From contig NZ_CP114887.1 in NCBI RefSeq assembly GCF_028747805.1, forward strand, positions 2,287,501 to 2,351,500: a DNA stretch of 64,000 nt. Direction: 5' to 3'. Below the pieces are notes generated by a model, which made no database searches, was not told the origin of the DNA, and saw only the letters and a program-made list of their open reading frames with translations. Positions 1-64,000 of this stretch are shown here, piece after piece (position 1 is the stretch's first letter; each line of letters opens with the position of its first letter). Source of the stretch: Solibacillus daqui. GTDB taxonomy: Bacteria; Bacillota; Bacilli; Bacillales_A; Planococcaceae. The position numbers and the translations under genes are program-made.

Positions 1-132
1 ACACTCTACCTAATGTAAATCTGCCATGACTAAGAGTTTTATAACTTCCATTATATCGTGATCATGCAAAATAAATAGTAAGATACTCTCAAAAAACGCT
101 TCCTTTTACAAATACAAACATTAAAGTTTAAA

Positions 133-168
133 ATAAAAGTGCCAAAGTAATTATACTTAGGCACTTGT
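133..168 (-). terminator. intrinsic terminator
   Basis: Inverted arms AAGTGCC (137-143) and GGCACTT (160-166) with a partly paired interior. Read on the minus strand, the hairpin is followed by a T-rich tract. It would end transcripts coming from the small gene at 337-633. It falls inside a possible 67-codon minus ORF (51-254), which argues against that ORF. Confidence 0.6.
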
Positions 169-336
169 TTTACTAGATATTTTCTACCTGTAATTGATAG
201 ATTTACTCCAAAAATGAGCATCAATAAAATGCTAACATACTTCCACCTTATCATCGTTGATCCTTTGCCCTTGCCACTTCTACCCTTTTTCTTACTAACT
301 GCATACTAGCACGCATCAAGAAGGAATCACTTTCAA

Positions 337-633
337 TTATTTAACAAGCTCAATCCAACCACTTTCATTAATTGTGACACGTGGTGTGTTGCATTTTGGC
401 GGATCGTAAGAATAAATGATTTTGTCATAATCATCTTTTACAACATAGAGATTCATATATTGGATTTCATTGATTAATTTGCGAATTTGATTTTTATCAT
501 GCTCGCCATTGCGATTATTTAACAACAGGAGCAGTTCATTTTTTATATTTAAAACATCTTTTTCATCTGCACGACGGATTACACTTTTTGGTAAATTTAA
601 AAATTCATCAATTTTCATTAAGTTTAATTCCAT
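337..633 (-). CDS. hypothetical protein, 98 aa
   Basis: I do not recognise this protein. It starts MELNLMKIDEF after a good ribosome site (AAAGGAGAA about 8 nt upstream). It is soluble, charged and probably mostly helical in its first 60 residues, then has a short C-terminal part rich in Pro, Thr and Asn that ends WIELVK. No membrane segment or signal peptide is visible. It appears to be monocistronic: the esterase gene upstream ends in its own terminator near 717-755, and a hairpin at 133-168 lies downstream. The ribosome site and clean flanks suggest a real gene, but no function can be given. Confidence 0.6.
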   Translation of the reverse strand: MELNLMKIDEFLNLPKSVIRRADEKDVLNIKNELLLLLNNRNGEHDKNQIRKLINEIQYMNLYVVKDDYDKIIYSYDPPKCNTPRVTINESGWIELVK

Positions 634-716
634 GTCTTGTTCTCCTTTTACGGCGATTTTATATCGTATGTTCTTTACCCAATTTCACCATTTTAACCCC
701 TTATTAGACATGACAA

Positions 717-755
717 ATAAAAAAAATAAGCAGCCCTTGAAATCAAGAGCTGCTC
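717..755 (-). terminator. intrinsic terminator of the esterase gene
   Basis: Arms GCAGCCCTTGA (730-740) and TCAAGAGCTGC (743-753) form a tight hairpin. On the minus strand it is followed by an almost pure T run, so it should end the esterase transcript. Confidence 0.75.
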
Positions 756-832
756 GAGATATATACTATTGAAATAATTGGTGTATTGCCAAAAATAAAG
801 TCGTGCATATCGCATTAATAAAAGCAAAACGA

Positions 833-1789
833 CTAATTGTTTGCACGTGTTTCTTCCGATAATTGTTTTAAAAAGGCGTCAATCTGCTCAATTGTTTGGT
901 GTATTTCTCGCTCAAACACTTCATTATTTGTAAAGTAACTATGGACAAGCCCTTCCATAACAATAGATTTTGTTTGAACACCTGCTTGTTGTAATCTCTT
1001 ATTAAATTCAAGTGCTTCGTCACGTAATACATCATTTTCTGCCACAAAAATAATTGTAGGTGGAAAATGTGTAAAGTTGGTCAATTGAAGCGGGCTCACG
1101 AGTGGGTTGGTAGCATCAATTTGTGAACTAATATAATAGTCACCAAACCACTGCATAACATCACGATCTAAGCCAAAGCCTTTTCCAAATAATGAATAGG
1201 ATTTCGTATTATAACTCAAGTCTGTAACCGGATAGAGTAAAATTTGCGACGTGATTGGTAATTTCTCCCTCGCAGCTAATTGACTTACTGCTACTGCTAA
1301 ATTACCTCCCGCACTGTCACCAGCTACAGAAATTCTTTTCACATTCCCATCAAAACTTGACGCATGTTCATTGACCCATAAAAAACTATCGAATGCATCA
1401 AATACAGGAATAGGGAATTTATATTCTGGTGCTAATCGATATTCGACTGATACAACAATTTGATTTGTTTGTTGCGCTATATATGAACAACTTTCATGGC
1501 AAGTATTTAAATCATTTAATACCCAACCCCCACCATGATAATAAACAATGATATCAAACGGTCCTTGTCCATTTGGTGTATAAATTCGGATATTAATTTT
1601 ATGTCCGTCTCGCATCGTTATTGTTTGTTGCTTTATCGTTACTAATTGCGCTGTAGGACGCTTAAGATTAGGTGCTTTCGAGCGCATTTCTCTTGCCTCT
1701 TGTGCCGACATTGTTACTAATGATGGTATTTCATTTACTCTAATTAAATAATTTTTAGTATGTTCATGTAAGTTCGGCAAAACGATCAC
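833..1789 (-). CDS. alpha/beta hydrolase, HSL-type esterase/lipase
   Basis: Predicted cytoplasmic carboxylesterase of the hormone-sensitive-lipase (family IV) group, 318 aa, close to the usual length. The oxyanion-hole motif HGGGW is at residues 85-89 and the nucleophile elbow GDSAGGN at 157-163 (Ser159). The triad is probably completed by Asp253 (ENDVLRDE) and His283 (GLVHSY). There is no signal peptide. Family members hydrolyse short-chain esters; the natural substrate cannot be read from the sequence. The listed start is GTG with an AAAGG very close by. A TTG three codons downstream, or a later Met, is possible, so the N-terminus is uncertain. It has its own terminator and no operon partner. 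Confidence 0.9.
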   Translation of the reverse strand: MIVLPNLHEHTKNYLIRVNEIPSLVTMSAQEAREMRSKAPNLKRPTAQLVTIKQQTITMRDGHKINIRIYTPNGQGPFDIIVYYHGGGWVLNDLNTCHESCSYIAQQTNQIVVSVEYRLAPEYKFPIPVFDAFDSFLWVNEHASSFDGNVKRISVAGDSAGGNLAVAVSQLAAREKLPITSQILLYPVTDLSYNTKSYSLFGKGFGLDRDVMQWFGDYYISSQIDATNPLVSPLQLTNFTHFPPTIIFVAENDVLRDEALEFNKRLQQAGVQTKSIVMEGLVHSYFTNNEVFEREIHQTIEQIDAFLKQLSEETRANN

Positions 1790-1883
1790 AACCTTTTCTT
1801 TATAATTCCCATCAGTTTACTATGTTATAATGATAAACGATTGAAAGGCTAATTGCAAATCATTTTACAAGTCCTTTGACATT

Positions 1884-1918
1884 AAAAACCGCTACACGAA
1901 AATTGCTCATGTAGCGGT
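1884..1918 (-). terminator. intrinsic terminator of the telA-like gene
   Basis: Arms ACCGCTACA (1888-1896) and TGTAGCGGT (1910-1918). On the minus strand the hairpin is followed by TTTTTAAT, just past the telA-like stop codon. Confidence 0.8.
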
Positions 1919-1923
1919 CTTAA

Positions 1924-3078
1924 TTACATTTTTTTTAATTTTTCATATTCTAATTGCAGTTGTTCAATACGTTTACGACCCTCTTCACGATTACGAACGG
2001 TCTCAGCCTGAATTTGTTTTGTTTCTTCGATCCCAGCCATAATCGTTTTCCATGTTGTTTCGATAGTTTCGACTTTGATACTTGGGCTACCCGCCTGACG
2101 TGCAATATTGACTGAATTTTGACGTACGTTCTCAGCATTTCGTACAAGCATTTCATTTGTACGGCGATCTAATTCAGCCATTGAATCTGACACAAGTTTT
2201 TGACGCTGTATTGTGACAGCATGAATCAAGCCTTGTTTGAAAATAGGAATTGTTGTAACAAATGCAGAATTAATTTTACCAATTAAATGGTTATTCCCTT
2301 GTTGCATTAAACGAATTTGCGGAGCAGATTGGAATGATACCTGCTGTGCCATTTCTAAATCGTAGCCGCGCTGTTCTAATAATTCGATTCCACGAGAAAT
2401 CGTTTCAAGCTCCATAATGGCTTCATGATCACCCGTTTCCGCTTTTGAGTTTAATGCAGGTAATTGTTGACGTAAATCTCCTACTTTTAAATCAATTGCT
2501 GCGATATGTTCACTTAAAGAATGGAAATAATTTAAGTTTTCATCATACATTTGCTCAAGTTGAACAGTATTATGTTTCATTTCTACTTCGTATTTTTGAA
2601 TTTCGGTGTAAACCGCATCTACTTCTTTATTCATTGAATCGTATTTAGATAAAATACGCTCTAACTGTTCTTTACTTTTTGAGAATAATTTCTTTAAGAA
2701 TCCCTTTTTTTGTTCTTCTTGGAAATCCTGAGGATCGAAACGGTCCATAATTTTATTTAAATTATTTAAAAGCGTAGTAGATTTTTCAAGGTTACTTTGT
2801 TTAATTGTTGCAAGCATACGGTCAGAAAACGTAGAAATTCCCTGCGCCGTTTCCTTTCCAAACTCTAATACTGCAATTTGATTTTTGACATCAATTTTTT
2901 GTGCGAGTGTTTGTACTTGGGGTTGTATCTTTAACTGCTCTTGGCACTGACGTATTTGTGAAAGTTCTTGTTCAGATACAAGTGGTTTCGCTTGTTGTTG
3001 AATGATATCAGTTGTTTGTGTTTGTTGTGGCTGTTGATGACGTTTATCTAAGTCTTCGAATAATGGATTTTCTGACAT
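1924..3078 (-). CDS. TelA/KlaA-family protein (toxic anion resistance)
   Basis: A 384-aa soluble, strongly helical protein that fits the TelA family (B. subtilis YceH; plasmid KlaA/TelA, linked to tellurite resistance and stress response). Hallmarks visible are a Gln-rich acidic N-terminus (residues 1-40), long coiled-coil stretches rich in Glu, Gln and Leu through the middle, and a C-terminal helix ending in Lys-rich residues. The start ATG has a clear GGAGG upstream. In many Bacilli telA sits beside TerD-type genes; here it is alone, divergent from the chemoreceptor at 3337. The family assignment is fairly sure. The tellurite function is family knowledge and not shown by this sequence. Confidence 0.8.
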   Translation of the reverse strand: MSENPLFEDLDKRHQQPQQTQTTDIIQQQAKPLVSEQELSQIRQCQEQLKIQPQVQTLAQKIDVKNQIAVLEFGKETAQGISTFSDRMLATIKQSNLEKSTTLLNNLNKIMDRFDPQDFQEEQKKGFLKKLFSKSKEQLERILSKYDSMNKEVDAVYTEIQKYEVEMKHNTVQLEQMYDENLNYFHSLSEHIAAIDLKVGDLRQQLPALNSKAETGDHEAIMELETISRGIELLEQRGYDLEMAQQVSFQSAPQIRLMQQGNNHLIGKINSAFVTTIPIFKQGLIHAVTIQRQKLVSDSMAELDRRTNEMLVRNAENVRQNSVNIARQAGSPSIKVETIETTWKTIMAGIEETKQIQAETVRNREEGRKRIEQLQLEYEKLKKM

Positions 3079-3336
3079 ATCTATTTCCTCCGATCATTGT
3101 ACTAATCATTTTTACGAATAAACAGCAAAAAAGTTTCATTATACATATTATTATACGTAATTTTTCGCTTATTTTCGAATAATTCATAAGATTAATGTAC
3201 AAAAGGAACAAGAATTGTAAATCCATGAAAACAGTTGTATTATTAAAATATTATTCAGAAATATCAAAACAAAAATTTATTAATTCATTTGATTTTTCTT
3301 ATAATTATTAACTTTAAATTCTAGGAGGTTATTTCC

Positions 3337-5328
3337 ATGAAATCATCCATACGATGGCGTATTATTGGTATTGTTGTGCTGATTGTCATTGTCGGAATTG
3401 GTTCATTAGCTACTATTAGTTCGATGATGATTAAGGACAAAACAGTAAATGCCGTTGTCGGACAAAGTGAGGTAGTAGTAAAACAAGTTTCACAAACGAT
3501 GAATTCTTTTTTACAAGGCTATGAACAATCATTACAAAATATGGCACTTTCTGACGATGTGAAAATATTTGCGCAAGCAGACCGTACCTATAATGGAGAT
3601 GCCGACATTCTATATAGGAAGCAATTAAATAATTATATTGCTAGTTTCCCTGATGCCTCATCAATTTATTTCGCAGATGATAAAATGGTAACCATTGAAC
3701 CACATTTTGATGGTATTAAAGAGGTCGATGCTAAAACACGCTCTTGGTATATTAATAGTATGAATAATCCTGGTAAAGTACAGTGGACATCACCATACAT
3801 CGACGAATCTACTGGCCACTCTACAATCACCGGTTCAATTACTGTTCAAGATGGCAATAAAATTATTGGAGTACTTGGTGTAGACATATTATTAGATAAT
3901 TTAACGTCAATGGTATCTAAGATTGAATTAGGCTATGAAGGGACGCCTGTTATTATTGACAATGAGGGCGTAGCAATCGTCCACCCTACCTATGCAGGAG
4001 AAAATATTCAAGATCAAGATGCTATTTCAAAAGTATTACAAACTTCTAAAAATTCAGGGTTTGTAAATTCAATCATTGATGATGAAAGACATATTATTGT
4101 ATACAGTAAAATCCAAGAAATCGGTTGGAATATTGGGGCTATTTATAAAGAACAAAAATTAAATGAAACAGCAAGAAGTATTACAAAAGTCATGATTATT
4201 ATTACGATCATCACTATCGCTGTTATGTTTGTAGTACTCCTTTTTGTTATTACAAAAATGATAAAGCCACTTCAAATACTCGGCACATTAATGGGGCGCG
4301 TAGCAAACGGCGATTTAACAGCCAAAATCAATTTACAATCAAAAGACGAGATTGGCCAGCTTGCAAATAACTTTAATAAGATGATTGATGATATGAAAGC
4401 GATTGTACAAGTCGTGCAGCAATCATCTACCCAAGTTGAACAACGCTCACAGCATTTAAGCGCAATGGCCGAAGAAACAAATGCTTCAAGCTTGCTTGTA
4501 TCAGAGGCAGTAGCAGAAATAGCTGCAAGCACAAATGAAGCTTCAGAACATAATGAAGAAGTGACAATTCAAGCAAACGAATTAGGACATCACATAAATT
4601 CACTTGAACAGCAAAAAAACGAACTATACACTATAACAAAACAAGCTAGTAAACAAAATGATGATGGCCAACATAACATGCAAGAGTTAATACATAGCTT
4701 TGAGCAATCACAAACAAATTTACAATCAATGTCACAAGTTGTTACAAACCTAGAGCAAAAGATCGTAAGCATAACCGAAGTTATTGACACAATTAATGCC
4801 ATTTCGAATCAAACAAATTTACTTGCGTTAAATGCATCTATTGAAGCTGCTCGAGCAGGTGAGCATGGAAAAGGCTTTGCTGTCGTAGCCGATGAAGTAC
4901 GGAAATTAGCAGAGCAAACGGCTGTCGCAACAGAGCAAGTACATACAACGATTTCGACATTACAAAAAGAATCAAGCTTAATTGAACAACAAATGCATGA
5001 AATGGAAAAATCGGTAGCAACACAAGGCACTGTCGTTACAAATACAAAGCAAACTTTTGCTACTATCTCTAACAGCATGCAAAAAATTGAACATACATTT
5101 GACTACCTAGCTGTTGAAATTACCGCGATGATGCGCAATAAAGAAGATGTCATTCAGACAATGGAAGAATTAGCATCCAATTCACAGGCCATCGCAGCCA
5201 CATGCGAAGAAGTTAGCGCTTCTAGTGACGAGCAGCTAATTTCTATTCAATTAGTAGCAGAAGAATGCGAACAATTAAACTTACTGAGCAACGACTTAGC
5301 AAATACCGTGAAGAAGTTCAAGATATAA
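3337..5328 (+). CDS. methyl-accepting chemotaxis protein (dCache sensor)
   Basis: Membrane chemoreceptor, 663 aa. Order: TM1 at about residues 8-30; an extracellular double-Cache-like sensor of about 250 residues containing the typical WY, dITG and GVLGVDI segments; TM2 near 286-308; a HAMP linker to about 360; then a long cytoplasmic coiled coil. The conserved signalling tip ([19 protein letters not shown]) lies around residues 488-510. It starts after a consensus AGGAGG. dCache receptors of Bacilli usually bind amino acids or other small carboxylates, but the ligand cannot be deduced here. No che or flagellar genes are nearby, so it is an orphan receptor feeding a distant chemotaxis system. 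A terminator follows directly. Confidence 0.95.
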
Positions 5329-5331
5329 TCA

Positions 5332-5364
5332 AAAAATGCCCTTTTTTCGTAAAAGGGCATTTTT
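5332..5364 (+). terminator. intrinsic terminator of the chemoreceptor gene
   Basis: Arms AAAAATGCCCTTTT (5332-5345) and AAAAGGGCATTTTT (5351-5364) give an A/T-flanked GC hairpin a few bases after the stop. Confidence 0.9.
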
Positions 5365-5514
5365 CCAGTCTACTATTGGGGGAGAGACTTAACACCCATA
5401 CAATTTGCATGAGTCTACATATAAACTACCCAATAATAGCTTAATTAAACAATAAATTATTACTGCAATTCTTTATTTCTCATTGGAAATAAAATAATAC
5501 CATACCATTACATT

Positions 5515-6483
5515 TTAATTAGTTACATATAAATGACATGCTACAAAATGGCCTTCTTCATATTGTGTCCATATCGGTACCTTTTGTGAACAGTGTGGCA
5601 TCGCTTTTGGACAACGTGAATGAAATACACAGCCAGTTGGTGGATTAATTGGGCTTGGAATTTCACCTTCTAAAATAATTCGCTGTCGTGACTCTTCTAT
5701 ATCCGGATCTGGAATTGGAATCGCAGACAACAATGCTGCTGTATATGGATGCAATGGATTATCGTATAAATTTTCACTCGTTGTGAGCTCCACCATATTT
5801 CCTAAATACATAACCGCAATTCGACTTGAAATGTATTTGACCATTGATAAATCATGCGCAATAAATAAATACGTTAATCCTTTTTCCTTTTGCAGTTTTT
5901 GTAGCAACATCACAACTGAAGCTTGCACAGATACATCTAGTGCAGAAATCGGTTCATCAGCAATAATAAAATCAGGATCTAATGCAATTGCACGGGCAAT
6001 TCCAATACGCTGACGCTGACCACCTGAAAATTCATGTGGATAACGGTTCGCATGATCACGATTCAAACCAACACTTTCTAATAATTCAACAACTCGATTT
6101 CGTAACTCCGCTTTGTCTGTAACGAGTCCGTGAATCTGAATAGGCTCTGCAATAATTTCAAAGACGGTAGATCGTGGGTTTAATGATGCATAAGGATCTT
6201 GAAATATCATTTGCATACTACGAATTAAGGCATTTTTCTCCTCACCCTTTGCAGCATGCACATTTTTTCCATTGAACAAAACTTCGCCTTCAGTTGCATT
6301 ATACAAACCCATAATAGTTCGCCCAGCTGTTGACTTACCACAACCTGATTCACCAACAAGTCCAAATGTTTCTCCTTTGAAAATATCAAATGAAATGCCA
6401 TCTACCGCTTTTAACGTTGTGCCTTTTCCTAGATCAAAATGGCGCTTTAAATTTCGAACCGATAATAGCTTACCTTGTTTCAT
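5515..6483 (-). CDS. oppF: oligopeptide ABC transporter ATP-binding protein OppF-like
   Basis: One of the two ATPases driving peptide import; acts at the inner membrane face with OppD. 322 aa from the ATG at 6483, which follows a GGGGGG ribosome site; an in-frame codon further upstream would add 8 residues but lacks one. Walker [10 protein letters not shown] is at 44-52, the signature SGGQRQR near 151, Walker B with ADEPISALD near 174. The C-terminal oligopeptide-transporter extension carries the family's Cys cluster ([14 protein letters not shown]). It is the last gene of the opp cluster, separated from oppA by a gap holding a decayed peptidase. Could equally be called dppF or appF; substrate range is not readable. 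Confidence 0.9.
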
Positions 6484-6527
6484 AGCTTTGCCCCCCTGAT
6501 GTCGCAATTGCTTTCTATTTTAAATTT

Positions 6528-6668
6528 TTATTTGAACCAAGGATAATTTAACTTCTGTAAAAATGGTAATGCGTTCTCTAATTTTCTAACTCAATATGTA
6601 CCTGATAGAGAAATAATGCCAATTGTATCCCCTTTTTGTAAACGACTCGATATTATTCTCATTGCCAT
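6528..6668 (-). pseudogene. remnant of an S66 (LD-carboxypeptidase/MccF-type) peptidase gene
   Basis: Minus-strand translation from the ATG at 6668 gives SSRLQKGDTIGIISLSGTY, a stop, then VRKLENALPFLQKLNYPWFK and a second stop, all in one frame. The KGDTIGIIS start followed by an ENALPFLxKL helix matches the N-terminus of serine peptidase family S66 (YkfA, LdcA, MccF), whose members normally run to roughly 300-340 residues. A ribosome-site-like AGGGGATG precedes it. Only the first ~45 codons survive and the catalytic parts are gone. In B. subtilis ykfA sits next to dpp peptide-transport genes, so the position between oppA and oppF fits an old murein-peptide operon that lost this member. Basis: direct translation plus family memory. 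Confidence 0.6.
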
Positions 6669-6746
6669 CATCCCCTTCCCCTATTTTCACACATGAACGA
6701 ATGTTACCTCATTCACTCATGTCTAAAGACAGGTGATTGAAAAGGA

Positions 6747-6774
6747 ATTGCGACGCCAATAATGACCTCGCAAT
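6747..6774 (-). terminator. weak hairpin after oppA
   Basis: Arms ATTGCGA (6747-6753) and TCGCAAT (6768-6774), followed on the minus strand by TCCTTTTC. It lies just after the oppA stop and may partly terminate or protect the 3' end, giving higher oppA than oppF expression. Modest support. Confidence 0.45.
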
Positions 6775-6785
6775 CTCTAAAATAA

Positions 6786-8438
6786 TTACTCTTTTGTTGC
6801 ATATTTTAATTCAATTGAACCTACAACTGGGCGAACAATGTTTTTCACATTCGGTTTTTGTAATGCTGAACCATTGTAGTAGTAAAGTGGCACTAATGGG
6901 GCTTCTTCAATTAGAATTTTTTCTGCATCTAATAAATAGTTCCATCGTGTTTGTGCATCTACTTCAGCACGTGCTTTTTTAATCAGCTCATCATACGTAG
7001 CATTTTTCCAACCCGTACGGTTCATTGCATCGTTGTCAGAAGTAAAGTTCTCTAATGCATTAATTGGATCAGCATAATCGTGACCGAATGTAGAACGAGA
7101 GAATTGTAATTTTAACGCTACTTGGTCTTCACGGAATACTGCCCACTCAGAGTTTTGAACTGTTACATCTACACCTAAAACTTGTTTTAATTGGCTTTGG
7201 ATTGTTTCAGCAACTGATTTTAATTCATCGCTTGTATTGTATGAAAGCTCTACAGCAGGTAAAGTGTCCCAACCTTCTTCTGCCATACCTTCCGCTAATA
7301 ATTGCTTTGCCTTTTCAGCATCAAAGCTAATTAATGAACCTTGCGTTTCGCGGAAATCCTTTCCATCTGGACCTTTAAATCCATAAGAAACGAAACCGTT
7401 TGCTACCTTGTTTCCTGTTTTAACAACATAATCGACTATTTCTTGTGCATTAATTGCATAAGAGAATGCTTGACGAACTTTTTGGTTTGTAAATGGCTCT
7501 TTTGTAAGGTTGAAGCGATAGAACTGCGTACCAGCTGTATCGTAAATAATTGCTTCTGGATCATTTAATAATGTATCTGCTAGAGTTGATGGAATAGCAG
7601 TAATATCTAGCTCACCCGTTTGGTACATTTGGTAAGATGTATTCGAATCATTTACCATTGCCCACTCGATGCGGTCTAATTGAACCGTATCTTTATCCCA
7701 ATAAGTATCATTTTTCTCAAACGTCATTTTTTCTTCATGGTTCCATACTGTAATTTTAAATGGACCATTTCCTACAAATGTATCTGCATTTGCAAACCAT
7801 GTTGGTGTTACTGTTGCTACTTTTTCATTAACAGGGAAGAAAGTTGGTAGTGTAATCATTGATAAGAACCCATCAAATGGATTAATTAATTTTACCTCAA
7901 ATGTTTTTTCGTCGATTGCTTTGATTGCTACGTCTGCTGCATCACCAGAGCCATCATTGTAAGCTTGTGCACCTTCAATATAGCTTGTTGCTAAAAAAGC
8001 AGAATATGAAGCTGTTTCTGGATTTAACATGTGTAACCAGCCATAAACAAAGTCACCTGCAGTTACAGGATCTCCATTTGTCCATTTAGCATCACGTAAA
8101 GTGAATGTGTATGTTAAACCATCGTTAGAAATATCGATTGTTTCTGCCATTGCTTCTTTTGGCTCAAGATTCGCATCTAAGCGAACTAGACCTTCCATTA
8201 AGTTGTTTAGTGGGTCCCAGGAAACCGAGTCAAACCCGATAGATGGATCAAATGACGTTGGCTCATTGTCGTTGTTTAAATATAGAACTTTTTCTCCATC
8301 AGTGTTTGAATCAGATTCAACACCTTCTGATTGCTTCTTTTCTGATGAATCAGAACTTCCCGCATCTTCACTTGCTGTACATGCAACGAGTACAATAGCT
8401 ACTAATGACATTAGAAATAACGAAAGCCATTTCTTCAT
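6786..8438 (-). CDS. oppA: peptide-binding lipoprotein OppA-like
   Basis: Extracellular substrate-binding lipoprotein of the peptide importer, SBP family 5, 550 aa. The signal peptide ends in the lipobox LVAC with lipidation expected at Cys20, followed by a Ser/Asp/Glu-rich linker. Family signatures include EPTSFDPSIG near the mature N-terminus, the WTNGDPVTAGDFVYGW block and the late LVPLYYYNGSAL segment. The ribosome site is GAGGGGG. It lies downstream of oppD and is probably made in excess over the permease, consistent with the hairpin after its stop. Binds oligopeptides or murein peptides by family knowledge. Confidence 0.92.
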   Translation of the reverse strand: MKKWLSLFLMSLVAIVLVACTASEDAGSSDSSEKKQSEGVESDSNTDGEKVLYLNNDNEPTSFDPSIGFDSVSWDPLNNLMEGLVRLDANLEPKEAMAETIDISNDGLTYTFTLRDAKWTNGDPVTAGDFVYGWLHMLNPETASYSAFLATSYIEGAQAYNDGSGDAADVAIKAIDEKTFEVKLINPFDGFLSMITLPTFFPVNEKVATVTPTWFANADTFVGNGPFKITVWNHEEKMTFEKNDTYWDKDTVQLDRIEWAMVNDSNTSYQMYQTGELDITAIPSTLADTLLNDPEAIIYDTAGTQFYRFNLTKEPFTNQKVRQAFSYAINAQEIVDYVVKTGNKVANGFVSYGFKGPDGKDFRETQGSLISFDAEKAKQLLAEGMAEEGWDTLPAVELSYNTSDELKSVAETIQSQLKQVLGVDVTVQNSEWAVFREDQVALKLQFSRSTFGHDYADPINALENFTSDNDAMNRTGWKNATYDELIKKARAEVDAQTRWNYLLDAEKILIEEAPLVPLYYYNGSALQKPNVKNIVRPVVGSIELKYATKE

Positions 8439-8508
8439 AGAAATCCCCCTCTAATTTAAATTTTTCTTCACTAAATATGCGAAGATTTATATGTGAAGCA
8501 TTTTTATG

Positions 8509-9564
8509 CTATTCACCTAGTCTTTTTGTTGCACGTGAATCCTGTAACCAACAGCTTACATGATGGTCATCGGTCATGGTCGTCACATCTGGCTGGACAT
8601 GATTACAGACAACCAATGCATATGGGCAACGTGCGGCAAATGCACATCCCGCTGGTGGTGCAAACAAATCTGGGGGTGTCCCCTCAATTGGCTGTAATTC
8701 CTCTTCTTTTAAATCTAGCCGTGGGACGGAATTCAGTAGTCCCTTTGTATATGGATGTTGCGGATTATAGAAAATATCTCTCTTTGTTCCAATTTCAATC
8801 ACTTTTCCGGCATACATCACTGCAATTCTGTCTGCAATTTTCGCTACAACCCCTAAATCATGCGTAATCAAAATAATCGAAATACCTGTGCGCTGTTGAA
8901 TTTCCTCAAATAGCTCTAAAATTTGCGCCTGAATCGTTACGTCGAGTGCAGTCGTTGGCTCATCTGCGATTAATAATTCTGGTTCACAAATAAGCGCAAT
9001 TGCAATAACAATTCGTTGACGCATCCCTCCAGAAAATTGGTGAGGATATTGCTTTAAACGCTCTTCTGGATTCGAAAGACCAACTAACGAAAGCATCTCA
9101 ATCGCTTTATTCTTTGCTTCAGCCGAGCTTAATTTTTTATGTGTTTTCAAGCCCTCTGTTAGCTGCTCTCCAATTGTTAATGTTGGATTGAGCGCAGTCA
9201 TAGGATCTTGGAAAATCATCGAAATATCTTTCCCTTGAATTTCACGATATTGCTTCTTTGACATGCGTGCCAAATCTTTATTTTTAAACAGTATATTCGT
9301 CGCAGTAACAGTTCCAGGAGGGTTTGGAATAAGACCTAAAATGGCATTCGATGTAACACTTTTTCCACAGCCTGATTCCCCTACAATGGCCAGTGTTTCT
9401 CCCTTATATAAATTAAAAGAAGCACCGCGCACAGCCTGTACTGTACCGCCATAAGTTTTAAACACAACCTTTAAATCTTCCACTTGTAACACGACTTCTT
9501 GATTGTCACGCTGTGCATTTGGATGAACGATAGTTTGTGTAGAGCTGTTATTTGTTGTCATCAT
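8509..9564 (-). CDS. oppD: oligopeptide ABC transporter ATP-binding protein OppD-like
   Basis: Second ATPase of the importer, 351 aa. An extended N-terminus of about 25 residues precedes the ABC domain. Walker [10 protein letters not shown] is at 62-70, followed by the signature SGGMRQR and the Walker B/D-loop ADEPTTALD. The C-terminal oligopeptide extension has the Cys-rich segment GCAFAARCPYALVVC; related Cys clusters in DppD-type proteins bind an iron-sulfur cluster, which is possible here. The ribosome site AAGGAGG precedes ATG at 9564, and the gene starts 6 bp after oppC ends, so translation is probably coupled. Confidence 0.92.
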   Translation of the reverse strand: MMTTNNSSTQTIVHPNAQRDNQEVVLQVEDLKVVFKTYGGTVQAVRGASFNLYKGETLAIVGESGCGKSVTSNAILGLIPNPPGTVTATNILFKNKDLARMSKKQYREIQGKDISMIFQDPMTALNPTLTIGEQLTEGLKTHKKLSSAEAKNKAIEMLSLVGLSNPEERLKQYPHQFSGGMRQRIVIAIALICEPELLIADEPTTALDVTIQAQILELFEEIQQRTGISIILITHDLGVVAKIADRIAVMYAGKVIEIGTKRDIFYNPQHPYTKGLLNSVPRLDLKEEELQPIEGTPPDLFAPPAGCAFAARCPYALVVCNHVQPDVTTMTDDHHVSCWLQDSRATKRLGE

Positions 9565-9570
9565 GAATGC

Positions 9571-10500
9571 TTACCTCCTTAACTTAGGATCAAGTGCATC
9601 CTGTAATCCATCACCTAATGTATTAAATGCAAACATTGTCATAGAAATAAATACTGCTGGGAAGAATAAACGCCACCAATGACCTGTTGATATAACAGAA
9701 AGTGCGTCATTTGCCATTACACCCCATGAAGCGTATGGAGCAGCAATCCCTAATCCTAAAAAACTTAAAAATGCTTCAGCAAAAATCGCACTTGGAACTG
9801 TTAACGTCATTTGAACAATAATCGGACCCATTGTATTCGGTAATAAATTTTTACGAATAATGCGCATCGTACCTGCACCAAATGATTTCGATGCCGTAAC
9901 AAATTCATAGTTTTTCAACTGTAATACTTGACCTCGAACGATACGTGCCATCCCAATCCAACCCGTTACCGTTAATGCAATAATAATTGTCGTCATTCCT
10001 GGTCCCATTACAACCATTAATAAAATAACAACGATTAAGTTCGGTAATCCGTATAAAATTTCTACAATACGCATCATGACAGTGTCTGTACGACCACCTT
10101 TATAGCCGGCAACCCCTCCATAAATAACACCGATTAAAAAGTCAATTGTTGCAGCAGCAATCCCGACGAATAATGAAATTCGTGCACCATACCAAGTTCT
10201 CGTAAATACATCACGTCCAAGTTCATCGGTACCGAACCAGTGAGTTGCACTTGGTGGTAAGTTTTGATTTGGTAAATTGATTTCTGTTACCGAGTGCGGT
10301 GACACAATCGGTACTAAAATTGCGAAAAATGAAAGTAATACTAAAAATATTAAACTGAATAATGCTAAATAGTTTTTACGTAATCTGCGCCAAGCATCTG
10401 CCCAATAAGACAACGTGGGACGCACTACTTGCTCTTTACTTTGCTCATCTTTTGCAGCAGGAGCAAACCACTCTTGTGGAATTTCTTTTGATTGAACCAT
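9571..10500 (-). CDS. oppC: oligopeptide ABC transporter permease OppC-like
   Basis: Inner-membrane permease subunit, 309 aa. A cytoplasmic N-terminal segment of about 40 residues precedes TM1 (LALFSLIFLVLLSFFAILV), then a large outside loop with the FGTDELGRDVFTR signature of OppC/DppC proteins, then five more membrane segments. The EAA cytoplasmic loop is visible as the block around EAFLSFLGLG. The ATG at 10500 overlaps the oppB stop as TAATG, so the two permeases are translationally coupled. Pairs with OppB to form the pore energised by OppD and OppF. Confidence 0.93.
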   Translation of the reverse strand: MVQSKEIPQEWFAPAAKDEQSKEQVVRPTLSYWADAWRRLRKNYLALFSLIFLVLLSFFAILVPIVSPHSVTEINLPNQNLPPSATHWFGTDELGRDVFTRTWYGARISLFVGIAAATIDFLIGVIYGGVAGYKGGRTDTVMMRIVEILYGLPNLIVVILLMVVMGPGMTTIIIALTVTGWIGMARIVRGQVLQLKNYEFVTASKSFGAGTMRIIRKNLLPNTMGPIIVQMTLTVPSAIFAEAFLSFLGLGIAAPYASWGVMANDALSVISTGHWWRLFFPAVFISMTMFAFNTLGDGLQDALDPKLRR

Positions 10501-11435
10501 TATGCATCCCCCTCCTTTTTATGTAGCTTAATTCGAGGGTCTAAGAAGCCGTATATAATATCCACTAGGAAAAGCATAAATACTAAGAATGCACTATAGA
10601 ATACTGTTGTCCCCATAATTAACGGATAATCACGGTTATTTATACTTTCAACGAAGTATTTCCCCATCCCCGGAATACCGAAAATTCGCTCAATTACAAA
10701 TGTACCTGTTAAAATACTCGCTAACATCGAACCTAAAATAGTAACAACTGGCATTAACGCATTTCGGAGAGCATGTCTTACTACAACGCGCCAAGGCTTT
10801 AATCCTTTTGCACGTGCCATTTTAATATAATCTTGTGTCAGTACTTCAAGCATGCTCGCACGCGTTAAACGAGCTATAATTGCCATTGGACCCGTTGCAA
10901 GCGCCAAAGTTGGTAACACCATGTGCTTCAAACTTGACCATGTAGCCGCTGGGAACCAACCTAGATTTACGGCGAATATCTGAATGAGTACCGTTGCTAA
11001 AATGAAGTTCGGTAATGATATCCCAATTACGGCAATCGTCATCGCAATATAATCAATAGCCCCATTATGCCGTAACGCTGCAATCGTCCCCAATAAAATG
11101 CCAGAAATAAGAGCAACTAATATCGTCACCATCCCAAGCTCAAATGATATCGGGAATCCCCGTTCTAGAAGCCCATTTACCGTTTCGGCTGGCTTTTTAA
11201 TAGAAGGTCCAAAGTCAAACGTAATAATACGTTCTAAATATGTAAAATACTGAACATAAATTGGCTTATCTAAATTATAGTAGCTTTCTAAGTTAGCTTG
11301 TATGGTTGGGTTCGTCGTTCGATCCGAATCAAACGGTGAACCTGGAATTTGAAACATTAAAAAGAACGTCAATGAGGCGATAATTAAAATCGTCACAATC
11401 ATCATTAAGAAACGTTTCACAATATAGCCAAACAT
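10500..11435 (-). CDS. oppB: oligopeptide ABC transporter permease OppB-like
   Basis: Inner-membrane permease, 311 aa from ATG 11435 (MFGYIVKRFLMMIV) after an AAAGGGGG ribosome site; a longer reading to 11525 adds 30 residues without one. Six membrane segments are expected, with the first at residues 9-30. The EAA loop region RHALRNALMPVVTILG is typical of OppB/DppB. It is the first gene of the cluster, so the promoter must lie in the AT-rich 11436-11850 region. Gene order B-C-D-A-F differs from the commoner A-B-C-D-F order. Confidence 0.93.
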   Translation of the reverse strand: MFGYIVKRFLMMIVTILIIASLTFFLMFQIPGSPFDSDRTTNPTIQANLESYYNLDKPIYVQYFTYLERIITFDFGPSIKKPAETVNGLLERGFPISFELGMVTILVALISGILLGTIAALRHNGAIDYIAMTIAVIGISLPNFILATVLIQIFAVNLGWFPAATWSSLKHMVLPTLALATGPMAIIARLTRASMLEVLTQDYIKMARAKGLKPWRVVVRHALRNALMPVVTILGSMLASILTGTFVIERIFGIPGMGKYFVESINNRDYPLIMGTTVFYSAFLVFMLFLVDIIYGFLDPRIKLHKKEGDA

Positions 11436-11850
11436 AGAGCCAGTCCCCCTTTCGTCTCTTCTTAGTTTGTTACAAGTGCTGTATGCTGAGTACATTAAAG
11501 TTAAATGTAAATTTGTGTTCTTCAAATCTTAAATAATGTACTGTGCTACATGTTTTCTGAATTCATACACAAAATAACTTAGTTTTGTAAATCGTGTTAA
11601 TATTATTCTATGAAGTCTGCTACATATCTAATCCCTTTTCCAGAAACTTACTTTACAAGTTTTCCAATTCACCCTTTACTATATTCACAAAATTACAGAA
11701 TAATTTGAATTTTCTAAATATTATATATTTCTATTCAACTTATCACAATACCATTTATTTGAAAAGATAAAATTTAATAAAGATGATTTTTTTGTAATTA
11801 TAATTAATTCTTTTGAATATTTATTCTCTTTCACATTTTATTTCAAGACT
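11436..11850. other. intergenic region upstream of oppB
   Basis: About 400 bp with no credible gene on either strand. It is strongly AT-rich, with several poly-A/T tracts, and should hold the opp promoter for minus-strand transcription. Direct inspection gives no clear -35/-10 pair or CodY-type box that I would call. The argH terminator follows at 11851-11889. Confidence 0.5.
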
Positions 11851-11889
11851 AAAAAAAAACGATTTCTGGAAAAAATCTGAGAAATCGTT
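11851..11889 (-). terminator. intrinsic terminator of argGH
   Basis: Arms AACGATTTCT (11858-11867) and AGAAATCGTT (11880-11889). On the minus strand the hairpin runs straight into a nine-base T tract. It lies just past argH. Confidence 0.9.
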
Positions 11890-11922
11890 ATATAAATCTA
11901 TTATTCAATTTTCGTGCTATCT

Positions 11923-13296
11923 TTAAATAAGCAAGCTTTTCGCTTTTTCAATTTGAATTTTTACTTGCCCAAAGCCTGTACCACCTAAAGAATTACGGCG
12001 ACTAACAGCAGCTTCTGGCGCTAATACTGCGTAAATATCTTCTTCTATTAAGCTTGATTCTTTTTGCATTGCTTCTAATGGTAAATCTAATAAGTAAATA
12101 CCTTGTTGAATACATGTAAAGACTAACTTCCCGGTTACTTCATGCGCATCACGGAATGGCATGCCCTTCGTTGCTAGGTAATCGGCTAGTTCTGTTGCAT
12201 TTGAGAAATCTGAATGTACCGCACTATGAAGACGAGGTTTGTTGATTGTCATAGTACGCACCATACCTTCAAAGATTTTAAGTGAGCCAAGAACCGTTTC
12301 CATCGTATCAAACATGCCTTCCTTATCTTCTTGCATGTCCTTGTTGTACGTTAGTGGCGTACCTTTTAGAACCGTTAATAGACCAACTAAATTACCAAAT
12401 GCTCGACCCGCTTTACCACGAATTAACTCTGCCATATCCGGATTTTTCTTTTGTGGCATGATTGATGAGCCTGTTGAAAAGGCATCATCAAGCTCGATAA
12501 ATTTAAATTCATCTGTAGACCAAATAATAATTTCTTCTGCAAAACGGGATAAGTGTGTCATTAATAATGCTGAATTTGATAAAAACTCCACGATAAAGTC
12601 ACGATCACTAACCGCGTCCATTGAATTTGCATAGACATCCGCAAATCCTAGAAGCTCCGCAGATTTTAAACGGTCAATCGGGAAAGTTGTACCTGCCATT
12701 GCCCCAGCACCTAACGGTAAAATATCAATACGCTTCATCGATTCATTAAAACGCTCTTTATCGCGTTGAAGCTGCCAGAAGTATACCATTAAATGATGCG
12801 CAAAAGAGATTGGCTGCGCACGCTGTAAATGTGTATAGCCTGGTGCAATAGTATCAATATGTTGCTCAGCTTGCTTGATGATGGTGTTTTGAAAGTTTTC
12901 AATTAATCCCACTACTTCAGGCACACGTTTCTTTAAGAATAAGTGCATATCTGTCGCTACTTGGTCGTTACGCGAACGGCCAGTATGTAATTTCCCACCA
13001 ACTGGACCGATTAAATCGATTAACATTTTTTCTAAGTTTAAGTGAATGTCTTCATTAGCTACTGTAAATTTTAATTCGCCTGCTTCTGCTTTTACCTTTA
13101 GCTGTGATAAGCCTTCTAAAATCTTTGATACATCTTCTGTAGGTAAAATGTTTTGCGCGCCAAGCATTGTCACATGAGCTACTGAGCCTTCGATATCTTC
13201 TAATACTAATTGTTGGTCAAAGCCAATAGATGCGCCGAATTCATCGACCCAGGCCTCTGCTGACTTTTGGAAACGTCCGCCCCATAATTTTGCCAT
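11923..13296 (-). CDS. argH: argininosuccinate lyase
   Basis: Last step of arginine biosynthesis: splits argininosuccinate to arginine and fumarate. Cytoplasmic homotetramer of the aspartase/fumarase superfamily. 457 aa, the normal length. Signatures are the N-terminal KLWGGRF, the [13 protein letters not shown] block near residues 110-120, the HLQRAQP segment and the superfamily loop [12 protein letters not shown] near 280-291, which carries the catalytic Ser. ATG after AGGAGAG. It lies downstream of argG in the same direction, but with a 306-bp gap that holds a repeat element. Confidence 0.97.
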
Positions 13297-13334
13297 GTTG
13301 TTCTCTCCTAACAGCTCTTATATTGTTTTTAAAT

Positions 13335-13602
13335 CAATTACGCCTCGGCGTAATTGCGTCCAGATTTTTTTCAAGCTCGCTTGGAAACTCCCTCTAAAAA
13401 ATCTGTGATATCCGCCGGGGCTTAACTTGATTCAGCGGGGTTTGAACCCCCACTGAATAGAGTTGAATATTTGGAATTCATACTCCTCTTATAGAAGTAG
13501 GGGATTTCTGTACCTGTCGCTTCGCTTTCGGTACAAAAAGAGTTCGCTGAAGCAAGTTAAAAGAAGAAGCGACTCGGGCTCCGAATCGCTCTCACTTATT
13601 AA
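13335..13602. repeat. degenerate intergenic repeat element between argG and argH
   Basis: No reading frame here is credible. The stretch opens with the near-palindrome AATTACGCC-tc-GGCGTAATT (around 13337-13356), then GCGTCCAGATTTTTTTC and, further on, the partly complementary TCTAAAAAATCTGTG and a GC-rich CCGCCGGGGC block. Further right, GGGGTTTGAACCCC (around 13437-13450) is a second near-palindrome. A piece near 13479-13515 (TTCATACTCC...TAGAAGTAGGGG) resembles a piece at 19777-19812. Bases and structure differ from the flanking genes. From memory, similar strings recur in Lysinibacillus and Solibacillus intergenic regions; that recollection needs a genome search. Confidence 0.5.
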
Positions 13603-14820
13603 TTATTTTATTTCAGATGGTAATTTTGTATTTTTTGCTATTTCTGAAGCAACGACTGTTGGCATACCCCATAATTCGATGAAGCCTACAGCTGAAGCAT
13701 GGTTGAATTTATCGTGTTTTGAGTAAGTTGCTAATTCTTCAGAGTATAAAGAGTTTGCAGATTTACGTCCCTCAACGATTGCGTGACCTTTATAAAGTTT
13801 CACACGAACTGTACCATTTACATACTTTTGCGTTTCTTTTAAGAACGCTTCTAAAGCTGTACGGATTGGGTTGAACCAAAGACCGTTATAAATGATTTCA
13901 GATAATTTGTGCTCGATAATTGGCTTGAAATGGGCAAGCTCTTTAACTAATGTAATATCTTCTAATTCTTTGTGCGCTGTTAATAACACTTTTGCACCTG
14001 GAATTTCATATACTTCACGAGATTTAATACCTACTAAACGGTTTTCAACGTGATCGATACGGCCAACCCCGTGTGCGCCTGCTACTTTGTTTAATTCCTC
14101 GATTAAATCAGCTAACTTCATTTCTTGACCATTTAATGATACTGGTTTACCTTCTACGAATTCAATTTCAATGATTTCTGCTGTATCCGGTGCGTTTTCA
14201 ACCGAAACTGTTAAACCATAAGCTTCTTCTGGTGGTGCTACCCAAGGATCTTCCATTACACCCGCTTCGTTTGCACGACCCCATAAGTTTTGGTCGATTG
14301 AGAATGGAGAGTCGATTGTTGCAGGAATTGGTACACCATGTTTTGCAGCGTATTCGATTTCTTCGTCACGGCTCCAGCCCCACTCACGTACAGGAGCTAA
14401 AACTTCTAAATCTGGATTTAATGCTTTAATGGAAACTTCGAAACGTACTTGGTCATTCCCTTTACCTGTACAGCCGTGAGCTACCGCGTCTGCATTTGTT
14501 TCTGTCGCGATTTCAACTAATTTTTTTGAAATTAATGGACGAGATAATGCAGATACTAATGGGTACTTTTGCTCATACCAAGTGTGACCTTGTAGAGAGA
14601 TAAGCGCGTACTCTTCAGCGAACTCATCCTTTGCATCGATCATATATGATTCAACAGCACCAACTTGAAGTGCTTTATTTTTAATGAACTCTAAATCTTT
14701 TCCTTCACCCACGTCAAGACATACCGCGATTACGTCCCATCCTTGCTCTTTTAACCACGGAATTGCTACTGATGTATCTAAACCACCTGAATATGCTAAT
14801 ACGACTTTCTTGTTTGCCAT
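13603..14820 (-). CDS. argG: argininosuccinate synthase
   Basis: ATP-dependent condensation of citrulline and aspartate to argininosuccinate, the step before ArgH. 405 aa from ATG 14820, chosen because GGAGGG lies just upstream; a five-codon longer reading has none. The N-type PPi synthetase loop [11 protein letters not shown] is at residues 9-19, and the [13 protein letters not shown] motif that binds citrulline/aspartate follows. The final residues are TKLPSEIK. Probably co-transcribed with argH. Upstream is a promoter-like pair and an ARG-box-like palindrome (see 14840-14906). Confidence 0.97.
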
Positions 14821-14839
14821 GGTAATTCCCTCCACTTAT

Positions 14840-14906
14840 ATGTATTTTTATACATTTATATAATTGTTTATACATGAATAGTACCATGGAATAAAAATAA
14901 ACGCAA
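14840..14906 (-). promoter_or_regulatory. argG promoter and candidate ArgR/AhrC operator
   Basis: On the minus strand TTGCGT (14906-14901) is 17 bp from TACTAT (14883-14878). Downstream of the expected start, ATGTAT-tttt-ATACAT (14840-14855) is a perfect palindrome resembling the ARG box used by AhrC/ArgR, and TTCATGTATA near the start point is a weaker second half. Repression by arginine is therefore plausible. The promoter spacing and palindrome are seen directly; the regulator is inferred. Confidence 0.5.
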
Positions 14907-15050
14907 CTGTATTTATATTAAATTTTAGACTTTTTCGCCATGTCTGAAAACGATTGTTTTATGTTACTTTAGAATACTCGTTTAAATCATTTTTTTCTAA
15001 AAATTGTACATTTATACTGGATTTCATCTACCTTAATCGATGGACTAATT

Positions 15051-15722
15051 TTATATTCTTTCAAGTAATATCCCTTTCCTCTGCAAGTAGTCATCGTAAA
15101 ATGAGTCATCGCCCATCATATACACCCGGTCACAATAAGTCGTAATTTCCTCCATATCATGAGACGTATAAAGAATCATTTTTTGATGTTCCTTTGCCTG
15201 CCGCATAAGGAAGCGCACAATTTCTGTTTTGGATTTTAAATCTATACCTACTGTCGGCTCGTCTAAAATAAGGAGCTGTGGATCATCAATAAGGCTTAAA
15301 GCAATATTGAGTTTGCGTTTCATACCGCCTGATAACGCACTTACTTGCTTATCCCATTCATGCAATTGCATATTTTCACAAATGGCTCGACATTGCTCAT
15401 CGGATAATTTGTTCCAACTGAGCTTTGCAAAAAACAACATATTTTCCCGAACCGTCATATGTTCCCACAATGCGACCTCTTGTGGAACATAACCGATTTG
15501 ACGACGAACGGCCTTTAAATTATCTTTATAGGAAAGTCCATTTAGCATTAAATCGCCGGAATTTGCGCTCATCGCTGTTGCAACAATTTGCAAAAAGGTT
15601 GATTTTCCTGCCCCATTTTGCCCGACAAGCCCTACCATTTCACCGCGCGCAATATACATAGAAACATTTTGCAAAATTTCATGGCTACGATACTTTTTAT
15701 TAATATTTTTCACTTCAAGCAA
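15051..15722 (-). CDS. ABC transporter ATP-binding protein (ABC-2 exporter)
   Basis: ATPase of a drug/lipid-type exporter, 223 aa if the TTG at 15722 is used (MLEVKNINKKY), preceded by AAAGGAG and overlapping the end of the permease gene by 8 bp. A longer ATG reading to 15761 lacks a good ribosome site. Walker A GQNGAGKST is at 34-42, signature LSGGMKRKLNIA, Walker B LLILDEPTVGID, switch His in TSHDMEE. Last gene of the operon 19568-15051, with two ABC-2 permeases and a 501-aa exported protein. The substrate is unknown. Confidence 0.88.
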   Translation of the reverse strand: MLEVKNINKKYRSHEILQNVSMYIARGEMVGLVGQNGAGKSTFLQIVATAMSANSGDLMLNGLSYKDNLKAVRRQIGYVPQEVALWEHMTVRENMLFFAKLSWNKLSDEQCRAICENMQLHEWDKQVSALSGGMKRKLNIALSLIDDPQLLILDEPTVGIDLKSKTEIVRFLMRQAKEHQKMILYTSHDMEEITTYCDRVYMMGDDSFYDDYLQRKGILLERI

Positions 15723-16833
15723 AACGGCTCGACTCCTTTCTATACACATAAATGCATACAAGCACTATGAAAATACTCCAAATGAGTGAAACATCCCATT
15801 GTAATAATGCATACACGGGGCTAATTCCGCTCAACAATGGCCATTTCACAACAAGTTGCTCTATTGGGATGAATGCCCCACCAAGAAATGTGAGCAGTAA
15901 CGTAATGATTGGTGTGATGAAATGATAACTCAACGTATGTTTCATATGGACTGCGACAAATAACGCCAGTGCAACACAACTCAATCGAAAAATGACAATC
16001 GCTAAAAATTCAAACCATACAAATTTTGTTTCAAGTAATTGATATGTTAAAAAATCAATCCCGAACATGAATAATAAATAAAAACCTAATGTATTGAAAA
16101 AATAAGTAGTGTATGAGATTTTAGTTTGCAACCAGCGTACGACAACTGGATGATTGGATTCTTTAATGATCCAATCCAATAAATAAAAAGTTGAAATGAG
16201 TGCAAAAAATGCCCATATGCCCCACGGACTCAATAAAACGTCTTTTTTTGTAGGGGTAGAAGATTCATTGTAAAAGGAAAAATCAACAGTTAATAATTCA
16301 TAACGTTCCTCACGTTGCTCCCCTTCAGCCACAATTTGATCGAACGACCAGTGAATATCACTTTCATATTTGTTGAGTAATTTCTTCACTTCATGAGCCG
16401 CTTTTGCTTGTGTTGCTTTACGCTGTGCAAGGGAACTAATATTTTCTTTTACCGCAAAATAAAAATACGATCGGTTCGTTGAATACGCTTCGATTAAATG
16501 GTGTCGTTTATTATTTCGCAATTGTTTTTCAAAATGACGTTTTACAATAAATACACTATCAATCTGATTTTTCTCTAATGCATATAGCGCTTTTTGCTTA
16601 CTCATTAATTGAATGTTTAAAAGATCGATTTGCTGAAGTTCTTGAATAAATGCTTTAGATAGTTCACTGTTGTCTTCATCCACAATGGCAACAGGAACTT
16701 GCCCATCCTCGACAACATCAGTCATCCAATGAATGAGGACAGTCGTTAAAACAAGTGGCATAACAAGCCAAATGAATGTAGAAAATGCCTGCTTTTTTAT
16801 TAGCAACATTCGTGTAAAAAGTAATGTTCTCAA
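15715..16833 (-). CDS. ABC-2 type permease (second subunit)
   Basis: Membrane subunit, 372 aa. One TM near residues 10-35, an extracytoplasmic domain of about 150 residues with the pattern VAIVDEDNSELSKAFIQEL seen in ABC-2 exporters, then about five TM segments in the C-terminal half. The start is TTG at 16833, with GGGGAGG upstream; it overlaps the stop of the preceding permease as TTGA, so the two are coupled. Related to YhgE/Pip and DrrB-like ABC-2 membrane proteins. The extracytoplasmic domain contains charged and Tyr-rich stretches but no recognised motif. Confidence 0.82.
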   Translation of the reverse strand: MRTLLFTRMLLIKKQAFSTFIWLVMPLVLTTVLIHWMTDVVEDGQVPVAIVDEDNSELSKAFIQELQQIDLLNIQLMSKQKALYALEKNQIDSVFIVKRHFEKQLRNNKRHHLIEAYSTNRSYFYFAVKENISSLAQRKATQAKAAHEVKKLLNKYESDIHWSFDQIVAEGEQREERYELLTVDFSFYNESSTPTKKDVLLSPWGIWAFFALISTFYLLDWIIKESNHPVVVRWLQTKISYTTYFFNTLGFYLLFMFGIDFLTYQLLETKFVWFEFLAIVIFRLSCVALALFVAVHMKHTLSYHFITPIITLLLTFLGGAFIPIEQLVVKWPLLSGISPVYALLQWDVSLIWSIFIVLVCIYVYRKESSRFA

Positions 16834-18044
16834 CGGGCTAACCTCCCCTTCACGTATACGAGACTACTATATAGTGAGAGTGCCAAGAAGAGCCAAAAAC
16901 CACTCTTTGTATATGAAGCATAATTACGCTCTTCAAAAATAAGCTCAGTCAACCATTTCCAATTGTCATACGTATAAAAATACGGGAATAGTTGCTGCAT
17001 GCCATATGGGAAATAAATCGTAGGAAAAACCGCACCACTCACTGCAAGAAGTAAAACGCATAAAAATAACGAAATTAATAGCTTCACTTTATCTGAATAG
17101 AAAACAATATCGAAAATGGCACATAAGACAATCGTATGCAAGATAAGTAAGCCAATAAATAAAGAAATTCTAAAGTAATCAAGTGCATAATAATTTATTT
17201 CCAATTGTGAAAGCCCAATAACAAAAAGGACAATCGAAAGGGTAAGCACCGTCATAAATGTCGTGATAATCCGCGCAACATGCTCCTGCCAAATTGCAAC
17301 ACCGGCCAATTTCAAGCGAACTTGTAAGCTTTTCGATGTTTGCTTCGATAAAAATACAAATAGCAAAATCGACCAAATGATGGTTAAACAAAATAAAATA
17401 GCGAATGAATAATAATGCAACGGATTTTCAAATGGGAGCAACACCCACTCATGCTCACGTAAAACTTTACTTTTCCCCATTGTATAAAATGTAAAATCCA
17501 TTAAGAGCTCTAATTTTAAACTTTCCAATTCTTCCGGTGAAATTGATGTCTCTTTCGCATAATGATACACCGTCAAAATATTCGCCTGCGCAGATGAAAT
17601 ATAACGTGTAATCGTTTCAACAAGTTCATTAACGACCATGCTTTGCGTTTTTTCTTGTGGGTTACCGAGCACGTGGAGCTTTACTGAAGCCCCTTCATAT
17701 AAATCCTCGGCAAAGTTACTCGGGAAAATAATCGCGGCTGTACTTTCATTTTGCTTCAACCGCGCTTCTGCTTCTTCCATTGAAAGGAGCTCTGCCTGTA
17801 CATATGTATTTTCTTTCAAAACTGTCACAATTAGTTGTGCCAATAGTTGACTCTCACTTGAAAAATCTTCATTAACAATGGCAATCGACATTTTTTGTTG
17901 TTCATTCTGTGAAAATATCGATGTCAAAGCCATAAAGGACAGTCCGATTATCATCATTGGAAACAAGAAAAGAAGAAGTAGTTTCCACCACTTCTTCTTC
18001 ATTTGTGTCAAGTATTGATGTGTGAAAAATACAAGGTTTTTCAT
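16830..18044 (-). CDS. ABC-2 type permease (first subunit)
   Basis: Membrane subunit, 404 aa from ATG 18044, chosen because AGGTGA lies 5-6 nt upstream; in-frame GTG/ATG codons 2-3 codons earlier overlap that site. Topology mirrors the next gene: TM1 near residues 15-38, an outside domain with VNEDFSSESQLLAQLI and AIIFPSNFAEDLY, then five or six TM segments. The two permeases probably form a heterodimer, driven by the ATPase at 15051. It begins about 18 bp after the 501-aa gene ends. Confidence 0.82.
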   Translation of the reverse strand: MKNLVFFTHQYLTQMKKKWWKLLLLFLFPMMIIGLSFMALTSIFSQNEQQKMSIAIVNEDFSSESQLLAQLIVTVLKENTYVQAELLSMEEAEARLKQNESTAAIIFPSNFAEDLYEGASVKLHVLGNPQEKTQSMVVNELVETITRYISSAQANILTVYHYAKETSISPEELESLKLELLMDFTFYTMGKSKVLREHEWVLLPFENPLHYYSFAILFCLTIIWSILLFVFLSKQTSKSLQVRLKLAGVAIWQEHVARIITTFMTVLTLSIVLFVIGLSQLEINYYALDYFRISLFIGLLILHTIVLCAIFDIVFYSDKVKLLISLFLCVLLLAVSGAVFPTIYFPYGMQQLFPYFYTYDNWKWLTELIFEERNYASYTKSGFWLFLALSLYSSLVYVKGRLAR

Positions 18045-18062
18045 CGTCATCACCTGATTTCA

Positions 18063-19568
18063 TTAATAGAAAAGATTTTCAAATTCCATGAACTTATCCG
18101 TTAACCACTCTTCGGATTGTTCATATAATGTTTCATTAAAATATTTATCGAACGCATTTTGGTCCATTTCACCAATATTTACTACGCTGTCTCCCACATC
18201 AAAGCTTACTTCTTTAATCACTTTTGCCGTTTGGTTTACATTTAAGTCGAATAGCTCGCTCTCATCAAGCGCAATCGCAAACTGATGATCCGCTTTCATT
18301 TGATCCTTTTCATGCGTCGCTTCACCTGACCAATCCATCGCAAAGCTTGAATAGTCATCTTCAAATGAAATAGTTCTTGTAAACGTACGTGTATCACCTT
18401 TTAATGTTTCATCCCCTTTGTATTCTAGGTATGACGCATCACCGTCCATTTTCACAGTAATTGTATCTATCGCTTTTTGGTCTTTCCAAGTAAGGTCACC
18501 TTTAATAATTACTTTATCTGTTTTATCGCCAATTTCATATTCAAAAATTTGTTTTGTATCTTCAATTGATTGTTTACCATCAATAACAATCGTTTCTTCT
18601 CCAATTGTCATTTCAAAATGACGTTGAACAATTAAATCTTTTTGATGCCAAATAACAGAAGTTAAACCTTTTGGAATGCTTGAATCTTTAATTCCTTGGA
18701 TCATTTCTTCAATAACTGTATCCATTTCTTTTGAGAAATTAATATCTAATGTTGACATGGCCATTCCTGAGCTTTGTTCATATAATGATTTTATCAGACC
18801 TTCTAATTTGTCATCCTTTTTCGCTTTTTCAAGTACTTTAACGAAAAGATCTTTCACTTCTTGCTCCGTTAATTTCATTGTAACCTTTTCACCAGTTAGC
18901 TTTTTCTCACCAATTTTTACTTCTTCCTTTTCTCCTACTGTAAAGGCTTCTTCAGGAAGTTCCTCATAAAAATACTTTAAATATTCCTTTTCCAAATACT
19001 CCGACATTTCATCCGAATATAATGAGTTTTTGCCTGTCATTTGATCAAGCCCTAATGTTTCGCTACCTTCATAATTTGGATCTGTCATACGCATTACGTT
19101 TCCAAAATCTTTGTCATTTAATTGAATTGTATCTTGTAAAAATGGTAATGATACTAATAATTTCTCAGACGTTAAGTACATAATAAAATCGTTAAATTCA
19201 ACATCCATTACGTTGGCATCCATTTTAGCCATGATTTCGCCTTTTTTCATATCCGATTGCGTCGTAATTTTTAACGAAGAGTTTTCAACAGTATCCAGTA
19301 TTTGTGGATCTAAAAAACTTAACATTTCTTCCCCTGGACTTGCTGAAAAATCCATCACGTATTCTGTCACATCATTTTTAGACTTATCATACCATTCAAA
19401 TTCATTTGCATATTTGTCTTTGAAAAGTTCGATTGATTTTTCCATTGTTTTTGTTTCTGCAAGGAAATATTGTTGCTTCGCCGATTTGTTAAAGATGAAA
19501 AAGGCTGTTGCTCCTCCACCAATTGTAAGAAATGCCACAATAATTCCAATAATAACGCTTTTTTTCAT
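18063..19568 (-). CDS. membrane-anchored extracytoplasmic protein, DUF6583-like
   Basis: 501 aa. An N-terminal uncleaved anchor or signal (residues 5-27, Gly/Ile-rich, no lipobox) precedes a long, acidic, Lys- and Met-rich extracytoplasmic region with many beta-prone repeats and paired patterns such as KLTGEKVTMKLTEQE and DTRTFTRTISF. It resembles DUF6583-type proteins of Bacilli found beside ABC-2 exporters; this family name is from memory and not certain. First gene of the four-gene operon ending at 15051, so it may be a periplasm-side partner, a substrate chaperone or a sensor for the exporter. No catalytic motif seen. Confidence 0.7.
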   Translation of the reverse strand: MKKSVIIGIIVAFLTIGGGATAFFIFNKSAKQQYFLAETKTMEKSIELFKDKYANEFEWYDKSKNDVTEYVMDFSASPGEEMLSFLDPQILDTVENSSLKITTQSDMKKGEIMAKMDANVMDVEFNDFIMYLTSEKLLVSLPFLQDTIQLNDKDFGNVMRMTDPNYEGSETLGLDQMTGKNSLYSDEMSEYLEKEYLKYFYEELPEEAFTVGEKEEVKIGEKKLTGEKVTMKLTEQEVKDLFVKVLEKAKKDDKLEGLIKSLYEQSSGMAMSTLDINFSKEMDTVIEEMIQGIKDSSIPKGLTSVIWHQKDLIVQRHFEMTIGEETIVIDGKQSIEDTKQIFEYEIGDKTDKVIIKGDLTWKDQKAIDTITVKMDGDASYLEYKGDETLKGDTRTFTRTISFEDDYSSFAMDWSGEATHEKDQMKADHQFAIALDESELFDLNVNQTAKVIKEVSFDVGDSVVNIGEMDQNAFDKYFNETLYEQSEEWLTDKFMEFENLFY

Positions 19569-19969
19569 TACAACATGTACCTTCTCTCATTAAATTTAAT
19601 TGTTTTACTATTTTCTAGAACACCACGATAATAATCAGTGGTACCCAAAAATGACTTGAGACCTGCACAATAGTGGGCTCTCATACGTTGCTAGACGGCA
19701 CGGCGGTGTTTTGTTTTCCTAAGCTTCCCTATACAGCCGAGGTTTGCCATTACCAAATTATGGACGCACTTTGTATTCATCCCCACTTGTAGAAGTGAAA
19801 ACCTCTGCTGAAGTAATTAAAACATCGAGTGGCATATCACGAGATTTACAATGGCAAAAATCCGATGGAGTTCATGCTTCATTCATAAGTAATTAACCGA
19901 ATCTTATATACTATGTATTCTTTTAATGATTTGATAATAATAAATAATCAAATTGTTGAAAATTACCTA
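19569..19969. other. intergenic region with repeat-like debris
   Basis: About 400 bp without a gene. The right part, next to 19569, should hold the promoter of the exporter operon. The middle has GC-richer fragments (GCTAGACGGCACGGCGG; CAGCCGAGG) unlike the AT-rich flanks, and 19777-19812 (TTCATCCCCAC...GTAGAAGTG) resembles part of the argG-argH repeat. It looks like decayed repeat or insertion material. No ORF with a ribosome site was found. Confidence 0.45.
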
Positions 19970-20716
19970 TTATTTTTTATTAAAAAAACTACGTCCAAAA
20001 AACTCCACCATTTTTGGTGCGACCACATACAATTTACTCGTAATTCCTAATATGCGCGGTAAATTTATCTCCCGCGGCCTCGATTCTATTGCTTCAACGA
20101 CTTCACTTGCCACTTTACTTGGCTGAATTAAAAAATTGCTAATAGCCTTGCGATAAGCATTCGTCTCATCCGCTTTTTGTAGGAATGGGGTATCAATTGG
20201 TCCAGGATAAATCCCTGTAACTGCAATCTTATTTTCAGCAAGCTCCATGCGTAAACCGTTAACGAACCCAGTAATCGCATGCTTACTTGCTGCATAGACA
20301 CTCGCTTTTTTTGTTGCCACTTTACCTGCTTGTGAGCTAACAAAAATAAAGTGTCCACTTTTTCTTTCAATCATTTGAGGTGCTAAACGTTTGGCTAAAA
20401 AAATTGGTGCTCTTACATTGAGATCTAGCATTTGATCCACTTCTTCATCTAGCAAATCAAAAGCATTCGAAAAATAGCCTAAGCCTGCATTTAAAATCGC
20501 AACATCAATAGCTGGTAGTAATGATACCACACGGTCAATATCCATTGAATTACACAGGTCTGCTTGGATTGTTACCACCCCTAAATGCTCTAGTGATTTT
20601 AAAACATTTGCATTTCGTCCTGTTGCATAAACGGTATGACCTTGTGCAATCAATTGCTTCGTCATTTCAAGTCCGATTCCACTTGTTGCCCCTGTAATAA
20701 AGATTGTTTTGCTCAA
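19970..20716 (-). CDS. SDR-family oxidoreductase
   Basis: Cytoplasmic NAD(P)-dependent short-chain dehydrogenase, 248 aa, typical length. Cofactor motif TGATSGIG at residues 8-15, NAG at 76-78, and the catalytic Ser127/128, Tyr141 and Lys145 (YAASK). The PGPIDTPF loop follows. Closest in feel to B. subtilis YqjQ-type classical SDRs, whose substrate is not established. The start is TTG at 20716 with GGAGGTG upstream. Single gene, convergent with nothing; the nsrR gene lies upstream in the same direction with its own terminator. Confidence 0.9.
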   Translation of the reverse strand: MSKTIFITGATSGIGLEMTKQLIAQGHTVYATGRNANVLKSLEHLGVVTIQADLCNSMDIDRVVSLLPAIDVAILNAGLGYFSNAFDLLDEEVDQMLDLNVRAPIFLAKRLAPQMIERKSGHFIFVSSQAGKVATKKASVYAASKHAITGFVNGLRMELAENKIAVTGIYPGPIDTPFLQKADETNAYRKAISNFLIQPSKVASEVVEAIESRPREINLPRILGITSKLYVVAPKMVEFFGRSFFNKK

Positions 20717-20902
20717 CTTTTCACCTCCGATTAACGTTTACTATTTTATCGGACTTCAATTTAGTTTAACAGAGTAAATTTCCGTTTAATTACAGCAATC
20801 GTCCTCAAAATTATCAAATAGTCACAAAATGAGCAATAACATTCCAATATAATGTACCTATATACATTTTTAATAAGAAGAATTCCGTTATTTTTCCGAA
20901 AA

Positions 20903-20938
20903 AAAAACTAGTAAATTATTATTCATTTACTAGTTTTT
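20903..20938 (-). terminator. intrinsic terminator at the end of nsrR
   Basis: Arms AAAAACTAGTAAA (20903-20915) and TTTACTAGTTTTT (20926-20938). The right arm overlaps the last nsrR codons. On the minus strand the hairpin is followed by further T residues. Confidence 0.75.
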
Positions 20939-21373
20939 CTTTATTCCAAATAATTCAGTTAAACCGTCTTTCGAAACTAATACGTCATCTAATGTATACG
21001 AATCTAGAACAGCCAAATATGCTTTTAATGCTTGATGGAGTGCAAATTTCAATTGACATTCCGGAGAAATTTTACATAAATTACTTTCTGGATTGAAACA
21101 TTCTACAATATGAAAATCTTCCTCGGTTTTACGCACAACCTCACCAATATTAATATTTTTAGGATCGATAGCCAAACGAATACCGCCGCCGCGCCCTCGA
21201 ATTGTTTCAATATATCCGTGTTGCCCTAAATCATACGTAACTTTCATTAAATGGTTTTTGGAAATTTGATAGGCATCTGCGATTTCTTGAATCGTCGCTA
21301 AATGGTCTTGACCACGCACGCCTAAATACATGAGCGTACGTAAAGAATAGTCTGTATATACGGTTAAGCGCAC
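20930..21373 (-). CDS. nsrR: Rrf2-family nitric-oxide-sensing repressor NsrR
   Basis: Iron-sulfur transcription repressor, 147 aa from the GTG at 21373 (MRLTVYTDYSLR), which matches the start of known NsrR proteins; a 4-codon longer TTG start is possible. A winged helix fills residues 1-60. Cys92, Cys100 and Cys106 are spaced exactly as in B. subtilis NsrR, and Asp8, a cluster ligand in NsrR structures, is present. It is divergent from the flavohemoprotein gene hmp, and the shared 211-bp region holds two AAGATGTATTT half-sites. Together this strongly supports NsrR over other Rrf2 regulators such as IscR or CymR. Confidence 0.92.
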   Translation of the reverse strand: MRLTVYTDYSLRTLMYLGVRGQDHLATIQEIADAYQISKNHLMKVTYDLGQHGYIETIRGRGGGIRLAIDPKNINIGEVVRKTEEDFHIVECFNPESNLCKISPECQLKFALHQALKAYLAVLDSYTLDDVLVSKDGLTELFGIKKN

Positions 21374-21444
21374 GTTTCTCACCAACTTTCTACATATTAG
21401 TATAACACTTTCTCACAATAGGTCGAGAATTCCAACTTATTTTT

Positions 21445-21500
21445 AAAGATGTATTTTATATATATGTTTGTGACAAATTTGTTAAAGATGTATTTTCTAT
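21445..21500 (+). promoter_or_regulatory. hmp promoter with two NsrR-type half-sites
   Basis: AAGATGTATTT occurs twice in direct orientation, at about 21446-21456 and 21485-21495. This is the known NsrR half-site sequence. The first is followed by an AT-rich segment matching the opposite half-site at about 8 of 11 positions, giving a near-palindromic operator. A likely hmp promoter, TTGTGA (21469-21474), 17 bp, TATTTT (21491-21496), places the second copy across the -10. Repressor binding would block hmp, and possibly nsrR too. Confidence 0.65.
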
Positions 21501-21584
21501 ATTGCTTTAGAGATTCAGCAGCAGTATATTGAAATCACAAAGAACGTACAATAAGTTCTTGTAAATAGAAGGGTGGAATTCCTT

Positions 21585-22745
21585 ATGTTAACGAAACAAA
21601 CAATCGACACAATCAAAGCAACTGTACCAGTATTAGAAGTACACGGATTAGCGATTACTAAAACATTTTACAAAAACCTATTTAATGACAACCCACAATT
21701 ATTAAACATTTTTAATCACACAAACCAAAAGAAAGACCGTCAACAAACAGCTTTAGCAAACACAGTATACGCAGCTGCAATTCATATTGAAAACTTAGAA
21801 GCAATCGTACCAGCAGTTGTACAAATTGCGCATAAGCACGTAAGTTTAGGTATTTTACCAGAGCATTACCCAATCGTAGGAAAATATTTATTAGCTGCAA
21901 TTAAAGAAGTATTAGGTGACGCAGCAACAGACGAAATAATTGAAGCTTGGGGTCAAGCATACGGCGTAATTGCGGATGTATTCATTTCAGTAGAAGAAGA
22001 TCTATACAAAGCTTCTGAAAATAATGGTGGCTGGCGCTTATTTAAAGACTTCGAAATTGCTAAAATTGTAGAAGAAAGCGATGTTGTTAAATCATTCTAC
22101 TTAAAACCAGCTGATGGTTCAAAATTACCTGCATTCTCAGCAGGTCAATACATTTCAATTCGCGTTCAAGTTCCTGGACAAGAGTATTTAATGAATCGTC
22201 AATACACAGTTACAGAAGGTACTGAAGAATATTTCCGTATTTCTGTTAAACGTGAAAACGATGAAAATCCAAATGGCGTAGTTTCTAATTTCTTGCACGA
22301 TTCGAACGTTGGCACACAAGTACAATTAAGTGCTCCAGCTGGTGTATTCACATTATCGGACAATAATAACCCTGTATTATTTATCGCGGGTGGTGTAGGT
22401 GTTACACCATTACAAAGTATGCTTCAATCAATCGATGATCGCAAAGCTTCGTTCCTTCAATGTGCACGTAGTAAGAATGTTGCAGCATTCACAGAAACAA
22501 TCGAAGAAAAAGTTGACGCATTAGGTGGTATTTACACAGCAGTTTATAGTGATACAGAAGGCTATGTTACAAAGGAGCAAATTGCATCATTACTTGAAGA
22601 CGGTACTGAAGTTTATGTATGTGGTCCAATCGCCTTCATGGAAGCAGTTATTTCAAACTTAGTTGAATTAAATGTTCCTTCAGAAAATATTCATTACGAA
22701 TTCTTTGGCGCTGCCATGGCATTACAAATTCAAACAACTAGATAA
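21585..22745 (+). CDS. hmp: flavohemoprotein, nitric oxide dioxygenase
   Basis: Converts NO and O2 to nitrate using NAD(P)H, protecting against nitrosative stress. 386 aa, the family length. N-terminal globin domain with the conserved Tyr29, Gln53 and proximal His85; an FAD-binding domain with RQYT near residue 205; and an NAD domain with [12 protein letters not shown] and the C-terminal EFFGA. ATG 21585 follows GAAGGGTGG; an in-frame GTG 4 codons earlier overlaps the ribosome site. Divergent from nsrR, which is expected to repress it. Ends in a strong hairpin. Confidence 0.96.
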
Positions 22746-22753
22746 TATGTAAT

Positions 22754-22783
22754 AAGCGTGTTGAGTCCTCACTCAACACGCTT
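22754..22783. terminator. terminator hairpin between hmp and the metallo-hydrolase
   Basis: Arms AAGCGTGTTGAG (22754-22765) and CTCAACACGCTT (22772-22783). It is followed by TCTTT on the plus strand and lies between two convergent genes, so it may serve both. Confidence 0.8.
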
Positions 22784-22786
22784 TCT

Positions 22787-23728
22787 TTAAACCTTTTTAT
22801 AATAATAAATACCATCGCGTATCTCAATTTCAGCTAAGCCTTCATCAACTAAGTAGTCCATTTGGCCGATTGTTTCTGAAAGTGTCAGCCCTAGCTGTTG
22901 CTGATAAATCCGTTCAAAGAGCAGCGTTGTTGCCTCATAATTTGTTTTCGGATGTTCAATCATGTCTCGTACCTTTAGCGCTCGTTGTTTTTGCTTTTCT
23001 AAGCGCTCGTCAATTAATTGAACGATATTCGTCACTTCTCCGCCATGCCCAGTATACATTTTTGTAACTTCTAAATCTCGCAACCTCTTTAATGAAGCAT
23101 TATATTGAAGTAATGATTTTGGACGCTCCATTGTGAGTTCAACTGGAGGCTCAACTAATGGATTCGATGATGTGCGTTCTAATAATAGATCACCACCAAT
23201 ACATTCGCGCGTTTCTTCGTCTATAAAAATTAAATGACTTTGCGCATGCCCGAGTGTTTCATAGACTTTTAAGCCAGGGTGCCCCGGTACTTCATCCCCT
23301 TCTTGTAAAAATTGCGTTAGCGGGGTTGTCCCAAATAGCTCTACTTCACCCTTCACTTTTAAAATACGTGGAATATATTTTTCTGGAACCCCTTGCTCGA
23401 TTAAATGCTTTGTGTAAAAGCGGTCGTAATACGCTAAGAATTCATGTGTTTTGCGCATCCAATGATCAACATAGCGATGCCCTAAAATTTCTGTACCAAC
23501 AAAGGCATCTACCCAACCTGCATGATCGGGGTGATGATGCGTTAATACGACTTGCTCAACATCTTTCAACTCATAACCTGCACCGCGCAAACCCCATTTT
23601 AACGCTTCATATGCTTCCTCGGTTTTTGGTCCTGCGTCAAATAACGTCAATGTATCCCCTTTTACTAAAAATGCGTTTACATCTCCAACCGCATATGGAG
23701 TTGGAATAACTATTTTGTGTACTTCCAT
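22787..23728 (-). CDS. MBL-fold metallo-hydrolase (YqjP-like)
   Basis: Cytoplasmic zinc hydrolase of the metallo-beta-lactamase fold, 313 aa from ATG 23728 after an AAGGGGGA ribosome site (a 12-codon longer reading has none). The metal motif THHHPDHAGW lies about residues 62-71, with later ligands in GHAQSHL and TGHGGE. The C-terminal winged-helix-like tail (about residues 240-313) is typical of the YqjP/LACTB2-type group. Substrate unknown; many relatives act on thioesters, lactones or RNA. The gene stands alone, convergent with hmp. Confidence 0.87.
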   Translation of the reverse strand: MEVHKIVIPTPYAVGDVNAFLVKGDTLTLFDAGPKTEEAYEALKWGLRGAGYELKDVEQVVLTHHHPDHAGWVDAFVGTEILGHRYVDHWMRKTHEFLAYYDRFYTKHLIEQGVPEKYIPRILKVKGEVELFGTTPLTQFLQEGDEVPGHPGLKVYETLGHAQSHLIFIDEETRECIGGDLLLERTSSNPLVEPPVELTMERPKSLLQYNASLKRLRDLEVTKMYTGHGGEVTNIVQLIDERLEKQKQRALKVRDMIEHPKTNYEATTLLFERIYQQQLGLTLSETIGQMDYLVDEGLAEIEIRDGIYYYKKV

Positions 23729-23819
23729 TACTGAATCCCCCTTATACTGCTCGTATATGTACAAATGAATGAATATTCATTTATTTTACACCTTTTTTTT
23801 ATTTTCGTCACGTCTTTAC

Positions 23820-23848
23820 TTGACAGTTTTTCATTACATAACTATAAT
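23820..23848 (+). promoter_or_regulatory. consensus sigma-A promoter of the proC leader
   Basis: TTGACA at 23820-23825, a 17-bp spacer, and TATAAT at 23843-23848: a perfect consensus promoter. Transcription should begin near 23855, giving a leader of about 275 nt that contains the T-box. Confidence 0.9.
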
Positions 23849-23899
23849 TTTTGATAATTATAAATTTATATGCAATGAAAAAGCTAAGTACATTATTTT

Positions 23900-24097
23900 A
23901 TGGTTATAGAGAGTGTCGTCTTTGCTGAAATCGGCATAGCCCGCTAAAATAATCGAACCTCCTTTTGAGCTGTTATGACAACATAACCGTCCCCTTCGCG
24001 ATAAGAAGGTTGAAGCTGCACACAATATGTGTGAATTTAGGTGGTACCGCGGAAACTTGAAGCGTTTTCGTCCTTATATATAGGACGAGAGCGCTTT
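23900..24097 (+). promoter_or_regulatory. T-box riboswitch (tRNA-Pro-responsive) upstream of proC
   Basis: A classic T-box leader. The GA motif AGAGAG is near 23908, stem I runs to about 23977, and the invariant T-box GGTGGTACCGCG is at 24040-24051. The terminator has arms AGCGTTTTCGTCCT (24061-24074) and AGGACGAGAGCGCT (24082-24095), then a T run. On the 3' side of stem I, GAA-CCT (CCT at 23958-23960) is the likely specifier, a proline codon, which matches the downstream gene. Uncharged tRNA-Pro would pair with specifier and T-box, favour the antiterminator and switch proC on. Confidence 0.92.
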
Positions 24098-24129
24098 TTA
24101 TTTTTGAAAAAAGATGTGGAGGAAGTACT

Positions 24130-24936
24130 ATGCAAAAAATTATCTTTATTGGTGCGGGTTCAATTGCGGAAGCACTTATACATGGATGGGTAGAAAATAA
24201 TGTCATTCAACCTGAGTGTGTCTATATATCTAATCGTTCCAATCAACAGCGATTACAACAATTATCATCAAAATACGGCGTTCAAAAATTAGTAGGCTAT
24301 GAACAATTAACAGGGGCAGATTTAATTATCTTAGCGGTGAAGCCAAAAGATGCACGTCTTGCAATGGATGCTATAAAGCCATTTATTGAACCTAACGTTT
24401 CTATCCTTTCTGTTTTAGCTGGCATTAGTATTGCTACAATAGAAGAACATCTAGGTGAGCGTCCGATTGCTCGTGTCATGCCTAATACATCTGCAACTAT
24501 AGGTATGTCAGCCTCTGGAATTGCGTTTAATAAATTAATCAATGATGAACAACATGCACAATATATTCAAATGCTCGAAGCGGTTGGCATTGTTATTGAA
24601 GTGGAAGAAGATAAACTACATGCAGTTACCGCACTTTCCGGTAGCGGTCCTGCTTATTTATACTATTTAGTTGAAGCATTTGAACGTGTAGGTGCTGAAT
24701 TTGGTTTATCTAAAGAAATTGTTCGGGAGTTAATGATACAGACGATTGCTGGCTCTGCAGAAATGCTAAAATCCGTAAATGAAGAACCTGAGGTACTGCG
24801 CAAAAAAGTAACAAGTCCAGGAGGTACTACAGAAGCAGGTATAAAAGCGTTAGAAGCGATGGCATTTAATGATGCAATTGCCAACTGTATTCGTAGTGCC
24901 GAAAATCGCTCTCGTGAATTGGCACGTGGAGAATAG
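24130..24936 (+). CDS. proC: pyrroline-5-carboxylate reductase
   Basis: Last step of proline biosynthesis: reduces pyrroline-5-carboxylate to proline with NAD(P)H. 268 aa, normal length. Rossmann motif FIGAGSIAEALI at the N-terminus, AVKPKD near residue 75, and the signature stretch TALSGSGPAYLYYLVEA followed by TSPGGTTEAGIKALE. Cytoplasmic, oligomeric. ATG after GGAGG. Expression is controlled by the upstream T-box. B. subtilis has several proC paralogues (proG, proH, proI), so this could be one of a set. Confidence 0.95.
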   Translation: MQKIIFIGAGSIAEALIHGWVENNVIQPECVYISNRSNQQRLQQLSSKYGVQKLVGYEQLTGADLIILAVKPKDARLAMDAIKPFIEPNVSILSVLAGISIATIEEHLGERPIARVMPNTSATIGMSASGIAFNKLINDEQHAQYIQMLEAVGIVIEVEEDKLHAVTALSGSGPAYLYYLVEAFERVGAEFGLSKEIVRELMIQTIAGSAEMLKSVNEEPEVLRKKVTSPGGTTEAGIKALEAMAFNDAIANCIRSAENRSRELARGE

Positions 24937-24938
24937 AT

Positions 24939-24987
24939 AAGAAGGCTTCATTCACTCACATTTATTTGTGAATGAATGAAGCCTTCT
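24939..24987. terminator. strong bidirectional terminator after proC
   Basis: A long imperfect inverted repeat with outer arms AAGAAGGCTTCATTCA and TGAATGAAGCCTTCTT. A T-run follows on the plus strand (CTTCTTTTTAT). It also sits at the end of the convergent small membrane gene at 24990. Confidence 0.9.
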
Positions 24988-24989
24988 TT

Positions 24990-25220
24990 TTATATAGAAC
25001 CATTACGAATACGTTTAACAATACTATATGTAGTATAAATTGCAATTGGACCAAGCAATGCAGCAAATACTACCCACATTGTTAATCCGCCTGTTGCCTT
25101 TAAAAATTCTAAATTTGTTCGAATATAAATAACTACGCCAAATAGTAAAATATAGCTCATTACATTTGGAAAAATCACAAGTAGTCGTAAGAGCTTTGGT
25201 GTAATTGTTGGTTGTTGCAT
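24990..25220 (-). CDS. small two-TM membrane protein
   Basis: 76 aa, not recognised. Two hydrophobic segments are clear: residues about 10-30 (LLVIFPNVMSYILLFGVVIY) and 44-63 (GLTMWVVFAALLGPIAIY). The C-terminus is basic (KRIRNGSI). The ribosome site AAAGGGGGA precedes the ATG closely. It lies between rnz and proC in its own unit, convergent with proC. Looks like a genuine conserved small membrane protein of Bacilli; no function can be assigned. Confidence 0.72.
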   Translation of the reverse strand: MQQPTITPKLLRLLVIFPNVMSYILLFGVVIYIRTNLEFLKATGGLTMWVVFAALLGPIAIYTTYSIVKRIRNGSI

Positions 25221-25285
25221 AATTCATCCCCCTTTTACTCATTATAACGTAATTTTACGCGATATTACTATAATTTTCTAAATAT

Positions 25286-25317
25286 AAAAAGAGGTACTTC
25301 GCTATTGAAGCACCTCT
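25286..25317 (-). terminator. intrinsic terminator of rnz
   Basis: Arms AGAGGT-a-CTTC (25290-25300) and GAAG-c-ACCTCT (25307-25317), followed on the minus strand by TTTTTATATTT. Confidence 0.8.
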
Positions 25318-25329
25318 ATCCTTTATCTG

Positions 25330-26268
25330 TTATAGTTCAAGTAATTGATGTTGGCGCAATTCATATTGCGTTTGATCGTTGGCGATAAATGTATTTGGGA
25401 ACTGCTCTTGTGCTTCCTTTAAAAACGGAATTAAATCACTTTTTAAAAAGCGCGCACTAATATGATTTAATATTAAATGTTTGGCATTTGCCAACTGCGC
25501 TACTTTTGCAGCCTCTGTATTCGTTGCATGACCATACTGTGCCGCAAGTTCAATGGTTGAATGGTCAAATGTTGCTTCATGAATAACGATATCAGCTTTT
25601 TCTGCTAATGTAATCGCATTGCTACAAAACTTCGTATCGCCTAAAATTGTCACGGTAAAGCCTTGCTTTAGTTCAGTCGTAACCTCTTTACTAAGGACAA
25701 CTGAGCCGTCATCTAAAGTTATATCAACGCCGGCCTTTAGTTTTCCTAGTAACGGACCTTTTGGCACACCAAGTTGAATAGCTTTGTCGATTAACAGTTC
25801 ACCTGGCAGTGCTTTTTGTTCTATACGATATCCAAAGCATTCAATAACATGCTCAAGCGGCATCGCACGAACGATAAATTGTGAATCTTCAAAAACGATT
25901 CCTTCTTCAACTTCAACAAACGCTATCGAATAAGTAACATGTGTTTTTGATAACTTCAACGTTTGCTCAACCCATTGCTGCAACCCTTTTGGCCCATAAA
26001 TCGTTAGTAATTCTTCTCCGCCTAAAAAAGAGCGTGAACTTAAAAATCCAGGTAAGCCGAAAATATGATCTCCATGTAAATGCGTAATAAAAATTTTGTC
26101 AATTTTCCGTGGTTTTATCGTAGTGTGTAAAATTTGGTGTTGTGTTGCCTCACCACAATCAAACAGCCAAATTGAGCCACGTTCTTCTAATAATTTTACT
26201 GCTAGTGCACTTGTATTGCGGTCCTTTGACGGCATCCCTGCGCCAGTACCTAAAAATTGTAATTGCAT
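25330..26268 (-). CDS. rnz: ribonuclease Z
   Basis: tRNA 3'-processing endonuclease, zinc-dependent MBL fold, acting in the cytosol as a homodimer. 312 aa from ATG 26268 after GGAGG; a 13-codon upstream extension has no ribosome site. The metal motif THLHGDH is at residues 62-68 (His63, His65, Asp67, His68), the same positions as in B. subtilis RNase Z. The exosite region (about 150-185) that grips tRNA is present, as is the late HATNTEAA motif. Single gene with its own terminator. Confidence 0.96.
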   Translation of the reverse strand: MQLQFLGTGAGMPSKDRNTSALAVKLLEERGSIWLFDCGEATQHQILHTTIKPRKIDKIFITHLHGDHIFGLPGFLSSRSFLGGEELLTIYGPKGLQQWVEQTLKLSKTHVTYSIAFVEVEEGIVFEDSQFIVRAMPLEHVIECFGYRIEQKALPGELLIDKAIQLGVPKGPLLGKLKAGVDITLDDGSVVLSKEVTTELKQGFTVTILGDTKFCSNAITLAEKADIVIHEATFDHSTIELAAQYGHATNTEAAKVAQLANAKHLILNHISARFLKSDLIPFLKEAQEQFPNTFIANDQTQYELRQHQLLEL

Positions 26269-26348
26269 TGTCGTCCTCCAATCACGAGAATACGTATTGT
26301 GCCTCATGAATGAAGCGATTATTGCTTTTTATTATAAGTGCGAATACT

Positions 26349-26382
26349 AAAAAAAGCTAATACGAATTAACAGTATTAGCTC
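26349..26382 (-). terminator. intrinsic terminator of the mhq operon
   Basis: Arms AGCTAATAC (26355-26363) and GTATTAGCT (26373-26381), followed on the minus strand by a seven-base T run. Confidence 0.85.
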
Positions 26383-26389
26383 TTTATTA

Positions 26390-26992
26390 TTATGCAAAAG
26401 ACTGTTCATACCAGGCTTTTGCTTTTTGTACTTCACTCATTGTTAGTTGATGACCATTGGATTCCCACTCCAGCGTTACATCGGCCCCCGCATTTGCAAG
26501 GATTGTTTGTAAATCAGTTGCCTCATGCTGAGGACAAATCGGATCGTTCACCCCTGCAGCGATAAATACCTTCGACTGTTGAGTTGGGATTTTCACATTT
26601 CGGTTAGGAACCATTGGATGATGCAAAATCGCACCTGTTAACGCATCTTCAAAATCAAATAACAAGTTTGCGGCAATATTCGCCCCATTTGAATAGCCAA
26701 TGGCAATGACATTCTTTCGTTCAAATTCATAATTTGTAGCAGCTTCATCTAAAAATTCATATAGCTCTTTTGTGCGCGCAGCTAAATCTTCCATATCAAA
26801 TACACCTTCTGCAATACGACGGAAAAATCTTGGCATGCCATGCTCTAATACATTTCCGCGGACACTTAATACAGAAGCTTCTTGGTCAATAATTTCAGCT
26901 AATGCAAGTAAGCTATTTTCGTCACCGCCTGTACCATGTAACAATAAGAATACTGGTTTTTGCTTGTTACCCTGTTTAAAAATGTGATGCAC
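26390..26992 (-). CDS. mhqD: MhqD-like hydrolase (phospholipase/carboxylesterase family)
   Basis: Cytoplasmic alpha/beta hydrolase, 200 aa. LLHGTGGDEN near residues 18-27 forms the oxyanion region, GYSNGAN near 102-108 holds the nucleophile Ser, and the late GVNDPICP and NGHQLT segments give Asp and His. GTG start with AGGAG upstream. It follows an mhqO-like gene by 49 bp and ends at a terminator, matching the B. subtilis mhqNOD gene set. The operon is controlled by MhqR and induced by quinones; hydrolysis of a quinone adduct or ester product is assumed for the family. Confidence 0.88.
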   Translation of the reverse strand: MHHIFKQGNKQKPVFLLLHGTGGDENSLLALAEIIDQEASVLSVRGNVLEHGMPRFFRRIAEGVFDMEDLAARTKELYEFLDEAATNYEFERKNVIAIGYSNGANIAANLLFDFEDALTGAILHHPMVPNRNVKIPTQQSKVFIAAGVNDPICPQHEATDLQTILANAGADVTLEWESNGHQLTMSEVQKAKAWYEQSFA

Positions 26993-27041
26993 CTATAACC
27001 GCTCCTATCCAATATAAAATTTTTTACATTCACACTACGAT

Positions 27042-28025
27042 TTATTCGTATTCTTTTTCAATTGTTTTTGTTGATCGTACTGTATCAATTGGTCGAACAA
27101 CACTTTCGATATAGTCACGTTTTGATTCTAGGAACGGTGGTAATGATAAAATTTCACCGACTGTTTCATATGGCTCGTCTCCCATAAATCCAGGACCGTC
27201 TGTAGCCCATTCAAATAAAATGCCTGGTGCAACGCGTGCATATAACGATTCAAAGAAGAATCGATCTACATAACCTGATGTACCGAAGCCAAAGCTTTCC
27301 ATACGGTCAATCCATTCATGTAATACTGCTGTATCTTCTACACGGAATGCCGCATGGTGTACTGTACCAAAACCTTGACGTCCTGGCGCTAATTTTGTAT
27401 TTTCTTCGACGATAACCGATGCACCATTACCACCCTCGCCTACTTCGAATAAATGTAAATCGCCTTCTACTGCTACTTCACGCATAACCATTACTTTTTC
27501 AAGAACCTCTTTAAAATAATCGAAGCGAGAAATACGAATTTGAACTGGTCCTAAGCCTGTAATCGCAAATTCTAATGGAATCGGTCCTTTTTGCCAAGGT
27601 GTTCCAGATGCAATACCTTTATTGTTTTCATCAGAAATAAGCATATATTGTTGATCATCAAAATCTACAAAGGATAACGTTTGCTTTCCAAAATGCGTTT
27701 GAATTCCTTCATGTTCTACATTTAATCGATCAAAGCGTTTTACCCAATATTCAAGTGCAGCATCTGTTGGAACTCGGAATGCCGTTTTATATATTTCATC
27801 AGTTCCGTGTACCCCCTTTGGAATTCCTGGGAAATCAAAGAATGTCATGTCTGTCCCAGCAGAGCCTTTATCGTCGGCAAAGAATAGATGATATGTTTGA
27901 ATGTCATCTTGGTTTACAGTTTTTTTTACAAGACGCATTCCTAATACATATGTGAAAAACTCATAATTTTTTTCTGCACTGCTTGTAATTGCTGTTACGT
28001 GGTGTATACCTTTAATATGGTTCAT
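27042..28025 (-). CDS. mhqO: MhqO-like ring-cleaving dioxygenase (VOC family)
   Basis: 327 aa from ATG 28025 (MNHIKGIHHVTAI), with GGAGG upstream; an in-frame longer start overlaps the operator region. Two vicinal-oxygen-chelate (glyoxalase/extradiol dioxygenase) modules are present. The metal-binding segment IHHVTAI is at the start of the first and VHHAAFRV at the start of the second, with an acidic ligand in LYARVAPGILFEWATD. The family opens or detoxifies hydroquinones and catechols. The gene is flanked by mhqR and mhqD with a palindromic operator just upstream, making the assignment strong. Confidence 0.9.
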   Translation of the reverse strand: MNHIKGIHHVTAITSSAEKNYEFFTYVLGMRLVKKTVNQDDIQTYHLFFADDKGSAGTDMTFFDFPGIPKGVHGTDEIYKTAFRVPTDAALEYWVKRFDRLNVEHEGIQTHFGKQTLSFVDFDDQQYMLISDENNKGIASGTPWQKGPIPLEFAITGLGPVQIRISRFDYFKEVLEKVMVMREVAVEGDLHLFEVGEGGNGASVIVEENTKLAPGRQGFGTVHHAAFRVEDTAVLHEWIDRMESFGFGTSGYVDRFFFESLYARVAPGILFEWATDGPGFMGDEPYETVGEILSLPPFLESKRDYIESVVRPIDTVRSTKTIEKEYE

Positions 28026-28041
28026 TTTTGTTTCCTCCATT

Positions 28042-28060
28042 TTTCTCGATTTCGAGATAT
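28042..28060 (-). promoter_or_regulatory. MhqR operator upstream of mhqO
   Basis: TCTCGA-tt-TCGAGA (28044-28057), a perfect palindrome extended by AT on one side. It matches the B. subtilis MhqR box (core ATCTCGAATTCGAGAT, from memory). It lies between mhqR and mhqO, directly before the mhqO ribosome site, where repressor binding could also act as a roadblock. Confidence 0.75.
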
Positions 28061-28076
28061 TTAATCAAAAAATTTT

Positions 28077-28511
28077 TTATATGCTACTTGCATGATGTCC
28101 AATTCGTTTTAAAAGTATGATTAGTGTTTCCATTTCTTCGTTTGAAAGCACTTCGAATATTTCTGAAATTTTTTGTTCATGTGTTGGAAATATTTCTGCT
28201 ATTTGTTGTTCACCTAAATCTGTCAATTCCGCATAGGTTACTCGTCGGTCATTTGCACATGATTTTCGATGTACAAAGCCTTTTTGTTCGAGCTTATCTA
28301 CGACATACGTAATACTGCTACTAGCGATTAATACCTTTTTGCCGATAATTTGAATAGGTTGCTCACCTTTATGATAAAGAAACTCCAAAACTGCAAATTC
28401 TGTTAAATTTAAATTGCTTGCTAAAGCATGTTTTTTAGTTACTTCTTGACTTGCATTTGCAGCACGGTTCAAAACTGTAAATGCCTTTAACTGCAAATCA
28501 TACTGGCTCAT
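28077..28511 (-). CDS. mhqR: MarR-family quinone-sensing repressor MhqR
   Basis: 144 aa winged-helix repressor from ATG 28511 (AAGGAGG 7 nt upstream). MarR fold: dimer helix at the N-terminus, recognition region LIASSSITYVVDKLEQKGFV around residues 62-80, and the wing DRRVTYAELT. One Cys (in KSCANDRR) is present in the wing. The gene order mhqR-mhqO-mhqD and the two palindromic boxes argue for MhqR rather than OhrR or generic MarR. In B. subtilis MhqR releases DNA when the cell meets methylhydroquinone or other quinones. Confidence 0.88.
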   Translation of the reverse strand: MSQYDLQLKAFTVLNRAANASQEVTKKHALASNLNLTEFAVLEFLYHKGEQPIQIIGKKVLIASSSITYVVDKLEQKGFVHRKSCANDRRVTYAELTDLGEQQIAEIFPTHEQKISEIFEVLSNEEMETLIILLKRIGHHASSI

Positions 28512-28547
28512 CACTGCCCCTCCTTTTAAATTAACTTCGATTTCATT

Positions 28548-28594
28548 TATCTTTAATTCGAGATAAATATATCATGGATTTAACATCATGTCAA
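28548..28594 (-). promoter_or_regulatory. mhqR promoter with overlapping MhqR operator
   Basis: On the minus strand TTGACA (28594-28589), 17 bp, TATATT (28571-28566): near-perfect sigma-A promoter. The palindrome TTATCT...AGATAA (28548-28567; TTATCTCGAATTAAAGATAA read on the minus strand) begins in the -10 and covers the start site. It resembles the operator before mhqO, so the repressor should control its own operon. Confidence 0.8.
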
Positions 28595-28629
28595 CCTATG
28601 TAAGATTAATTAGTGCTCGATTTATTAAA

Positions 28630-28671
28630 AAAAAAAGCACTTCATCCCATATTAAATTAGAATGAAGTGTT
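28630..28671 (-). terminator. intrinsic terminator of the methyltransferase operon
   Basis: Arms AGCACTTCAT (28636-28645) and ATGAAGTGTT (28662-28671), followed on the minus strand by a long T run. Confidence 0.85.
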
Positions 28672-28677
28672 CTATTG

Positions 28678-29610
28678 TTATTCACAAATTAATACTTGGC
28701 GTTCAAATGTACCCTTTTTTAATATTGCCTGATCGGTAATCGTTAAATTAGCACGAGTAATTTTGTCGTCCATCGCTTCAATTGTCACGATAATGACACG
28801 TTTTGCAATGCGTCGTGCATTCGTAATAATGCTTTGCTGTAAATCTTCTGATATGTGCGTAAATAAATTATATGGCATATCAATAATGGCCACATCATAG
28901 CCTTCACTTGCTTCTTCAATTGGTCCAACTTCCACTCTTGGCTCATATCCGAAGTGTCGTAAATTAATGCGTGAACCCCAAACAACACGCTTATTAATGT
29001 CTCGCCCCTCTATAGGAATCCCCATGCTCATTGCTTCGACTAACACAGTACCAATACCACAGCATGGATCAATCACTTTTAACCCTTGTGGAAATGGAGC
29101 CGCAATATTTACAATTGCTCGTGCATCTCGTGTACTTAGTGCCGTTGAATACATTTCAGGCTTTTGCATATGGTGCAGCCACACTGCTTCGCCATGCACC
29201 AACTCACCTAAATAGTAGACATCCTTATACAGTACTAATCCAATTAATAGATCTGGATTATCTAAATCAGGCTCAGCATCAATAGCAAAACCAATTTTTC
29301 TCATCATATCGTTACGAACTGTACGTGTAAGCTTTGGTAAAATTGCATCTTCACTATTATTTAAAGCGTGAATTTTAAATGATTTGTCACCAAGCTGTAT
29401 TTGTTTTGCAAAGCCAACCAACTGTTCAATTGTTGTACCTTGAGCCCAAATATCTAAACGCTCTCGCACAAACGGACTACGACTTGGTTCTATTTTTTGC
29501 TCGCTAATTAAAACATTGTCTTCCACGTCGAAGTTAAAAAACGTGCGCATTTCTAAACGTGAAATCTCAAATTCGTCCTTTTGCCAAGCAAAGCTATACA
29601 AATATTGCAT
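28678..29610 (-). CDS. TRM11-like SAM-dependent RNA methyltransferase
   Basis: 310 aa from ATG 29610, which directly follows the stop of the upstream gene (TAAtATG), suggesting coupling; a TTG 4 codons earlier is possible. The C-terminal half is a Rossmann methyltransferase: DPCCGIGTVLVEA as SAM-binding motif I (about residue 182), IEGRDIN as motif II, and DMPYNLF as the catalytic D-P-P-Y-like motif IV of N-methyltransferases. The N-terminal ~140 residues look like the adapter of TRM11/THUMP-type enzymes but I see no clear THUMP signature. Target probably tRNA or rRNA; position unknown. Confidence 0.8.
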   Translation of the reverse strand: MQYLYSFAWQKDEFEISRLEMRTFFNFDVEDNVLISEQKIEPSRSPFVRERLDIWAQGTTIEQLVGFAKQIQLGDKSFKIHALNNSEDAILPKLTRTVRNDMMRKIGFAIDAEPDLDNPDLLIGLVLYKDVYYLGELVHGEAVWLHHMQKPEMYSTALSTRDARAIVNIAAPFPQGLKVIDPCCGIGTVLVEAMSMGIPIEGRDINKRVVWGSRINLRHFGYEPRVEVGPIEEASEGYDVAIIDMPYNLFTHISEDLQQSIITNARRIAKRVIIVTIEAMDDKITRANLTITDQAILKKGTFERQVLICE

Positions 29611-29611
29611 A

Positions 29612-30061
29612 TTAGACGTCAACTGTCGTTAATAATTGCGCAACAAAATGATACAGGAATTCACATACTTCCTCGATTGACATCGAATCATTAAATCCTT
29701 CAATGCAATCTACGGCTATATTTAATTCCCAAAGTCCTTCTTGACCAGAGAATGCCGCGCTGCTACTACCTAAAACTGATTTCACGTTGGCTTTTAAATA
29801 TTTTCGGATTGCCTCGCTATGTTTCTTTTGTAGCTTCAATCCAAATAATGCGGTATATAGATTAAAGGCGTCATCAAATTCTAACGCAACTGCATCGATA
29901 CGAATATCTAAAAATTGAGTGCATTCGACATAAATAAACTCACCTTGATTTTCCTTTAAATATGCAATTGGCGTTGATGCAAATGCTAATCCTTCTGCAG
30001 TAATTGTATCTTCAGTTTCTTTACTGCATCTTTCCAATACTTCTAAATGTAACTTCACCAT
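29612..30061 (-). CDS. hypothetical protein coupled to the RNA methyltransferase
   Basis: 149 aa from ATG 30061 (MVKLHLEVLERC), preceded by AAAGGA; a 20-codon upstream extension lacks one. Not recognised. Soluble alpha/beta protein, acidic, with a segment LNIAVDCIEGFNDSMSIEEV near the end that suggests a compact domain. The stop codon TAA is immediately followed by the methyltransferase ATG, so the two are expected to be made together and may form a complex or act on the same RNA. No known motif. Confidence 0.72.
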   Translation of the reverse strand: MVKLHLEVLERCSKETEDTITAEGLAFASTPIAYLKENQGEFIYVECTQFLDIRIDAVALEFDDAFNLYTALFGLKLQKKHSEAIRKYLKANVKSVLGSSSAAFSGQEGLWELNIAVDCIEGFNDSMSIEEVCEFLYHFVAQLLTTVDV

Positions 30062-30304
30062 GATTCTAAGTCCTTTCAGTTTGTTCAACGTTTCTAAATT
30101 TTCACCTTGTTTAGTATACACGACAATTCATTTCATTGCATTACAAACACAGGTGATAAATAGCATATATGAATTTGTCTTTTCATTGATAATTATGTCG
30201 TTTTGTCACAAATAATAAGTAGTGTTCACTAATTCCAGTAGCTTCCAAATATGATTTAAATTATAATATTTTATATATTATTCAAATGGAGCGTGAAGTT
30301 TTAC

Positions 30305-32047
30305 ATGTCCAACAAAATGAATTACTCCGATTATTTTACAACTGCAGATAATTCCGATATTCAATCAAATGAACGCTTCAAAGAAAAACTCGACTTTTTA
30401 GCTTTAACTCGGGAACGCCGGGAATCTGTTGGTATTTTAAAAGAAATATACATAGAAAATCGCGATTATATTTTAACGAGTTTTTATGATCGTTTGTTAC
30501 AAACAGAAATTTTTCGCACAATTATTTCTGCAAATTCTACCGTTGAACGATTAAAAGTAACCTTTGATAAGCATTTTATGAGCTTATTTAATGATGATCT
30601 CGACATTGATTATGTATTTAAACGTCGCCAAATTGCATATACCCATGCACGAATAGGTGTATTACCAAACTGGATGATCGCTGCTTACACATTAATCAAT
30701 CAATTAATTCGCCCTGCGATTGTAAAAAAACTCTATAAAAATCAAGCGAAAATGACTGATGTATTGCTTGCCTATGAAAGCTTAGTGACGATTGATCAAC
30801 AAATCATAGTAGAAACTTATATCGAAATTCAAGCTAATTCAGTTGTCACAGGACTTGGTGACATTATTTCATATAATACTAAACTTGAATCGATAAAAGA
30901 GCTTGTTCATTTCCAACGTAATCAAAGTTACGAAATTTTAGAAACTGAACGTGCTATGCAGCAACTTGATATCAGTATCGAACAAATTGCATCCACTGTT
31001 AGTGATATTAACGAACAGACTGGTACGCAAATCTCGAAAATGGCAGAGCATCTATCAAAATTACAGCAAGTTTCCGAAATTTTAACGACCGCTGACAAAG
31101 GGCAAATAGCCATTCAACTTGAAATCGAGCAGCTTGTAAAACGTGTTCATAATGTAACTCGTCTAGCTGATACTATTAAAGCATTTGCTGAACAAACTAA
31201 TCTTTTAGCGCTTAGTGCGTCGATTGAAGCAGCACGAGCTGGTGATGCCGGTCAAGGCTTCTCAATTGTTGCTTCAGATGTACGCCGCCTTTCAGATGAT
31301 ATTAAACAATCGATTACAACCATTACCTCTGATATTCAGCAGCTTTTAAAAATCACATTAACTATCCGTTCACTAACGACAAGTTTATCAGAGGATCTAC
31401 ATAAAGGTGTAGGTAACACCGTGCACATTTTTGAAACGCTACGCCAATTAAATGAATCCTTCCATATACAAGGTGAACGTTTAAACGAAATTGTAAAAAA
31501 TACAAAGTCACAGTCAGTAGCGGCAAATACAATTACTGACAGCAACAAAAACGTTACGAAAAATATGGAGTTCAGCCAAACGATTGTACACGAAACCGGC
31601 TTAGCGATTTACCAACTAAGTAAAATGATTGACCATTTTCGTACGAATACAATTGCCAAAAATGCAATCATTAGTCAAGAAGATATTATAGAATTGGCAA
31701 TTACGGATCATTTATTATGGCGCTGGCGCATTTATAACTTAATGCTCGGATTTGAAAAAATGACTGTCGATCAAGTAGAATCACCAAAGCAATCACGTCT
31801 CGGTGAATGGTACTATGGAAAAGGGAAAAGTTTACTTGGGAATGAACCTTCTTATCGTGAATTAGAACAGCCATTCATTCATATTCATGAGCTTGCCAAG
31901 AAAGCCGTACAAGCATTCCATAATAGCGAAGAATCACGCGCTCAGCAATATTTAGAAGAGATTACAAATAATTCACAAATCGTAATTGAAAAACTACGTG
32001 AATTACAACGGATTTTAATCAGCAAGAAACCAAATGTCATAAAATAA
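30305..32047 (+). CDS. globin-coupled chemoreceptor (HemAT-like) with a CZB-like C-terminal domain
   Basis: Soluble heme-based aerotaxis transducer, 580 aa from ATG 30305; a GTG 4 codons upstream is too close to the GGAG. Residues about 25-185 form a protoglobin sensor; the proximal heme His lies in IAYTHARIGVLPNW. Residues about 190-440 are the cytoplasmic MCP coiled coil with the tip [20 protein letters not shown]. The last ~130 residues resemble the zinc-sensing CZB domain: TDHLLWRWR, RLGEWYYGKG, and HIHELAKKAVQAFH. B. subtilis HemAT (432 aa) lacks this tail. The Cys that normally precedes (R)LGxW in CZB is Ser here (about residue 497). No TM segments. Confidence 0.85.
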   Translation: MSNKMNYSDYFTTADNSDIQSNERFKEKLDFLALTRERRESVGILKEIYIENRDYILTSFYDRLLQTEIFRTIISANSTVERLKVTFDKHFMSLFNDDLDIDYVFKRRQIAYTHARIGVLPNWMIAAYTLINQLIRPAIVKKLYKNQAKMTDVLLAYESLVTIDQQIIVETYIEIQANSVVTGLGDIISYNTKLESIKELVHFQRNQSYEILETERAMQQLDISIEQIASTVSDINEQTGTQISKMAEHLSKLQQVSEILTTADKGQIAIQLEIEQLVKRVHNVTRLADTIKAFAEQTNLLALSASIEAARAGDAGQGFSIVASDVRRLSDDIKQSITTITSDIQQLLKITLTIRSLTTSLSEDLHKGVGNTVHIFETLRQLNESFHIQGERLNEIVKNTKSQSVAANTITDSNKNVTKNMEFSQTIVHETGLAIYQLSKMIDHFRTNTIAKNAIISQEDIIELAITDHLLWRWRIYNLMLGFEKMTVDQVESPKQSRLGEWYYGKGKSLLGNEPSYRELEQPFIHIHELAKKAVQAFHNSEESRAQQYLEEITNNSQIVIEKLRELQRILISKKPNVIK

Positions 32048-32052
32048 AGCGA

Positions 32053-32086
32053 AAAGAGGGCTACCAAATCATTGGGTGCCCTCTTT
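32053..32086. terminator. bidirectional terminator between chemoreceptor and MFS genes
   Basis: Arms AAAGAGGGC (32053-32061) and GCCCTCTTT (32078-32086) between convergent genes. A T-rich end follows on both strands. Confidence 0.85.
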
Positions 32087-32089
32087 CGT

Positions 32090-33553
32090 TTATGTACGTG
32101 CTTTTAATAACGGTACTTTGGTTGCAATTAATGTAACCAATACAAACAAACTAAAAATAAATAACACTGCTCCGGTAAAAAGAAAACCTGGCTTTCCAAC
32201 CAAATTGAGCGTCCCTAATATGGCAGATCCAGCAACCACACCTATTGAAAAGAATGCATAAAAATAGCCATATGCTTTTCCACGCGTTTTTTCAGTTGTA
32301 GCCTCAATTAAAACAGCATTAATCGATGGAAATAAAAATGCAAAGCCTACCCCATACATTGCTAACGTCCCATATAACCACAATATGTCTTCAGCGAATC
32401 CGATGCCAATTTGAGCAATCCCTAAAAGCACTACACCTATTAACAATGTGATTTGTGCATTGACAAAATCAAAAATTCGATTTGTTGGCAAAATGAATAT
32501 TAACACAGCCACAATACCAAAAACACTTAATAATGTGCCGGACATTCGTGAACTATATCCTAAATTTTGAATATGAATGGGCAGTAAATATGCCAGAACA
32601 CCTTGCGAAAACATTAAGAAAAATGCCCCACCATAAGCTTTCATAATACCTAAATTCCATTTCAGCTTTTCATTAACTCGTTTCTTTACACGCATTGGCA
32701 ACGAAATTTTACGTAAAAGCAAGAACAAACCTATTAATAAAATGATGCCATAAACTGCCACAAAGCTTAAAACATTCGGAACTGAAATTTTACTTGCTAA
32801 AATGCCGCCTGTAGCCGGACCAATAATTGCGGCGATGCCCACAAATGCCCCTGTAACAGCACTACCACTTCCTTGCTCATCTGCACGTCGAATATTGGCA
32901 AGTAATGTAAACGCAGCGGGTGTAATAAAGCCACTACTAAAGCCGTGAATACAACGGACAAATAACAATATTTCAGGACTATCAACAAATTGGTAGCAAA
33001 AAAGGGAAATTGATGAAGTAAATAAGCCAAAAACTAAAATACGAATCGCCCCAATTTTATCCGTAAATACACCTGAAAAAATATTGCCAAACGTATTCAT
33101 AAACGAATACAACCCAACAACTATACCTGCAATAAATGTTGTCGCACCAACAGACAACGCATATGTACTCATAATCGGTAATTGAACAAATAAATCAAAA
33201 AACGAAAAGAATATTATCGCATAAACTAACCAGTGTGTAGGAAATGGTTTGACACGCATTGTTTTTTCCATTTTTCTTAGCTTAACATCTAAAACAAAAT
33301 TGCCAAATGGAATAAAGGCAGCTAAAACGGAAAGTAACGACCAGCTAACTCCCCACTGAATACGCAGTTGTACAATTGCAATTGCCAAAACATACAACAT
33401 GAATATGCCACCATGAACACTTCCGTTCACTGTAACAAATAACGGTAAATCAGCAAAATATTTTAAGGGCATTGATATAAATAATAATGTAATAAGTGAG
33501 AGTCCATCAAGTACACCTATTATGCGTAAAATTCGTAGCGGATGAATCTTCAT
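32090..33553 (-). CDS. MFS transporter fused to an N-terminal DUF3817-like membrane domain
   Basis: 487 aa from ATG 33553, right after a perfect AGGAGG. Residues 1-95 resemble DUF3817 proteins (B. subtilis YdzA): RIIGVLDGLSLITLLFISMP, the NGSVHGGIFMLY motif and the WSLLSVLAAFIPFGNFVLD segment. From about residue 105 a 12-TM major-facilitator transporter follows, with GVFTDKIGAIRI as the loop 2-3 motif and GPATGGILAS near the motif-C position of drug exporters. DUF3817 proteins are normally free-standing, so this is a domain fusion with perhaps 15 membrane segments. Substrate unknown; efflux is likely from the motif C-like Gly/Pro pattern. Confidence 0.82.
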   Translation of the reverse strand: MKIHPLRILRIIGVLDGLSLITLLFISMPLKYFADLPLFVTVNGSVHGGIFMLYVLAIAIVQLRIQWGVSWSLLSVLAAFIPFGNFVLDVKLRKMEKTMRVKPFPTHWLVYAIIFFSFFDLFVQLPIMSTYALSVGATTFIAGIVVGLYSFMNTFGNIFSGVFTDKIGAIRILVFGLFTSSISLFCYQFVDSPEILLFVRCIHGFSSGFITPAAFTLLANIRRADEQGSGSAVTGAFVGIAAIIGPATGGILASKISVPNVLSFVAVYGIILLIGLFLLLRKISLPMRVKKRVNEKLKWNLGIMKAYGGAFFLMFSQGVLAYLLPIHIQNLGYSSRMSGTLLSVFGIVAVLIFILPTNRIFDFVNAQITLLIGVVLLGIAQIGIGFAEDILWLYGTLAMYGVGFAFLFPSINAVLIEATTEKTRGKAYGYFYAFFSIGVVAGSAILGTLNLVGKPGFLFTGAVLFIFSLFVLVTLIATKVPLLKART

Positions 33554-33660
33554 TTTCTCCTCCTGATACGTAAAGATCCTTTCTATTATAGCATGCTGTT
33601 TTGCCAGTTCTCTACTCAAATGATAGTAATTCTCACAAAGATCAATTTTCTATTACAAAA

Positions 33661-33692
33661 AGAGCACAAATGCAATATTGCACGGTGCTCAT
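33661..33692 (-). terminator. intrinsic terminator of dinB
   Basis: Outer arms GAGCAC (33662-33667) and GTGCTC (33685-33690), with an inner TGCAATATTGCA stem. On the minus strand a five-base T run follows. It overlaps the dinB stop codon. Confidence 0.8.
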
Positions 33693-34924
33693 TTTTGATG
33701 ATGATCTTCTAAAAAATCTTTACTAAAGCTTGTATTTGACGCATAGCTTTTCTTTTTAACACGAACGCCGCGCTGAATTACCCCTTTACCAAACTTTTTC
33801 TCCATATTATCTACTAATGTCACAATTGGCTCATCTTTAATATGTTGTTCAAAATTAAATAAATTTAGCTGCTTTGTTAAATCCGCCTGATCCACAACAT
33901 TAGAAACTGTAATCCCTATTAAATGCACCGGCGTTTCATCCCAGTGCTCTAAAAATAGACTCCATGCGATTTCAAAAATTTCATCCGCGTGCTGTAAAGC
34001 CGTTTTTAACGATTTACTACGAGTTTGGTTTTGCCATTCAAAATTACGAATTTGAATGCTTACGGTAGTACCTGCTAAATATTTTACTTTCAAACGTTCC
34101 GCAACACTACGACTAAGTTTTTCAAATGTTTCTTTTAAAATATAATATTCCGTTTCATCACGTGGTAAAGTTGTGGAGTTTCCGACACTTTTTGTATCAA
34201 AAATTGCGTTGGGATCTACTTCACGCCCATCTTCTCCATTTGCGCGTTTATGCAGCCGTACACCGTTTTTTCCGAATTCTTTTTGTAATACTCGTTCCTG
34301 TGCATTTGCCAAGTCACCTATTGTATAAATACCGAGTGCTTGTAATTTTTTTGACGTGCTTTCCCCAACCCCATGCATTTCTAATACAGGTAGCGGCCAT
34401 AAAAGTTCAGTAATTTGACGCTTTCTAAGTACTGTAATTCCTCTTGGTTTTTTCATATTTGATGCTGTTTTTGCTAAAAATTTATTCGGTGCAATTCCAA
34501 TTGAACACGGTAAATCGAGCTCATGAAATATTCGTTGTTGAATTTCCTCAGCAAGTTGCATAGGGTGCTTTTTTTTCGCGCTTTCTGTTACGTCTAAGTA
34601 ACCTTCATCAATTGAAACTGGTTCTACTAAATGCGTGTAGCTACGTAAAATCGCAAACATTGCCGCACTCGCCACTCGGTATTTCGCAAAATCTGGTGGT
34701 AATAGAATAATGTCTGGACATTTTCGTTTTGCTTCTCCTACATTCATCGTCGTATATATGCCTTTAGCACGTGCTTCATACGAACTCGTCACAATAATGC
34801 CTCGCCTCTCTTTTTCATTGCCAGCTACTGCTACTGGCTTCCCTTTCAGCGACGGGTCATGTGCTTGCTCCACTGAAGCATAAAAGCTATTCATATCAAT
34901 ATGAAAAATAACTCGTCCTGCCAT
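33689..34924 (-). CDS. dinB: DNA polymerase IV (Y family)
   Basis: Translesion DNA polymerase, 411 aa. Catalytic motifs HIDMNSFYASVE near residues 8-19 and SIDEGYLD near 102-109 give the three acidic metal ligands. A helix-hairpin-helix thumb (LQALGIYTIGDLANA) is followed by the little-finger domain, and the Lys-rich C-terminus contains QLNLFNFEQ, which is probably a beta-clamp-binding peptide (QLNLF). ATG after GGAGGTGG. Corresponds to B. subtilis PolY1 (DinB/YqjH). Regulation by LexA is possible, but I see no clear LexA box in the short upstream region. Confidence 0.95.
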   Translation of the reverse strand: MAGRVIFHIDMNSFYASVEQAHDPSLKGKPVAVAGNEKERRGIIVTSSYEARAKGIYTTMNVGEAKRKCPDIILLPPDFAKYRVASAAMFAILRSYTHLVEPVSIDEGYLDVTESAKKKHPMQLAEEIQQRIFHELDLPCSIGIAPNKFLAKTASNMKKPRGITVLRKRQITELLWPLPVLEMHGVGESTSKKLQALGIYTIGDLANAQERVLQKEFGKNGVRLHKRANGEDGREVDPNAIFDTKSVGNSTTLPRDETEYYILKETFEKLSRSVAERLKVKYLAGTTVSIQIRNFEWQNQTRSKSLKTALQHADEIFEIAWSLFLEHWDETPVHLIGITVSNVVDQADLTKQLNLFNFEQHIKDEPIVTLVDNMEKKFGKGVIQRGVRVKKKSYASNTSFSKDFLEDHHQK

Positions 34925-35012
34925 CTTACCACCTCCGTTAGCTCTATTTTAATATGAACGAAGCCAACATTCAAAATAAACTATTGGTGGTGTGATGGGG
35001 GTCAATTGTAAG

Positions 35013-35083
35013 CCTAGCTGCGTGCTAGCCATCATCCCGGACAAAAAGGACTTGCCCAGAAATCACTCTCCAGACAAGCCCAT
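35013..35083. repeat. intergenic repeat/terminator element, copy A
   Basis: Begins with the hairpin CTAGC-tgcgt-GCTAG, then ATCATCCCGGAC, then a second hairpin with outer arms GGACTTGCCC (35048-35057) and AGACAAGCCC (35072-35081) that allows a 10-bp stem with some G-U pairs. Read on the minus strand, this hairpin is followed by TTTTTG and probably ends the flavoenzyme transcript. A diverged copy in the same layout lies at 45408-45476. Confidence 0.55.
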
Positions 35084-35089
35084 AATTGA

Positions 35090-36760
35090 TTATTTTTTCA
35101 CCAATGCAGCTTGTGGCACTGCTAAATGATTATGAATATGATTTGCCGAAATATACCCAAATACTGTCGTCGGTCCTAATGTCGAACCTGGTCCAGCATA
35201 TACACGCCCCATAACTGAAGCTGAACAGTTACCTGTAGCATATAGACCTTCTACAATTTGACCATTTTTCAATGCTTGCCCATGTTCATTTGTCACGATT
35301 CCACCTTTTGTGCCTAAATCACCTGGGAAAATCTTGACCGCATAATATGGTGGCTTTTCAAGCTTTCCTAAATTTGGATTTTTGTAGTTCGGATCACCGT
35401 AATAGTTATCATACGCTGAATTACCACGTCCAAATTCTTCGTCAATCCCTCTTTCAGCAAAATCATTAAAGCGAGCGATTGTCAGTTGAAGCCCTTCCAA
35501 CTCAACCCCACAAATTTCCGCTAATTCTTCAATTGTTTCTGCCTTTTTAATATAGCCTTTTTCAATCGCCTCTTTCGGTGTCATACGTGGTAGCATATCG
35601 CCGAAAATATATTTATTGCGATGACGGCTTTCCATAATGAGCCAAGAAGGAATTGCTTTCCCAGTTTCCAGTTGACGCTCTAAAATGGCATGCCCGGCAT
35701 CTGTGTAACTTTGTGATTCATTGAAGTAGCGCTGTCCTGTCTGATCCACAATGATACTATGTGGCATTGAACGTTCATAAACTAAAAACTTCCTCGCACC
35801 GTTATGGTCAAGCGTTGCAGGGCCCCACCATGCATCATCTAACAAATCTGTATCAAAACCATATTTTTGTGCAATAAGCAAAATATCCCCCGTATTATCT
35901 GGACTTGCAGAAGTCCAGTCTGTTCCAATATTATGATACTTTTTTCGTAACTCAGGGTTGCGCTCAAAACCACCGCTCGCTAAAATGACGGCCTTCGCCT
36001 GAATATAGCTAGTTTCTTCATTGTGCTCAATCTCTACACCTACGACTTGATTATCTTCAAAAATTAAATCTTTTAATGGAGTAGCTAATCGTAATTTAAC
36101 CCCTTGCTCTAACGCTATTTTTAATAAACCTGCTACTAAGCCGGCACCAATTGAAATCGCACGCTCGCCCTTTAATTTATGCTTAAAACCCGTTGCAAAC
36201 ATACCAATAACCGTGCCGAAATCTTTCGCATTCGTAAACGCCTTTGGTAACGAGGCAACTTTTCCTGAATACAGCGGAATTGGTGGATCAATTTCGCCTG
36301 CTCGCAGTGTCCGTTCTAAAGCACCTATTTTTTTCGCATCGAATATGGCACCTTCAATTGAACGACCAATTTTGCCACCTGGTTGCTCTGGATAATAATC
36401 AGGATACTGCGAACCTGCAACCCATTTCATCCCTAAGTCCTCCAAATACTGCACCATTTTATGCCCATTTTGAACGTATGCAATTTTACGTTCACGTGTT
36501 GCCCCTGGTCCATCATGCGTAATCACAGTATCCATATACAATAGTGCCTCTTCTTCACTATCTTGTAAGCCGACCTTTTTTGAAACATGATTATTCGGGA
36601 TCCAGAGCCCACCACCAGAAAGTGCTGATGAACCGCCCCAAGATGTTCCTTTTTCAATTAATAGCGTCTTTAATCCTTTGTTGGCAGCTGTAATCGCAGC
36701 AACGATTCCTCCAGCTCCTGAACCCACTACGACAACATCAAATTGTTCATTCCATTCCAC
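35090..36760 (-). CDS. FAD-dependent oxidoreductase, 3-ketosteroid-dehydrogenase/fumarate-reductase family
   Basis: Flavoprotein, 556 aa from GTG 36760 (MEWNEQFDVVVVGSG) after GGGGTG; upstream codons extend the frame but lack a start site. The FAD motif VVVGSGAGGIVAA is at residues 8-20, followed by IEKGTSWGGSSALSGGGLW, characteristic of the flavocytochrome c/KstD group. The end motif GLYATGNCSASVMGRVYAGPGSTLGPTTVFGY matches 3-oxosteroid 1-dehydrogenases and related FAD-binding dehydrogenases. Electron acceptor and substrate are unknown: steroid use is the typical annotation in this family but is not shown here. Cytoplasmic or peripheral. Confidence 0.85.
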   Translation of the reverse strand: MEWNEQFDVVVVGSGAGGIVAAITAANKGLKTLLIEKGTSWGGSSALSGGGLWIPNNHVSKKVGLQDSEEEALLYMDTVITHDGPGATRERKIAYVQNGHKMVQYLEDLGMKWVAGSQYPDYYPEQPGGKIGRSIEGAIFDAKKIGALERTLRAGEIDPPIPLYSGKVASLPKAFTNAKDFGTVIGMFATGFKHKLKGERAISIGAGLVAGLLKIALEQGVKLRLATPLKDLIFEDNQVVGVEIEHNEETSYIQAKAVILASGGFERNPELRKKYHNIGTDWTSASPDNTGDILLIAQKYGFDTDLLDDAWWGPATLDHNGARKFLVYERSMPHSIIVDQTGQRYFNESQSYTDAGHAILERQLETGKAIPSWLIMESRHRNKYIFGDMLPRMTPKEAIEKGYIKKAETIEELAEICGVELEGLQLTIARFNDFAERGIDEEFGRGNSAYDNYYGDPNYKNPNLGKLEKPPYYAVKIFPGDLGTKGGIVTNEHGQALKNGQIVEGLYATGNCSASVMGRVYAGPGSTLGPTTVFGYISANHIHNHLAVPQAALVKK

Positions 36761-36885
36761 CAAAACACCCCATATTCTCTGTTTTTTACCTTTATTATAT
36801 TTTACAATAAATTGGAATATAGTTAACAAATTATAATGAAAATAGCTATTATTACAATGTATGAAAGCTTGCAAAAATTCATTCG

Positions 36886-36924
36886 AAAAAACGCCTGCTC
36901 ACACTAGGTGAACAGGCGTTTTAT
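36886..36924 (-). terminator. intrinsic terminator of the sigma/regulator operon
   Basis: Arms AAACGCCTGCTCAC (36889-36902) and GTGAACAGGCGTTT (36908-36921), followed on the minus strand by TTTTTTCG. Confidence 0.85.
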
Positions 36925-36980
36925 TAAATGAAAACTATAGATTTTTCGTCTGTGATATATACAAAGTGAACTACAGGGAG

Positions 36981-37901
36981 TTAGGTAAATATGAAAATAT
37001 AACAACCTATAACAAATGCTATTATCAGAAGTACCCACGTAGATATTTGATAATTACTTTTCCCAAATTGTCTCCAATGATATAGCACAAATGGCAGGAA
37101 TAATAAAACTCCAAAAAATAACGCGTTTAATGCGCCAAAATAATAGAGACTAAGCCCCTGTACGATCACGACATACATATAAGCCCCTAAGCCCATTACA
37201 AATTTCTTCCAAACTTTCATTGATGTTTGCTTTTTTGTATTTCCTAGTAAATTAAATCGCAAGCACACAGATAGTGCCACAGTGATTACTAGCACAAAAG
37301 TAACTAGCTTTACTAAATTTACAAAAATATTTGAACCTCGCGTTATCTTTTGCAACTGCACACTTTCAGTTGATGTTAGTTCATACATTTTTTTCGTAGC
37401 TGCATCCATCACAAACTGTTCATGTCGGTCATTGATAATCGTTGTCCAATATTGCAAATAACGCTTTGTGCCATCGTCATAAAGCAATATAAAATCTCGA
37501 TAGGCTGACGGTAACTTTTGTTCATCATATAATTGTTTTGACTGACTTACTTGCTTTGCCAGTTGTACTAGCAAATCTAAATCTTTGTTTGCTATTTTAG
37601 ATTTTGAGGTGTAATACCATTTATCAATATTGACAACTGGCTGTTCCGAATGATTAGAAAAATAATAGGCTTTTTGTAATGACGCTGATGCGGCCGCTTG
37701 ATTTGAAAGTGGCTCACTTTTAGTTGTAAACAACGTCATTAAAATAAAAATAAGTGCTATTGCTGTAAAACTCGTTCCAATCAGTTGCAGTTTTTGAAAG
37801 CGTTGTCGATGTTTGATCTTTCCTTTGATTTGATTTAGGCTGTGCATTTGTTGTTCTGATGTTCTTATAGGTGCTTGCAAAATTTTGAATTGTTCATCCA
37901 T
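36981..37901 (-). CDS. membrane protein, likely anti-sigma factor
   Basis: 306 aa from ATG 37901, preceded by GAGGGGTG. It overlaps the end of the sigma gene by 8 bp, the usual sign of an anti-sigma partner. Residues 1-38 are cytoplasmic and Gln/Lys-rich; TM1 is about 39-62 (TSFTAIALIFILMTLF); then about 120 extracytoplasmic residues with WYYTSKSKIANKD; then four hydrophobic segments to the C-terminus. No classic zinc anti-sigma HxxxCxxC motif is visible. Function is inferred from position and topology only. Confidence 0.72.
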   Translation of the reverse strand: MDEQFKILQAPIRTSEQQMHSLNQIKGKIKHRQRFQKLQLIGTSFTAIALIFILMTLFTTKSEPLSNQAAASASLQKAYYFSNHSEQPVVNIDKWYYTSKSKIANKDLDLLVQLAKQVSQSKQLYDEQKLPSAYRDFILLYDDGTKRYLQYWTTIINDRHEQFVMDAATKKMYELTSTESVQLQKITRGSNIFVNLVKLVTFVLVITVALSVCLRFNLLGNTKKQTSMKVWKKFVMGLGAYMYVVIVQGLSLYYFGALNALFFGVLLFLPFVLYHWRQFGKSNYQISTWVLLIIAFVIGCYIFIFT

Positions 37902-38394
37902 CAAGTTCACCCCTCATCCACTTTTGTAACTCCTTCATGCCACGTTCCGTATTATTGCGCACTTTCGCCTCATTCCATCCTAATATATCTGCAGTATCTT
38001 TAATACTCAGTTCTTCAATTTTCCGTAGAACAATCGCTGCACGGTACTCAAACTTCAAATTCGCAATTCCTTCATACAACATTCGAATATCTTCTTTTGT
38101 ATGTAATAACTGTTCTGGTGTTAATGCCAATTGCAAAGGCTGATGCTGTTTTTGAAAGGTGATAAAGCGTATTATTTTTTTACGTTTCATAGCGTCGTAC
38201 ACTAAATTTCTTGCAATTGTTCTTAGCCATGTTAAGGTATTAGATTGTTGACGAAAGGATTGTCTTCCGTTAAACGCACGAATGAATGTCTCTTGCATTA
38301 AATCTTCGGCAAGTGATGCATCTAACGTCAGAAAATAAATAAACCGAAAAATATTGTCATGATAACGTGCATAATCTTGTTCCAAATCAAACAT
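37894..38394 (-). CDS. ECF-type RNA polymerase sigma factor
   Basis: 166 aa. Region 2 lies in about residues 8-75, including the promoter-melting segment EDLMQETFIRAF and NTLTWLRTIARNLVYD. Region 4 is about 105-160 with IVLRKIEELSIKDTADILGWNEAKVRNNTERGMKEL as the -35-binding helix-turn-helix. Strong AAGGAGG before the ATG. The downstream overlapping membrane protein is probably its regulator. Most like SigM/SigV/SigW-type envelope-stress factors of Bacilli. I cannot identify its recognition sequence in this window with confidence. Confidence 0.9.
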   Translation of the reverse strand: MFDLEQDYARYHDNIFRFIYFLTLDASLAEDLMQETFIRAFNGRQSFRQQSNTLTWLRTIARNLVYDAMKRKKIIRFITFQKQHQPLQLALTPEQLLHTKEDIRMLYEGIANLKFEYRAAIVLRKIEELSIKDTADILGWNEAKVRNNTERGMKELQKWMRGELDG

Positions 38395-38473
38395 ACTGCG
38401 CCTCCTTCCTTAATACTTAGACGACTGAACAATTCATTTTACTCAAACATTGTAAAATATTTTTCCAATAAAA

Positions 38474-38508
38474 AGGAGCCCTTACAAATTTACATTGTAA
38501 GAACTCCT
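38474..38508 (-). terminator. intrinsic terminator of the ABC exporter operon
   Basis: Arms AGGAGCCCTTACAA (38474-38487) and TTGTAAGAACTCCT (38495-38508), followed on the minus strand by TTTTTATTGG. Confidence 0.85.
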
Positions 38509-38562
38509 GCTATTTATCCCGCATTAAAGGACCATAAATATCCCACTTATCAAAGTATCATT

Positions 38563-39501
38563 TTATGCTGTGACATCACGTTTCATAAAGTAACCAAATG
38601 TAATGGCTAGGAAAAGGATGGCATACACAATATTCACTACGACCGAGTAGCCAAGTGTTAACCCTTCAATCATCGGGCTACTTCCAGGTATATAGTACGA
38701 TAAATCATTCGCAAACCAAATGTATTTTGCAAAATCGTATTTCGATAAAAACATTGTCGCTGTTTGGCCCATTAATAATATGAATAGCGATAAACTTACT
38801 GCTAATGTACTTGAACCAAATAATGAACCAACCATAAACGCAAAAATCGTTGTCATTAAAATCGAAGCTAGTGAATAGCCAATTATTGCAAAATATTCGC
38901 TTTCCATTGCTTGCTCTACTACTTGGCCGTTAACGATAGATAGTGTAATGGCGTTATCATTATTAAATAATAGGAAGCCAAGCACTGCTGTAAATGTACA
39001 GGCAATCACTAATAACGTAAGGCCATAAAGTAATGAAGCAACCAATTTTGACAACAAGATTTTCCAACGTGCCACTGGACGCGTTAATAACATTTTTATC
39101 GTCCCTGTACCAAATTCATTCGAAACAATCCCTGCTGCAATTACCGTTGTAAAAATACTAATCATCATAATCGATATACTTAAAGTAAAATTCAAATGCT
39201 CATTTAGGCTCATTGATTGTGCAGATGGTAAATCTTTTGCGATACGGTATTCTATTTTTGCAATTTCCTCATTGTAATAGGATAGATCTTCACCATTAGC
39301 TTGTGCAGCTGATGCCAACTCTTTATATTCTGCTAAATGAACCTCGTTCGCCTTGAGACGTTCAGCTTCAGTACCAGAAGGTTCTTCATAATATTTATTA
39401 ATCCCTGTCACCAATGCTAATAACCCTAATACAATAACAAGCATAATCCAGGCGTTTTTTTGCGACCACATTTTAATCCATTCATTTTTAACGTATTGCA
39501 T
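38563..39501 (-). CDS. ABC-2 type permease (bacitracin-exporter-like)
   Basis: 312 aa from ATG 39501 after GGTGGAGGTG. The cytoplasmic N-terminus and TM1 (NAWIMLVIVLGLLALVTGI) are followed by an outside acidic helical loop of about 60 residues, then five TM segments. FGTGTIKMLLTRPVARWKILLSK is the conserved ABC-2 loop. It overlaps the end of the ATPase gene by 14 bp, so the pair is coupled. Similar to BcrB/YxlG-type permeases used for lantibiotic or bacitracin resistance; substrate not deducible. Confidence 0.88.
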   Translation of the reverse strand: MQYVKNEWIKMWSQKNAWIMLVIVLGLLALVTGINKYYEEPSGTEAERLKANEVHLAEYKELASAAQANGEDLSYYNEEIAKIEYRIAKDLPSAQSMSLNEHLNFTLSISIMMISIFTTVIAAGIVSNEFGTGTIKMLLTRPVARWKILLSKLVASLLYGLTLLVIACTFTAVLGFLLFNNDNAITLSIVNGQVVEQAMESEYFAIIGYSLASILMTTIFAFMVGSLFGSSTLAVSLSLFILLMGQTATMFLSKYDFAKYIWFANDLSYYIPGSSPMIEGLTLGYSVVVNIVYAILFLAITFGYFMKRDVTA

Positions 39502-40393
39502 CGATCGCACCTCCACCTGTCATTTCAATAAATTGATCTTCTAAACGTTTTTGTACAGGCTGAATCGAGTATAAATCAATGCCCGCTTCCACTAGTTGAC
39601 GCACAATTGCTGGCACTTCTTCTTTCGTTAAATCAAGTAAGAAGCCTGTATTTTGCTTTGTTAGCTTGTCACCAAACAGCGCAATTGCCTGCTCTTGCTG
39701 ACCAACTTCTATCAAGTACTGTGTTGCAGCCTGTTGCTCTAGCTCGCGTAAATCGATTAATTCGCCATTTTGAATAACAGCTATTCGGTCAACCATCAGC
39801 TCAATTTCTGATAATAGGTGACTTGATACAACGATCGCCACATTATCCTCAGTAGCAATTCGTCGTAAGTACATACGAAATTCGCGAATACCTGCTGGAT
39901 CTAGTCCGTTTGTTGGCTCATCTAAAATCAAAAATTTCGGACGGTGTAGCATTGCTTGTGCCAAACCAAGTCGTTGACGCATCCCCAGTGAATACGTTTT
40001 TACTTTTTCATGAATACGGTTTTCTAAGCCCACTTGAGCAACGACCTCATCAATGCGCTCTTTCGTAACCCCTTTATGCATACGGGCAAAGTGCTGCAAG
40101 TTTTTATAGCCCGTCATATACTTATACATTTCAGGATTTTCTACAATTACCCCTACATGACTAATCGCCTCCTCGTACTTCTTAGAAAGCGAATGACCAT
40201 CGATAATTACTTCCCCTTCAGACGGATGCATCAGACCCGTCATCATTCGAATGGTTGTTGTTTTCCCTGCACCATTTGGCCCTAAAAATCCGGTAATTTG
40301 ACCAGGGTAAAACGTTAAATTCAAGTTTTTAATAATATGCTTGCCTTTAATCGTTTTGTTCAAATTCTTAATTTCTACAATTGGTTGTGTCAC
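39488..40393 (-). CDS. ABC transporter ATP-binding protein (BcrA-like)
   Basis: 301 aa. Walker A GPNGAGKTT near residues 38-46, signature YSLGMRQRLGLAQAM (an LSxGMxQR variant common in BcrA), Walker B FLILDEPTNGLDP, switch VVSSHLLSE. A C-terminal ~80-residue extension follows, as in BcrA/CcmA-type exporters. GTG start with AGGTGG upstream. Works with the overlapping permease gene to export an antimicrobial or lipid-like compound (family inference). Confidence 0.9.
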   Translation of the reverse strand: MTQPIVEIKNLNKTIKGKHIIKNLNLTFYPGQITGFLGPNGAGKTTTIRMMTGLMHPSEGEVIIDGHSLSKKYEEAISHVGVIVENPEMYKYMTGYKNLQHFARMHKGVTKERIDEVVAQVGLENRIHEKVKTYSLGMRQRLGLAQAMLHRPKFLILDEPTNGLDPAGIREFRMYLRRIATEDNVAIVVSSHLLSEIELMVDRIAVIQNGELIDLRELEQQAATQYLIEVGQQEQAIALFGDKLTKQNTGFLLDLTKEEVPAIVRQLVEAGIDLYSIQPVQKRLEDQFIEMTGGGAIDAIR

Positions 40394-40565
40394 CTATTCC
40401 ACCTACTCTTTCTTTCGTAAAACGTATAATAGCTATTACCATTCCCTTCATACATACGTATTAAAAGGAAAATAGTTTCAAAAAAGATGAAATTTCCATT
40501 TTTCATTCTTTTATAATTACTCATTTCTGTAAATGTGACGAGTAATTCACCGTTTCACAACAAAC

Positions 40566-40604
40566 AAAAAGCCCCGTCAAATTCTTTTTTCGACGAGGCA
40601 AAAA
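40566..40604 (-). terminator. intrinsic terminator of the acetyltransferase gene
   Basis: Arms GCCCCGTC (40571-40578) and GACGAGGC (40592-40599), with a T run on the minus strand. Just after the stop codon. Confidence 0.8.
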
Positions 40605-41156
40605 TTATTTATATTCACCAATCCATTCATCTGCAAGTAACCCATACACCGCATGATCTACATAATGGTCATATAGCCATTCAGCATTGCGAATTGTTCC
40701 TTCAAACATAAAGCCTAAACGCTCCGCAATGTGACGGCTTTTTTTATTGCCCTCTGCAGCACGGATTTCTACTTTTTCCAATTTATATTCATGAAAGGCA
40801 ATATCAATCATTCCTTTTGCCGCGCGTGTCATAATGCCTTCTCCCTGGAAGTTTTCATCTAAAAAGTATCCGATTTCGCATTTTTTTAACGACCAATTGA
40901 TTGTGTTGATAGAGATTTTGCCAACAAATTGTCCTTTATAGTAAATTGCTGTATCGAGCCCTTCACGTTTAGCAAAACGTTCTAGATTATACCCAGCAAA
41001 TTTGCGTGATTCTTCTACCGTTTTTGTATTGTCTACCCAGCCTAGCCATTCGCGTAAATAATCACGAGAACGGTCTACAAATGCAAAGATTTCCTCTGCA
41101 TCTTGTTGCGTTACAAGCTTTAATTGAATCTCATTATCGACCTCATAAAAAAACAT
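40605..41156 (-). CDS. GNAT acetyltransferase, RimL/YdaF-like
   Basis: 183 aa single-domain N-acetyltransferase. The RimJ/RimL group signs are LREWLGWVD near residue 35, the motif A segment GYFLDENFQGEGIMTRAAKGMIDIAF (acetyl-CoA pyrophosphate loop), and EIRAAEGNKKSRHIAERLGFMFEGTIRNAEWL. B. subtilis YdaF is the closest family I know and is annotated as a putative ribosomal-protein or peptide Ser/Thr acetyltransferase. Target here is unknown. Stand-alone gene. Confidence 0.88.
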   Translation of the reverse strand: MFFYEVDNEIQLKLVTQQDAEEIFAFVDRSRDYLREWLGWVDNTKTVEESRKFAGYNLERFAKREGLDTAIYYKGQFVGKISINTINWSLKKCEIGYFLDENFQGEGIMTRAAKGMIDIAFHEYKLEKVEIRAAEGNKKSRHIAERLGFMFEGTIRNAEWLYDHYVDHAVYGLLADEWIGEYK

Positions 41157-41367
41157 ACATGCTCTCCCCTAATCTAAAAACAAAGAATTCTATAGTATTT
41201 TTCTAATCATATAGAGCGATTGTTTTTTATGCAATAGTTTAACATGATTCTTTTGTTCGAATTGTGTAAGTATTCTTCGAATAATGACTTGAGCTCATCT
41301 TATTTTCTAGAATTTCACAATTTTTCCCGAGAATATTTTGGTAAAATAATTCCAAGGGGTGAACACA

Positions 41368-42639
41368 ATGGAAACACTTGAGCAACAATGGGGAAAATTA
41401 ATCAAATATACACGCCAGCAAAAAAAGCTTAAGCAGGATGATGTCGCATTCGGCATTTGTACACCGTCCTATTTAAGTCGTATCGAAAATGGGATTGTCA
41501 TTGCCGAATATGCTTTGTACGAGCAATTATTCAATCGACTTAGCATTAGTTTAACCGAAACGATGCATCAAGAGCAGCACTTCTTACAGGCGTATGAAGT
41601 CATTTACGAAAAGCTTTTATCAAACGATTCGCTTTCTGACGAAGAAATCAAACTGCTTCAAGAATACGAGCAAACATTCCAGCTATTTGATCATCAGCTA
41701 ATTGCTAAGCTCATTTATTGCCGTTATTTACTCTCGATTAAGCAAGATAAAATGGCTAGCTCTATTTTAAACGAGCTAGAGCCGTTTATTCCATATAATA
41801 CTGACCGTATGACATCACTTTATATCGCGATAACAGCATTTGCACACCTGTCCTTTTTAGAGTTTAAACAGTTAGCCGATCGAGAACAAAATAACTTCAA
41901 CGCACAGCTCTTGATACGGGCAAGTGATTTTGAGCAGGCAAATTATCATTATCATGTTGCATTTGCCAATCACCGAAGCTATCAATTTCAAAAAGCACTA
42001 GATCATATTGAATTGGCGACAAATCATATCAGTCATTTATTTAAACCACTATTTCAACTAAAGCTTTATTCTATGAAAGGTGTCATTTTCAATGATTTAA
42101 ATCGCTTTAACGAAGCATTAAACGAATATAACGCTGGATTAAATTTACTGAACCATGTGCCATCTATTCAAACACCTATGCAATTTAGTTCAATATATAA
42201 CAATATTGCGTATTGCTATGAATGCCAAAAGGATTTCGAAAAAGCCTGTAAGCATTATGCACTAGCGCAGCACTATGAGCACGATTTACATTCCGTCATT
42301 AATTGGATGCGCACATGTTATCAGTTGCAAGATTTTACACAGCTAAATCACTTATTAAATAAGTACGACAAAGCCCAATTTTCTGTTCCACACCATTTAC
42401 ACCAACGCGCACTCCTTGCCTATGCATGTGAAAAAGAATGTTCAATATCCGACCTCAAACAATTAGAGGAACAAGCATTTCCGCATTTTGAACAGCAACA
42501 ATATTTTGCACTCACTCTTTTTTACGCACCACTTTGGGCAGGATTTTATGAAAACTTACATGCATATAAACAAGCAAGTAATTGCTATCAATTAGCGCTA
42601 CAGGCTAGTGAAAAAATTCGCGAACGAATGAGCAAATAG
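41368..42639 (+). CDS. XRE-family regulator with TPR-like C-terminal domain
   Basis: 423 aa from ATG 41368, with AAGGGG 8 nt upstream. Residues about 8-65 are an XRE helix-turn-helix (YTRQQKKLKQDDVAFGICTP and SYLSRIENG). The rest is all-helical with tetratricopeptide-like repeats (SMKGVIFNDLNRFNEALNEYNAGL; YNNIAYCYECQKDFEKACKHYALA). This HTH-plus-TPR layout is shared by Rgg/PlcR/PrgX-type peptide-responsive (RRNPP) regulators. It lies 9 bp upstream of an MFS exporter and probably controls it. Peptide binding is inference: no signal-peptide gene was found beside it. Confidence 0.82.
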   Translation: METLEQQWGKLIKYTRQQKKLKQDDVAFGICTPSYLSRIENGIVIAEYALYEQLFNRLSISLTETMHQEQHFLQAYEVIYEKLLSNDSLSDEEIKLLQEYEQTFQLFDHQLIAKLIYCRYLLSIKQDKMASSILNELEPFIPYNTDRMTSLYIAITAFAHLSFLEFKQLADREQNNFNAQLLIRASDFEQANYHYHVAFANHRSYQFQKALDHIELATNHISHLFKPLFQLKLYSMKGVIFNDLNRFNEALNEYNAGLNLLNHVPSIQTPMQFSSIYNNIAYCYECQKDFEKACKHYALAQHYEHDLHSVINWMRTCYQLQDFTQLNHLLNKYDKAQFSVPHHLHQRALLAYACEKECSISDLKQLEEQAFPHFEQQQYFALTLFYAPLWAGFYENLHAYKQASNCYQLALQASEKIRERMSK

Positions 42640-42648
42640 AGGTGATGT

Positions 42649-43845
42649 ATGAACTATAAAAAAGAGTATTTTCTATTGTGGATTGGTCAAGGTATTTCAA
42701 GACTTGGCAGTTGGATTTATTTAATTGCATTGAATTTAACAGTCTGGCATATGACCGAATCCCCCACTATGGTTGCTGGTTTGTATATGATTGGCCCAAT
42801 TGCTCGAATTGTTGCAAGCTTCTTTGTTGGCTCAATTGTAGATCGCTCAAATAAACGTATTATTCTTATATTGAGCGATGTGTTTCGAGCAATAGTTGTA
42901 TTTATGATACCTTTTGCACCATCTATATGGATAATTTTTAGCTTTGTATTTTTAACAAATATTTCCGCAAGTTTTGCACAACCAAGCAGTACTTATATGA
43001 TTACTAAATTGGTTACCGAGCAGGACCGACCGCGTTTCAATGCGATTAATAGTATTTTAAGTTCAGGTAGTTTTATGATTGGTCCTGCACTTAGTGGCAT
43101 AATTATTGCAATGACAAATACATCTATCACGATTTGGGTGAACAGTTGTATGTTATTAATTAGTGCCTATTTTATGTACTTGTTACCTAATATCTCACAG
43201 CGTGTTACGGACGGACAAAAAATCATTTCTCCAACCGTTCTACGTAAAGATTTTCAGGTTGTATGGCAGGTGATGTCACAGCATCGAAGCTTGTTACAAT
43301 TTTTCGTGTTGTATAGCTGCGTCTTGATGATTGCCCATGCACTTGATTCACAGGAGATGTCATTTTTAAAAGATTTCCACCATGTTTCTGATGCATCTTA
43401 TGGTGTCATTGTTGGGGTTACTGGGATTGGCTCTATTGTTGGGGGCATTGCAGCGGCAAGCTTTGTCAGGAAGCTATCAATCTCAACTTATATTGGAGCT
43501 GGGCTATTATTGACTTTAGCTTGCTATACGATATTTTATGGTTCACCCAATCTAATACTTGCGATTATTGCTTTCATCCTACTTGGCTTTTTCATGTCGT
43601 TTAGCAATACCGGGTATGCGACTATCTATCAAAATAGGGTTCCAACTGAAATTTTGGGGAGATTTACAAGTGCACTTTCGCTATTTGAGAGCATATTACA
43701 AATTATTATAACGCTAATAATCGGATTATGTGCACAATGGTTTTCAATCCAACTGGCGACAAGCATGTTCTCCTTAATAGCGTTTACTTTAGCTTGTGTG
43801 CTATATCGCTTTATAAGCGTTAACAAAAATAGGATAGGGGTATAA
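42649..43845 (+). CDS. MFS exporter (antibiotic-efflux MFS_3 type)
   Basis: 398 aa, about 12 TM segments. The loop 2-3 motif GSIVDRSNKR and the segment LSSGSFMIGPALSGIIIAMTN in TM5 (motif C-like) fit the drug-efflux MFS group typified by macrolide exporters of Bacilli. It begins 9 bp after the XRE-TPR regulator gene, with AGAGGTGATGT as ribosome site, so the regulator and the pump are an operon. Substrate unknown. A 57-aa zinc-ribbon gene follows 5 bp after it. Confidence 0.88.
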   Translation: MNYKKEYFLLWIGQGISRLGSWIYLIALNLTVWHMTESPTMVAGLYMIGPIARIVASFFVGSIVDRSNKRIILILSDVFRAIVVFMIPFAPSIWIIFSFVFLTNISASFAQPSSTYMITKLVTEQDRPRFNAINSILSSGSFMIGPALSGIIIAMTNTSITIWVNSCMLLISAYFMYLLPNISQRVTDGQKIISPTVLRKDFQVVWQVMSQHRSLLQFFVLYSCVLMIAHALDSQEMSFLKDFHHVSDASYGVIVGVTGIGSIVGGIAAASFVRKLSISTYIGAGLLLTLACYTIFYGSPNLILAIIAFILLGFFMSFSNTGYATIYQNRVPTEILGRFTSALSLFESILQIIITLIIGLCAQWFSIQLATSMFSLIAFTLACVLYRFISVNKNRIGV

Positions 43846-43850
43846 AAACT

Positions 43851-44024
43851 ATGTTTCGATACGAAACGATTTGTTATTGTTGTAAAAAGGTTTTTTTCGT
43901 TGAAGAAGGCTCGAACAAATATCGATTATTTAAGCAAAATATGCAAGGAAAATATTCATGCGAGCAATGTGATGCAAAAGTATATCAAGAGGCTCGCGCA
44001 CAATTATTTAGTAAATTAACTTAA
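43851..44024 (+). CDS. small zinc-ribbon protein, YlaI/DUF2197-like
   Basis: 57 aa, below the usual size cut-off. CYCC near residues 8-11 and CEQC near 37-40 form a two-knuckle zinc site, with basic residues between. The layout resembles the YlaI/DUF2197 small zinc-ribbon family of Bacilli; that name is from memory. ATAGGGG precedes the ATG and the gene starts 5 bp after the MFS stop, so it is the third cistron of the regulator-pump operon. Ends at the hairpin at 44030-44065. Function unknown. Confidence 0.65.
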   Translation: MFRYETICYCCKKVFFVEEGSNKYRLFKQNMQGKYSCEQCDAKVYQEARAQLFSKLT

Positions 44025-44029
44025 AAAAC

Positions 44030-44065
44030 GGGGTGTGCTTCGTCAAATAACCTTCAGCACACCCC
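44030..44065. terminator. bidirectional terminator
   Basis: Arms GGGGTGTGCT (44030-44039) and AGCACACCCC (44056-44065) between convergent genes. On the minus strand a clear T run follows; on the plus strand the tail is weaker. Confidence 0.85.
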
Positions 44066-44094
44066 TATTAAATCAAAAGCCATAAAACACGGTC

Positions 44095-44976
44095 TTAATT
44101 CTGCATATTAACTTGAAGCTTCCTTACCTTTGGCGGTGTATAGTTCGCTGCTAACACACCCACAAAAATAAAGAGTGCCCCTAGCATTTCTTGTCCGTTC
44201 ATTCTCTCATTTAAAAATACAAAGGCAAACATGGCCGCAAAGATTGGTTCAAGCGAAAAGATGAACCCTGTCGACACTGCGTTTGTGTACTTTTGTGCAA
44301 TAGACTGTAATATAATTGCAAAGGCTGAACAAAAAATCGCTAACATAAACAACGAGCCCCACCCATTTGCAGTTTGTGGTAATACGAGCGGTTCATTTAA
44401 CAATGCTCCAATTAAGCTAAAGAAACCTGTGAAAAATAATTGAAACACACCAAGCTGTAAACTATCATGCTTTAGAACGAAATGATTATTCAAAATAATA
44501 TGTACAGCATATAAAAACGCCGTTATTAAACATAGCGCCATGCCAAAGCTAATCGAAAACGAACCCTTTAACGATAAAAGCCCTAAGCCAACTAATGTGA
44601 TTATTCCCCCTGTTATGACTTGTCGAGTTGGTAATTTACGTGTTATACCAATCATTAATAATGGAATAATAATAACTGTCGTTGCTATTAAAAATCCTGC
44701 AACAGAGGCATCTGTAATTCTTAGTGCATAGCCAAATAATATACAAACTAATGCCATAATAGAACCAAGTAAGCTACTCGCCAAAATAGTTTGTGCTGTA
44801 ACCTGTTTAATTCGTTTCCAAAATACGATTGCCGTAATGACAAACGCTATTAAAAAACGGTAGGCAATCAATGTAAATGGCTCTAGCTCCATCACAGCTG
44901 TTTTTGTAAATAAATACGATGCTCCCCACGCTACCGTAACTAGTACTAATAAAAAATTCGCTTTTTTAATACTCAC
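44095..44976 (-). CDS. EamA/DMT-family transporter
   Basis: 293 aa from GTG 44976 with AAAGGAG upstream; the longer reading to 45021 lacks a site. Two EamA repeats, ten TM segments. The first repeat opens LLVLVTVAWGASYLFTKTAV; the second starts near residue 150 with LCLITAFLYAVHIILNNHFV. The final repeat has SLEPIFAAMFAFVFLNERMNGQEMLGALFIFVG, typical of RhaT/EamA metabolite exporters. Substrate unknown. Convergent with the zinc-ribbon gene. Confidence 0.88.
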   Translation of the reverse strand: MSIKKANFLLVLVTVAWGASYLFTKTAVMELEPFTLIAYRFLIAFVITAIVFWKRIKQVTAQTILASSLLGSIMALVCILFGYALRITDASVAGFLIATTVIIIPLLMIGITRKLPTRQVITGGIITLVGLGLLSLKGSFSISFGMALCLITAFLYAVHIILNNHFVLKHDSLQLGVFQLFFTGFFSLIGALLNEPLVLPQTANGWGSLFMLAIFCSAFAIILQSIAQKYTNAVSTGFIFSLEPIFAAMFAFVFLNERMNGQEMLGALFIFVGVLAANYTPPKVRKLQVNMQN

Positions 44977-45271
44977 TGATAAAACTCCTTTTAGAAATGA
45001 ACAAGCTGCTACATTTTGCAAACTGTTATTATTTCAAATAAACAAAACTGTTACCATCATAACAAGAATTTCGATAGCCGAAAAAAATTTTTTTCTGTAT
45101 ATTTAGTTATTCAGTAGCTTTTATCCGCAATCAACTGAAACTATCCAATTTCGAGCGAAAACTGGACAACTATTTTTCACTATTGATTTGATCTAAAACA
45201 AAATCTACGAATAACATTTTGTTTTTCTTTTTGCATATTCAAATGTTAGGGACGTAATCTAAATAAAGATC
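44977..45271. other. intergenic region upstream of the EamA gene
   Basis: About 300 bp without a gene. AT-rich with a poly-T/A tract near 45086-45097. It should contain the minus-strand promoter of the EamA gene, but I see no confident -35/-10 pair. The hairpin and repeat features at 45274-45476 follow. Confidence 0.4.
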
Positions 45272-45273
45272 AA

Positions 45274-45297
45274 CCCGAAAAGTATATACTTTTCGGG
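45274..45297. repeat. perfect 24-bp palindrome
   Basis: CCCGAAAAGTAT followed immediately by its reverse complement, with the flanks TCAA...CTGA extending partial pairing. It stands alone in a gene-poor gap, 450 bp from any convergent stop codon. It could be a transcript-end hairpin or a protein-binding site. Confidence 0.6.
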
Positions 45298-45407
45298 CTG
45301 ACCATCGTTCATGTGTTAAATAAACCGCTTAAGGGCAGTGCTTCTGCGGTGGTTAGAAGGAAAGAGCGAATGCTAAAAGCGTCAAATCCTTTGACAACGC
45401 ATCCATG

Positions 45408-45476
45408 ACTAGCTTCGCGCTAGCCTCCAACCTCGGCGCAAGGATTTGTCCCAGAAATACTTCTAGGACAAATCCT
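45408..45476. repeat. intergenic repeat/terminator element, copy B
   Basis: Same layout as copy A at 35013-35083: hairpin CTAGC-ttcgc-GCTAG, a short CCTCGGCGCA linker, then arms AAGGATTTGTCC (45440-45451) and GGACAAATCCTT (45467-45478), again with CCAGAAAT in the loop. It lies just past the permease stop and can end that minus-strand transcript. The two copies share block order and most positions, so they are homologous elements. Confidence 0.6.
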
Positions 45477-45481
45477 TCTAA

Positions 45482-46819
45482 CTATTTTTTACGCATAAAA
45501 TAAATCACGAATAGCATGACAAACCAAACAGGTGTTAATAATAACGCTGTGCGTGTTGATTCAGAAATGGCCATTACTACTAGTAGAAATACGAAAAATG
45601 CCAAGACTACATAGTTCACAAATGGCGTTAAAGGCGCTTTAAAAATCGATGCTTTATGCAATTCAGGATGACGTTTTTTATACAGTATATGTGAGATTAA
45701 AATGATACCCCATACCCAGATAAAGCAAATCGCGCTAATTGTTGTCACGACATTAAATGCATTTTCAGGCATTAAATAGCTTAGTAATGCACCGATCGAA
45801 ACGACGATTGAAGATAACAACAATCCATTTTGCGGCACGTGATTTCTATTTAGCTTACCAAATGCTTTCGGTGCTTGATTGTTATTACCTAAGCTAAATA
45901 GCATTCGGCTTGTAGAGAATAACCCACTGTTTCCTGCTGATGCAGCAGATGTTAACACAACAAAGTTAATTAAGCCTGCTGCAACAGGAATGCCGACTAA
46001 TGCAAACACTTGCACGAATGGCGAGCTTGCTGCGCTTAAAGTATCCCATGGATTAATCGTTAAAATAACGAATAACGCACCTACGTAGAATAATAAAATA
46101 CGTACTGGAATTTTGTTAATGGCAGAAGGAATATTTTTTTGTGGATTTGCTGTTTCTGCTGCAGAAACACCCACTAGCTCTACACCTACAAATGCAAAGA
46201 CAACCATTTGGAATGCCATTAAGAAGCCAAATGCTCCGTTCGGAAATAGCCCACCATGCTCCCAAAGATTCGATACGGCTACCTTGCCTGATTCTGTTTC
46301 AAAACCAATAACAAGTAACACTATTCCGATCGCAATTAATGCAACAATCGTAATGATTTTAATTAACGCAAACCAAAACTCTAATTCTCCAAATAATTTA
46401 ACGGTTAATAGGTTCAGGGCTAATAACACAACTAAACATACAATTGCCGGCACCCATTGAGGTACATCAAACCAATATTGTGTATACATACCAACCGCAA
46501 TAATATCGGCCATCGCTGTCATGATCCAGCAAAACCAATACGTCCAGCCTGTTACATAGCCTGCCCAATCACCTAAATATTCAGTGGCAAATTCAGTAAA
46601 TGATGAATAGCCACCTTTCGAAAGTAGTAATTCTCCCAACGCACGCATAACAAAAAACAAGGCAATACCAACGATTAAGTAGGCAAAAATAATGGATGGT
46701 CCTGCTAGTGCGATCGCTTTCCCTGACCCTAAAAATAACCCCGTTCCGATCGTTCCACCAATCGCAATCAATTGTACATGGCGATTTTTAAGGTCGCGCT
46801 TTAATTCTGGTTGTTCCAA
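45482..46819 (-). CDS. amino acid permease (APC family), glycine-riboswitch controlled
   Basis: 445 aa from TTG 46819 after GGAGG; longer readings lack a ribosome site. Twelve TM segments. The N-terminal signature LKNRHVQLIAIGGTIGTGLFLGSG and the SFTEFATEYLGDWAGYVTGWTYWFCW block place it in the amino-acid-transporter (AAT) group of APC symporters (CycA, AapA, ProY, GabP). The leader contains a glycine riboswitch and terminator, so the substrate is most likely glycine or glycine with Ala/Ser, like CycA. Sequence alone cannot separate CycA from AapA or ProY. Confidence 0.92.
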   Translation of the reverse strand: MEQPELKRDLKNRHVQLIAIGGTIGTGLFLGSGKAIALAGPSIIFAYLIVGIALFFVMRALGELLLSKGGYSSFTEFATEYLGDWAGYVTGWTYWFCWIMTAMADIIAVGMYTQYWFDVPQWVPAIVCLVVLLALNLLTVKLFGELEFWFALIKIITIVALIAIGIVLLVIGFETESGKVAVSNLWEHGGLFPNGAFGFLMAFQMVVFAFVGVELVGVSAAETANPQKNIPSAINKIPVRILLFYVGALFVILTINPWDTLSAASSPFVQVFALVGIPVAAGLINFVVLTSAASAGNSGLFSTSRMLFSLGNNNQAPKAFGKLNRNHVPQNGLLLSSIVVSIGALLSYLMPENAFNVVTTISAICFIWVWGIILISHILYKKRHPELHKASIFKAPLTPFVNYVVLAFFVFLLVVMAISESTRTALLLTPVWFVMLFVIYFMRKK

Positions 46820-46913
46820 GACGATTTCCTCCAAAAGATATATTTGCATACCACTTTTGTGGCTCAAATAATAGTTATCTTCGCGGTCATCAAGTAATTT
46901 TTCTGAAAATTAG

Positions 46914-46942
46914 AAAAGGGACTAGTATATTGACTAGTCCCT
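46914..46942 (-). terminator. riboswitch expression-platform terminator
   Basis: Arms GGGACTAGT (46918-46926) and ACTAGTCCC (46933-46941). On the minus strand the hairpin is followed by TTTTC. It lies between the glycine aptamer and the permease start, with no gene in between, as expected for a ligand-controlled terminator. Confidence 0.85.
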
Positions 46943-46964
46943 GTTTACGTAAGAATAATAACGT

Positions 46965-47055
46965 CTCTCATTACTCTTCTGTCCTTTTGCCTGAGATAGT
47001 GAACCCTTCGGCGACGCTTCATGCGCTCTCTCCAGAAACTGCTCCCGTCTGTAGT
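46965..47055 (-). promoter_or_regulatory. glycine riboswitch (single aptamer)
   Basis: On the minus strand the conserved gcvT-type motif is clear: GGAGAG near 47034-47029, GCCGAAGGG at 47012-47004, and CTCAGGCAAAAGGACAGA at 46995-46978. These are the hallmark pieces of a glycine aptamer. I find only one copy of the GCCGAAGG/CAGGCAAAAGGACAGA set, so it appears to be a singlet and not the common tandem pair. A terminator hairpin follows 25 bp downstream. Glycine binding probably changes termination ahead of the permease gene. Confidence 0.9.
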
Positions 47056-47167
47056 GTTATCCACAGCGATCATTGCTTGATAATATTCAATTGTACAATT
47101 CGCTTCCGGCATCTTCCATCCACAGAATTGTTCGCGCCAATACTATTATTGTACAATAACTAATACT

Positions 47168-47710
47168 AGCAGTAATCTTTCATTATTACAATAACCTCGA
47201 CTAACACGACGACTAGAGAATTAGCAAATACATCGATTTTTCAACAAATTCAACTCAAATAAAAGCAATATTACATGCAAAAAAATGTTACATTGAAAAT
47301 AATTATTGAGTTTTCAGTGAAACCTTTCAATGTCATTAATGATAATGAGCAAATTTACTAACAAAAAATGGATTAAGTGCAGTGTTACTTAATTTTGGCG
47401 GGCTACGGCATGACAGCATTATGGTCACGTGGTACGTGTCCATACTACTGTCTTTAATGCCGCATGCAAGGCCCGCAAAACTAAAATGTTACTTTTTCCT
47501 ATATAGTTAATAGCGCAAAATGCTGCCGCTTGCGCTATCGCGAGGCGGCGGTGATGGATAAAGTAGTACGTTTTTTATAACATTTTCTCTATAATTAAAA
47601 ATTAGCTCTGTAAATAAAATCATTTTTAGACGAATGTAGACTATATTTCAATTACAAAGTTCAATTCAGCACACTTAATTCAAACACTTTGTAATAATAA
47701 CCAACTCTAG
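47168..47710. other. non-coding region with GC-rich inverted repeats
   Basis: No gene in about 540 bp. Two structured pieces stand out. First, around 47397-47476, GCGGGC...CGGCAT are matched by ATGCCG...GCCCGC, with TTTT/AAAA at the outer edges, giving an 80-bp imperfect hairpin. Second, TAGCGCAA/TTGCGCTA at about 47511-47537 overlaps an alternative pairing GCCGC...GCGGC. They look like repeat debris or stable RNA hairpins. The rest is AT-rich and featureless. Confidence 0.5.
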
Positions 47711-47714
47711 TTTT

Positions 47715-47865
47715 ATAGTAGAGTGCCGCGAAGAGAAGGGGCGGACTCCTTGGGGATTAAGCGTGTGCGGAAAATCCACTATATACTTGCCGCCGTAGTG
47801 GCAAGCATATAGTTAGTTGTAGCCACGCCCCCAGGAAAGCATGCCCCGTAGCGTAGCAGAACGAA
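47715..47865. repeat. nested-palindrome intergenic repeat (Planococcaceae-type)
   Basis: GC-rich island in AT-rich DNA. The blocks GAGAAGGGGCGGACTCC, GGGGATTAAGCGTGTGCGG and CACGCCCCCAGGAAAGCAT, then GCCCCGTAGCGTAGCAG, appear in order. Outer GGGGCG and CGCCCC pair, and the centre is a hairpin with arms ACTATATACTTGCC (47778-47791) and GGCAAGCATATAGT (47800-47813). From memory, this block order matches a repeat family scattered through Lysinibacillus, Solibacillus and related genomes; the copy here is degenerate. No ORF. Confidence 0.65.
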
Positions 47866-47927
47866 TTATATTATCTGAGTGTCCTTAATTCTAAATTTTG
47901 TATTGAAAAATACTCATTGTGAGGTCA

Positions 47928-48455
47928 TTAAATTTCTATATTTACATTTTCTAATCGAATGGCGTACGGATCTTCTAATGTACCTTTTGTCGCATTTGTC
48001 TTTTTTAGTTTGATTACATATGAATTTGGCATTGCTATATCATTACATGCAATTGATTTTTGTGTACGAATTTCTTCAGGGAAATTTAACTTCACATGAA
48101 GCGTATCTTCTTTTTGCGTTAACGTATCAAAAACTAGCCCGCAGCCATTTGAATATTCTGTCACAAATAATACTTCTTCTGTTGCAAAATCAATAACAGG
48201 TGTCTCATCAAAGTGGAATATCTCTGCCCAGCTTTGATATAGCTTTTCATCTTGAATTAATGTCATAGAAGTCCCTACTTCATGTGGTATAAATTCCAAG
48301 TGCATTAGTAATTCATAATTTAGTTCATTTATATCTATAGGCTGTTCAATTGGAGATGATACATCTTCATCTGTATCAGGTTCTTTCTGTTTTTCTGTAC
48401 ATCCTACTAAAAAAGTTCCCAGTAATATGCTTAATAATAAGAAATAGTTCTTCAA
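47928..48455 (-). CDS. putative lipoprotein, 175 aa
   Basis: Exported lipoprotein: signal peptide with lipobox LVGC and lipidation expected at Cys19, then an acidic linker (EPDTDEDVSSPIEQP). The folded part is about residues 45-175 and contains two further Cys (SNGCGLVFD and SIACND) that could form a disulfide outside the cell. The body is beta-rich (VIDFATEEVLFVTEYSNGCG), with no family I can name. TTG start with AAGGAG about 11 nt upstream. Single gene next to a repeat-rich gap. Confidence 0.72.
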   Translation of the reverse strand: MKNYFLLLSILLGTFLVGCTEKQKEPDTDEDVSSPIEQPIDINELNYELLMHLEFIPHEVGTSMTLIQDEKLYQSWAEIFHFDETPVIDFATEEVLFVTEYSNGCGLVFDTLTQKEDTLHVKLNFPEEIRTQKSIACNDIAMPNSYVIKLKKTNATKGTLEDPYAIRLENVNIEI

Positions 48456-48616
48456 TAAAAATCAACTCCTTTTCTAGTAATGGATTAGTAGCATGAACGG
48501 CAAAAAAGTTCAGCCTTCCTCTGTTCTTATCTAAACAATTCAATAAAATGTATCGTTTTATTCGAACTTGAACACCTTATACATGTAAGTTTCATCAGAG
48601 AATTTATCCTTTTTCG

Positions 48617-48656
48617 TAAAAAATGTGCTTGAGAATTAAAGTTATCTCAAGCACAT
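48617..48656 (-). terminator. intrinsic terminator of the GNAT gene
   Basis: Arms ATGTGCTTGAGA (48623-48634) and TCTCAAGCACAT (48645-48656), followed by a T run on the minus strand. Confidence 0.88.
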
Positions 48657-48659
48657 TTA

Positions 48660-49415
48660 TTAACCCAATAATGTTTTTAATGCACTAAATCGCTTTCCTA
48701 TATAGGAATAGCCTTGTTTTGTGTACATTTCGCGCGGTGTATCGTCCCCATCAGCAACTAAAATAATTATTTTTTCCGAGTAATGTTTCATAACAAATTG
48801 CTGAAGTTTTGTACCTATCCCTTTCTTTTGATGGGCTGGCAAAACGAACAAATTATCAATTTCTGCTGTAGTTGCTGATTCAATAACATCAAGCGATCCT
48901 ACAACCTTTCCATTATATGTTGCGACAATTTGAGCTGTTCGCTTTAGTTCAAAGTCCCTTTTTAACATAGCACTTTTAGCTTGAGCGTAACTTTCACCCC
49001 ATTGTAATGCATCTTTATAATGAATCTCTAAATAGCCTTCTAACGTTCTAGGAGACACAAATTCGATTGTCACTTCAGGACAAATCGGTTCTCGCGTAAA
49101 AACATTCGGATTTATGGAATACATTTCCAAACTAGCAATATCAAATTGATCCGATAATAAATATTGATGCAATTCAATTGGAATTTCTTCATCTTGTGGA
49201 AATACAGCCTTTAAAAACTGTCGTCCACTTTGGAGATGTTTATGTTGCAAGTAGACCAAAGCTGCCTGCAGTTCGGATAACGTAGGAGTTGATAAAAATT
49301 CGATAAAATTACTATCGTAGCGGTCTTTCACTTCATCAAGCTGATAATGCCGATAAAGTTCCGTTTCTCGTTCAAGTTGCGCAAATATATTTATATTTTG
49401 AAAAGATAAAGTCAT
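48660..49415 (-). CDS. GNAT-family N-acetyltransferase
   Basis: 251 aa. The C-terminal ~125 residues form the acetyltransferase domain: VGSLDVIESATTAEIDNLFVLPAHQKKGIGTKLQQFVMKHY gives the beta4-alpha3 acetyl-CoA loop (QKKGIGT), and the last motif is MYTKQGYSYIGKRF. The N-terminal ~110 residues are a helical extension of unknown type, with the odd stretch DEIPIELHQYLLSDQFDIASLEMY. Substrate unknown. ATG with AGGGAT as a weak ribosome site. Confidence 0.82.
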   Translation of the reverse strand: MTLSFQNINIFAQLERETELYRHYQLDEVKDRYDSNFIEFLSTPTLSELQAALVYLQHKHLQSGRQFLKAVFPQDEEIPIELHQYLLSDQFDIASLEMYSINPNVFTREPICPEVTIEFVSPRTLEGYLEIHYKDALQWGESYAQAKSAMLKRDFELKRTAQIVATYNGKVVGSLDVIESATTAEIDNLFVLPAHQKKGIGTKLQQFVMKHYSEKIIILVADGDDTPREMYTKQGYSYIGKRFSALKTLLG

Positions 49416-49796
49416 AAATAATCCCTGCTTTCTATTACAAAATTAGTCAAACTACTTTCTAATGTAATATTACCAAAAAATTTACAAAAAGATATTAAAT
49501 AAAATAAGGGGAAATAATAAGTAATAAAATGGTTTCTTAAAAAAACACATATAGCTACGTCATGCAAATTTGTAATTTGAAATTTAAACAACATATTATT
49601 TTTTGTCTAAAAAAGTGAAAATTCACGATAATAAGAGCATATCTCACCATTTTAAAGTGAATATTTAAAACTTCCGTACTTTACATGAATACGTCAAATA
49701 ATCTAATAATTCAGCAATTATGATTTTGGTGGAATTTGACGTATAATAGGATTGTTTATACAACTATTACACCATTCTCTTGGAGGGTTCGTACAA
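49416..49796. other. intergenic region between GNAT gene and aspA
   Basis: 380 bp of very AT-rich DNA between divergent genes. It holds the promoters of both. A TATAAT at 49742-49747 is a likely -10 for aspA, with no good -35 at 17 bp. No gene or structured element seen. Confidence 0.45.
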
Positions 49797-51212
49797 ATGA
49801 GTACACGTATTGAAAAAGACTTTTTAGGCACATTAGAAATTCCAAAGGACGTTTATTATGGAGTTCAAACAACTCGTGCATTAGAAAACTTCCCAATTAC
49901 AAAAATGACAATGCATCCTGAATTAATCCGTGCATTTGCCATTGTAAAGAAAAGTTCAGCTTTAGCTAATGCTGCTATCGGCAAATTAGACGAAAAAATT
50001 GCAAATGCTATTGCCCATGCTGCTGATGATATTATCGCTGGTAAACTACATGATCAATTCGTAGTAGATCCAATTCAAGGTGGCGCTGGTACTTCGATGA
50101 ACATGAATGCCAACGAAGTAATTGCTAACCGCGCATTAGAAATTTTAGGGGAAGAAAAAGGGTCATATTCAATCATTAGTCCAAACAGCCACGTAAACAT
50201 GGCACAATCGACAAATGACGCTTTCCCATCAGCAATTCACATTGCAACGGTTACAACTTTAGATAATTTAATTATGGCGATGGAAATCATGCGTGATAGC
50301 TTCATCCAAAAATCAGTTGAATTTGACGGTATCGTGAAAATGGGCCGTACACACTTACAAGACGCTGTTCCTATTCGTTTAGGTCAAGAGTTCGGGGCAT
50401 ATGCTGCAGTAGTTGCTCGTGATATTGCACGTGTGAAGAAAGCACAACAAGCAATGCTTCAAATCAACATCGGTGCTACAGCAATTGGTACTGGCTTAAA
50501 TGCTGACCCAGAATACATGAACTTGGCGGTAGAAAATATTGCGAAGTACAGCAACTTCCCATTCGTAAAAGTGGAAAACTTAATCGATGGGACGCAAAAC
50601 ACAGATACGTACGCTGAAGTGTCTTCAATGTTAAAAATTTCAATGATGAACATGTCTAAAATTGCTAATGACTTACGCTTAATGGCTTCAGGTCCAAAAG
50701 CAGGTTTTGCTGAAATTCGTTTACCAGAACGTCAACCTGGTTCTTCAATTATGCCAGGTAAAGTTAACCCAGTAATGCCTGAAGTAATTAACCAAATTGC
50801 ATTCCAAGTTATCGGAAATGACGTAACAATTTCACTAGCTTCTGAAGCAGGTCAATTCGAATTAAACGTAATGGAGCCTGTTCTTGTGTTCAATTTATTA
50901 CAATCTATTGAAATTATGACAAACGGCTTCACTGTATTTACAAAACTTTGCTTAGATCACATCGAAGCAAACGAAGAGCGTATGCATGACTTTGTTGAGC
51001 GATCAATTGGTGTCGTTACTGCATTAGCACCACACTTAGGCTATGAACGTTCAAGTCAAATTGCACGTGAAGCTTTACACAGTGGCAAATCAGTACGTGA
51101 ATTATGCTTACAATACGAATACTTTACAAAAGAACAATTAGATATTATTTTAAATCCTTTTGAATTAACACAACCAGGTATTGCTGGTGAAAAAAAATTA
51201 GCGAAAAACTAA
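49797..51212 (+). CDS. aspA: aspartate ammonia-lyase (aspartase)
   Basis: Reversible deamination of aspartate to fumarate and ammonia; cytoplasmic homotetramer. 471 aa from ATG 49797 after GGAGG. Superfamily signatures: TNDAFPSAIHIA near residue 140, GRTHLQDAVPIRLGQEF near 185, and the catalytic SS-loop GSSIMPGKVNPVMPE near 315-329. Fumarase C is the main alternative, but the N-terminal RIEKDFLGTLEIPKDVYYGVQT is the aspartase form. B. subtilis calls the homologue AnsB, usually behind an asparaginase gene; none is here. Confidence 0.93.
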   Translation: MSTRIEKDFLGTLEIPKDVYYGVQTTRALENFPITKMTMHPELIRAFAIVKKSSALANAAIGKLDEKIANAIAHAADDIIAGKLHDQFVVDPIQGGAGTSMNMNANEVIANRALEILGEEKGSYSIISPNSHVNMAQSTNDAFPSAIHIATVTTLDNLIMAMEIMRDSFIQKSVEFDGIVKMGRTHLQDAVPIRLGQEFGAYAAVVARDIARVKKAQQAMLQINIGATAIGTGLNADPEYMNLAVENIAKYSNFPFVKVENLIDGTQNTDTYAEVSSMLKISMMNMSKIANDLRLMASGPKAGFAEIRLPERQPGSSIMPGKVNPVMPEVINQIAFQVIGNDVTISLASEAGQFELNVMEPVLVFNLLQSIEIMTNGFTVFTKLCLDHIEANEERMHDFVERSIGVVTALAPHLGYERSSQIAREALHSGKSVRELCLQYEYFTKEQLDIILNPFELTQPGIAGEKKLAKN

Positions 51213-51222
51213 TTTCAAATTG

Positions 51223-51260
51223 AAAAACGCTAGTCCTTATAATAGAGGACTAGCGTTTTT
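51223..51260. terminator. bidirectional terminator after aspA
   Basis: Arms AAAAACGCTAGTCCT (51223-51237) and AGGACTAGCGTTTTT (51246-51260), between convergent genes, with T runs on both strands. Confidence 0.92.
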
Positions 51261-51262
51261 CA

Positions 51263-51565
51263 TTATCCAAAAAGCATATCTTTTGCCAATGTAATAGCAC
51301 GTTTACTTACTTCTAATCGGTCACCATCTGCATTTAATTTTACAACACTCGTCGTTTCATCAAAAATAGATTTTAACTGTGACTTGGGCTTCACCCCGAC
51401 CATCATCGTTTGTGATTCTTGTCTTATTTTAGCAGGTTGCTCTTGTGTAGTGTCGACTTGACCGCCACTACCTACCTTTGGAAATGGAATGCTCACTTCA
51501 GGCTGAGCTTTTCGTCGCGTTTGATTATTAAGCCCCGTACTGCCTGCTCCAACTGAACGAATCAT
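51263..51565 (-). CDS. hypothetical protein, 100 aa
   Basis: Not recognised. Starts MIRSVGAGSTGLNNQ after GGGGGG. The first ~60 residues are Gly/Gln/Pro/Thr-rich and probably disordered; the last ~40 form a compact helical segment (LEVSKRAITLAKDMLFG). No membrane segment or signal peptide. Its ATG overlaps the stop of the 41-aa membrane gene upstream (ATGA), so the pair is translationally coupled. It could be a secreted-apparatus or spore-related small protein, but nothing in the sequence decides this. Confidence 0.65.
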   Translation of the reverse strand: MIRSVGAGSTGLNNQTRRKAQPEVSIPFPKVGSGGQVDTTQEQPAKIRQESQTMMVGVKPKSQLKSIFDETTSVVKLNADGDRLEVSKRAITLAKDMLFG

Positions 51566-51687
51566 TCATGTCCCCCCTTTTGTTGCTGTTCTTTTTTGAT
51601 TTTATCTGCACGTCGAAACGTCATTTCCGCTTGAACAAACATAAAAATAACTGCTACCACAATTAATATTACTACCCATTTCCCCAA
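51562..51687 (-). CDS. 41-aa single-TM protein coupled to the 100-aa gene
   Basis: Translated from TTG 51687, which follows GAGG by 7 nt: MGKWVVILIVVAVIFMFVQA then a basic tail with EMTFRRADKIKKEQQQ. One membrane helix at residues 4-20, then a Lys/Gln-rich cytoplasmic tail. The stop TGA overlaps the start of the next gene as ATGA. The ribosome site, the overlap and the clean TM design suggest it is real despite its size. Function unknown. Confidence 0.55.
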   Translation of the reverse strand: MGKWVVILIVVAVIFMFVQAEMTFRRADKIKKEQQQKGGHE

Positions 51688-52102
51688 CAGAATTCCTCAT
51701 TTCTTGCACAATGTTTACTTTACTAAACTGTCTTTTAAAATCAAGTTCACAAAGTGCTATTTTTGATTTAGTACCTATAAATTTCTCAAACCTAGCAAAT
51801 AATTATGTTTTTTCGCTTAAAACAACACCAAAAACTGCATAACTTTTTAACCATTATTTCTAAAAAACTATTTATTATCATTTTAGTATGTATCTTTAAC
51901 AGATGGGATAAGAAAATATGTAGAGCTAATATAACGGTTAATTTTCAATAGCCTACCCGTTTGAAGACTTGTATGAAAATTCTCTCGTTATTAAATCGGT
52001 TAATTCTTTTCACTACCTTACAATTGCTTAAAGCGAACAAGCACTTCTTGATCATGTAGATTGTAGTGGCGGATTTATCAATTGTGGAAATGATTTAGAT
52101 TA
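51688..52102. other. intergenic region
   Basis: About 415 bp, AT-rich. No gene with a ribosome site, no clear promoter and no repeat were seen. The terminator of the RNase H-like gene lies at the right edge (52103-52134), so the part near 51690-51800 probably holds the promoter of the two small minus-strand genes. Confidence 0.45.
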
Positions 52103-52134
52103 AGAGTGAGTTCGCAAATTAGCGAACTCACTTT
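52103..52134. terminator. terminator hairpin at the end of the RNase H-like gene
   Basis: Arms AGTGAGTTCGC (52105-52115) and GCGAACTCACT (52122-52132). It overlaps the stop codon at 52128. A run of T follows on the plus strand and only a weak one on the minus strand, where it would serve the RNase H-like gene. Confidence 0.6.
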
Positions 52135-52793
52135 TTTCGTTTTACTTGTTGCTTTGCAAATATCTCTGTACCAGATAGTGCTTGGTTTGCTAATTGATCT
52201 GCTTCGTCATTTTGCTTTCGTTCTACATATTGATAGATAGCGGTTAAACCTAATTTTTGTAACTTGGCATCGACTTTATCAGCCCAGCTAGCAAGTGCAT
52301 TATCCGAAACTGCCCATTCCCCGTTCATTTCATTGATAACTACTTGTGAATCACCAAATACTTCAATTGCTTGATGATGAACACCAAGCTCCTCTAATTG
52401 CTCGATTGCAAATAGTAGCGCTGCATATTCAGCCTCATTATTTGAAATTAAATAGTGTGCTTGTTGATTAAGACGCAAGCGATAGTGTTGATTGTTTTGC
52501 TCGAAATAGATAACAACACCTAGTCCCGCTAATTTTTCCTCTCGATTAAAACCACCGTCAAAATAAAGCTGTACGTTATGCGGCTCGATTTCAAGCTCCT
52601 GTAAATACTTTTTCAATTCTTTCATTGTCCATTCGCTATCATGTTCATCCGTTAATGAATATGTTTTCATCCGACCTGTTTTTTTCATATCTTCTATTAG
52701 TAAAAAAGCATGTGCTGCTGGTATCGACTCACTTCTATACGTAATTTGCTGTTTTGTTGGTGTTTCGTAAATCCACTCAATCGATAGATTCAA
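52128..52793 (-). CDS. RNase HI-like (reverse transcriptase-like) protein, YpeP-type
   Basis: 221 aa. Residues ~70-205 form an RNase H fold with the four acidic active-site residues in place: Asp79 (YFDGG), Glu120 (NNEAEY), Asp148 (FGDSQVV) and Asp199 (NDEADQLA). The N-terminal ~70 residues are a separate small alpha/beta domain. It matches B. subtilis YpeP/YpdQ-type proteins, whose RNase activity has been reported as weak or absent. Expected to be cytoplasmic and to act on RNA-DNA hybrids if active. Single gene. Confidence 0.87.
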   Translation of the reverse strand: MNLSIEWIYETPTKQQITYRSESIPAAHAFLLIEDMKKTGRMKTYSLTDEHDSEWTMKELKKYLQELEIEPHNVQLYFDGGFNREEKLAGLGVVIYFEQNNQHYRLRLNQQAHYLISNNEAEYAALLFAIEQLEELGVHHQAIEVFGDSQVVINEMNGEWAVSDNALASWADKVDAKLQKLGLTAIYQYVERKQNDEADQLANQALSGTEIFAKQQVKRKK

Positions 52794-52919
52794 TTAGTTC
52801 CCCCCTTTTGAAATAATAAAAACACTGCAAACGGCTCCACACATTTTCCCATAATTATACCAAACAACAGATGGCTATACAAAAATCCGCCAATACGTTA
52901 TAGTACAAGTGGTGATAAT

Positions 52920-53678
52920 ATGAATGTAAAATTTTATGAAAACAATGAAAAACGCCTGCTCGGTATTACTTTAAAGGATGCCCGTTTACATGAAAATAAT
53001 AATATGGCTTTACATGTATGCCAGAATGCAGCGCAAATCGTCCACAACCGTAAAACACTCGCACATTTGCTAAATACTGATGTGAATAATTTTGTTTGTG
53101 CCAATCAAACACATAGTGCAAATTTCGTACAGATTACAGAAAAGCTAATCGGTAATGGTGCGCTAGATAGCTCAACAGCAATTCCCGAAACAGACGGGCT
53201 TTATACTTATGAGCCGAATGTTGTGATTTCAAGCTTTACCGCTGATTGCGTACCCGTATTATTTTATAACGATAAAACAAACTTAATCGGTGCCATTCAT
53301 TCGGGTTGGCAAGGAACAATTAAAGAAATAACACTAAAGATGCTACAGCATTTGCAAGCGCACGAAGATTGTCGGCTTGAAGATGTGCATGTCATAATCG
53401 GTCCGGCAATTAGTCAGGAAAGATTTGAAGTTGATGCAGATGTCTATGAAAAATTCAAAGCGCTCGGCTATGCAGATGAATTTATGTACTTCAATGATCG
53501 TACGGATAAATACCATATTGATAATCAGCTAACTGTGAAAAAACAATGTGAAATTGCCGGCGTCCCAAGTGCCAATATTATGACTGACCCGATGTGTACA
53601 TTTAACAGTGAAGACGGCTTTTCATACCGCCAAGATCGTGGAACTGGTCGTCACTTAAGTTTTATTATGCGTAAATAG
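52920..53678 (+). CDS. pgeF: peptidoglycan editing factor / polyphenol oxidase family
   Basis: 252 aa, YlmD/YfiH family (Cu-oxidase_4, DUF152). Conserved metal-site residues lie in QTHSANF (His65), ADCVPVLF (Cys110) and HSGWQGT (His127). The family has been linked to purine nucleoside phosphorylase and laccase-like activity, and E. coli members to removal of wrongly used amino acids from peptidoglycan precursors. B. subtilis ylmD is near the divisome sep/ylm genes, which is not the case here. Cytoplasmic, no signal peptide. ATG with a GGTGAT ribosome site. Confidence 0.88.
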   Translation: MNVKFYENNEKRLLGITLKDARLHENNNMALHVCQNAAQIVHNRKTLAHLLNTDVNNFVCANQTHSANFVQITEKLIGNGALDSSTAIPETDGLYTYEPNVVISSFTADCVPVLFYNDKTNLIGAIHSGWQGTIKEITLKMLQHLQAHEDCRLEDVHVIIGPAISQERFEVDADVYEKFKALGYADEFMYFNDRTDKYHIDNQLTVKKQCEIAGVPSANIMTDPMCTFNSEDGFSYRQDRGTGRHLSFIMRK

Positions 53679-53694
53679 CTCCTTAAATTGAAAT

Positions 53695-53728
53695 GGGGAC
53701 GTCCTAGAATTAATTCTGGAACGTCCCC
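53695..53728. terminator. hairpin between convergent pgeF and copA
   Basis: Outer arms GGGGACGTCC (53695-53704) and GGAACGTCCCC (53718-53728), with an inner palindrome AGAATTAATTCT (53706-53717). The U-tract is weak on both strands, but the position between convergent stops fits a shared terminator. Confidence 0.6.
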
Positions 53729-53736
53729 CCTTTCAT

Positions 53737-56136
53737 CTATAATTTTATTCGCTGTAATCGCAGTGCATTTAATACAACCGACACGGAGCTAAATGCCATC
53801 GCTGCTCCGGCAACCCAAGGCGCTAATAACCCGAGAGCGGCAATTGGAATACCAATAACATTGTAGGCAAATGCCCAGAACAGATTTTGTTTAATATTCG
53901 TCATGGTTTTACGACTCATTAAAATCGCATCGGCAATACTGTTTAAATCGCCGCGAATTAATGTAATATCTGCAGCTTCCATCGCTACATCAGTCCCTGT
54001 TCCGACAGCCATTCCGATATCAGCCATTGCTAAAGCTGGTGCATCATTAATCCCATCTCCAACCATCGCTACCTTTTTCCCTTGCTGCTGCAATTTTTCA
54101 ATTTGCTGGGCTTTCTGCTCTGGTAATACTTCTGCAATTACTTCATCAATCCCGACTTCCGTTGCAATTTTTTGTGCAGTACGTTCATTATCTCCTGTCA
54201 GCATCACAACTTTTATACCAAGCTCATGTAATCTTGCTACTGCCTCTTTCGATGTTGCCTTTACAGTATCTGCAACCGCTACAATTCCAGCGAGCTGTTC
54301 GTTAATGGCAATAAGCATGGCTGTTTTTCCATCACGCTCAAAGCTTACTAATTGCTGCTCCACTATGTCTAATATCGTAACATTCTGTGAATTCATAAAC
54401 TTTCTCGTTCCTACGAGTACATGTTTACCCGAAACCTTTGCCTCTATCCCAAACCCTGGAATTGCTTGGAAATCCGTTGCCTGTTCAATTGTAATGCCCC
54501 GTTCTTTCACACCCTGCACAATTGCTTCTGCTAATGGATGCTCCGATGCATTTTCAGCGGCTGCTACTTTTTCGAGTATATCGGTTTCACTAAAGTTATC
54601 AAAAACGATAACATCTGTTAGCACAGGTTGCCCATTTGTGACAGTTCCTGTTTTGTCAACAACAACCGTGTCAATAAAGCCCGTTTGCTCTAAATGTTCG
54701 CCGCCTTTAAATAATATACCAAACTGCGCCGCTCGACCTGATCCTGCCATAATCGATGTAGGCGTTGCTAAGCCCAGTGCACATGGACATGCAATTACAA
54801 GAACTGCAATTGTAGCTTCAAATGCTGCTGTAAAATCTTTACTTACTAACCACCAAATAATGAATGTTAAAACTGCAATCCCCACAACTATCGGGACGAA
54901 AATACTTGAAATTTTATCTGCTAAACGTTGAATTGGCGCTTTTGAACCTTGAGCTGCTTCGACGATTTTTATTATTTGAGCAAGTGCTGTTTCATGCCCA
55001 ACTTTTAGAGCCTTCATTTCAAGTGCACCGTTTTTATTAATCGTTGCACCATATACGAAATCGCCTGCCTTTTTATCAACGGGTAGGCTTTCACCTGTTA
55101 GCATCGATTCGTCAACGGCTGAAACACCACTTAGTACTTCCCCATCAACTGGTATTTTTTCACCTGGCTTAATACGTAAAATCTCACCAATTTGTACTTG
55201 CTCTAACGCAATTTGTTGCTCTATGCCATCTCGTACGACAGTTGCCACTTTTGCTTGCATGCCCATTAACTGTTTAATCGCCTGTGACGATTTCCCCTTC
55301 GCACGGGCTTCGAATAATTTACCAAGTATAATTAATGTAATTAGCACCGCACTCGTTTCAAAATACAAATGAGGCATATGATTCGTACCTGCATGCAAAA
55401 GTGTTTGATAAATACTATAGAAGTATGCGGCACTCGTCCCCATCACAACGAGTACATCCATATTAGCAGAGCCACTGCGTAGTGATTTATAAGCCCCTAC
55501 GTAAAACTGCCATCCAATAATGAATTGCACAGGTGTTGCTAATACAAGCTGTACCCAAGGATTCATTAAAAAGTCAGGTACATATAAAAAACTAGTCCAT
55601 GAAAAGTGCCCTACCATCGTCCATAGCAGTGGTAATGACAAAATCGCTGCGACAATAAACTTCCATTGCTGTTTTTTTATCGCTAGTTCACGATGGTCGA
55701 CTGGATCACCTTCTAGTACTTTTTCTGCACCATAACCGATTTTTTCAATTCGATTCATAATATCCAATATCGATATTTGAGATGGATTAAATTCAATTGT
55801 TGCTTTTTCAAGTGCTAAGTTGACATTTGCAGTTGAAATTCCGTCCACTTTACTAAGCACTTTTTCGATACGAGCCGAACACGCCGAACACGTCATTCCT
55901 GTAATATTTAGCTCTGCTTTTTCCTTTACTACATCATAGCCAAGCCCTTGAATTTTTTGCTCAATTTGTTCAGGTTTAAGCGTTTCATTATTATAGGAAA
56001 TCGTTGCTTTTTCCAGTGCTAAATTTACATTGGCATCTTCCACACCGTCCATACGTTTCAAACCTTTTTCAATACGTGCTGAACACGCTGCACAGGTCAT
56101 TCCTGTAACCTGCATTGTTATTTCTTTTTTTGTCAT
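53737..56136 (-). CDS. copA: copper-exporting P-type ATPase
   Basis: P1B-type Cu(I) exporter, 799 aa. Two N-terminal metal-binding domains carry [10 protein letters not shown] (about residue 12) and [10 protein letters not shown] (about residue 80). Then eight TM segments, with the transport site CPC at about 449-451 in TM6 and the phosphorylation loop DKTGT near 493. The nucleotide and hinge motifs follow with GDGINDAP near 697. ATG after GAGAGGTG. It follows copZ by 132 bp and has its own CsoR-like box at 56154. Copper is pumped out after delivery by CopZ. Confidence 0.97.
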
Positions 56137-56153
56137 CTCACTTCACCTCTCAT

Positions 56154-56170
56154 ATACCTACATGGGGTAT
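56154..56170 (-). promoter_or_regulatory. CsoR-like operator directly upstream of copA
   Basis: ATACCTACATGGGGTAT (plus strand), with ATACC/GGTAT ends and the CCCC half-site of the CsoR box. It lies just upstream of the copA ribosome site, so copA can be controlled separately from csoR-copZ. Not perfectly palindromic. Regulator assignment is inferred from neighbours. Confidence 0.55.
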
Positions 56171-56268
56171 AAAAATATTTAAAAAGATAGGCTCCCTTTT
56201 CACAGAATGGATAGAGAACCTTCGCAAAATTAACTTCCTTTATTGGGTGTTTGAGTACCCATAAAAAG

Positions 56269-56475
56269 TTACACGACGTCGTAGCCTTGCTCGTCGATTG
56301 TTTCTTTAATTTGATCAACTGTAACTGAAGATTCATCAAAAGCAACAATTACTTTCGCATCTGCTAAATCAACTTTTACTTCTTGAACACCTGCTAAAGC
56401 ACCAACACTTGTTTCTACAGCTTTCACACAGTGACCACATGACATACCCTGTACATTTAATGTTACATTTTCCAT
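56269..56475 (-). CDS. copZ: copper chaperone CopZ
   Basis: 68-aa HMA-domain metallochaperone that carries Cu(I) to CopA. The metal motif MSCGHC is near residues 10-15; ferredoxin-like betaalphabetabetaalphabeta fold pattern with no extensions. AAGGAG before the ATG. It follows csoR by 13 bp, giving the classic csoR-copZ-copA order of Bacilli. Cytosolic dimer likely with bound copper. Confidence 0.95.
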   Translation of the reverse strand: MENVTLNVQGMSCGHCVKAVETSVGALAGVQEVKVDLADAKVIVAFDESSVTVDQIKETIDEQGYDVV

Positions 56476-56488
56476 CTTAAATCGCTCC

Positions 56489-56812
56489 TTATTTTTTCAT
56501 TAGTTTTTGAATTGTGACAATAAGTTCATCGAGCACTTCATCGTCACCTTCATTTAATCGATCGACAACACAGCCTTTTAAATGACCTTCAAGCAAAATT
56601 TTTGCCACACTATTTAAAGCGGATTGCGTAGCGGATAATTGTGTAATAATATCATCACAATAAACATCTTTTTCAATCATGCCCTTAATACCACGAATTT
56701 GGCCTTCTACTCGGTTGAGCCTTGTCGTTAAATCTTTTTTTATCTTCTCAGGATGATGACTCTTGCGACAGCTAACTTCATGCGTTTCTTGTACATCATC
56801 ATTACTTTGCAT
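56489..56812 (-). CDS. csoR: copper-sensing repressor CsoR
   Basis: 107 aa from ATG 56812; AGGAGG lies about 10 nt upstream, and a 3-codon longer start lies too close to it. All-helical DUF156 repressor. The Cu(I) ligands Cys52 (VYCDD), His77 (EGHLKG) and Cys81 (GCV) make the C-H-C set that marks CsoR rather than RcnR or FrmR. It should bind the palindromic box at 56846 and release it on Cu(I) binding. First gene of the copper operon. Confidence 0.95.
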   Translation of the reverse strand: MQSNDDVQETHEVSCRKSHHPEKIKKDLTTRLNRVEGQIRGIKGMIEKDVYCDDIITQLSATQSALNSVAKILLEGHLKGCVVDRLNEGDDEVLDELIVTIQKLMKK

Positions 56813-56845
56813 GTAAATCAATCCTCCTAACTTAAGTTCACTTTA

Positions 56846-56866
56846 ACATACCTTAAGGGGGTATGT
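56846..56866 (-). promoter_or_regulatory. CsoR operator in the csoR promoter
   Basis: ACATACC...GGTATGT ends around TTAAGGGG, which is the pseudo-palindrome expected for CsoR. On the minus strand a TTTACA/TAAAGT pair with an 18-bp spacer surrounds it, so the bound repressor would cover the promoter spacer. Confidence 0.75.
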
Positions 56867-56915
56867 AAAGCGAAGAGTTTTTTTATTTTTTCACAAATTT
56901 CCAGAATGGAATTTG

Positions 56916-57026
56916 ATGAGTAAGACTACAGCAAATCAACTCGATGAAACATTAGAATAAATTCTACACTGTGCGCCAATGATTAAAAAATTATTCTCAG
57001 CAGATGATTTAGCTTCGAAAATATAA
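56916..57026 (+). pseudogene. short remnant, possibly of a sensor/chemoreceptor gene
   Basis: Plus-strand frame from ATG 56916 reads MSKTTANQLDETLE, a stop, then ILHCAPMIKKLFSADDLASKI and a second stop. The pattern of a helix followed by LxxAPxIxKLFxxD resembles the N-terminus of some Bacillales MCP/PAS-type proteins from memory. No ribosome site, only about 36 codons and an internal stop. Low confidence; it may be chance. Confidence 0.3.
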
Positions 57027-57067
57027 AAATAACCGTGATGTCCGAATTGGACGTCACGGTTATTTTT
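57027..57067. terminator. strong terminator at the end of the ypiP-like gene
   Basis: Nearly perfect inverted repeat with outer AAATAACCGTGA and TCACGGTTATTT and inner GTCC/GGAC. It overlaps the ypiP stop codon (57060) and has T runs on both strands. Confidence 0.88.
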
Positions 57068-57845
57068 GTATAATACCATAATGAAATTTTGACGTTAAGC
57101 GTATATCCCGTTTAAAACCGTAAAGCTCAAACCATTCTGATTGATAATGTGCTTTTAATACAACACGCTTTTTTGCCACACGTATTGCTTCATCTACCCA
57201 AGCTGCTGATAATGCAATATGACTGCCTGCATGACGAAGAGCCTCAAAATTTGAAGATTCTTCAATTACTTGTTCAAACATCGGGTCCATATAGACAACA
57301 TCATAGCTATTGGAAGGTTGCTGCTGTAAAAATTCTAATGCATTTGCGTGAATTACTTCAATATTACGCATGCATTTAGTTAAAGGCAGCTCGGTAGTAT
57401 CATACGTTTGCATGCCGTTCTTCACGATAAATGCGACGTTTCGATCTGCTTCAAGCCCGGTAACTTTCCCCTGCTCTCCTACTACAAAAGCAGCGAGTAA
57501 GGAATCAGAACCAATGCCAAGCGTGCAGTCTAAAAACGAATCACCTTGCTGTAAATCGCAAGCAGTAAGGAATGGCTCCTGTTCACCGCGTGCCACACGC
57601 TTTAATCGAAAGGCCGATGAATTCGGATGAAAAAAGAAAGGCGCCTCAGCACCTTTCGCATAATATTCATAACGGTTCTTACCCGCTACTATGACATTCG
57701 CATCATAGTTATCTGCAAGGTTTTTCACAGATCGTTTTTGACGTGGAACAATTTCCGCTTCTAGTTCGTTACGTGCAAAATCGGCAAGCTGTAGCGACGC
57801 ATCATCTGGTCGCCCTGCTGTTGTGACGATGGTTACTCGGCACAT
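57060..57845 (-). CDS. class I SAM-dependent methyltransferase, YpiP/RsmJ-like
   Basis: 261 aa. A small N-terminal domain (residues 1-75, RPDDASLQLADFARNE) precedes the SAM-binding fold. Motif I is DCTLGIGSDSLLAAFVVG near residue 105, followed by VTGLEADRNVA and the catalytic segment YMDPMFEQ. This order fits the RsmJ/DUF548-type group and B. subtilis YpiP. RsmJ methylates 16S rRNA guanine; target here is not proven. ATG overlaps the end of brxA by 13 bp, so it is coupled to it. Confidence 0.82.
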   Translation of the reverse strand: MCRVTIVTTAGRPDDASLQLADFARNELEAEIVPRQKRSVKNLADNYDANVIVAGKNRYEYYAKGAEAPFFFHPNSSAFRLKRVARGEQEPFLTACDLQQGDSFLDCTLGIGSDSLLAAFVVGEQGKVTGLEADRNVAFIVKNGMQTYDTTELPLTKCMRNIEVIHANALEFLQQQPSNSYDVVYMDPMFEQVIEESSNFEALRHAGSHIALSAAWVDEAIRVAKKRVVLKAHYQSEWFELYGFKRDIRLTSKFHYGIIQK

Positions 57846-58264
57846 ACTTGCTTTAATACATCTGCTAAATGATCTCGAATTTGCTCCATTGGGAAGCCTT
57901 CGATTTGTTCACGTGGAATAAAGTACGCTAATTGACCATCTTTTAAAATTGCCATCGATGGTGAGCTTGCTGGTACTTCATCGAAATAACCACGCATTGC
58001 TGCTGTTGCTTCTGGGTCTTGACCTGCAAACACCGTTATTAATTGATCTGGCTTCACTTCCGCCACTGCTTCACGCGCTGCTGGACGTGCTAAACCTGCT
58101 GCACAGCCACAAACAGAGTTAATCACGACAAGTGAAGTCCCCTTCGTTTCTGCCATAAATTCATGCACGCTATCTGCAGTCGTTAATTGTGTAAAACCCG
58201 CATTTTCAAGCTCTGCACGCATTGGCTGGGTTACCTGACGCATGTATTCATCGTAAGCGTTCAT
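57833..58264 (-). CDS. brxA: bacilliredoxin BrxA (YphP family)
   Basis: 143-aa thioredoxin-fold protein that removes bacillithiol from S-bacillithiolated proteins. CGC motif at residues 52-54 in place of CxxC, preceded by VVINSV. Same length as B. subtilis YphP/BrxA. ATG 58264 has an AAGGCGAAA region upstream; a 6-codon longer start has no ribosome site. It implies the host makes bacillithiol as redox buffer, in keeping with the Bacillales. Followed directly by the ypiP-like gene. Confidence 0.93.
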   Translation of the reverse strand: MNAYDEYMRQVTQPMRAELENAGFTQLTTADSVHEFMAETKGTSLVVINSVCGCAAGLARPAAREAVAEVKPDQLITVFAGQDPEATAAMRGYFDEVPASSPSMAILKDGQLAYFIPREQIEGFPMEQIRDHLADVLKQVCAE

Positions 58265-58418
58265 ATTTTCGCCTTCTTTCATTTATATTAACAATGCCCA
58301 TTATAACAGGGTTTTTACGGGTTGTACAAAGATTGGATTTTCATATATTTTCGGATTGTTTCGGGATTTATGTTACCTTTTGGTTACCTTTTTGTTTTTA
58401 AAAAAATTTGGATTCTTT

Positions 58419-58441
58419 AAAACGCAACGGTTGCGTTTTTT
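58419..58441. terminator. short hairpin with T-run before the island
   Basis: Arms AAAACGCAA (58419-58427) and TTGCGTTTT (58431-58439), then a T run on the plus strand. No plus-strand gene ends here, so it may be a stray terminator left by an inserted element, or act on minus-strand readthrough. Confidence 0.55.
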
Positions 58442-58546
58442 GGAATGGATTCAATTTTTCAAAGACGACAAATAAAGTTGTCTGTTTTTTATTATGTACT
58501 TACCATTCTATTTCCAATAAAATGGATTCAAAGGGAGTTGATAATA

Positions 58547-59260
58547 ATGGATAATCTATTTATGATTTTATTTTTATTAAGCGTGGTAGCTATCCCGATA
58601 TTCATCGTTTTATCGATAGTCGCTTTTATCAAAAAAAATGGATTAAAAGGTAAAAAACAAATTAAATTCGCAGGTTTCTCGCTTGTAGTTATGATTGTAT
58701 CTTTGATGGGTGTTGGTGCAACAGGAGATACATCGGACTCTGCCGCTGATGCAGACAACGAAAAAGTGGAAACAGTAGCTAAAGTCGAAGAGGAAAAAAC
58801 TAAAGAAGAAACACCGGAAGAAAAGGCTGCACGTGAAGCTAAAGAAGTCGAAGAAAAGGTTTTAGCGGAACAAAAGGCCAAAGAGGAAGCAGAGGCGAAA
58901 GCTAAAGCTGAAGAAGAAGCCAAAGCGATTGCAGAAGCTAAAGCAAAAGAGGCTAGTATTCCCCGTGAACATAAATCAGCTTTGAAAAAAGCAGAACAAT
59001 ACGCTCAAACTATGCACATGTCAAAAGCAGGGATTTACGACCAACTAACATCCGAATACGGTGAGAATTTCCCGGTAGAAGCTGCACAATATGCAATCGA
59101 TAACATCCAATGGGACTGGAACGCGAACGCCTTAAAAAAAGCAAAATCATACGCTGATATGATGGATATGTCGAATGCGGCTATTTACGATCAATTAATT
59201 TCTGAATACGGGGAGAAGTTTACAAAAGAAGAAGCACAATACGCTATTGATAATTTATAA
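58547..59260 (+). CDS. membrane protein with two Ltp (host cell surface-exposed lipoprotein) domains
   Basis: 237 aa from ATG 58547 after AAGGGAG. TM helices at about residues 5-27 and 42-58; no lipobox. Residues 61-137 are a charged Lys/Glu/Ala coiled-coil-like linker. Two tandem 45-residue Ltp repeats follow (139-188 and 192-237), each with the pattern ALKKAxxYAxxMxMSxAxIYDQLxSEYGExF. The Ltp fold is known from phage TP-J34 superinfection exclusion, where it blocks phage DNA entry, and from Firmicutes prophage lipoproteins. Probably envelope-located and possibly phage-protective; no neighbouring phage genes prove this. First gene of the accessory island. Confidence 0.82.
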   Translation: MDNLFMILFLLSVVAIPIFIVLSIVAFIKKNGLKGKKQIKFAGFSLVVMIVSLMGVGATGDTSDSAADADNEKVETVAKVEEEKTKEETPEEKAAREAKEVEEKVLAEQKAKEEAEAKAKAEEEAKAIAEAKAKEASIPREHKSALKKAEQYAQTMHMSKAGIYDQLTSEYGENFPVEAAQYAIDNIQWDWNANALKKAKSYADMMDMSNAAIYDQLISEYGEKFTKEEAQYAIDNL

Positions 59261-59303
59261 AAACAAGCCCTCCACAAACCATTGTGGAAGGCTTTATTTA
59301 TGA

Positions 59304-59555
59304 CTATACATGATGTTTTTTCCTTTCTGACTTAACTACTTTCCAAGTCTTTCCTCCGCCTACAGGCACTTTACCAACCATTATAAACCCTTTTACATCG
59401 TGCCCTACTTGTTTTTTAATCTCATTCGTTAAAATATTCGCGATAATATTTGGGTCTACAATATTATGACTGTGCTTTGGTGATTCATACTCTGACGCTT
59501 TATCTTCACCGTTTTCGTGATAATAATAAACGCAATGAAAATGATCTTTACCCAC
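59304..59555 (-). CDS. hypothetical protein, 83 aa
   Basis: Read from GTG 59555 (MGKDHFHCVYYYHENGEDKA), chosen because GGAGGGGG lies 8 nt upstream; the GTG 3 codons earlier overlaps that site. Not recognised. Soluble, His- and Lys-rich, with VVDPNIIANILTNEIKKQVGHDVKGFIMVGKVPVGGGKTW, likely a small alpha/beta fold. It is convergent with the Ltp gene in the accessory island and resembles the small hypothetical proteins of mobile DNA. Confidence 0.55.
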   Translation of the reverse strand: MGKDHFHCVYYYHENGEDKASEYESPKHSHNIVDPNIIANILTNEIKKQVGHDVKGFIMVGKVPVGGGKTWKVVKSERKKHHV

Positions 59556-59891
59556 TTTATTCACCCCCTCCTCACCAACTTACAATAATTAACATTACAT
59601 GTCTACAAAATATGGCAAACTGTCTGTTTGGAGGTATTTTATAATTTTTCGTCGACTATAGGCATAAGTAATATACACGATTTTATACGAAAAAAAGGGC
59701 CAGTAAAAAAGAAAAATGCTGAAACAACATACGTTGTTCTCATTGTATAAAAACGTTTATTGGGTTTATATTGTATGCTTTATAAATCAAGAATGAACCA
59801 AGGTAATATTGAGTTTGATAAAAATCGAGACGCTTTTTCAACAATCGTGTCAGTGAAGTTGTTACATATAGATATAAGAAAATTATAGTAA
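59556..59891. other. intergenic region in the island
   Basis: About 335 bp, very AT-rich, with no credible gene. A plus-strand stretch near 59791-59888 has an open frame (SRMNQGNIEFDKNRDAFST...) without a ribosome site; it may be the tail of a decayed gene. Nothing else is supported. Confidence 0.4.
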
Positions 59892-60071
59892 TCACTCTTT
59901 TTTTTCTTTATTAAGAAGTTCAATTATTTTATCAAGTTTATGTTCAATATCTTTAGAATTGGAATTTCTAAATTGTTTTAGAATTGAGCGAACTACATAA
60001 TACACCGCAAATAATAGTACAAATAGTATAACTAAAATATTCAATTGAGAAACTAAATCTCCGATACGCAT
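59892..60071 (-). CDS. small single-TM protein, DUF4083-like
   Basis: 59 aa from ATG 60071 (MRIGDLVSQLNILVIL), with GAGGTGA upstream; the GTG 3 codons earlier is part of that site. One TM helix at residues ~9-30, then a cytoplasmic amphipathic tail with two Lys-Leu heptad-like repeats (DIEHKLDKIIELLNKEKKE). The pattern of N-terminal TM plus KLDxIIELLxK tail resembles the DUF4083 family in Bacilli. Upstream at 60185-60227 is one copy of a repeat shared with the gene at 61184. Function unknown. Confidence 0.62.
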   Translation of the reverse strand: MRIGDLVSQLNILVILFVLLFAVYYVVRSILKQFRNSNSKDIEHKLDKIIELLNKEKKE

Positions 60072-60184
60072 TTTCTTCACCTCGAAAACAAAATGTTTTG
60101 TTTAATTTTACCATAAATTTCTCGATAAATATACATGGATATAGCCTGATTGTTGAATGTTGTAAACTCACCCAAAGCAGTGTT

Positions 60185-60227
60185 TGGGAACAATTCGTTC
60201 CTTATTTTTGTAAATCCGCATAAATCT
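60185..60227 (-). repeat. inverted repeat IR-L, upstream of the 59-aa gene
   Basis: On the minus strand AGATTTATGCGGATTTACAA (20 nt) is identical to plus-strand 61053-61072. The next 23 nt match at roughly 16 positions (AAGG...GAA..GT.CCCA). Orientation is such that each copy points toward a small membrane-protein gene (59892 here; 61184 for the other). It may be a duplicated promoter/leader, a protein-binding module or decayed coding DNA. Confidence 0.6.
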
Positions 60228-60335
60228 GACGAGACCCCTATAATGACTCGTATTTTCACTCGTCCTGGTGCTCGACAATAATTTAATTATTGTAAATATA
60301 AATTAAGAGTGAAGTTGAAAAGATGTCATAAAAAC

Positions 60336-60684
60336 TCACCCCGTCGCAATCAATGAATGCAGCATTTTTTTAAATTCATTTTTTAATTGCTTGTTATTGT
60401 ATTTCAAAATCTCTTCATTTCCCTGCATCATGTAATGATAATTGCTATGTTCATCATCTACACGTTTCCATTGACCTACTTGTATCTTATTTAATCTTAA
60501 AAGCCGTTGTAAGTTGTAATAATCGGATGGATTGCAAGTAACTTATTAATTAAGTCTTGCAATTTTGGTGTTTTAATACGATCTGGAAATTTTTCGATTT
60601 GTTCTTTGTCACTTATTAAAGATCTATGCGCCATATTTCTATTAGAATGAATTGGTGTAGAAGTTGCTGTTGTTCTTCTGTCAT
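60336..60684 (-). pseudogene. frameshifted gene following the WYL-like pseudogene
   Basis: Starts ATG 60684 overlapping the stop of the WYL-like gene as ATGA. The ATG frame gives MTEEQQQLLHQFILIEIWRI and stops after two more residues; a second frame then reads DKEQIEKFPDRIKTPKLQDL and onward to HP; a third reads SDYYNLQRLLRLNKIQVGQW and then NYHYMMQGNEEILKYNNKQL to the end at 60336. Joined across two frameshifts these would form one helical protein. I do not recognise it. Evidence for coding is the overlap start and the continuity of open segments. Confidence 0.45.
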
Positions 60685-60902
60685 ACGATACCACGCTCTT
60701 TATAAACGACTGGTGCAATTGCTAACACATTGTATATGATAAAAGTATGTTTTGCTTATTTGATAAAACAGTAAGCCTGCATATTGTCTCCGATGATTTT
60801 AACAAGCTTAATACGACGTTTTGTAATCTTGCCGTCTTTAGCCATATACATAATATCCACCGTTTGATATCGCTGCATTGCACGTACTAATTGTTCTTTC
60901 AT
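60681..60902 (-). pseudogene. WYL-like small phage-type gene with an in-frame stop
   Basis: From ATG 60902 (GAAGGA upstream) the frame reads MKEQLVRAMQRYQTVDIMYM, then AKDGKITKRRIKLVKIIGDN, then MQAYCFIK and a TAA (60756-60758). It continues in the same frame as AKHTFIIYNVLAIAPVVYKE with RGIV to a natural stop. The complete 73-residue layout, a small beta barrel with a KGKITKRxIK core and a final VLAIAPV block, matches WYL-like proteins of about 70-75 aa found next to YolD/UvrX-type genes in Bacillus prophages. One nonsense codon splits it. The first part might still be made as a 48-aa protein. Confidence 0.6.
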
Positions 60903-61052
60903 AATAATTAAATCCTTCAGCAAAAAAGAACATTTGTTCTTGTTTTTGATTATTATAGAACTTTTGTTTCTATTTTAAAACAGAAAAAATTTTATTTTAT
61001 TGGTAAATATATGATTAAACGTAAAAAAGCCAGCTCCCTAATTACGGTCCCT

Positions 61053-61095
61053 AGATTTATGCGGATTTACAACGTTAAGGTAAGAATAGTCCCCA
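61053..61095 (+). repeat. inverted repeat IR-R, upstream of the L7/L12-like gene
   Basis: Plus-strand copy of the 20-nt AGATTTATGCGGATTTACAA block plus a diverged tail. It ends 89 bp before the start at 61184; the other copy ends 114 bp before its gene. The DNA between each repeat and its gene also shares short matches (TTATCG...ACATTTTGT), so a whole upstream region may have been duplicated. Confidence 0.6.
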
Positions 61096-61183
61096 ATCGA
61101 AAAATTTTAGGAAGGTTTAAGTTTTATCGTAAAAATGGAACATTTTGTAATTGTGTTATAATAGTCTTAAAGGTGGGATTTTC

Positions 61184-61462
61184 ATGGATTTTTATATTGT
61201 TATTGTTTTGATATTATTTATTTGTATTTATTTACTCTCTACTGTCAGTAAACTTAATAGTCGTGTGAAAGGTTTGGAATATACGTTGGAACAGATTACC
61301 AAACAAGTTGGTGTACCTGAATACCCAATAAATAACGAATTACGACAACTCTTAAAAGAAGGTAATGATGTCAAGGCGGTAAAAAGAGCGAGAAAAACAT
61401 TAGGGCTTTCATTAATAGAAGCCAAACAGTATATTGATATTTTAAAACTTGAAGTCAAATAA
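61184..61462 (+). CDS. membrane-anchored protein with ribosomal L7/L12 C-terminal-like domain
   Basis: 92 aa from ATG 61184, after AAAGGTGGG. One TM helix at residues 2-20, a coiled-coil linker (KLNSRVKGLEYTLEQITKQVG) to about 45, then a C-terminal domain whose NDVKAVKRARKTLGLSLIEAKQYIDIL resembles the helix alpha1-alpha2 face of L7/L12, normally the factor-binding surface. Small TM-plus-L7/L12-CTD proteins occur in Firmicutes genomes, often as unknowns. The TATAAT at 61157-61162 is a likely -10. No ribosomal role is implied because the domain is membrane-tethered. Confidence 0.7.
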   Translation: MDFYIVIVLILFICIYLLSTVSKLNSRVKGLEYTLEQITKQVGVPEYPINNELRQLLKEGNDVKAVKRARKTLGLSLIEAKQYIDILKLEVK

Positions 61463-61523
61463 TTTTCTAACACGGAAATTTAAGATTTTATATACGGTTG
61501 TATAATAAAGAGGGGGGATAAAA

Positions 61524-61742
61524 ATGAATTTTCCGATGATTTCTCAAATACGTTTCCCAAAATTAATATTACACTCATTGTTATTAATCTTTGTTTTGAC
61601 ACTGATATTTATATTTAGCATAGGCATAATTAATTGGATATTTGATACAAATATTTCTACAGAAAATGGACCTACTACATTCTTAGTTATGATTTGGATT
61701 TTCTTTGCTATCCAGAATAAAAAATATCAGAAAAAAGCTTAG
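61524..61742 (+). CDS. small two-TM membrane protein, 72 aa
   Basis: 72 aa, AGAGGGGGG before the ATG. Two hydrophobic segments: residues ~15-37 (LHSLLLIFVLTLIFIFSIGI) and ~49-63. C-terminus Lys-rich (KKYQKKA). Not recognised. Second in a plus-strand row of small membrane-protein genes (61184, 61524, 61808, 62292), each with its own strong ribosome site. Confidence 0.6.
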   Translation: MNFPMISQIRFPKLILHSLLLIFVLTLIFIFSIGIINWIFDTNISTENGPTTFLVMIWIFFAIQNKKYQKKA

Positions 61743-61807
61743 TTTAAATAGATGTAACGTTATAATTTTACGAATAGCCTCTAGACTTGCAAAAAAGGGG
61801 AATTGTA

Positions 61808-62107
61808 ATGATTGGAAATATTTTATTAGGCTTATTTTTGATTTTTTCAATTAGGAAATTTTATAAAAATAGAGCAATTTTTAAGAAGCTTTCAAAAAAA
61901 GAATGGTTACAGTATATCGTAGGACTTTTAATTGCGTGGGCTGTAGCTATGATAATAATTATTGGTGGTTCCAATCTAACGGAAATTATTCAAATAACTT
62001 GGTTAAATAAAGTTTTGGCAATTATATTTATTTTGATTGGATTGTCTTTTGCAGGATTCATTATAAATAAAACCTTGCCAGAAAAATTAAAAGAATTATA
62101 CTCGTGA
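61808..62107 (+). CDS. small three-TM membrane protein, 99 aa
   Basis: 99 aa from ATG 61808 after AAAAGGGG. Segments at about residues 4-18, 37-57 (YIVGLLIAWAVAMIIIIGG) and 70-90. The loop after TM1 is Lys-rich (RKFYKNRAIFKKLSKKEW). Not recognised. Neighbours are also short membrane proteins of unknown role; a toxin, immunity or phage-defence cluster is possible but not shown. Confidence 0.6.
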   Translation: MIGNILLGLFLIFSIRKFYKNRAIFKKLSKKEWLQYIVGLLIAWAVAMIIIIGGSNLTEIIQITWLNKVLAIIFILIGLSFAGFIINKTLPEKLKELYS

Positions 62108-62164
62108 TATAAGGATATAATAGTGACTTAATTGCATTGTTATACACTTAAAGTAAAAATAACG

Positions 62165-62222
62165 TTCCCAAACGGAAGTTTGTTTACTCTACTAGGAAAG
62201 CTTTCCCGACGAGGGTTTGGGA
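62165..62222 (+). other. structured intergenic element
   Basis: Outer arms TCCCAAAC (about 62166-62173) and GTTTGGGA (62215-62222) enclose two shorter hairpins: AAAC-ggaa-GTTT overlapping the left arm, and the perfect palindrome GGAAAGCTTTCC (62195-62206). This could fold as a branched RNA or mark an element end. There is no U-tract, so it is not an ordinary terminator. Located between the 99-aa and 65-aa genes. Confidence 0.45.
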
Positions 62223-62291
62223 GGCTTTGTACTTTGTCTAATTATCAAACTCGATACATATAAAACTTAATAGTTAAAAGGAGAAAATGAA

Positions 62292-62489
62292 ATGAATATT
62301 TATTTAATAATATTACCAATGATTAGTATGTTGTTAGGTTTATATTTAGTATGTCTGTCACTCTGGGAATTAAGAGTTGGTATAGATAGAAAAAGGTTTA
62401 TAACCTTCTCGTTTACAGGGCTATTTTTGATCTTTATTTTCCCAAATATGTTTGGTTATTTTCAATTATTTACAAATAACTTTCAATAA
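62292..62489 (+). CDS. small two-TM membrane protein, 65 aa
   Basis: 65 aa, AAAGGAG before the ATG. TM segments at residues ~3-25 (IYLIILPMISMLLGLYLVCL) and ~38-56 (FTFSFTGLFLIFIFPNMFGY). Not recognised. Last of the row of small membrane-protein genes; a strong terminator follows at 62513. Confidence 0.6.
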   Translation: MNIYLIILPMISMLLGLYLVCLSLWELRVGIDRKRFITFSFTGLFLIFIFPNMFGYFQLFTNNFQ

Positions 62490-62512
62490 ATATCTGCTAC
62501 CCTTATAAACGA

Positions 62513-62552
62513 AAAAAGCCCACTACCTTTATTGGTAATGGGCTTCGTTTTA
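62513..62552 (+). terminator. terminator ending the small membrane-protein cluster
   Basis: Arms AAGCCCACTACC (62516-62527) and GGTAATGGGCTT (62534-62545), followed by CGTTTTAT on the plus strand. Confidence 0.82.
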
Positions 62553-62595
62553 TACAAAATGAAATTTAATTCTAATATGTGAAAAGACTGCATTA

Positions 62596-62775
62596 TCAAC
62601 AATTTACGCCATTTGTATAAAATGATGTATAAACTTTTATCATAAGAAAATTCACCAAACGTTGTTTTAACAACACTCGTGACTTTTTAATGTATACGCA
62701 GGAATGTATGATCTTGACATCCAAAGGTATTTCTTCTCCGCAATTTGAACATACAGGTACTTTTTCTTCATTCAT
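62596..62775 (-). CDS. small zinc-knuckle protein, 59 aa (uncertain)
   Basis: From ATG 62775 (MNEEKVPVCSNCGEEI). A CxxC at the N-terminus and HSC 18 residues later could bind zinc. The rest is hydrophobic and basic (VLLKQRLVNFLMIKVYTSFY) and ends NGVNC, which is unusual and might indicate a truncated or frameshifted gene. TGGTGG upstream is a poor ribosome site. Not recognised. Confidence 0.4.
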   Translation of the reverse strand: MNEEKVPVCSNCGEEIPLDVKIIHSCVYIKKSRVLLKQRLVNFLMIKVYTSFYTNGVNC

Positions 62776-62876
62776 GGAATCCACCATTTCAATTCGACAA
62801 AAGAATAGGATTCCCTTCTAATAATCGACAACTTTTAAGTATAAGAAATTAGGATACTCGTTATTGCCCAATATAA

Positions 62877-62906
62877 AAGACCTCCACAACGATGCGGAAG
62901 GCCTTA
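62877..62906 (-). terminator. hairpin downstream of the 61-aa gene
   Basis: Arms AAAGACCTCC and the complementary GGAAGGCCTT (about 62876-62905), with G-U pairs and a short loop. On the minus strand a T-rich segment follows. Confidence 0.5.
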
Positions 62907-62913
62907 ATATTTA

Positions 62914-63099
62914 TCATTTTCTCGCAAAACGTTGCATGCCATCTAAATTAGCTTGCCAATTCATCATTTTCATAAACTTTATAAAATTTATACTTGGGCT
63001 ATTACTTGCGTTCCAAGCTGCTTCTGTATGCCAACCTCTTCGTTTTATTGACACTAAACCTAGTGCCTCGCAATAGTCAAATTTTTGTTTTGTACTCAT
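62914..63099 (-). CDS. hypothetical protein, 61 aa
   Basis: AAGGAGGAG directly before ATG 63099 is one of the best ribosome sites in the island, so this short gene is probably real. Sequence begins MSTKQKFDYCEALGLVSIKR; Trp-containing middle (GWHTEAAWNASNSP) and a basic end (ANLDGMQRFARK). No membrane segment. Not recognised; resembles the small soluble proteins of phage or mobile islands. Confidence 0.55.
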   Translation of the reverse strand: MSTKQKFDYCEALGLVSIKRRGWHTEAAWNASNSPSINFIKFMKMMNWQANLDGMQRFARK

Positions 63100-63222
63100 T
63101 AATACTCCTCCTTATTTATAAACCTATATACTTATACGTTTTAGGTTTGAAATTTTAAAATCAGATGGAGTAAAAACGAAAGAAAAATCATTAAATATGT
63201 CGATTTTGTGAACAAAAAACAT

Positions 63223-63366
63223 TTATCGCCTAACCTTACCACTAATCTGACTCAATTCCTGCTTAATCTTCTGAATCAAAGTAGGCCTGTTATTGCCGAA
63301 AGTAGCCTTGGTACTAAAGCCATTTGTTTCATAAATCTCTTTTACGTCAGTGATTCGGGCATCCAT
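63223..63366 (-). CDS. possible small protein or gene remnant, 47 aa
   Basis: From ATG 63366: MDARITDVKEIYETNGFSTK then a basic end with IQKIKQELSQISGKVRR. A weak GGGGC stands upstream. A 15-codon upstream extension through TTG 63411 is possible but has no ribosome site. Not recognised. It may be part of an older, larger gene, as the plus-strand frame here is also open by chance. Confidence 0.3.
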   Translation of the reverse strand: MDARITDVKEIYETNGFSTKATFGNNRPTLIQKIKQELSQISGKVRR

Positions 63367-63433
63367 CGTAATGCCCCAAACTTTATTATTGATGCATTTA
63401 GTTTGATTCAAACGATGAAAAGGTAATTTTTAC

Positions 63434-63994
63434 TCAATGCTCAATCACTTTCCAAACTACACTATCATCATCTGATATCCAATAAGATAAAAGTTCCACT
63501 ATTTTACCCTTTGGCACATTTTGATAATGAGCTAAAAAATTTTCTACTTCATCAGCTGCAAAATATTTTTCTCTTATAAATGCTAAGAAAAATTTTGTAG
63601 CTTCACCTTTAAATTTGTTTACATAGGCTATTGTTTTATCGACATCATCCATAAATATTTGATCTTTGGCATACTTCCCTTTATATTTCATTTCTACCAC
63701 TGCTACTACTTCATCAATACAATTACCTAAGTATTCATTTTGCGCTTTCTCTACATCTAGCCTTACAACAACTAGGTCAATTTTTTGTTTGGTATCAATG
63801 TAATACTCCGTAAAAATAGCCAATTGATTTTCCCTAAGAAATGAATCACCTAACCTATTTCTTAAATGAAAATAAAATGCGTTTTTTAAAGTATCTTCTT
63901 TTAATAAAAAGGAGTTTTCATAATCATCTTTAATATCATAGATCCAGATATCCTTAATCGCTGAATGAACCTTATAATAAATACTCTTTTCCAT
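63434..63994 (-). CDS. hypothetical protein with PD-(D/E)XK-like pattern
   Basis: 186 aa; start fixed at ATG 63994 because an in-frame TGA lies two codons upstream, at the window edge. A YHLR-rich first helix region (residues 36-50) is followed by QKIDLVVVRLD (Asp73) and VVAVVEMKYKG (Glu101, Lys103). An IDLVV strand followed by an ExK strand is the core pattern of PD-(D/E)XK nucleases; loop spacing of 28 residues is long but allowed. Could be a defence-related restriction-like or NERD-like nuclease. Assignment rests on this motif alone. Confidence 0.6.
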   Translation of the reverse strand: MEKSIYYKVHSAIKDIWIYDIKDDYENSFLLKEDTLKNAFYFHLRNRLGDSFLRENQLAIFTEYYIDTKQKIDLVVVRLDVEKAQNEYLGNCIDEVVAVVEMKYKGKYAKDQIFMDDVDKTIAYVNKFKGEATKFFLAFIREKYFAADEVENFLAHYQNVPKGKIVELLSYWISDDDSVVWKVIEH

Positions 63995-64000
63995 CGATCA

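Follow-up and report, generated by a model that had tools for sequence, protein, structure and literature searches.

Our analysis suggests that the globin chemoreceptor encoded in the 64,000-nucleotide stretch of the Solibacillus daqui genome studied here (the window) is a HemAT-type heme receptor descended from a two-sensor ancestor. Its zinc-binding CZB domain would have been disarmed and retained as a structural or allosteric module, with zinc sensing left to a separate receptor in the same genome, L001. We assign this reading a probability of about two in three. The host, a member of the Planococcaceae, is a soil bacterium with a 4.1 Mb genome in a single contig. The initial annotation had described the gene as a globin joined to an MCP rod and a C-terminal CZB-like domain, and had staked the last of these on a profile search. 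All three domains exceed their Pfam cut-offs (Table 1); the CZB profile PF13682 scores 46.0 bits on the full protein and 48.8 bits on the tail alone, with a cut-off of 29.4.

Table 1. Features of the globin-MCP-CZB receptor gene, in window coordinates
Feature	Position	Strand	Basis
Globin-MCP-CZB chemoreceptor gene, 580 aa	30305..32047, stop included	+	ORF and translation, three Pfam domains over cut-off, Solibacillus orthologues
Protoglobin domain, residues 22-174	30368..30826	+	PF11563, 109.9 bits, 1.6e-31, over cut-off
Distal-pocket Tyr61	30485..30487	+	Aligned to Tyr of HemAT FYKNL
Proximal heme His114	30644..30646	+	Aligned to His of IHLRIGLLPKW in HemAT 1or4
MCPsignal domain, residues 270-419	31112..31561	+	PF00015, 81.4 bits, 9.3e-23, over cut-off
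CZB domain, residues 469-535	31709..31909	+	PF13682, 7e-12, predicted fold, Foldseek matches
His469, first zinc-ligand position, kept	31709..31711	+	Aligned to DgcZ H22; invariant in all three groups
Ser497 replacing the zinc-thiolate Cys	31793..31795	+	Aligned to DgcZ C52; Ser/Thr in 50/50 of the clade
Phe524 replacing the second zinc-ligand His	31874..31876	+	Aligned to DgcZ H79; His in 32% of the clade
His526, off-register ligand mimic	31880..31882	+	Aligned to DgcZ H81, not a DgcZ ligand
His528, third His ligand position, kept; Tyr in paralogue L003	31886..31888	+	Aligned to DgcZ H83; clade 61% His, 34% Tyr

The start codon is the ATG at the first position of the gene, with an in-frame GTG at 30293 as a possible alternative start. 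The genes flanking it on either side are both on the minus strand, and three Solibacillus orthologues were found (L012, L013 and L014). A motility sigma-D-type promoter pattern has no match within the window, where promoter-like sites do not exceed chance expectation. About 8 kb upstream lies a flavohemoglobin-like gene (globin and flavin reductase, 21573-22745, plus strand), a second copy of which is found elsewhere in the genome. The genome encodes one CheA-type kinase, three globin receptors with a CZB domain and three HemAT-like globin receptors without one (L286, L287 and L288); its heme-type globin receptors total five. In the window receptor and its orthologues the tip of the MCP hairpin is altered and differs from that of the paralogues ([31 protein letters not shown]; [17 protein letters not shown]), a conserved Asn being replaced by Ser. 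With this altered tip, the kinase coupling of the window receptor may differ.

The globin has its closest PDB sequence match in the HemAT protein of Bacillus subtilis (1or4, 1.1e-13). Like this globin-coupled aerotaxis receptor, the window receptor combines a Protoglobin domain that carries the proximal His and distal Tyr with a soluble MCP rod, which places it among the HemAT-type proteins. In the clade of relatives that keep the heme site, the position of His114 is His in 100% and that of Tyr61 is Tyr in 98% of the members. The window receptor is thus predicted to bind heme and probably oxygen, or another gas. HemAT itself has no CZB tail, whereas the window receptor carries one whose zinc site appears disarmed.

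For the zinc site, the record of Escherichia coli DgcZ, with its ligands H22, C52, H79 and H83, was fetched and aligned to the window protein. The ligands align with H469, S497, F524 and H528, so that two of the four, the Cys and one His, are gone. The initial annotation had placed a Ser near residue 497, where the C-x-L-G-x-W motif has its Cys, and this is correct. It had also counted three His-containing blocks, which does not hold: the HxxxH pair of CZB domains has become FIHIH in the window protein, Phe524 stands at the H79 position, and His526 is easily mistaken for a ligand. The alignment with DgcZ excludes this FIHIH His as the missing ligand. In addition, the conserved His494, three residues ahead of the Cys position, is Pro in the window protein. 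An alignment of relatives with tails shows that no Cys was misplaced: the column is Cys in 131 of 131 receptors with an intact zinc site, which is true by definition of those types, and Ser or Thr in all 50 members of the clade. We therefore do not file the tail, which is homologous to CZB and has two of the 3His/1Cys ligands, as a canonical CZB zinc sensor.

Could the tail still bind metal, either zinc more weakly or another ion, through His469 and His528 together with Ser497 or His526, so that the protein senses both oxygen and a metal? The DgcZ CZB domain with a Cys-to-Ala substitution still held zinc through its three His (PMC6715182), so loss of the Cys alone does not abolish metal binding, and the residues kept in the window tail might retain some affinity for metal. 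No clade member has lost His469, a constancy for which a purely structural role offers no obvious reason; Ser/Thr497 is fixed, and nine clade members have the pattern H-S-H-H, with all three His kept and only the Cys changed. However, the window protein is missing the H79 equivalent in addition to the Cys, and its FIHIH motif is off-register; other clade members are H-S-Y-Q or H-S-Y-Y, and the paralogue L003, having lost the Cys and two His, is left with one of four ligands (H-S-F-Y). A metal-binding tail is thus unlikely in our judgment. The losses favor the suggestion, made in the initial annotation, that the tail may have lost metal binding, and we infer that zinc binding has been lost in the window tail.

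The change at position 497 is shared by 50 Planococcaceae receptors, in which the heme His is always present and further His are often lost. The codons at this position are TCN or ACN; the Kurthia members L078, L079 and L083 have Thr rather than Ser. Such losses might indicate a tail that is decaying and functionless: two ligands are gone, and the window copy and its orthologues lie on a long branch with an altered signalling tip. Yet the reading frames are intact across genera, and several tail positions are fully conserved. For the tail of the window receptor, comparison with the same-species copy, at unsaturated dS, gives a dN/dS of 0.157, and comparisons with congeners, at near-saturated dS, give 0.06-0.08; for the tail of the second heme-only paralogue the values are 0.02-0.09. 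Over all comparisons the tail values are 0.02-0.16, not far from those of the other domains. The tails examined are maintained by purifying selection, and decay is the least probable of the explanations weighed here. Since Ser/Thr is fixed in the clade and the orthologues are under purifying selection, the Cys loss is not a chance event. A selected tail could also have acquired a new input at or close to the former zinc pocket, from a protein partner or a small molecule. The clade has its own fixed tail residues (I466, R473, F483 and G507) together with low dN/dS, as this would predict, but they could be packing changes following metal loss, and no candidate ligand has emerged. We regard a new input as slightly less likely still than a metal-binding tail. 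The reading we prefer remains a zinc domain that was disarmed and kept for a structural or allosteric role.

The predicted structure of the tail bears on this role. The AlphaFold2 model is a helical bundle (pLDDT 86.9), and its top Foldseek match is the middle domain of DosC (4zvc, TM 0.64/0.75, weak E-value), followed by the DgcZ CZB domain (3t9o, TM 0.62/0.71, weak E-value of 0.11). The structure prediction that the initial annotation had called for thus yields a CZB fold. The VIA-align Z of 10-12 is not distinctive for a helical bundle and does not single out CZB, and by sequence the tail matched only designed helical bundles and the like in the PDB. None of the aligned zinc positions in DosC holds a ligand residue, although the alignment is weak at the first His, and the tail scores 22.2 bits with the DosC_2nd profile PF21118, below its cut-off of 31. 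By its top match and its ligand columns, the window tail resembles the middle domains of DosC and BpeGReg: a CZB-like bundle, devoid of zinc ligands, that shares its chain with a heme globin. In those cyclases the domain sits between the globin and the GGDEF output, whereas the window tail follows the MCP rod. Mutation of a His in the middle domain of DosC and BpeGReg abolishes output (PMC5549716). By analogy, we propose that the disarmed bundle serves to couple the globin signal or to tune it. Helicobacter pylori TlpD, Salmonella McpA and E. coli DgcZ have CZB domains homologous to that of the window receptor, in TlpD likewise C-terminal to an MCP rod. These three retain the 3His/1Cys site, whereas the window receptor has lost the Cys and one His and has a heme globin attached.

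To place the receptor among its relatives, CZB loci were gathered from the genus, family, order and class and from named genomes, only those with a globin were kept, and each was typed by its residues at heme position 114 and at the four zinc positions. This yielded 183 typeable receptors: 50 with both sites, 81 with the zinc site alone, 52 with the heme site alone and none lacking both. The receptors with both sites are scattered across many families of Bacilli. Fifty of the 52 heme-only receptors carry Ser/Thr497, all in Planococcaceae; the other two, L178 (H-C-D-H) and L182 (P-C-H-H), are distant, on long branches, and may be alignment-sensitive. The initial annotation's idea that one protein could sense oxygen and zinc is not supported for the window protein; the existence of 50 relatives with both sites intact makes it fit the likely ancestor of the family instead. 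In the zinc-only receptors the heme His is mostly replaced by Leu or Phe, the distal Tyr is lost and a segment of the globin is deleted. L001, the zinc-only copy in the genome of the window, belongs to this type: it shares the globin-MCP-CZB architecture with the window receptor and has the opposite state, with an intact 3His/1Cys site and a globin that lacks the heme His. A model of one such globin, with a pLDDT of 88.5, retains the fold of globin-coupled sensors, at TM values of up to 0.81. Its matches include the N-terminal globin of RsbR, a stressosome protein distantly related to the window receptor; this globin is non-heme, so that a sensory globin fold lacking heme has a precedent.

Among the matches retrieved, 23 Planococcaceae genomes have one heme-only and one zinc-only receptor and five have two and one, respectively; other genomes of the family show only one receptor type. 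Of the further CZB proteins without a recognised globin, 32 keep the Cys and both C-terminal His; the only other one, L086, is a heme-only type in shortened form. Six receptors of a separate, shorter CZB type of about 420-430 residues occur in the same family (L077, L080, L088, L093, L094 and L096), with a DHxxFLR motif and the Cys and His pair intact. In the Aneurinibacillus group, the close relatives L124 and L125 are set apart by a His-to-Tyr change at the heme position, perhaps a recent loss of heme.

When the zinc-ligand columns are left out of the alignment, the tree joins the heme-only clade to both-site receptors from Lysinibacillus odysseyi and from genomes of the Aneurinibacillus type (SH-aLRT 100), and the main zinc-only lineage forms a clade apart from it. 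These separate placements and the both-site neighbours suggest that both specialised lineages derive from two-sensor relatives, not necessarily by one duplication. Two receptors, L115 (judged Lysinibacillus macroides) and L266, nest inside the heme-only clade (support 96/89 in an 11-row set), and an AU test applied post hoc rejects their placement outside it (p 0.0165). They have a full H/C/H/H zinc site and have lost the heme His; within the clade, they alone have an intact zinc site and they alone lack the heme His. Recombination was considered as a simple source of the L115 zinc site and rejected, as each domain of L115, CZB included, best matches the heme-only clade and the AU test points the same way. 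The L115 CZB domain is nearer to those of the H-S-H-H and both-site members than to those of its Lysinibacillus neighbours. The site may represent retention, reversion or partial exchange.

A loss-only reconstruction with a midpoint root gives 6-7 heme losses and 3-8 zinc losses. If losses were independent, the probability of no double loss would be ~0.039 without L115 and ~0.004 with it, in a post hoc test sensitive to the choice of root and to the CZB-profile sampling. It is therefore suggestive that the losses across the 183 receptors affect one sensor or the other and in no case the two together. Reciprocal loss of heme and zinc sites was not found described in the literature searched, which covered few subscription journals. 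More tentatively, and at odds that we put below even, the Bacilli receptors may be a two-sensor family that repeatedly dropped one sensor and never both, in which a disarmed CZB domain is an obligate allosteric partner of the heme globin, with DosC-type cyclases having independently done likewise.

For the window receptor, we propose the following course. The ancestor would have joined a heme globin to a zinc CZB domain in one receptor. In the Planococcaceae lineage the zinc site would then have been disarmed, probably by Cys to Ser/Thr first and by loss of His residues later, an order suggested by the nine members in which only the Cys has changed. The CZB four-helix bundle would have been retained for a structural or allosteric task, holding the globin-driven dimer or tuning it; that Ser497 might hydrogen-bond His469 in place of zinc is a guess. 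Zinc sensing would stay with L001, which kept the zinc site and lost the heme pocket.

Globins are among the domains found combined with CZB, and the zinc Cys has been reported as ~100% conserved (Perera et al., PMC8262984). In the CZB literature this Cys is regarded as practically universal, and zinc is given a central place in function. A selected clade without the zinc Cys, beside relatives that lose heme, provides natural mutants that separate the role of the CZB fold from that of zinc. In the relatives that keep both sites, such as those of Lysinibacillus odysseyi (L063/L186) and Aneurinibacillus (L124/L187), one and the same protein may monitor oxygen together with zinc or redox state.
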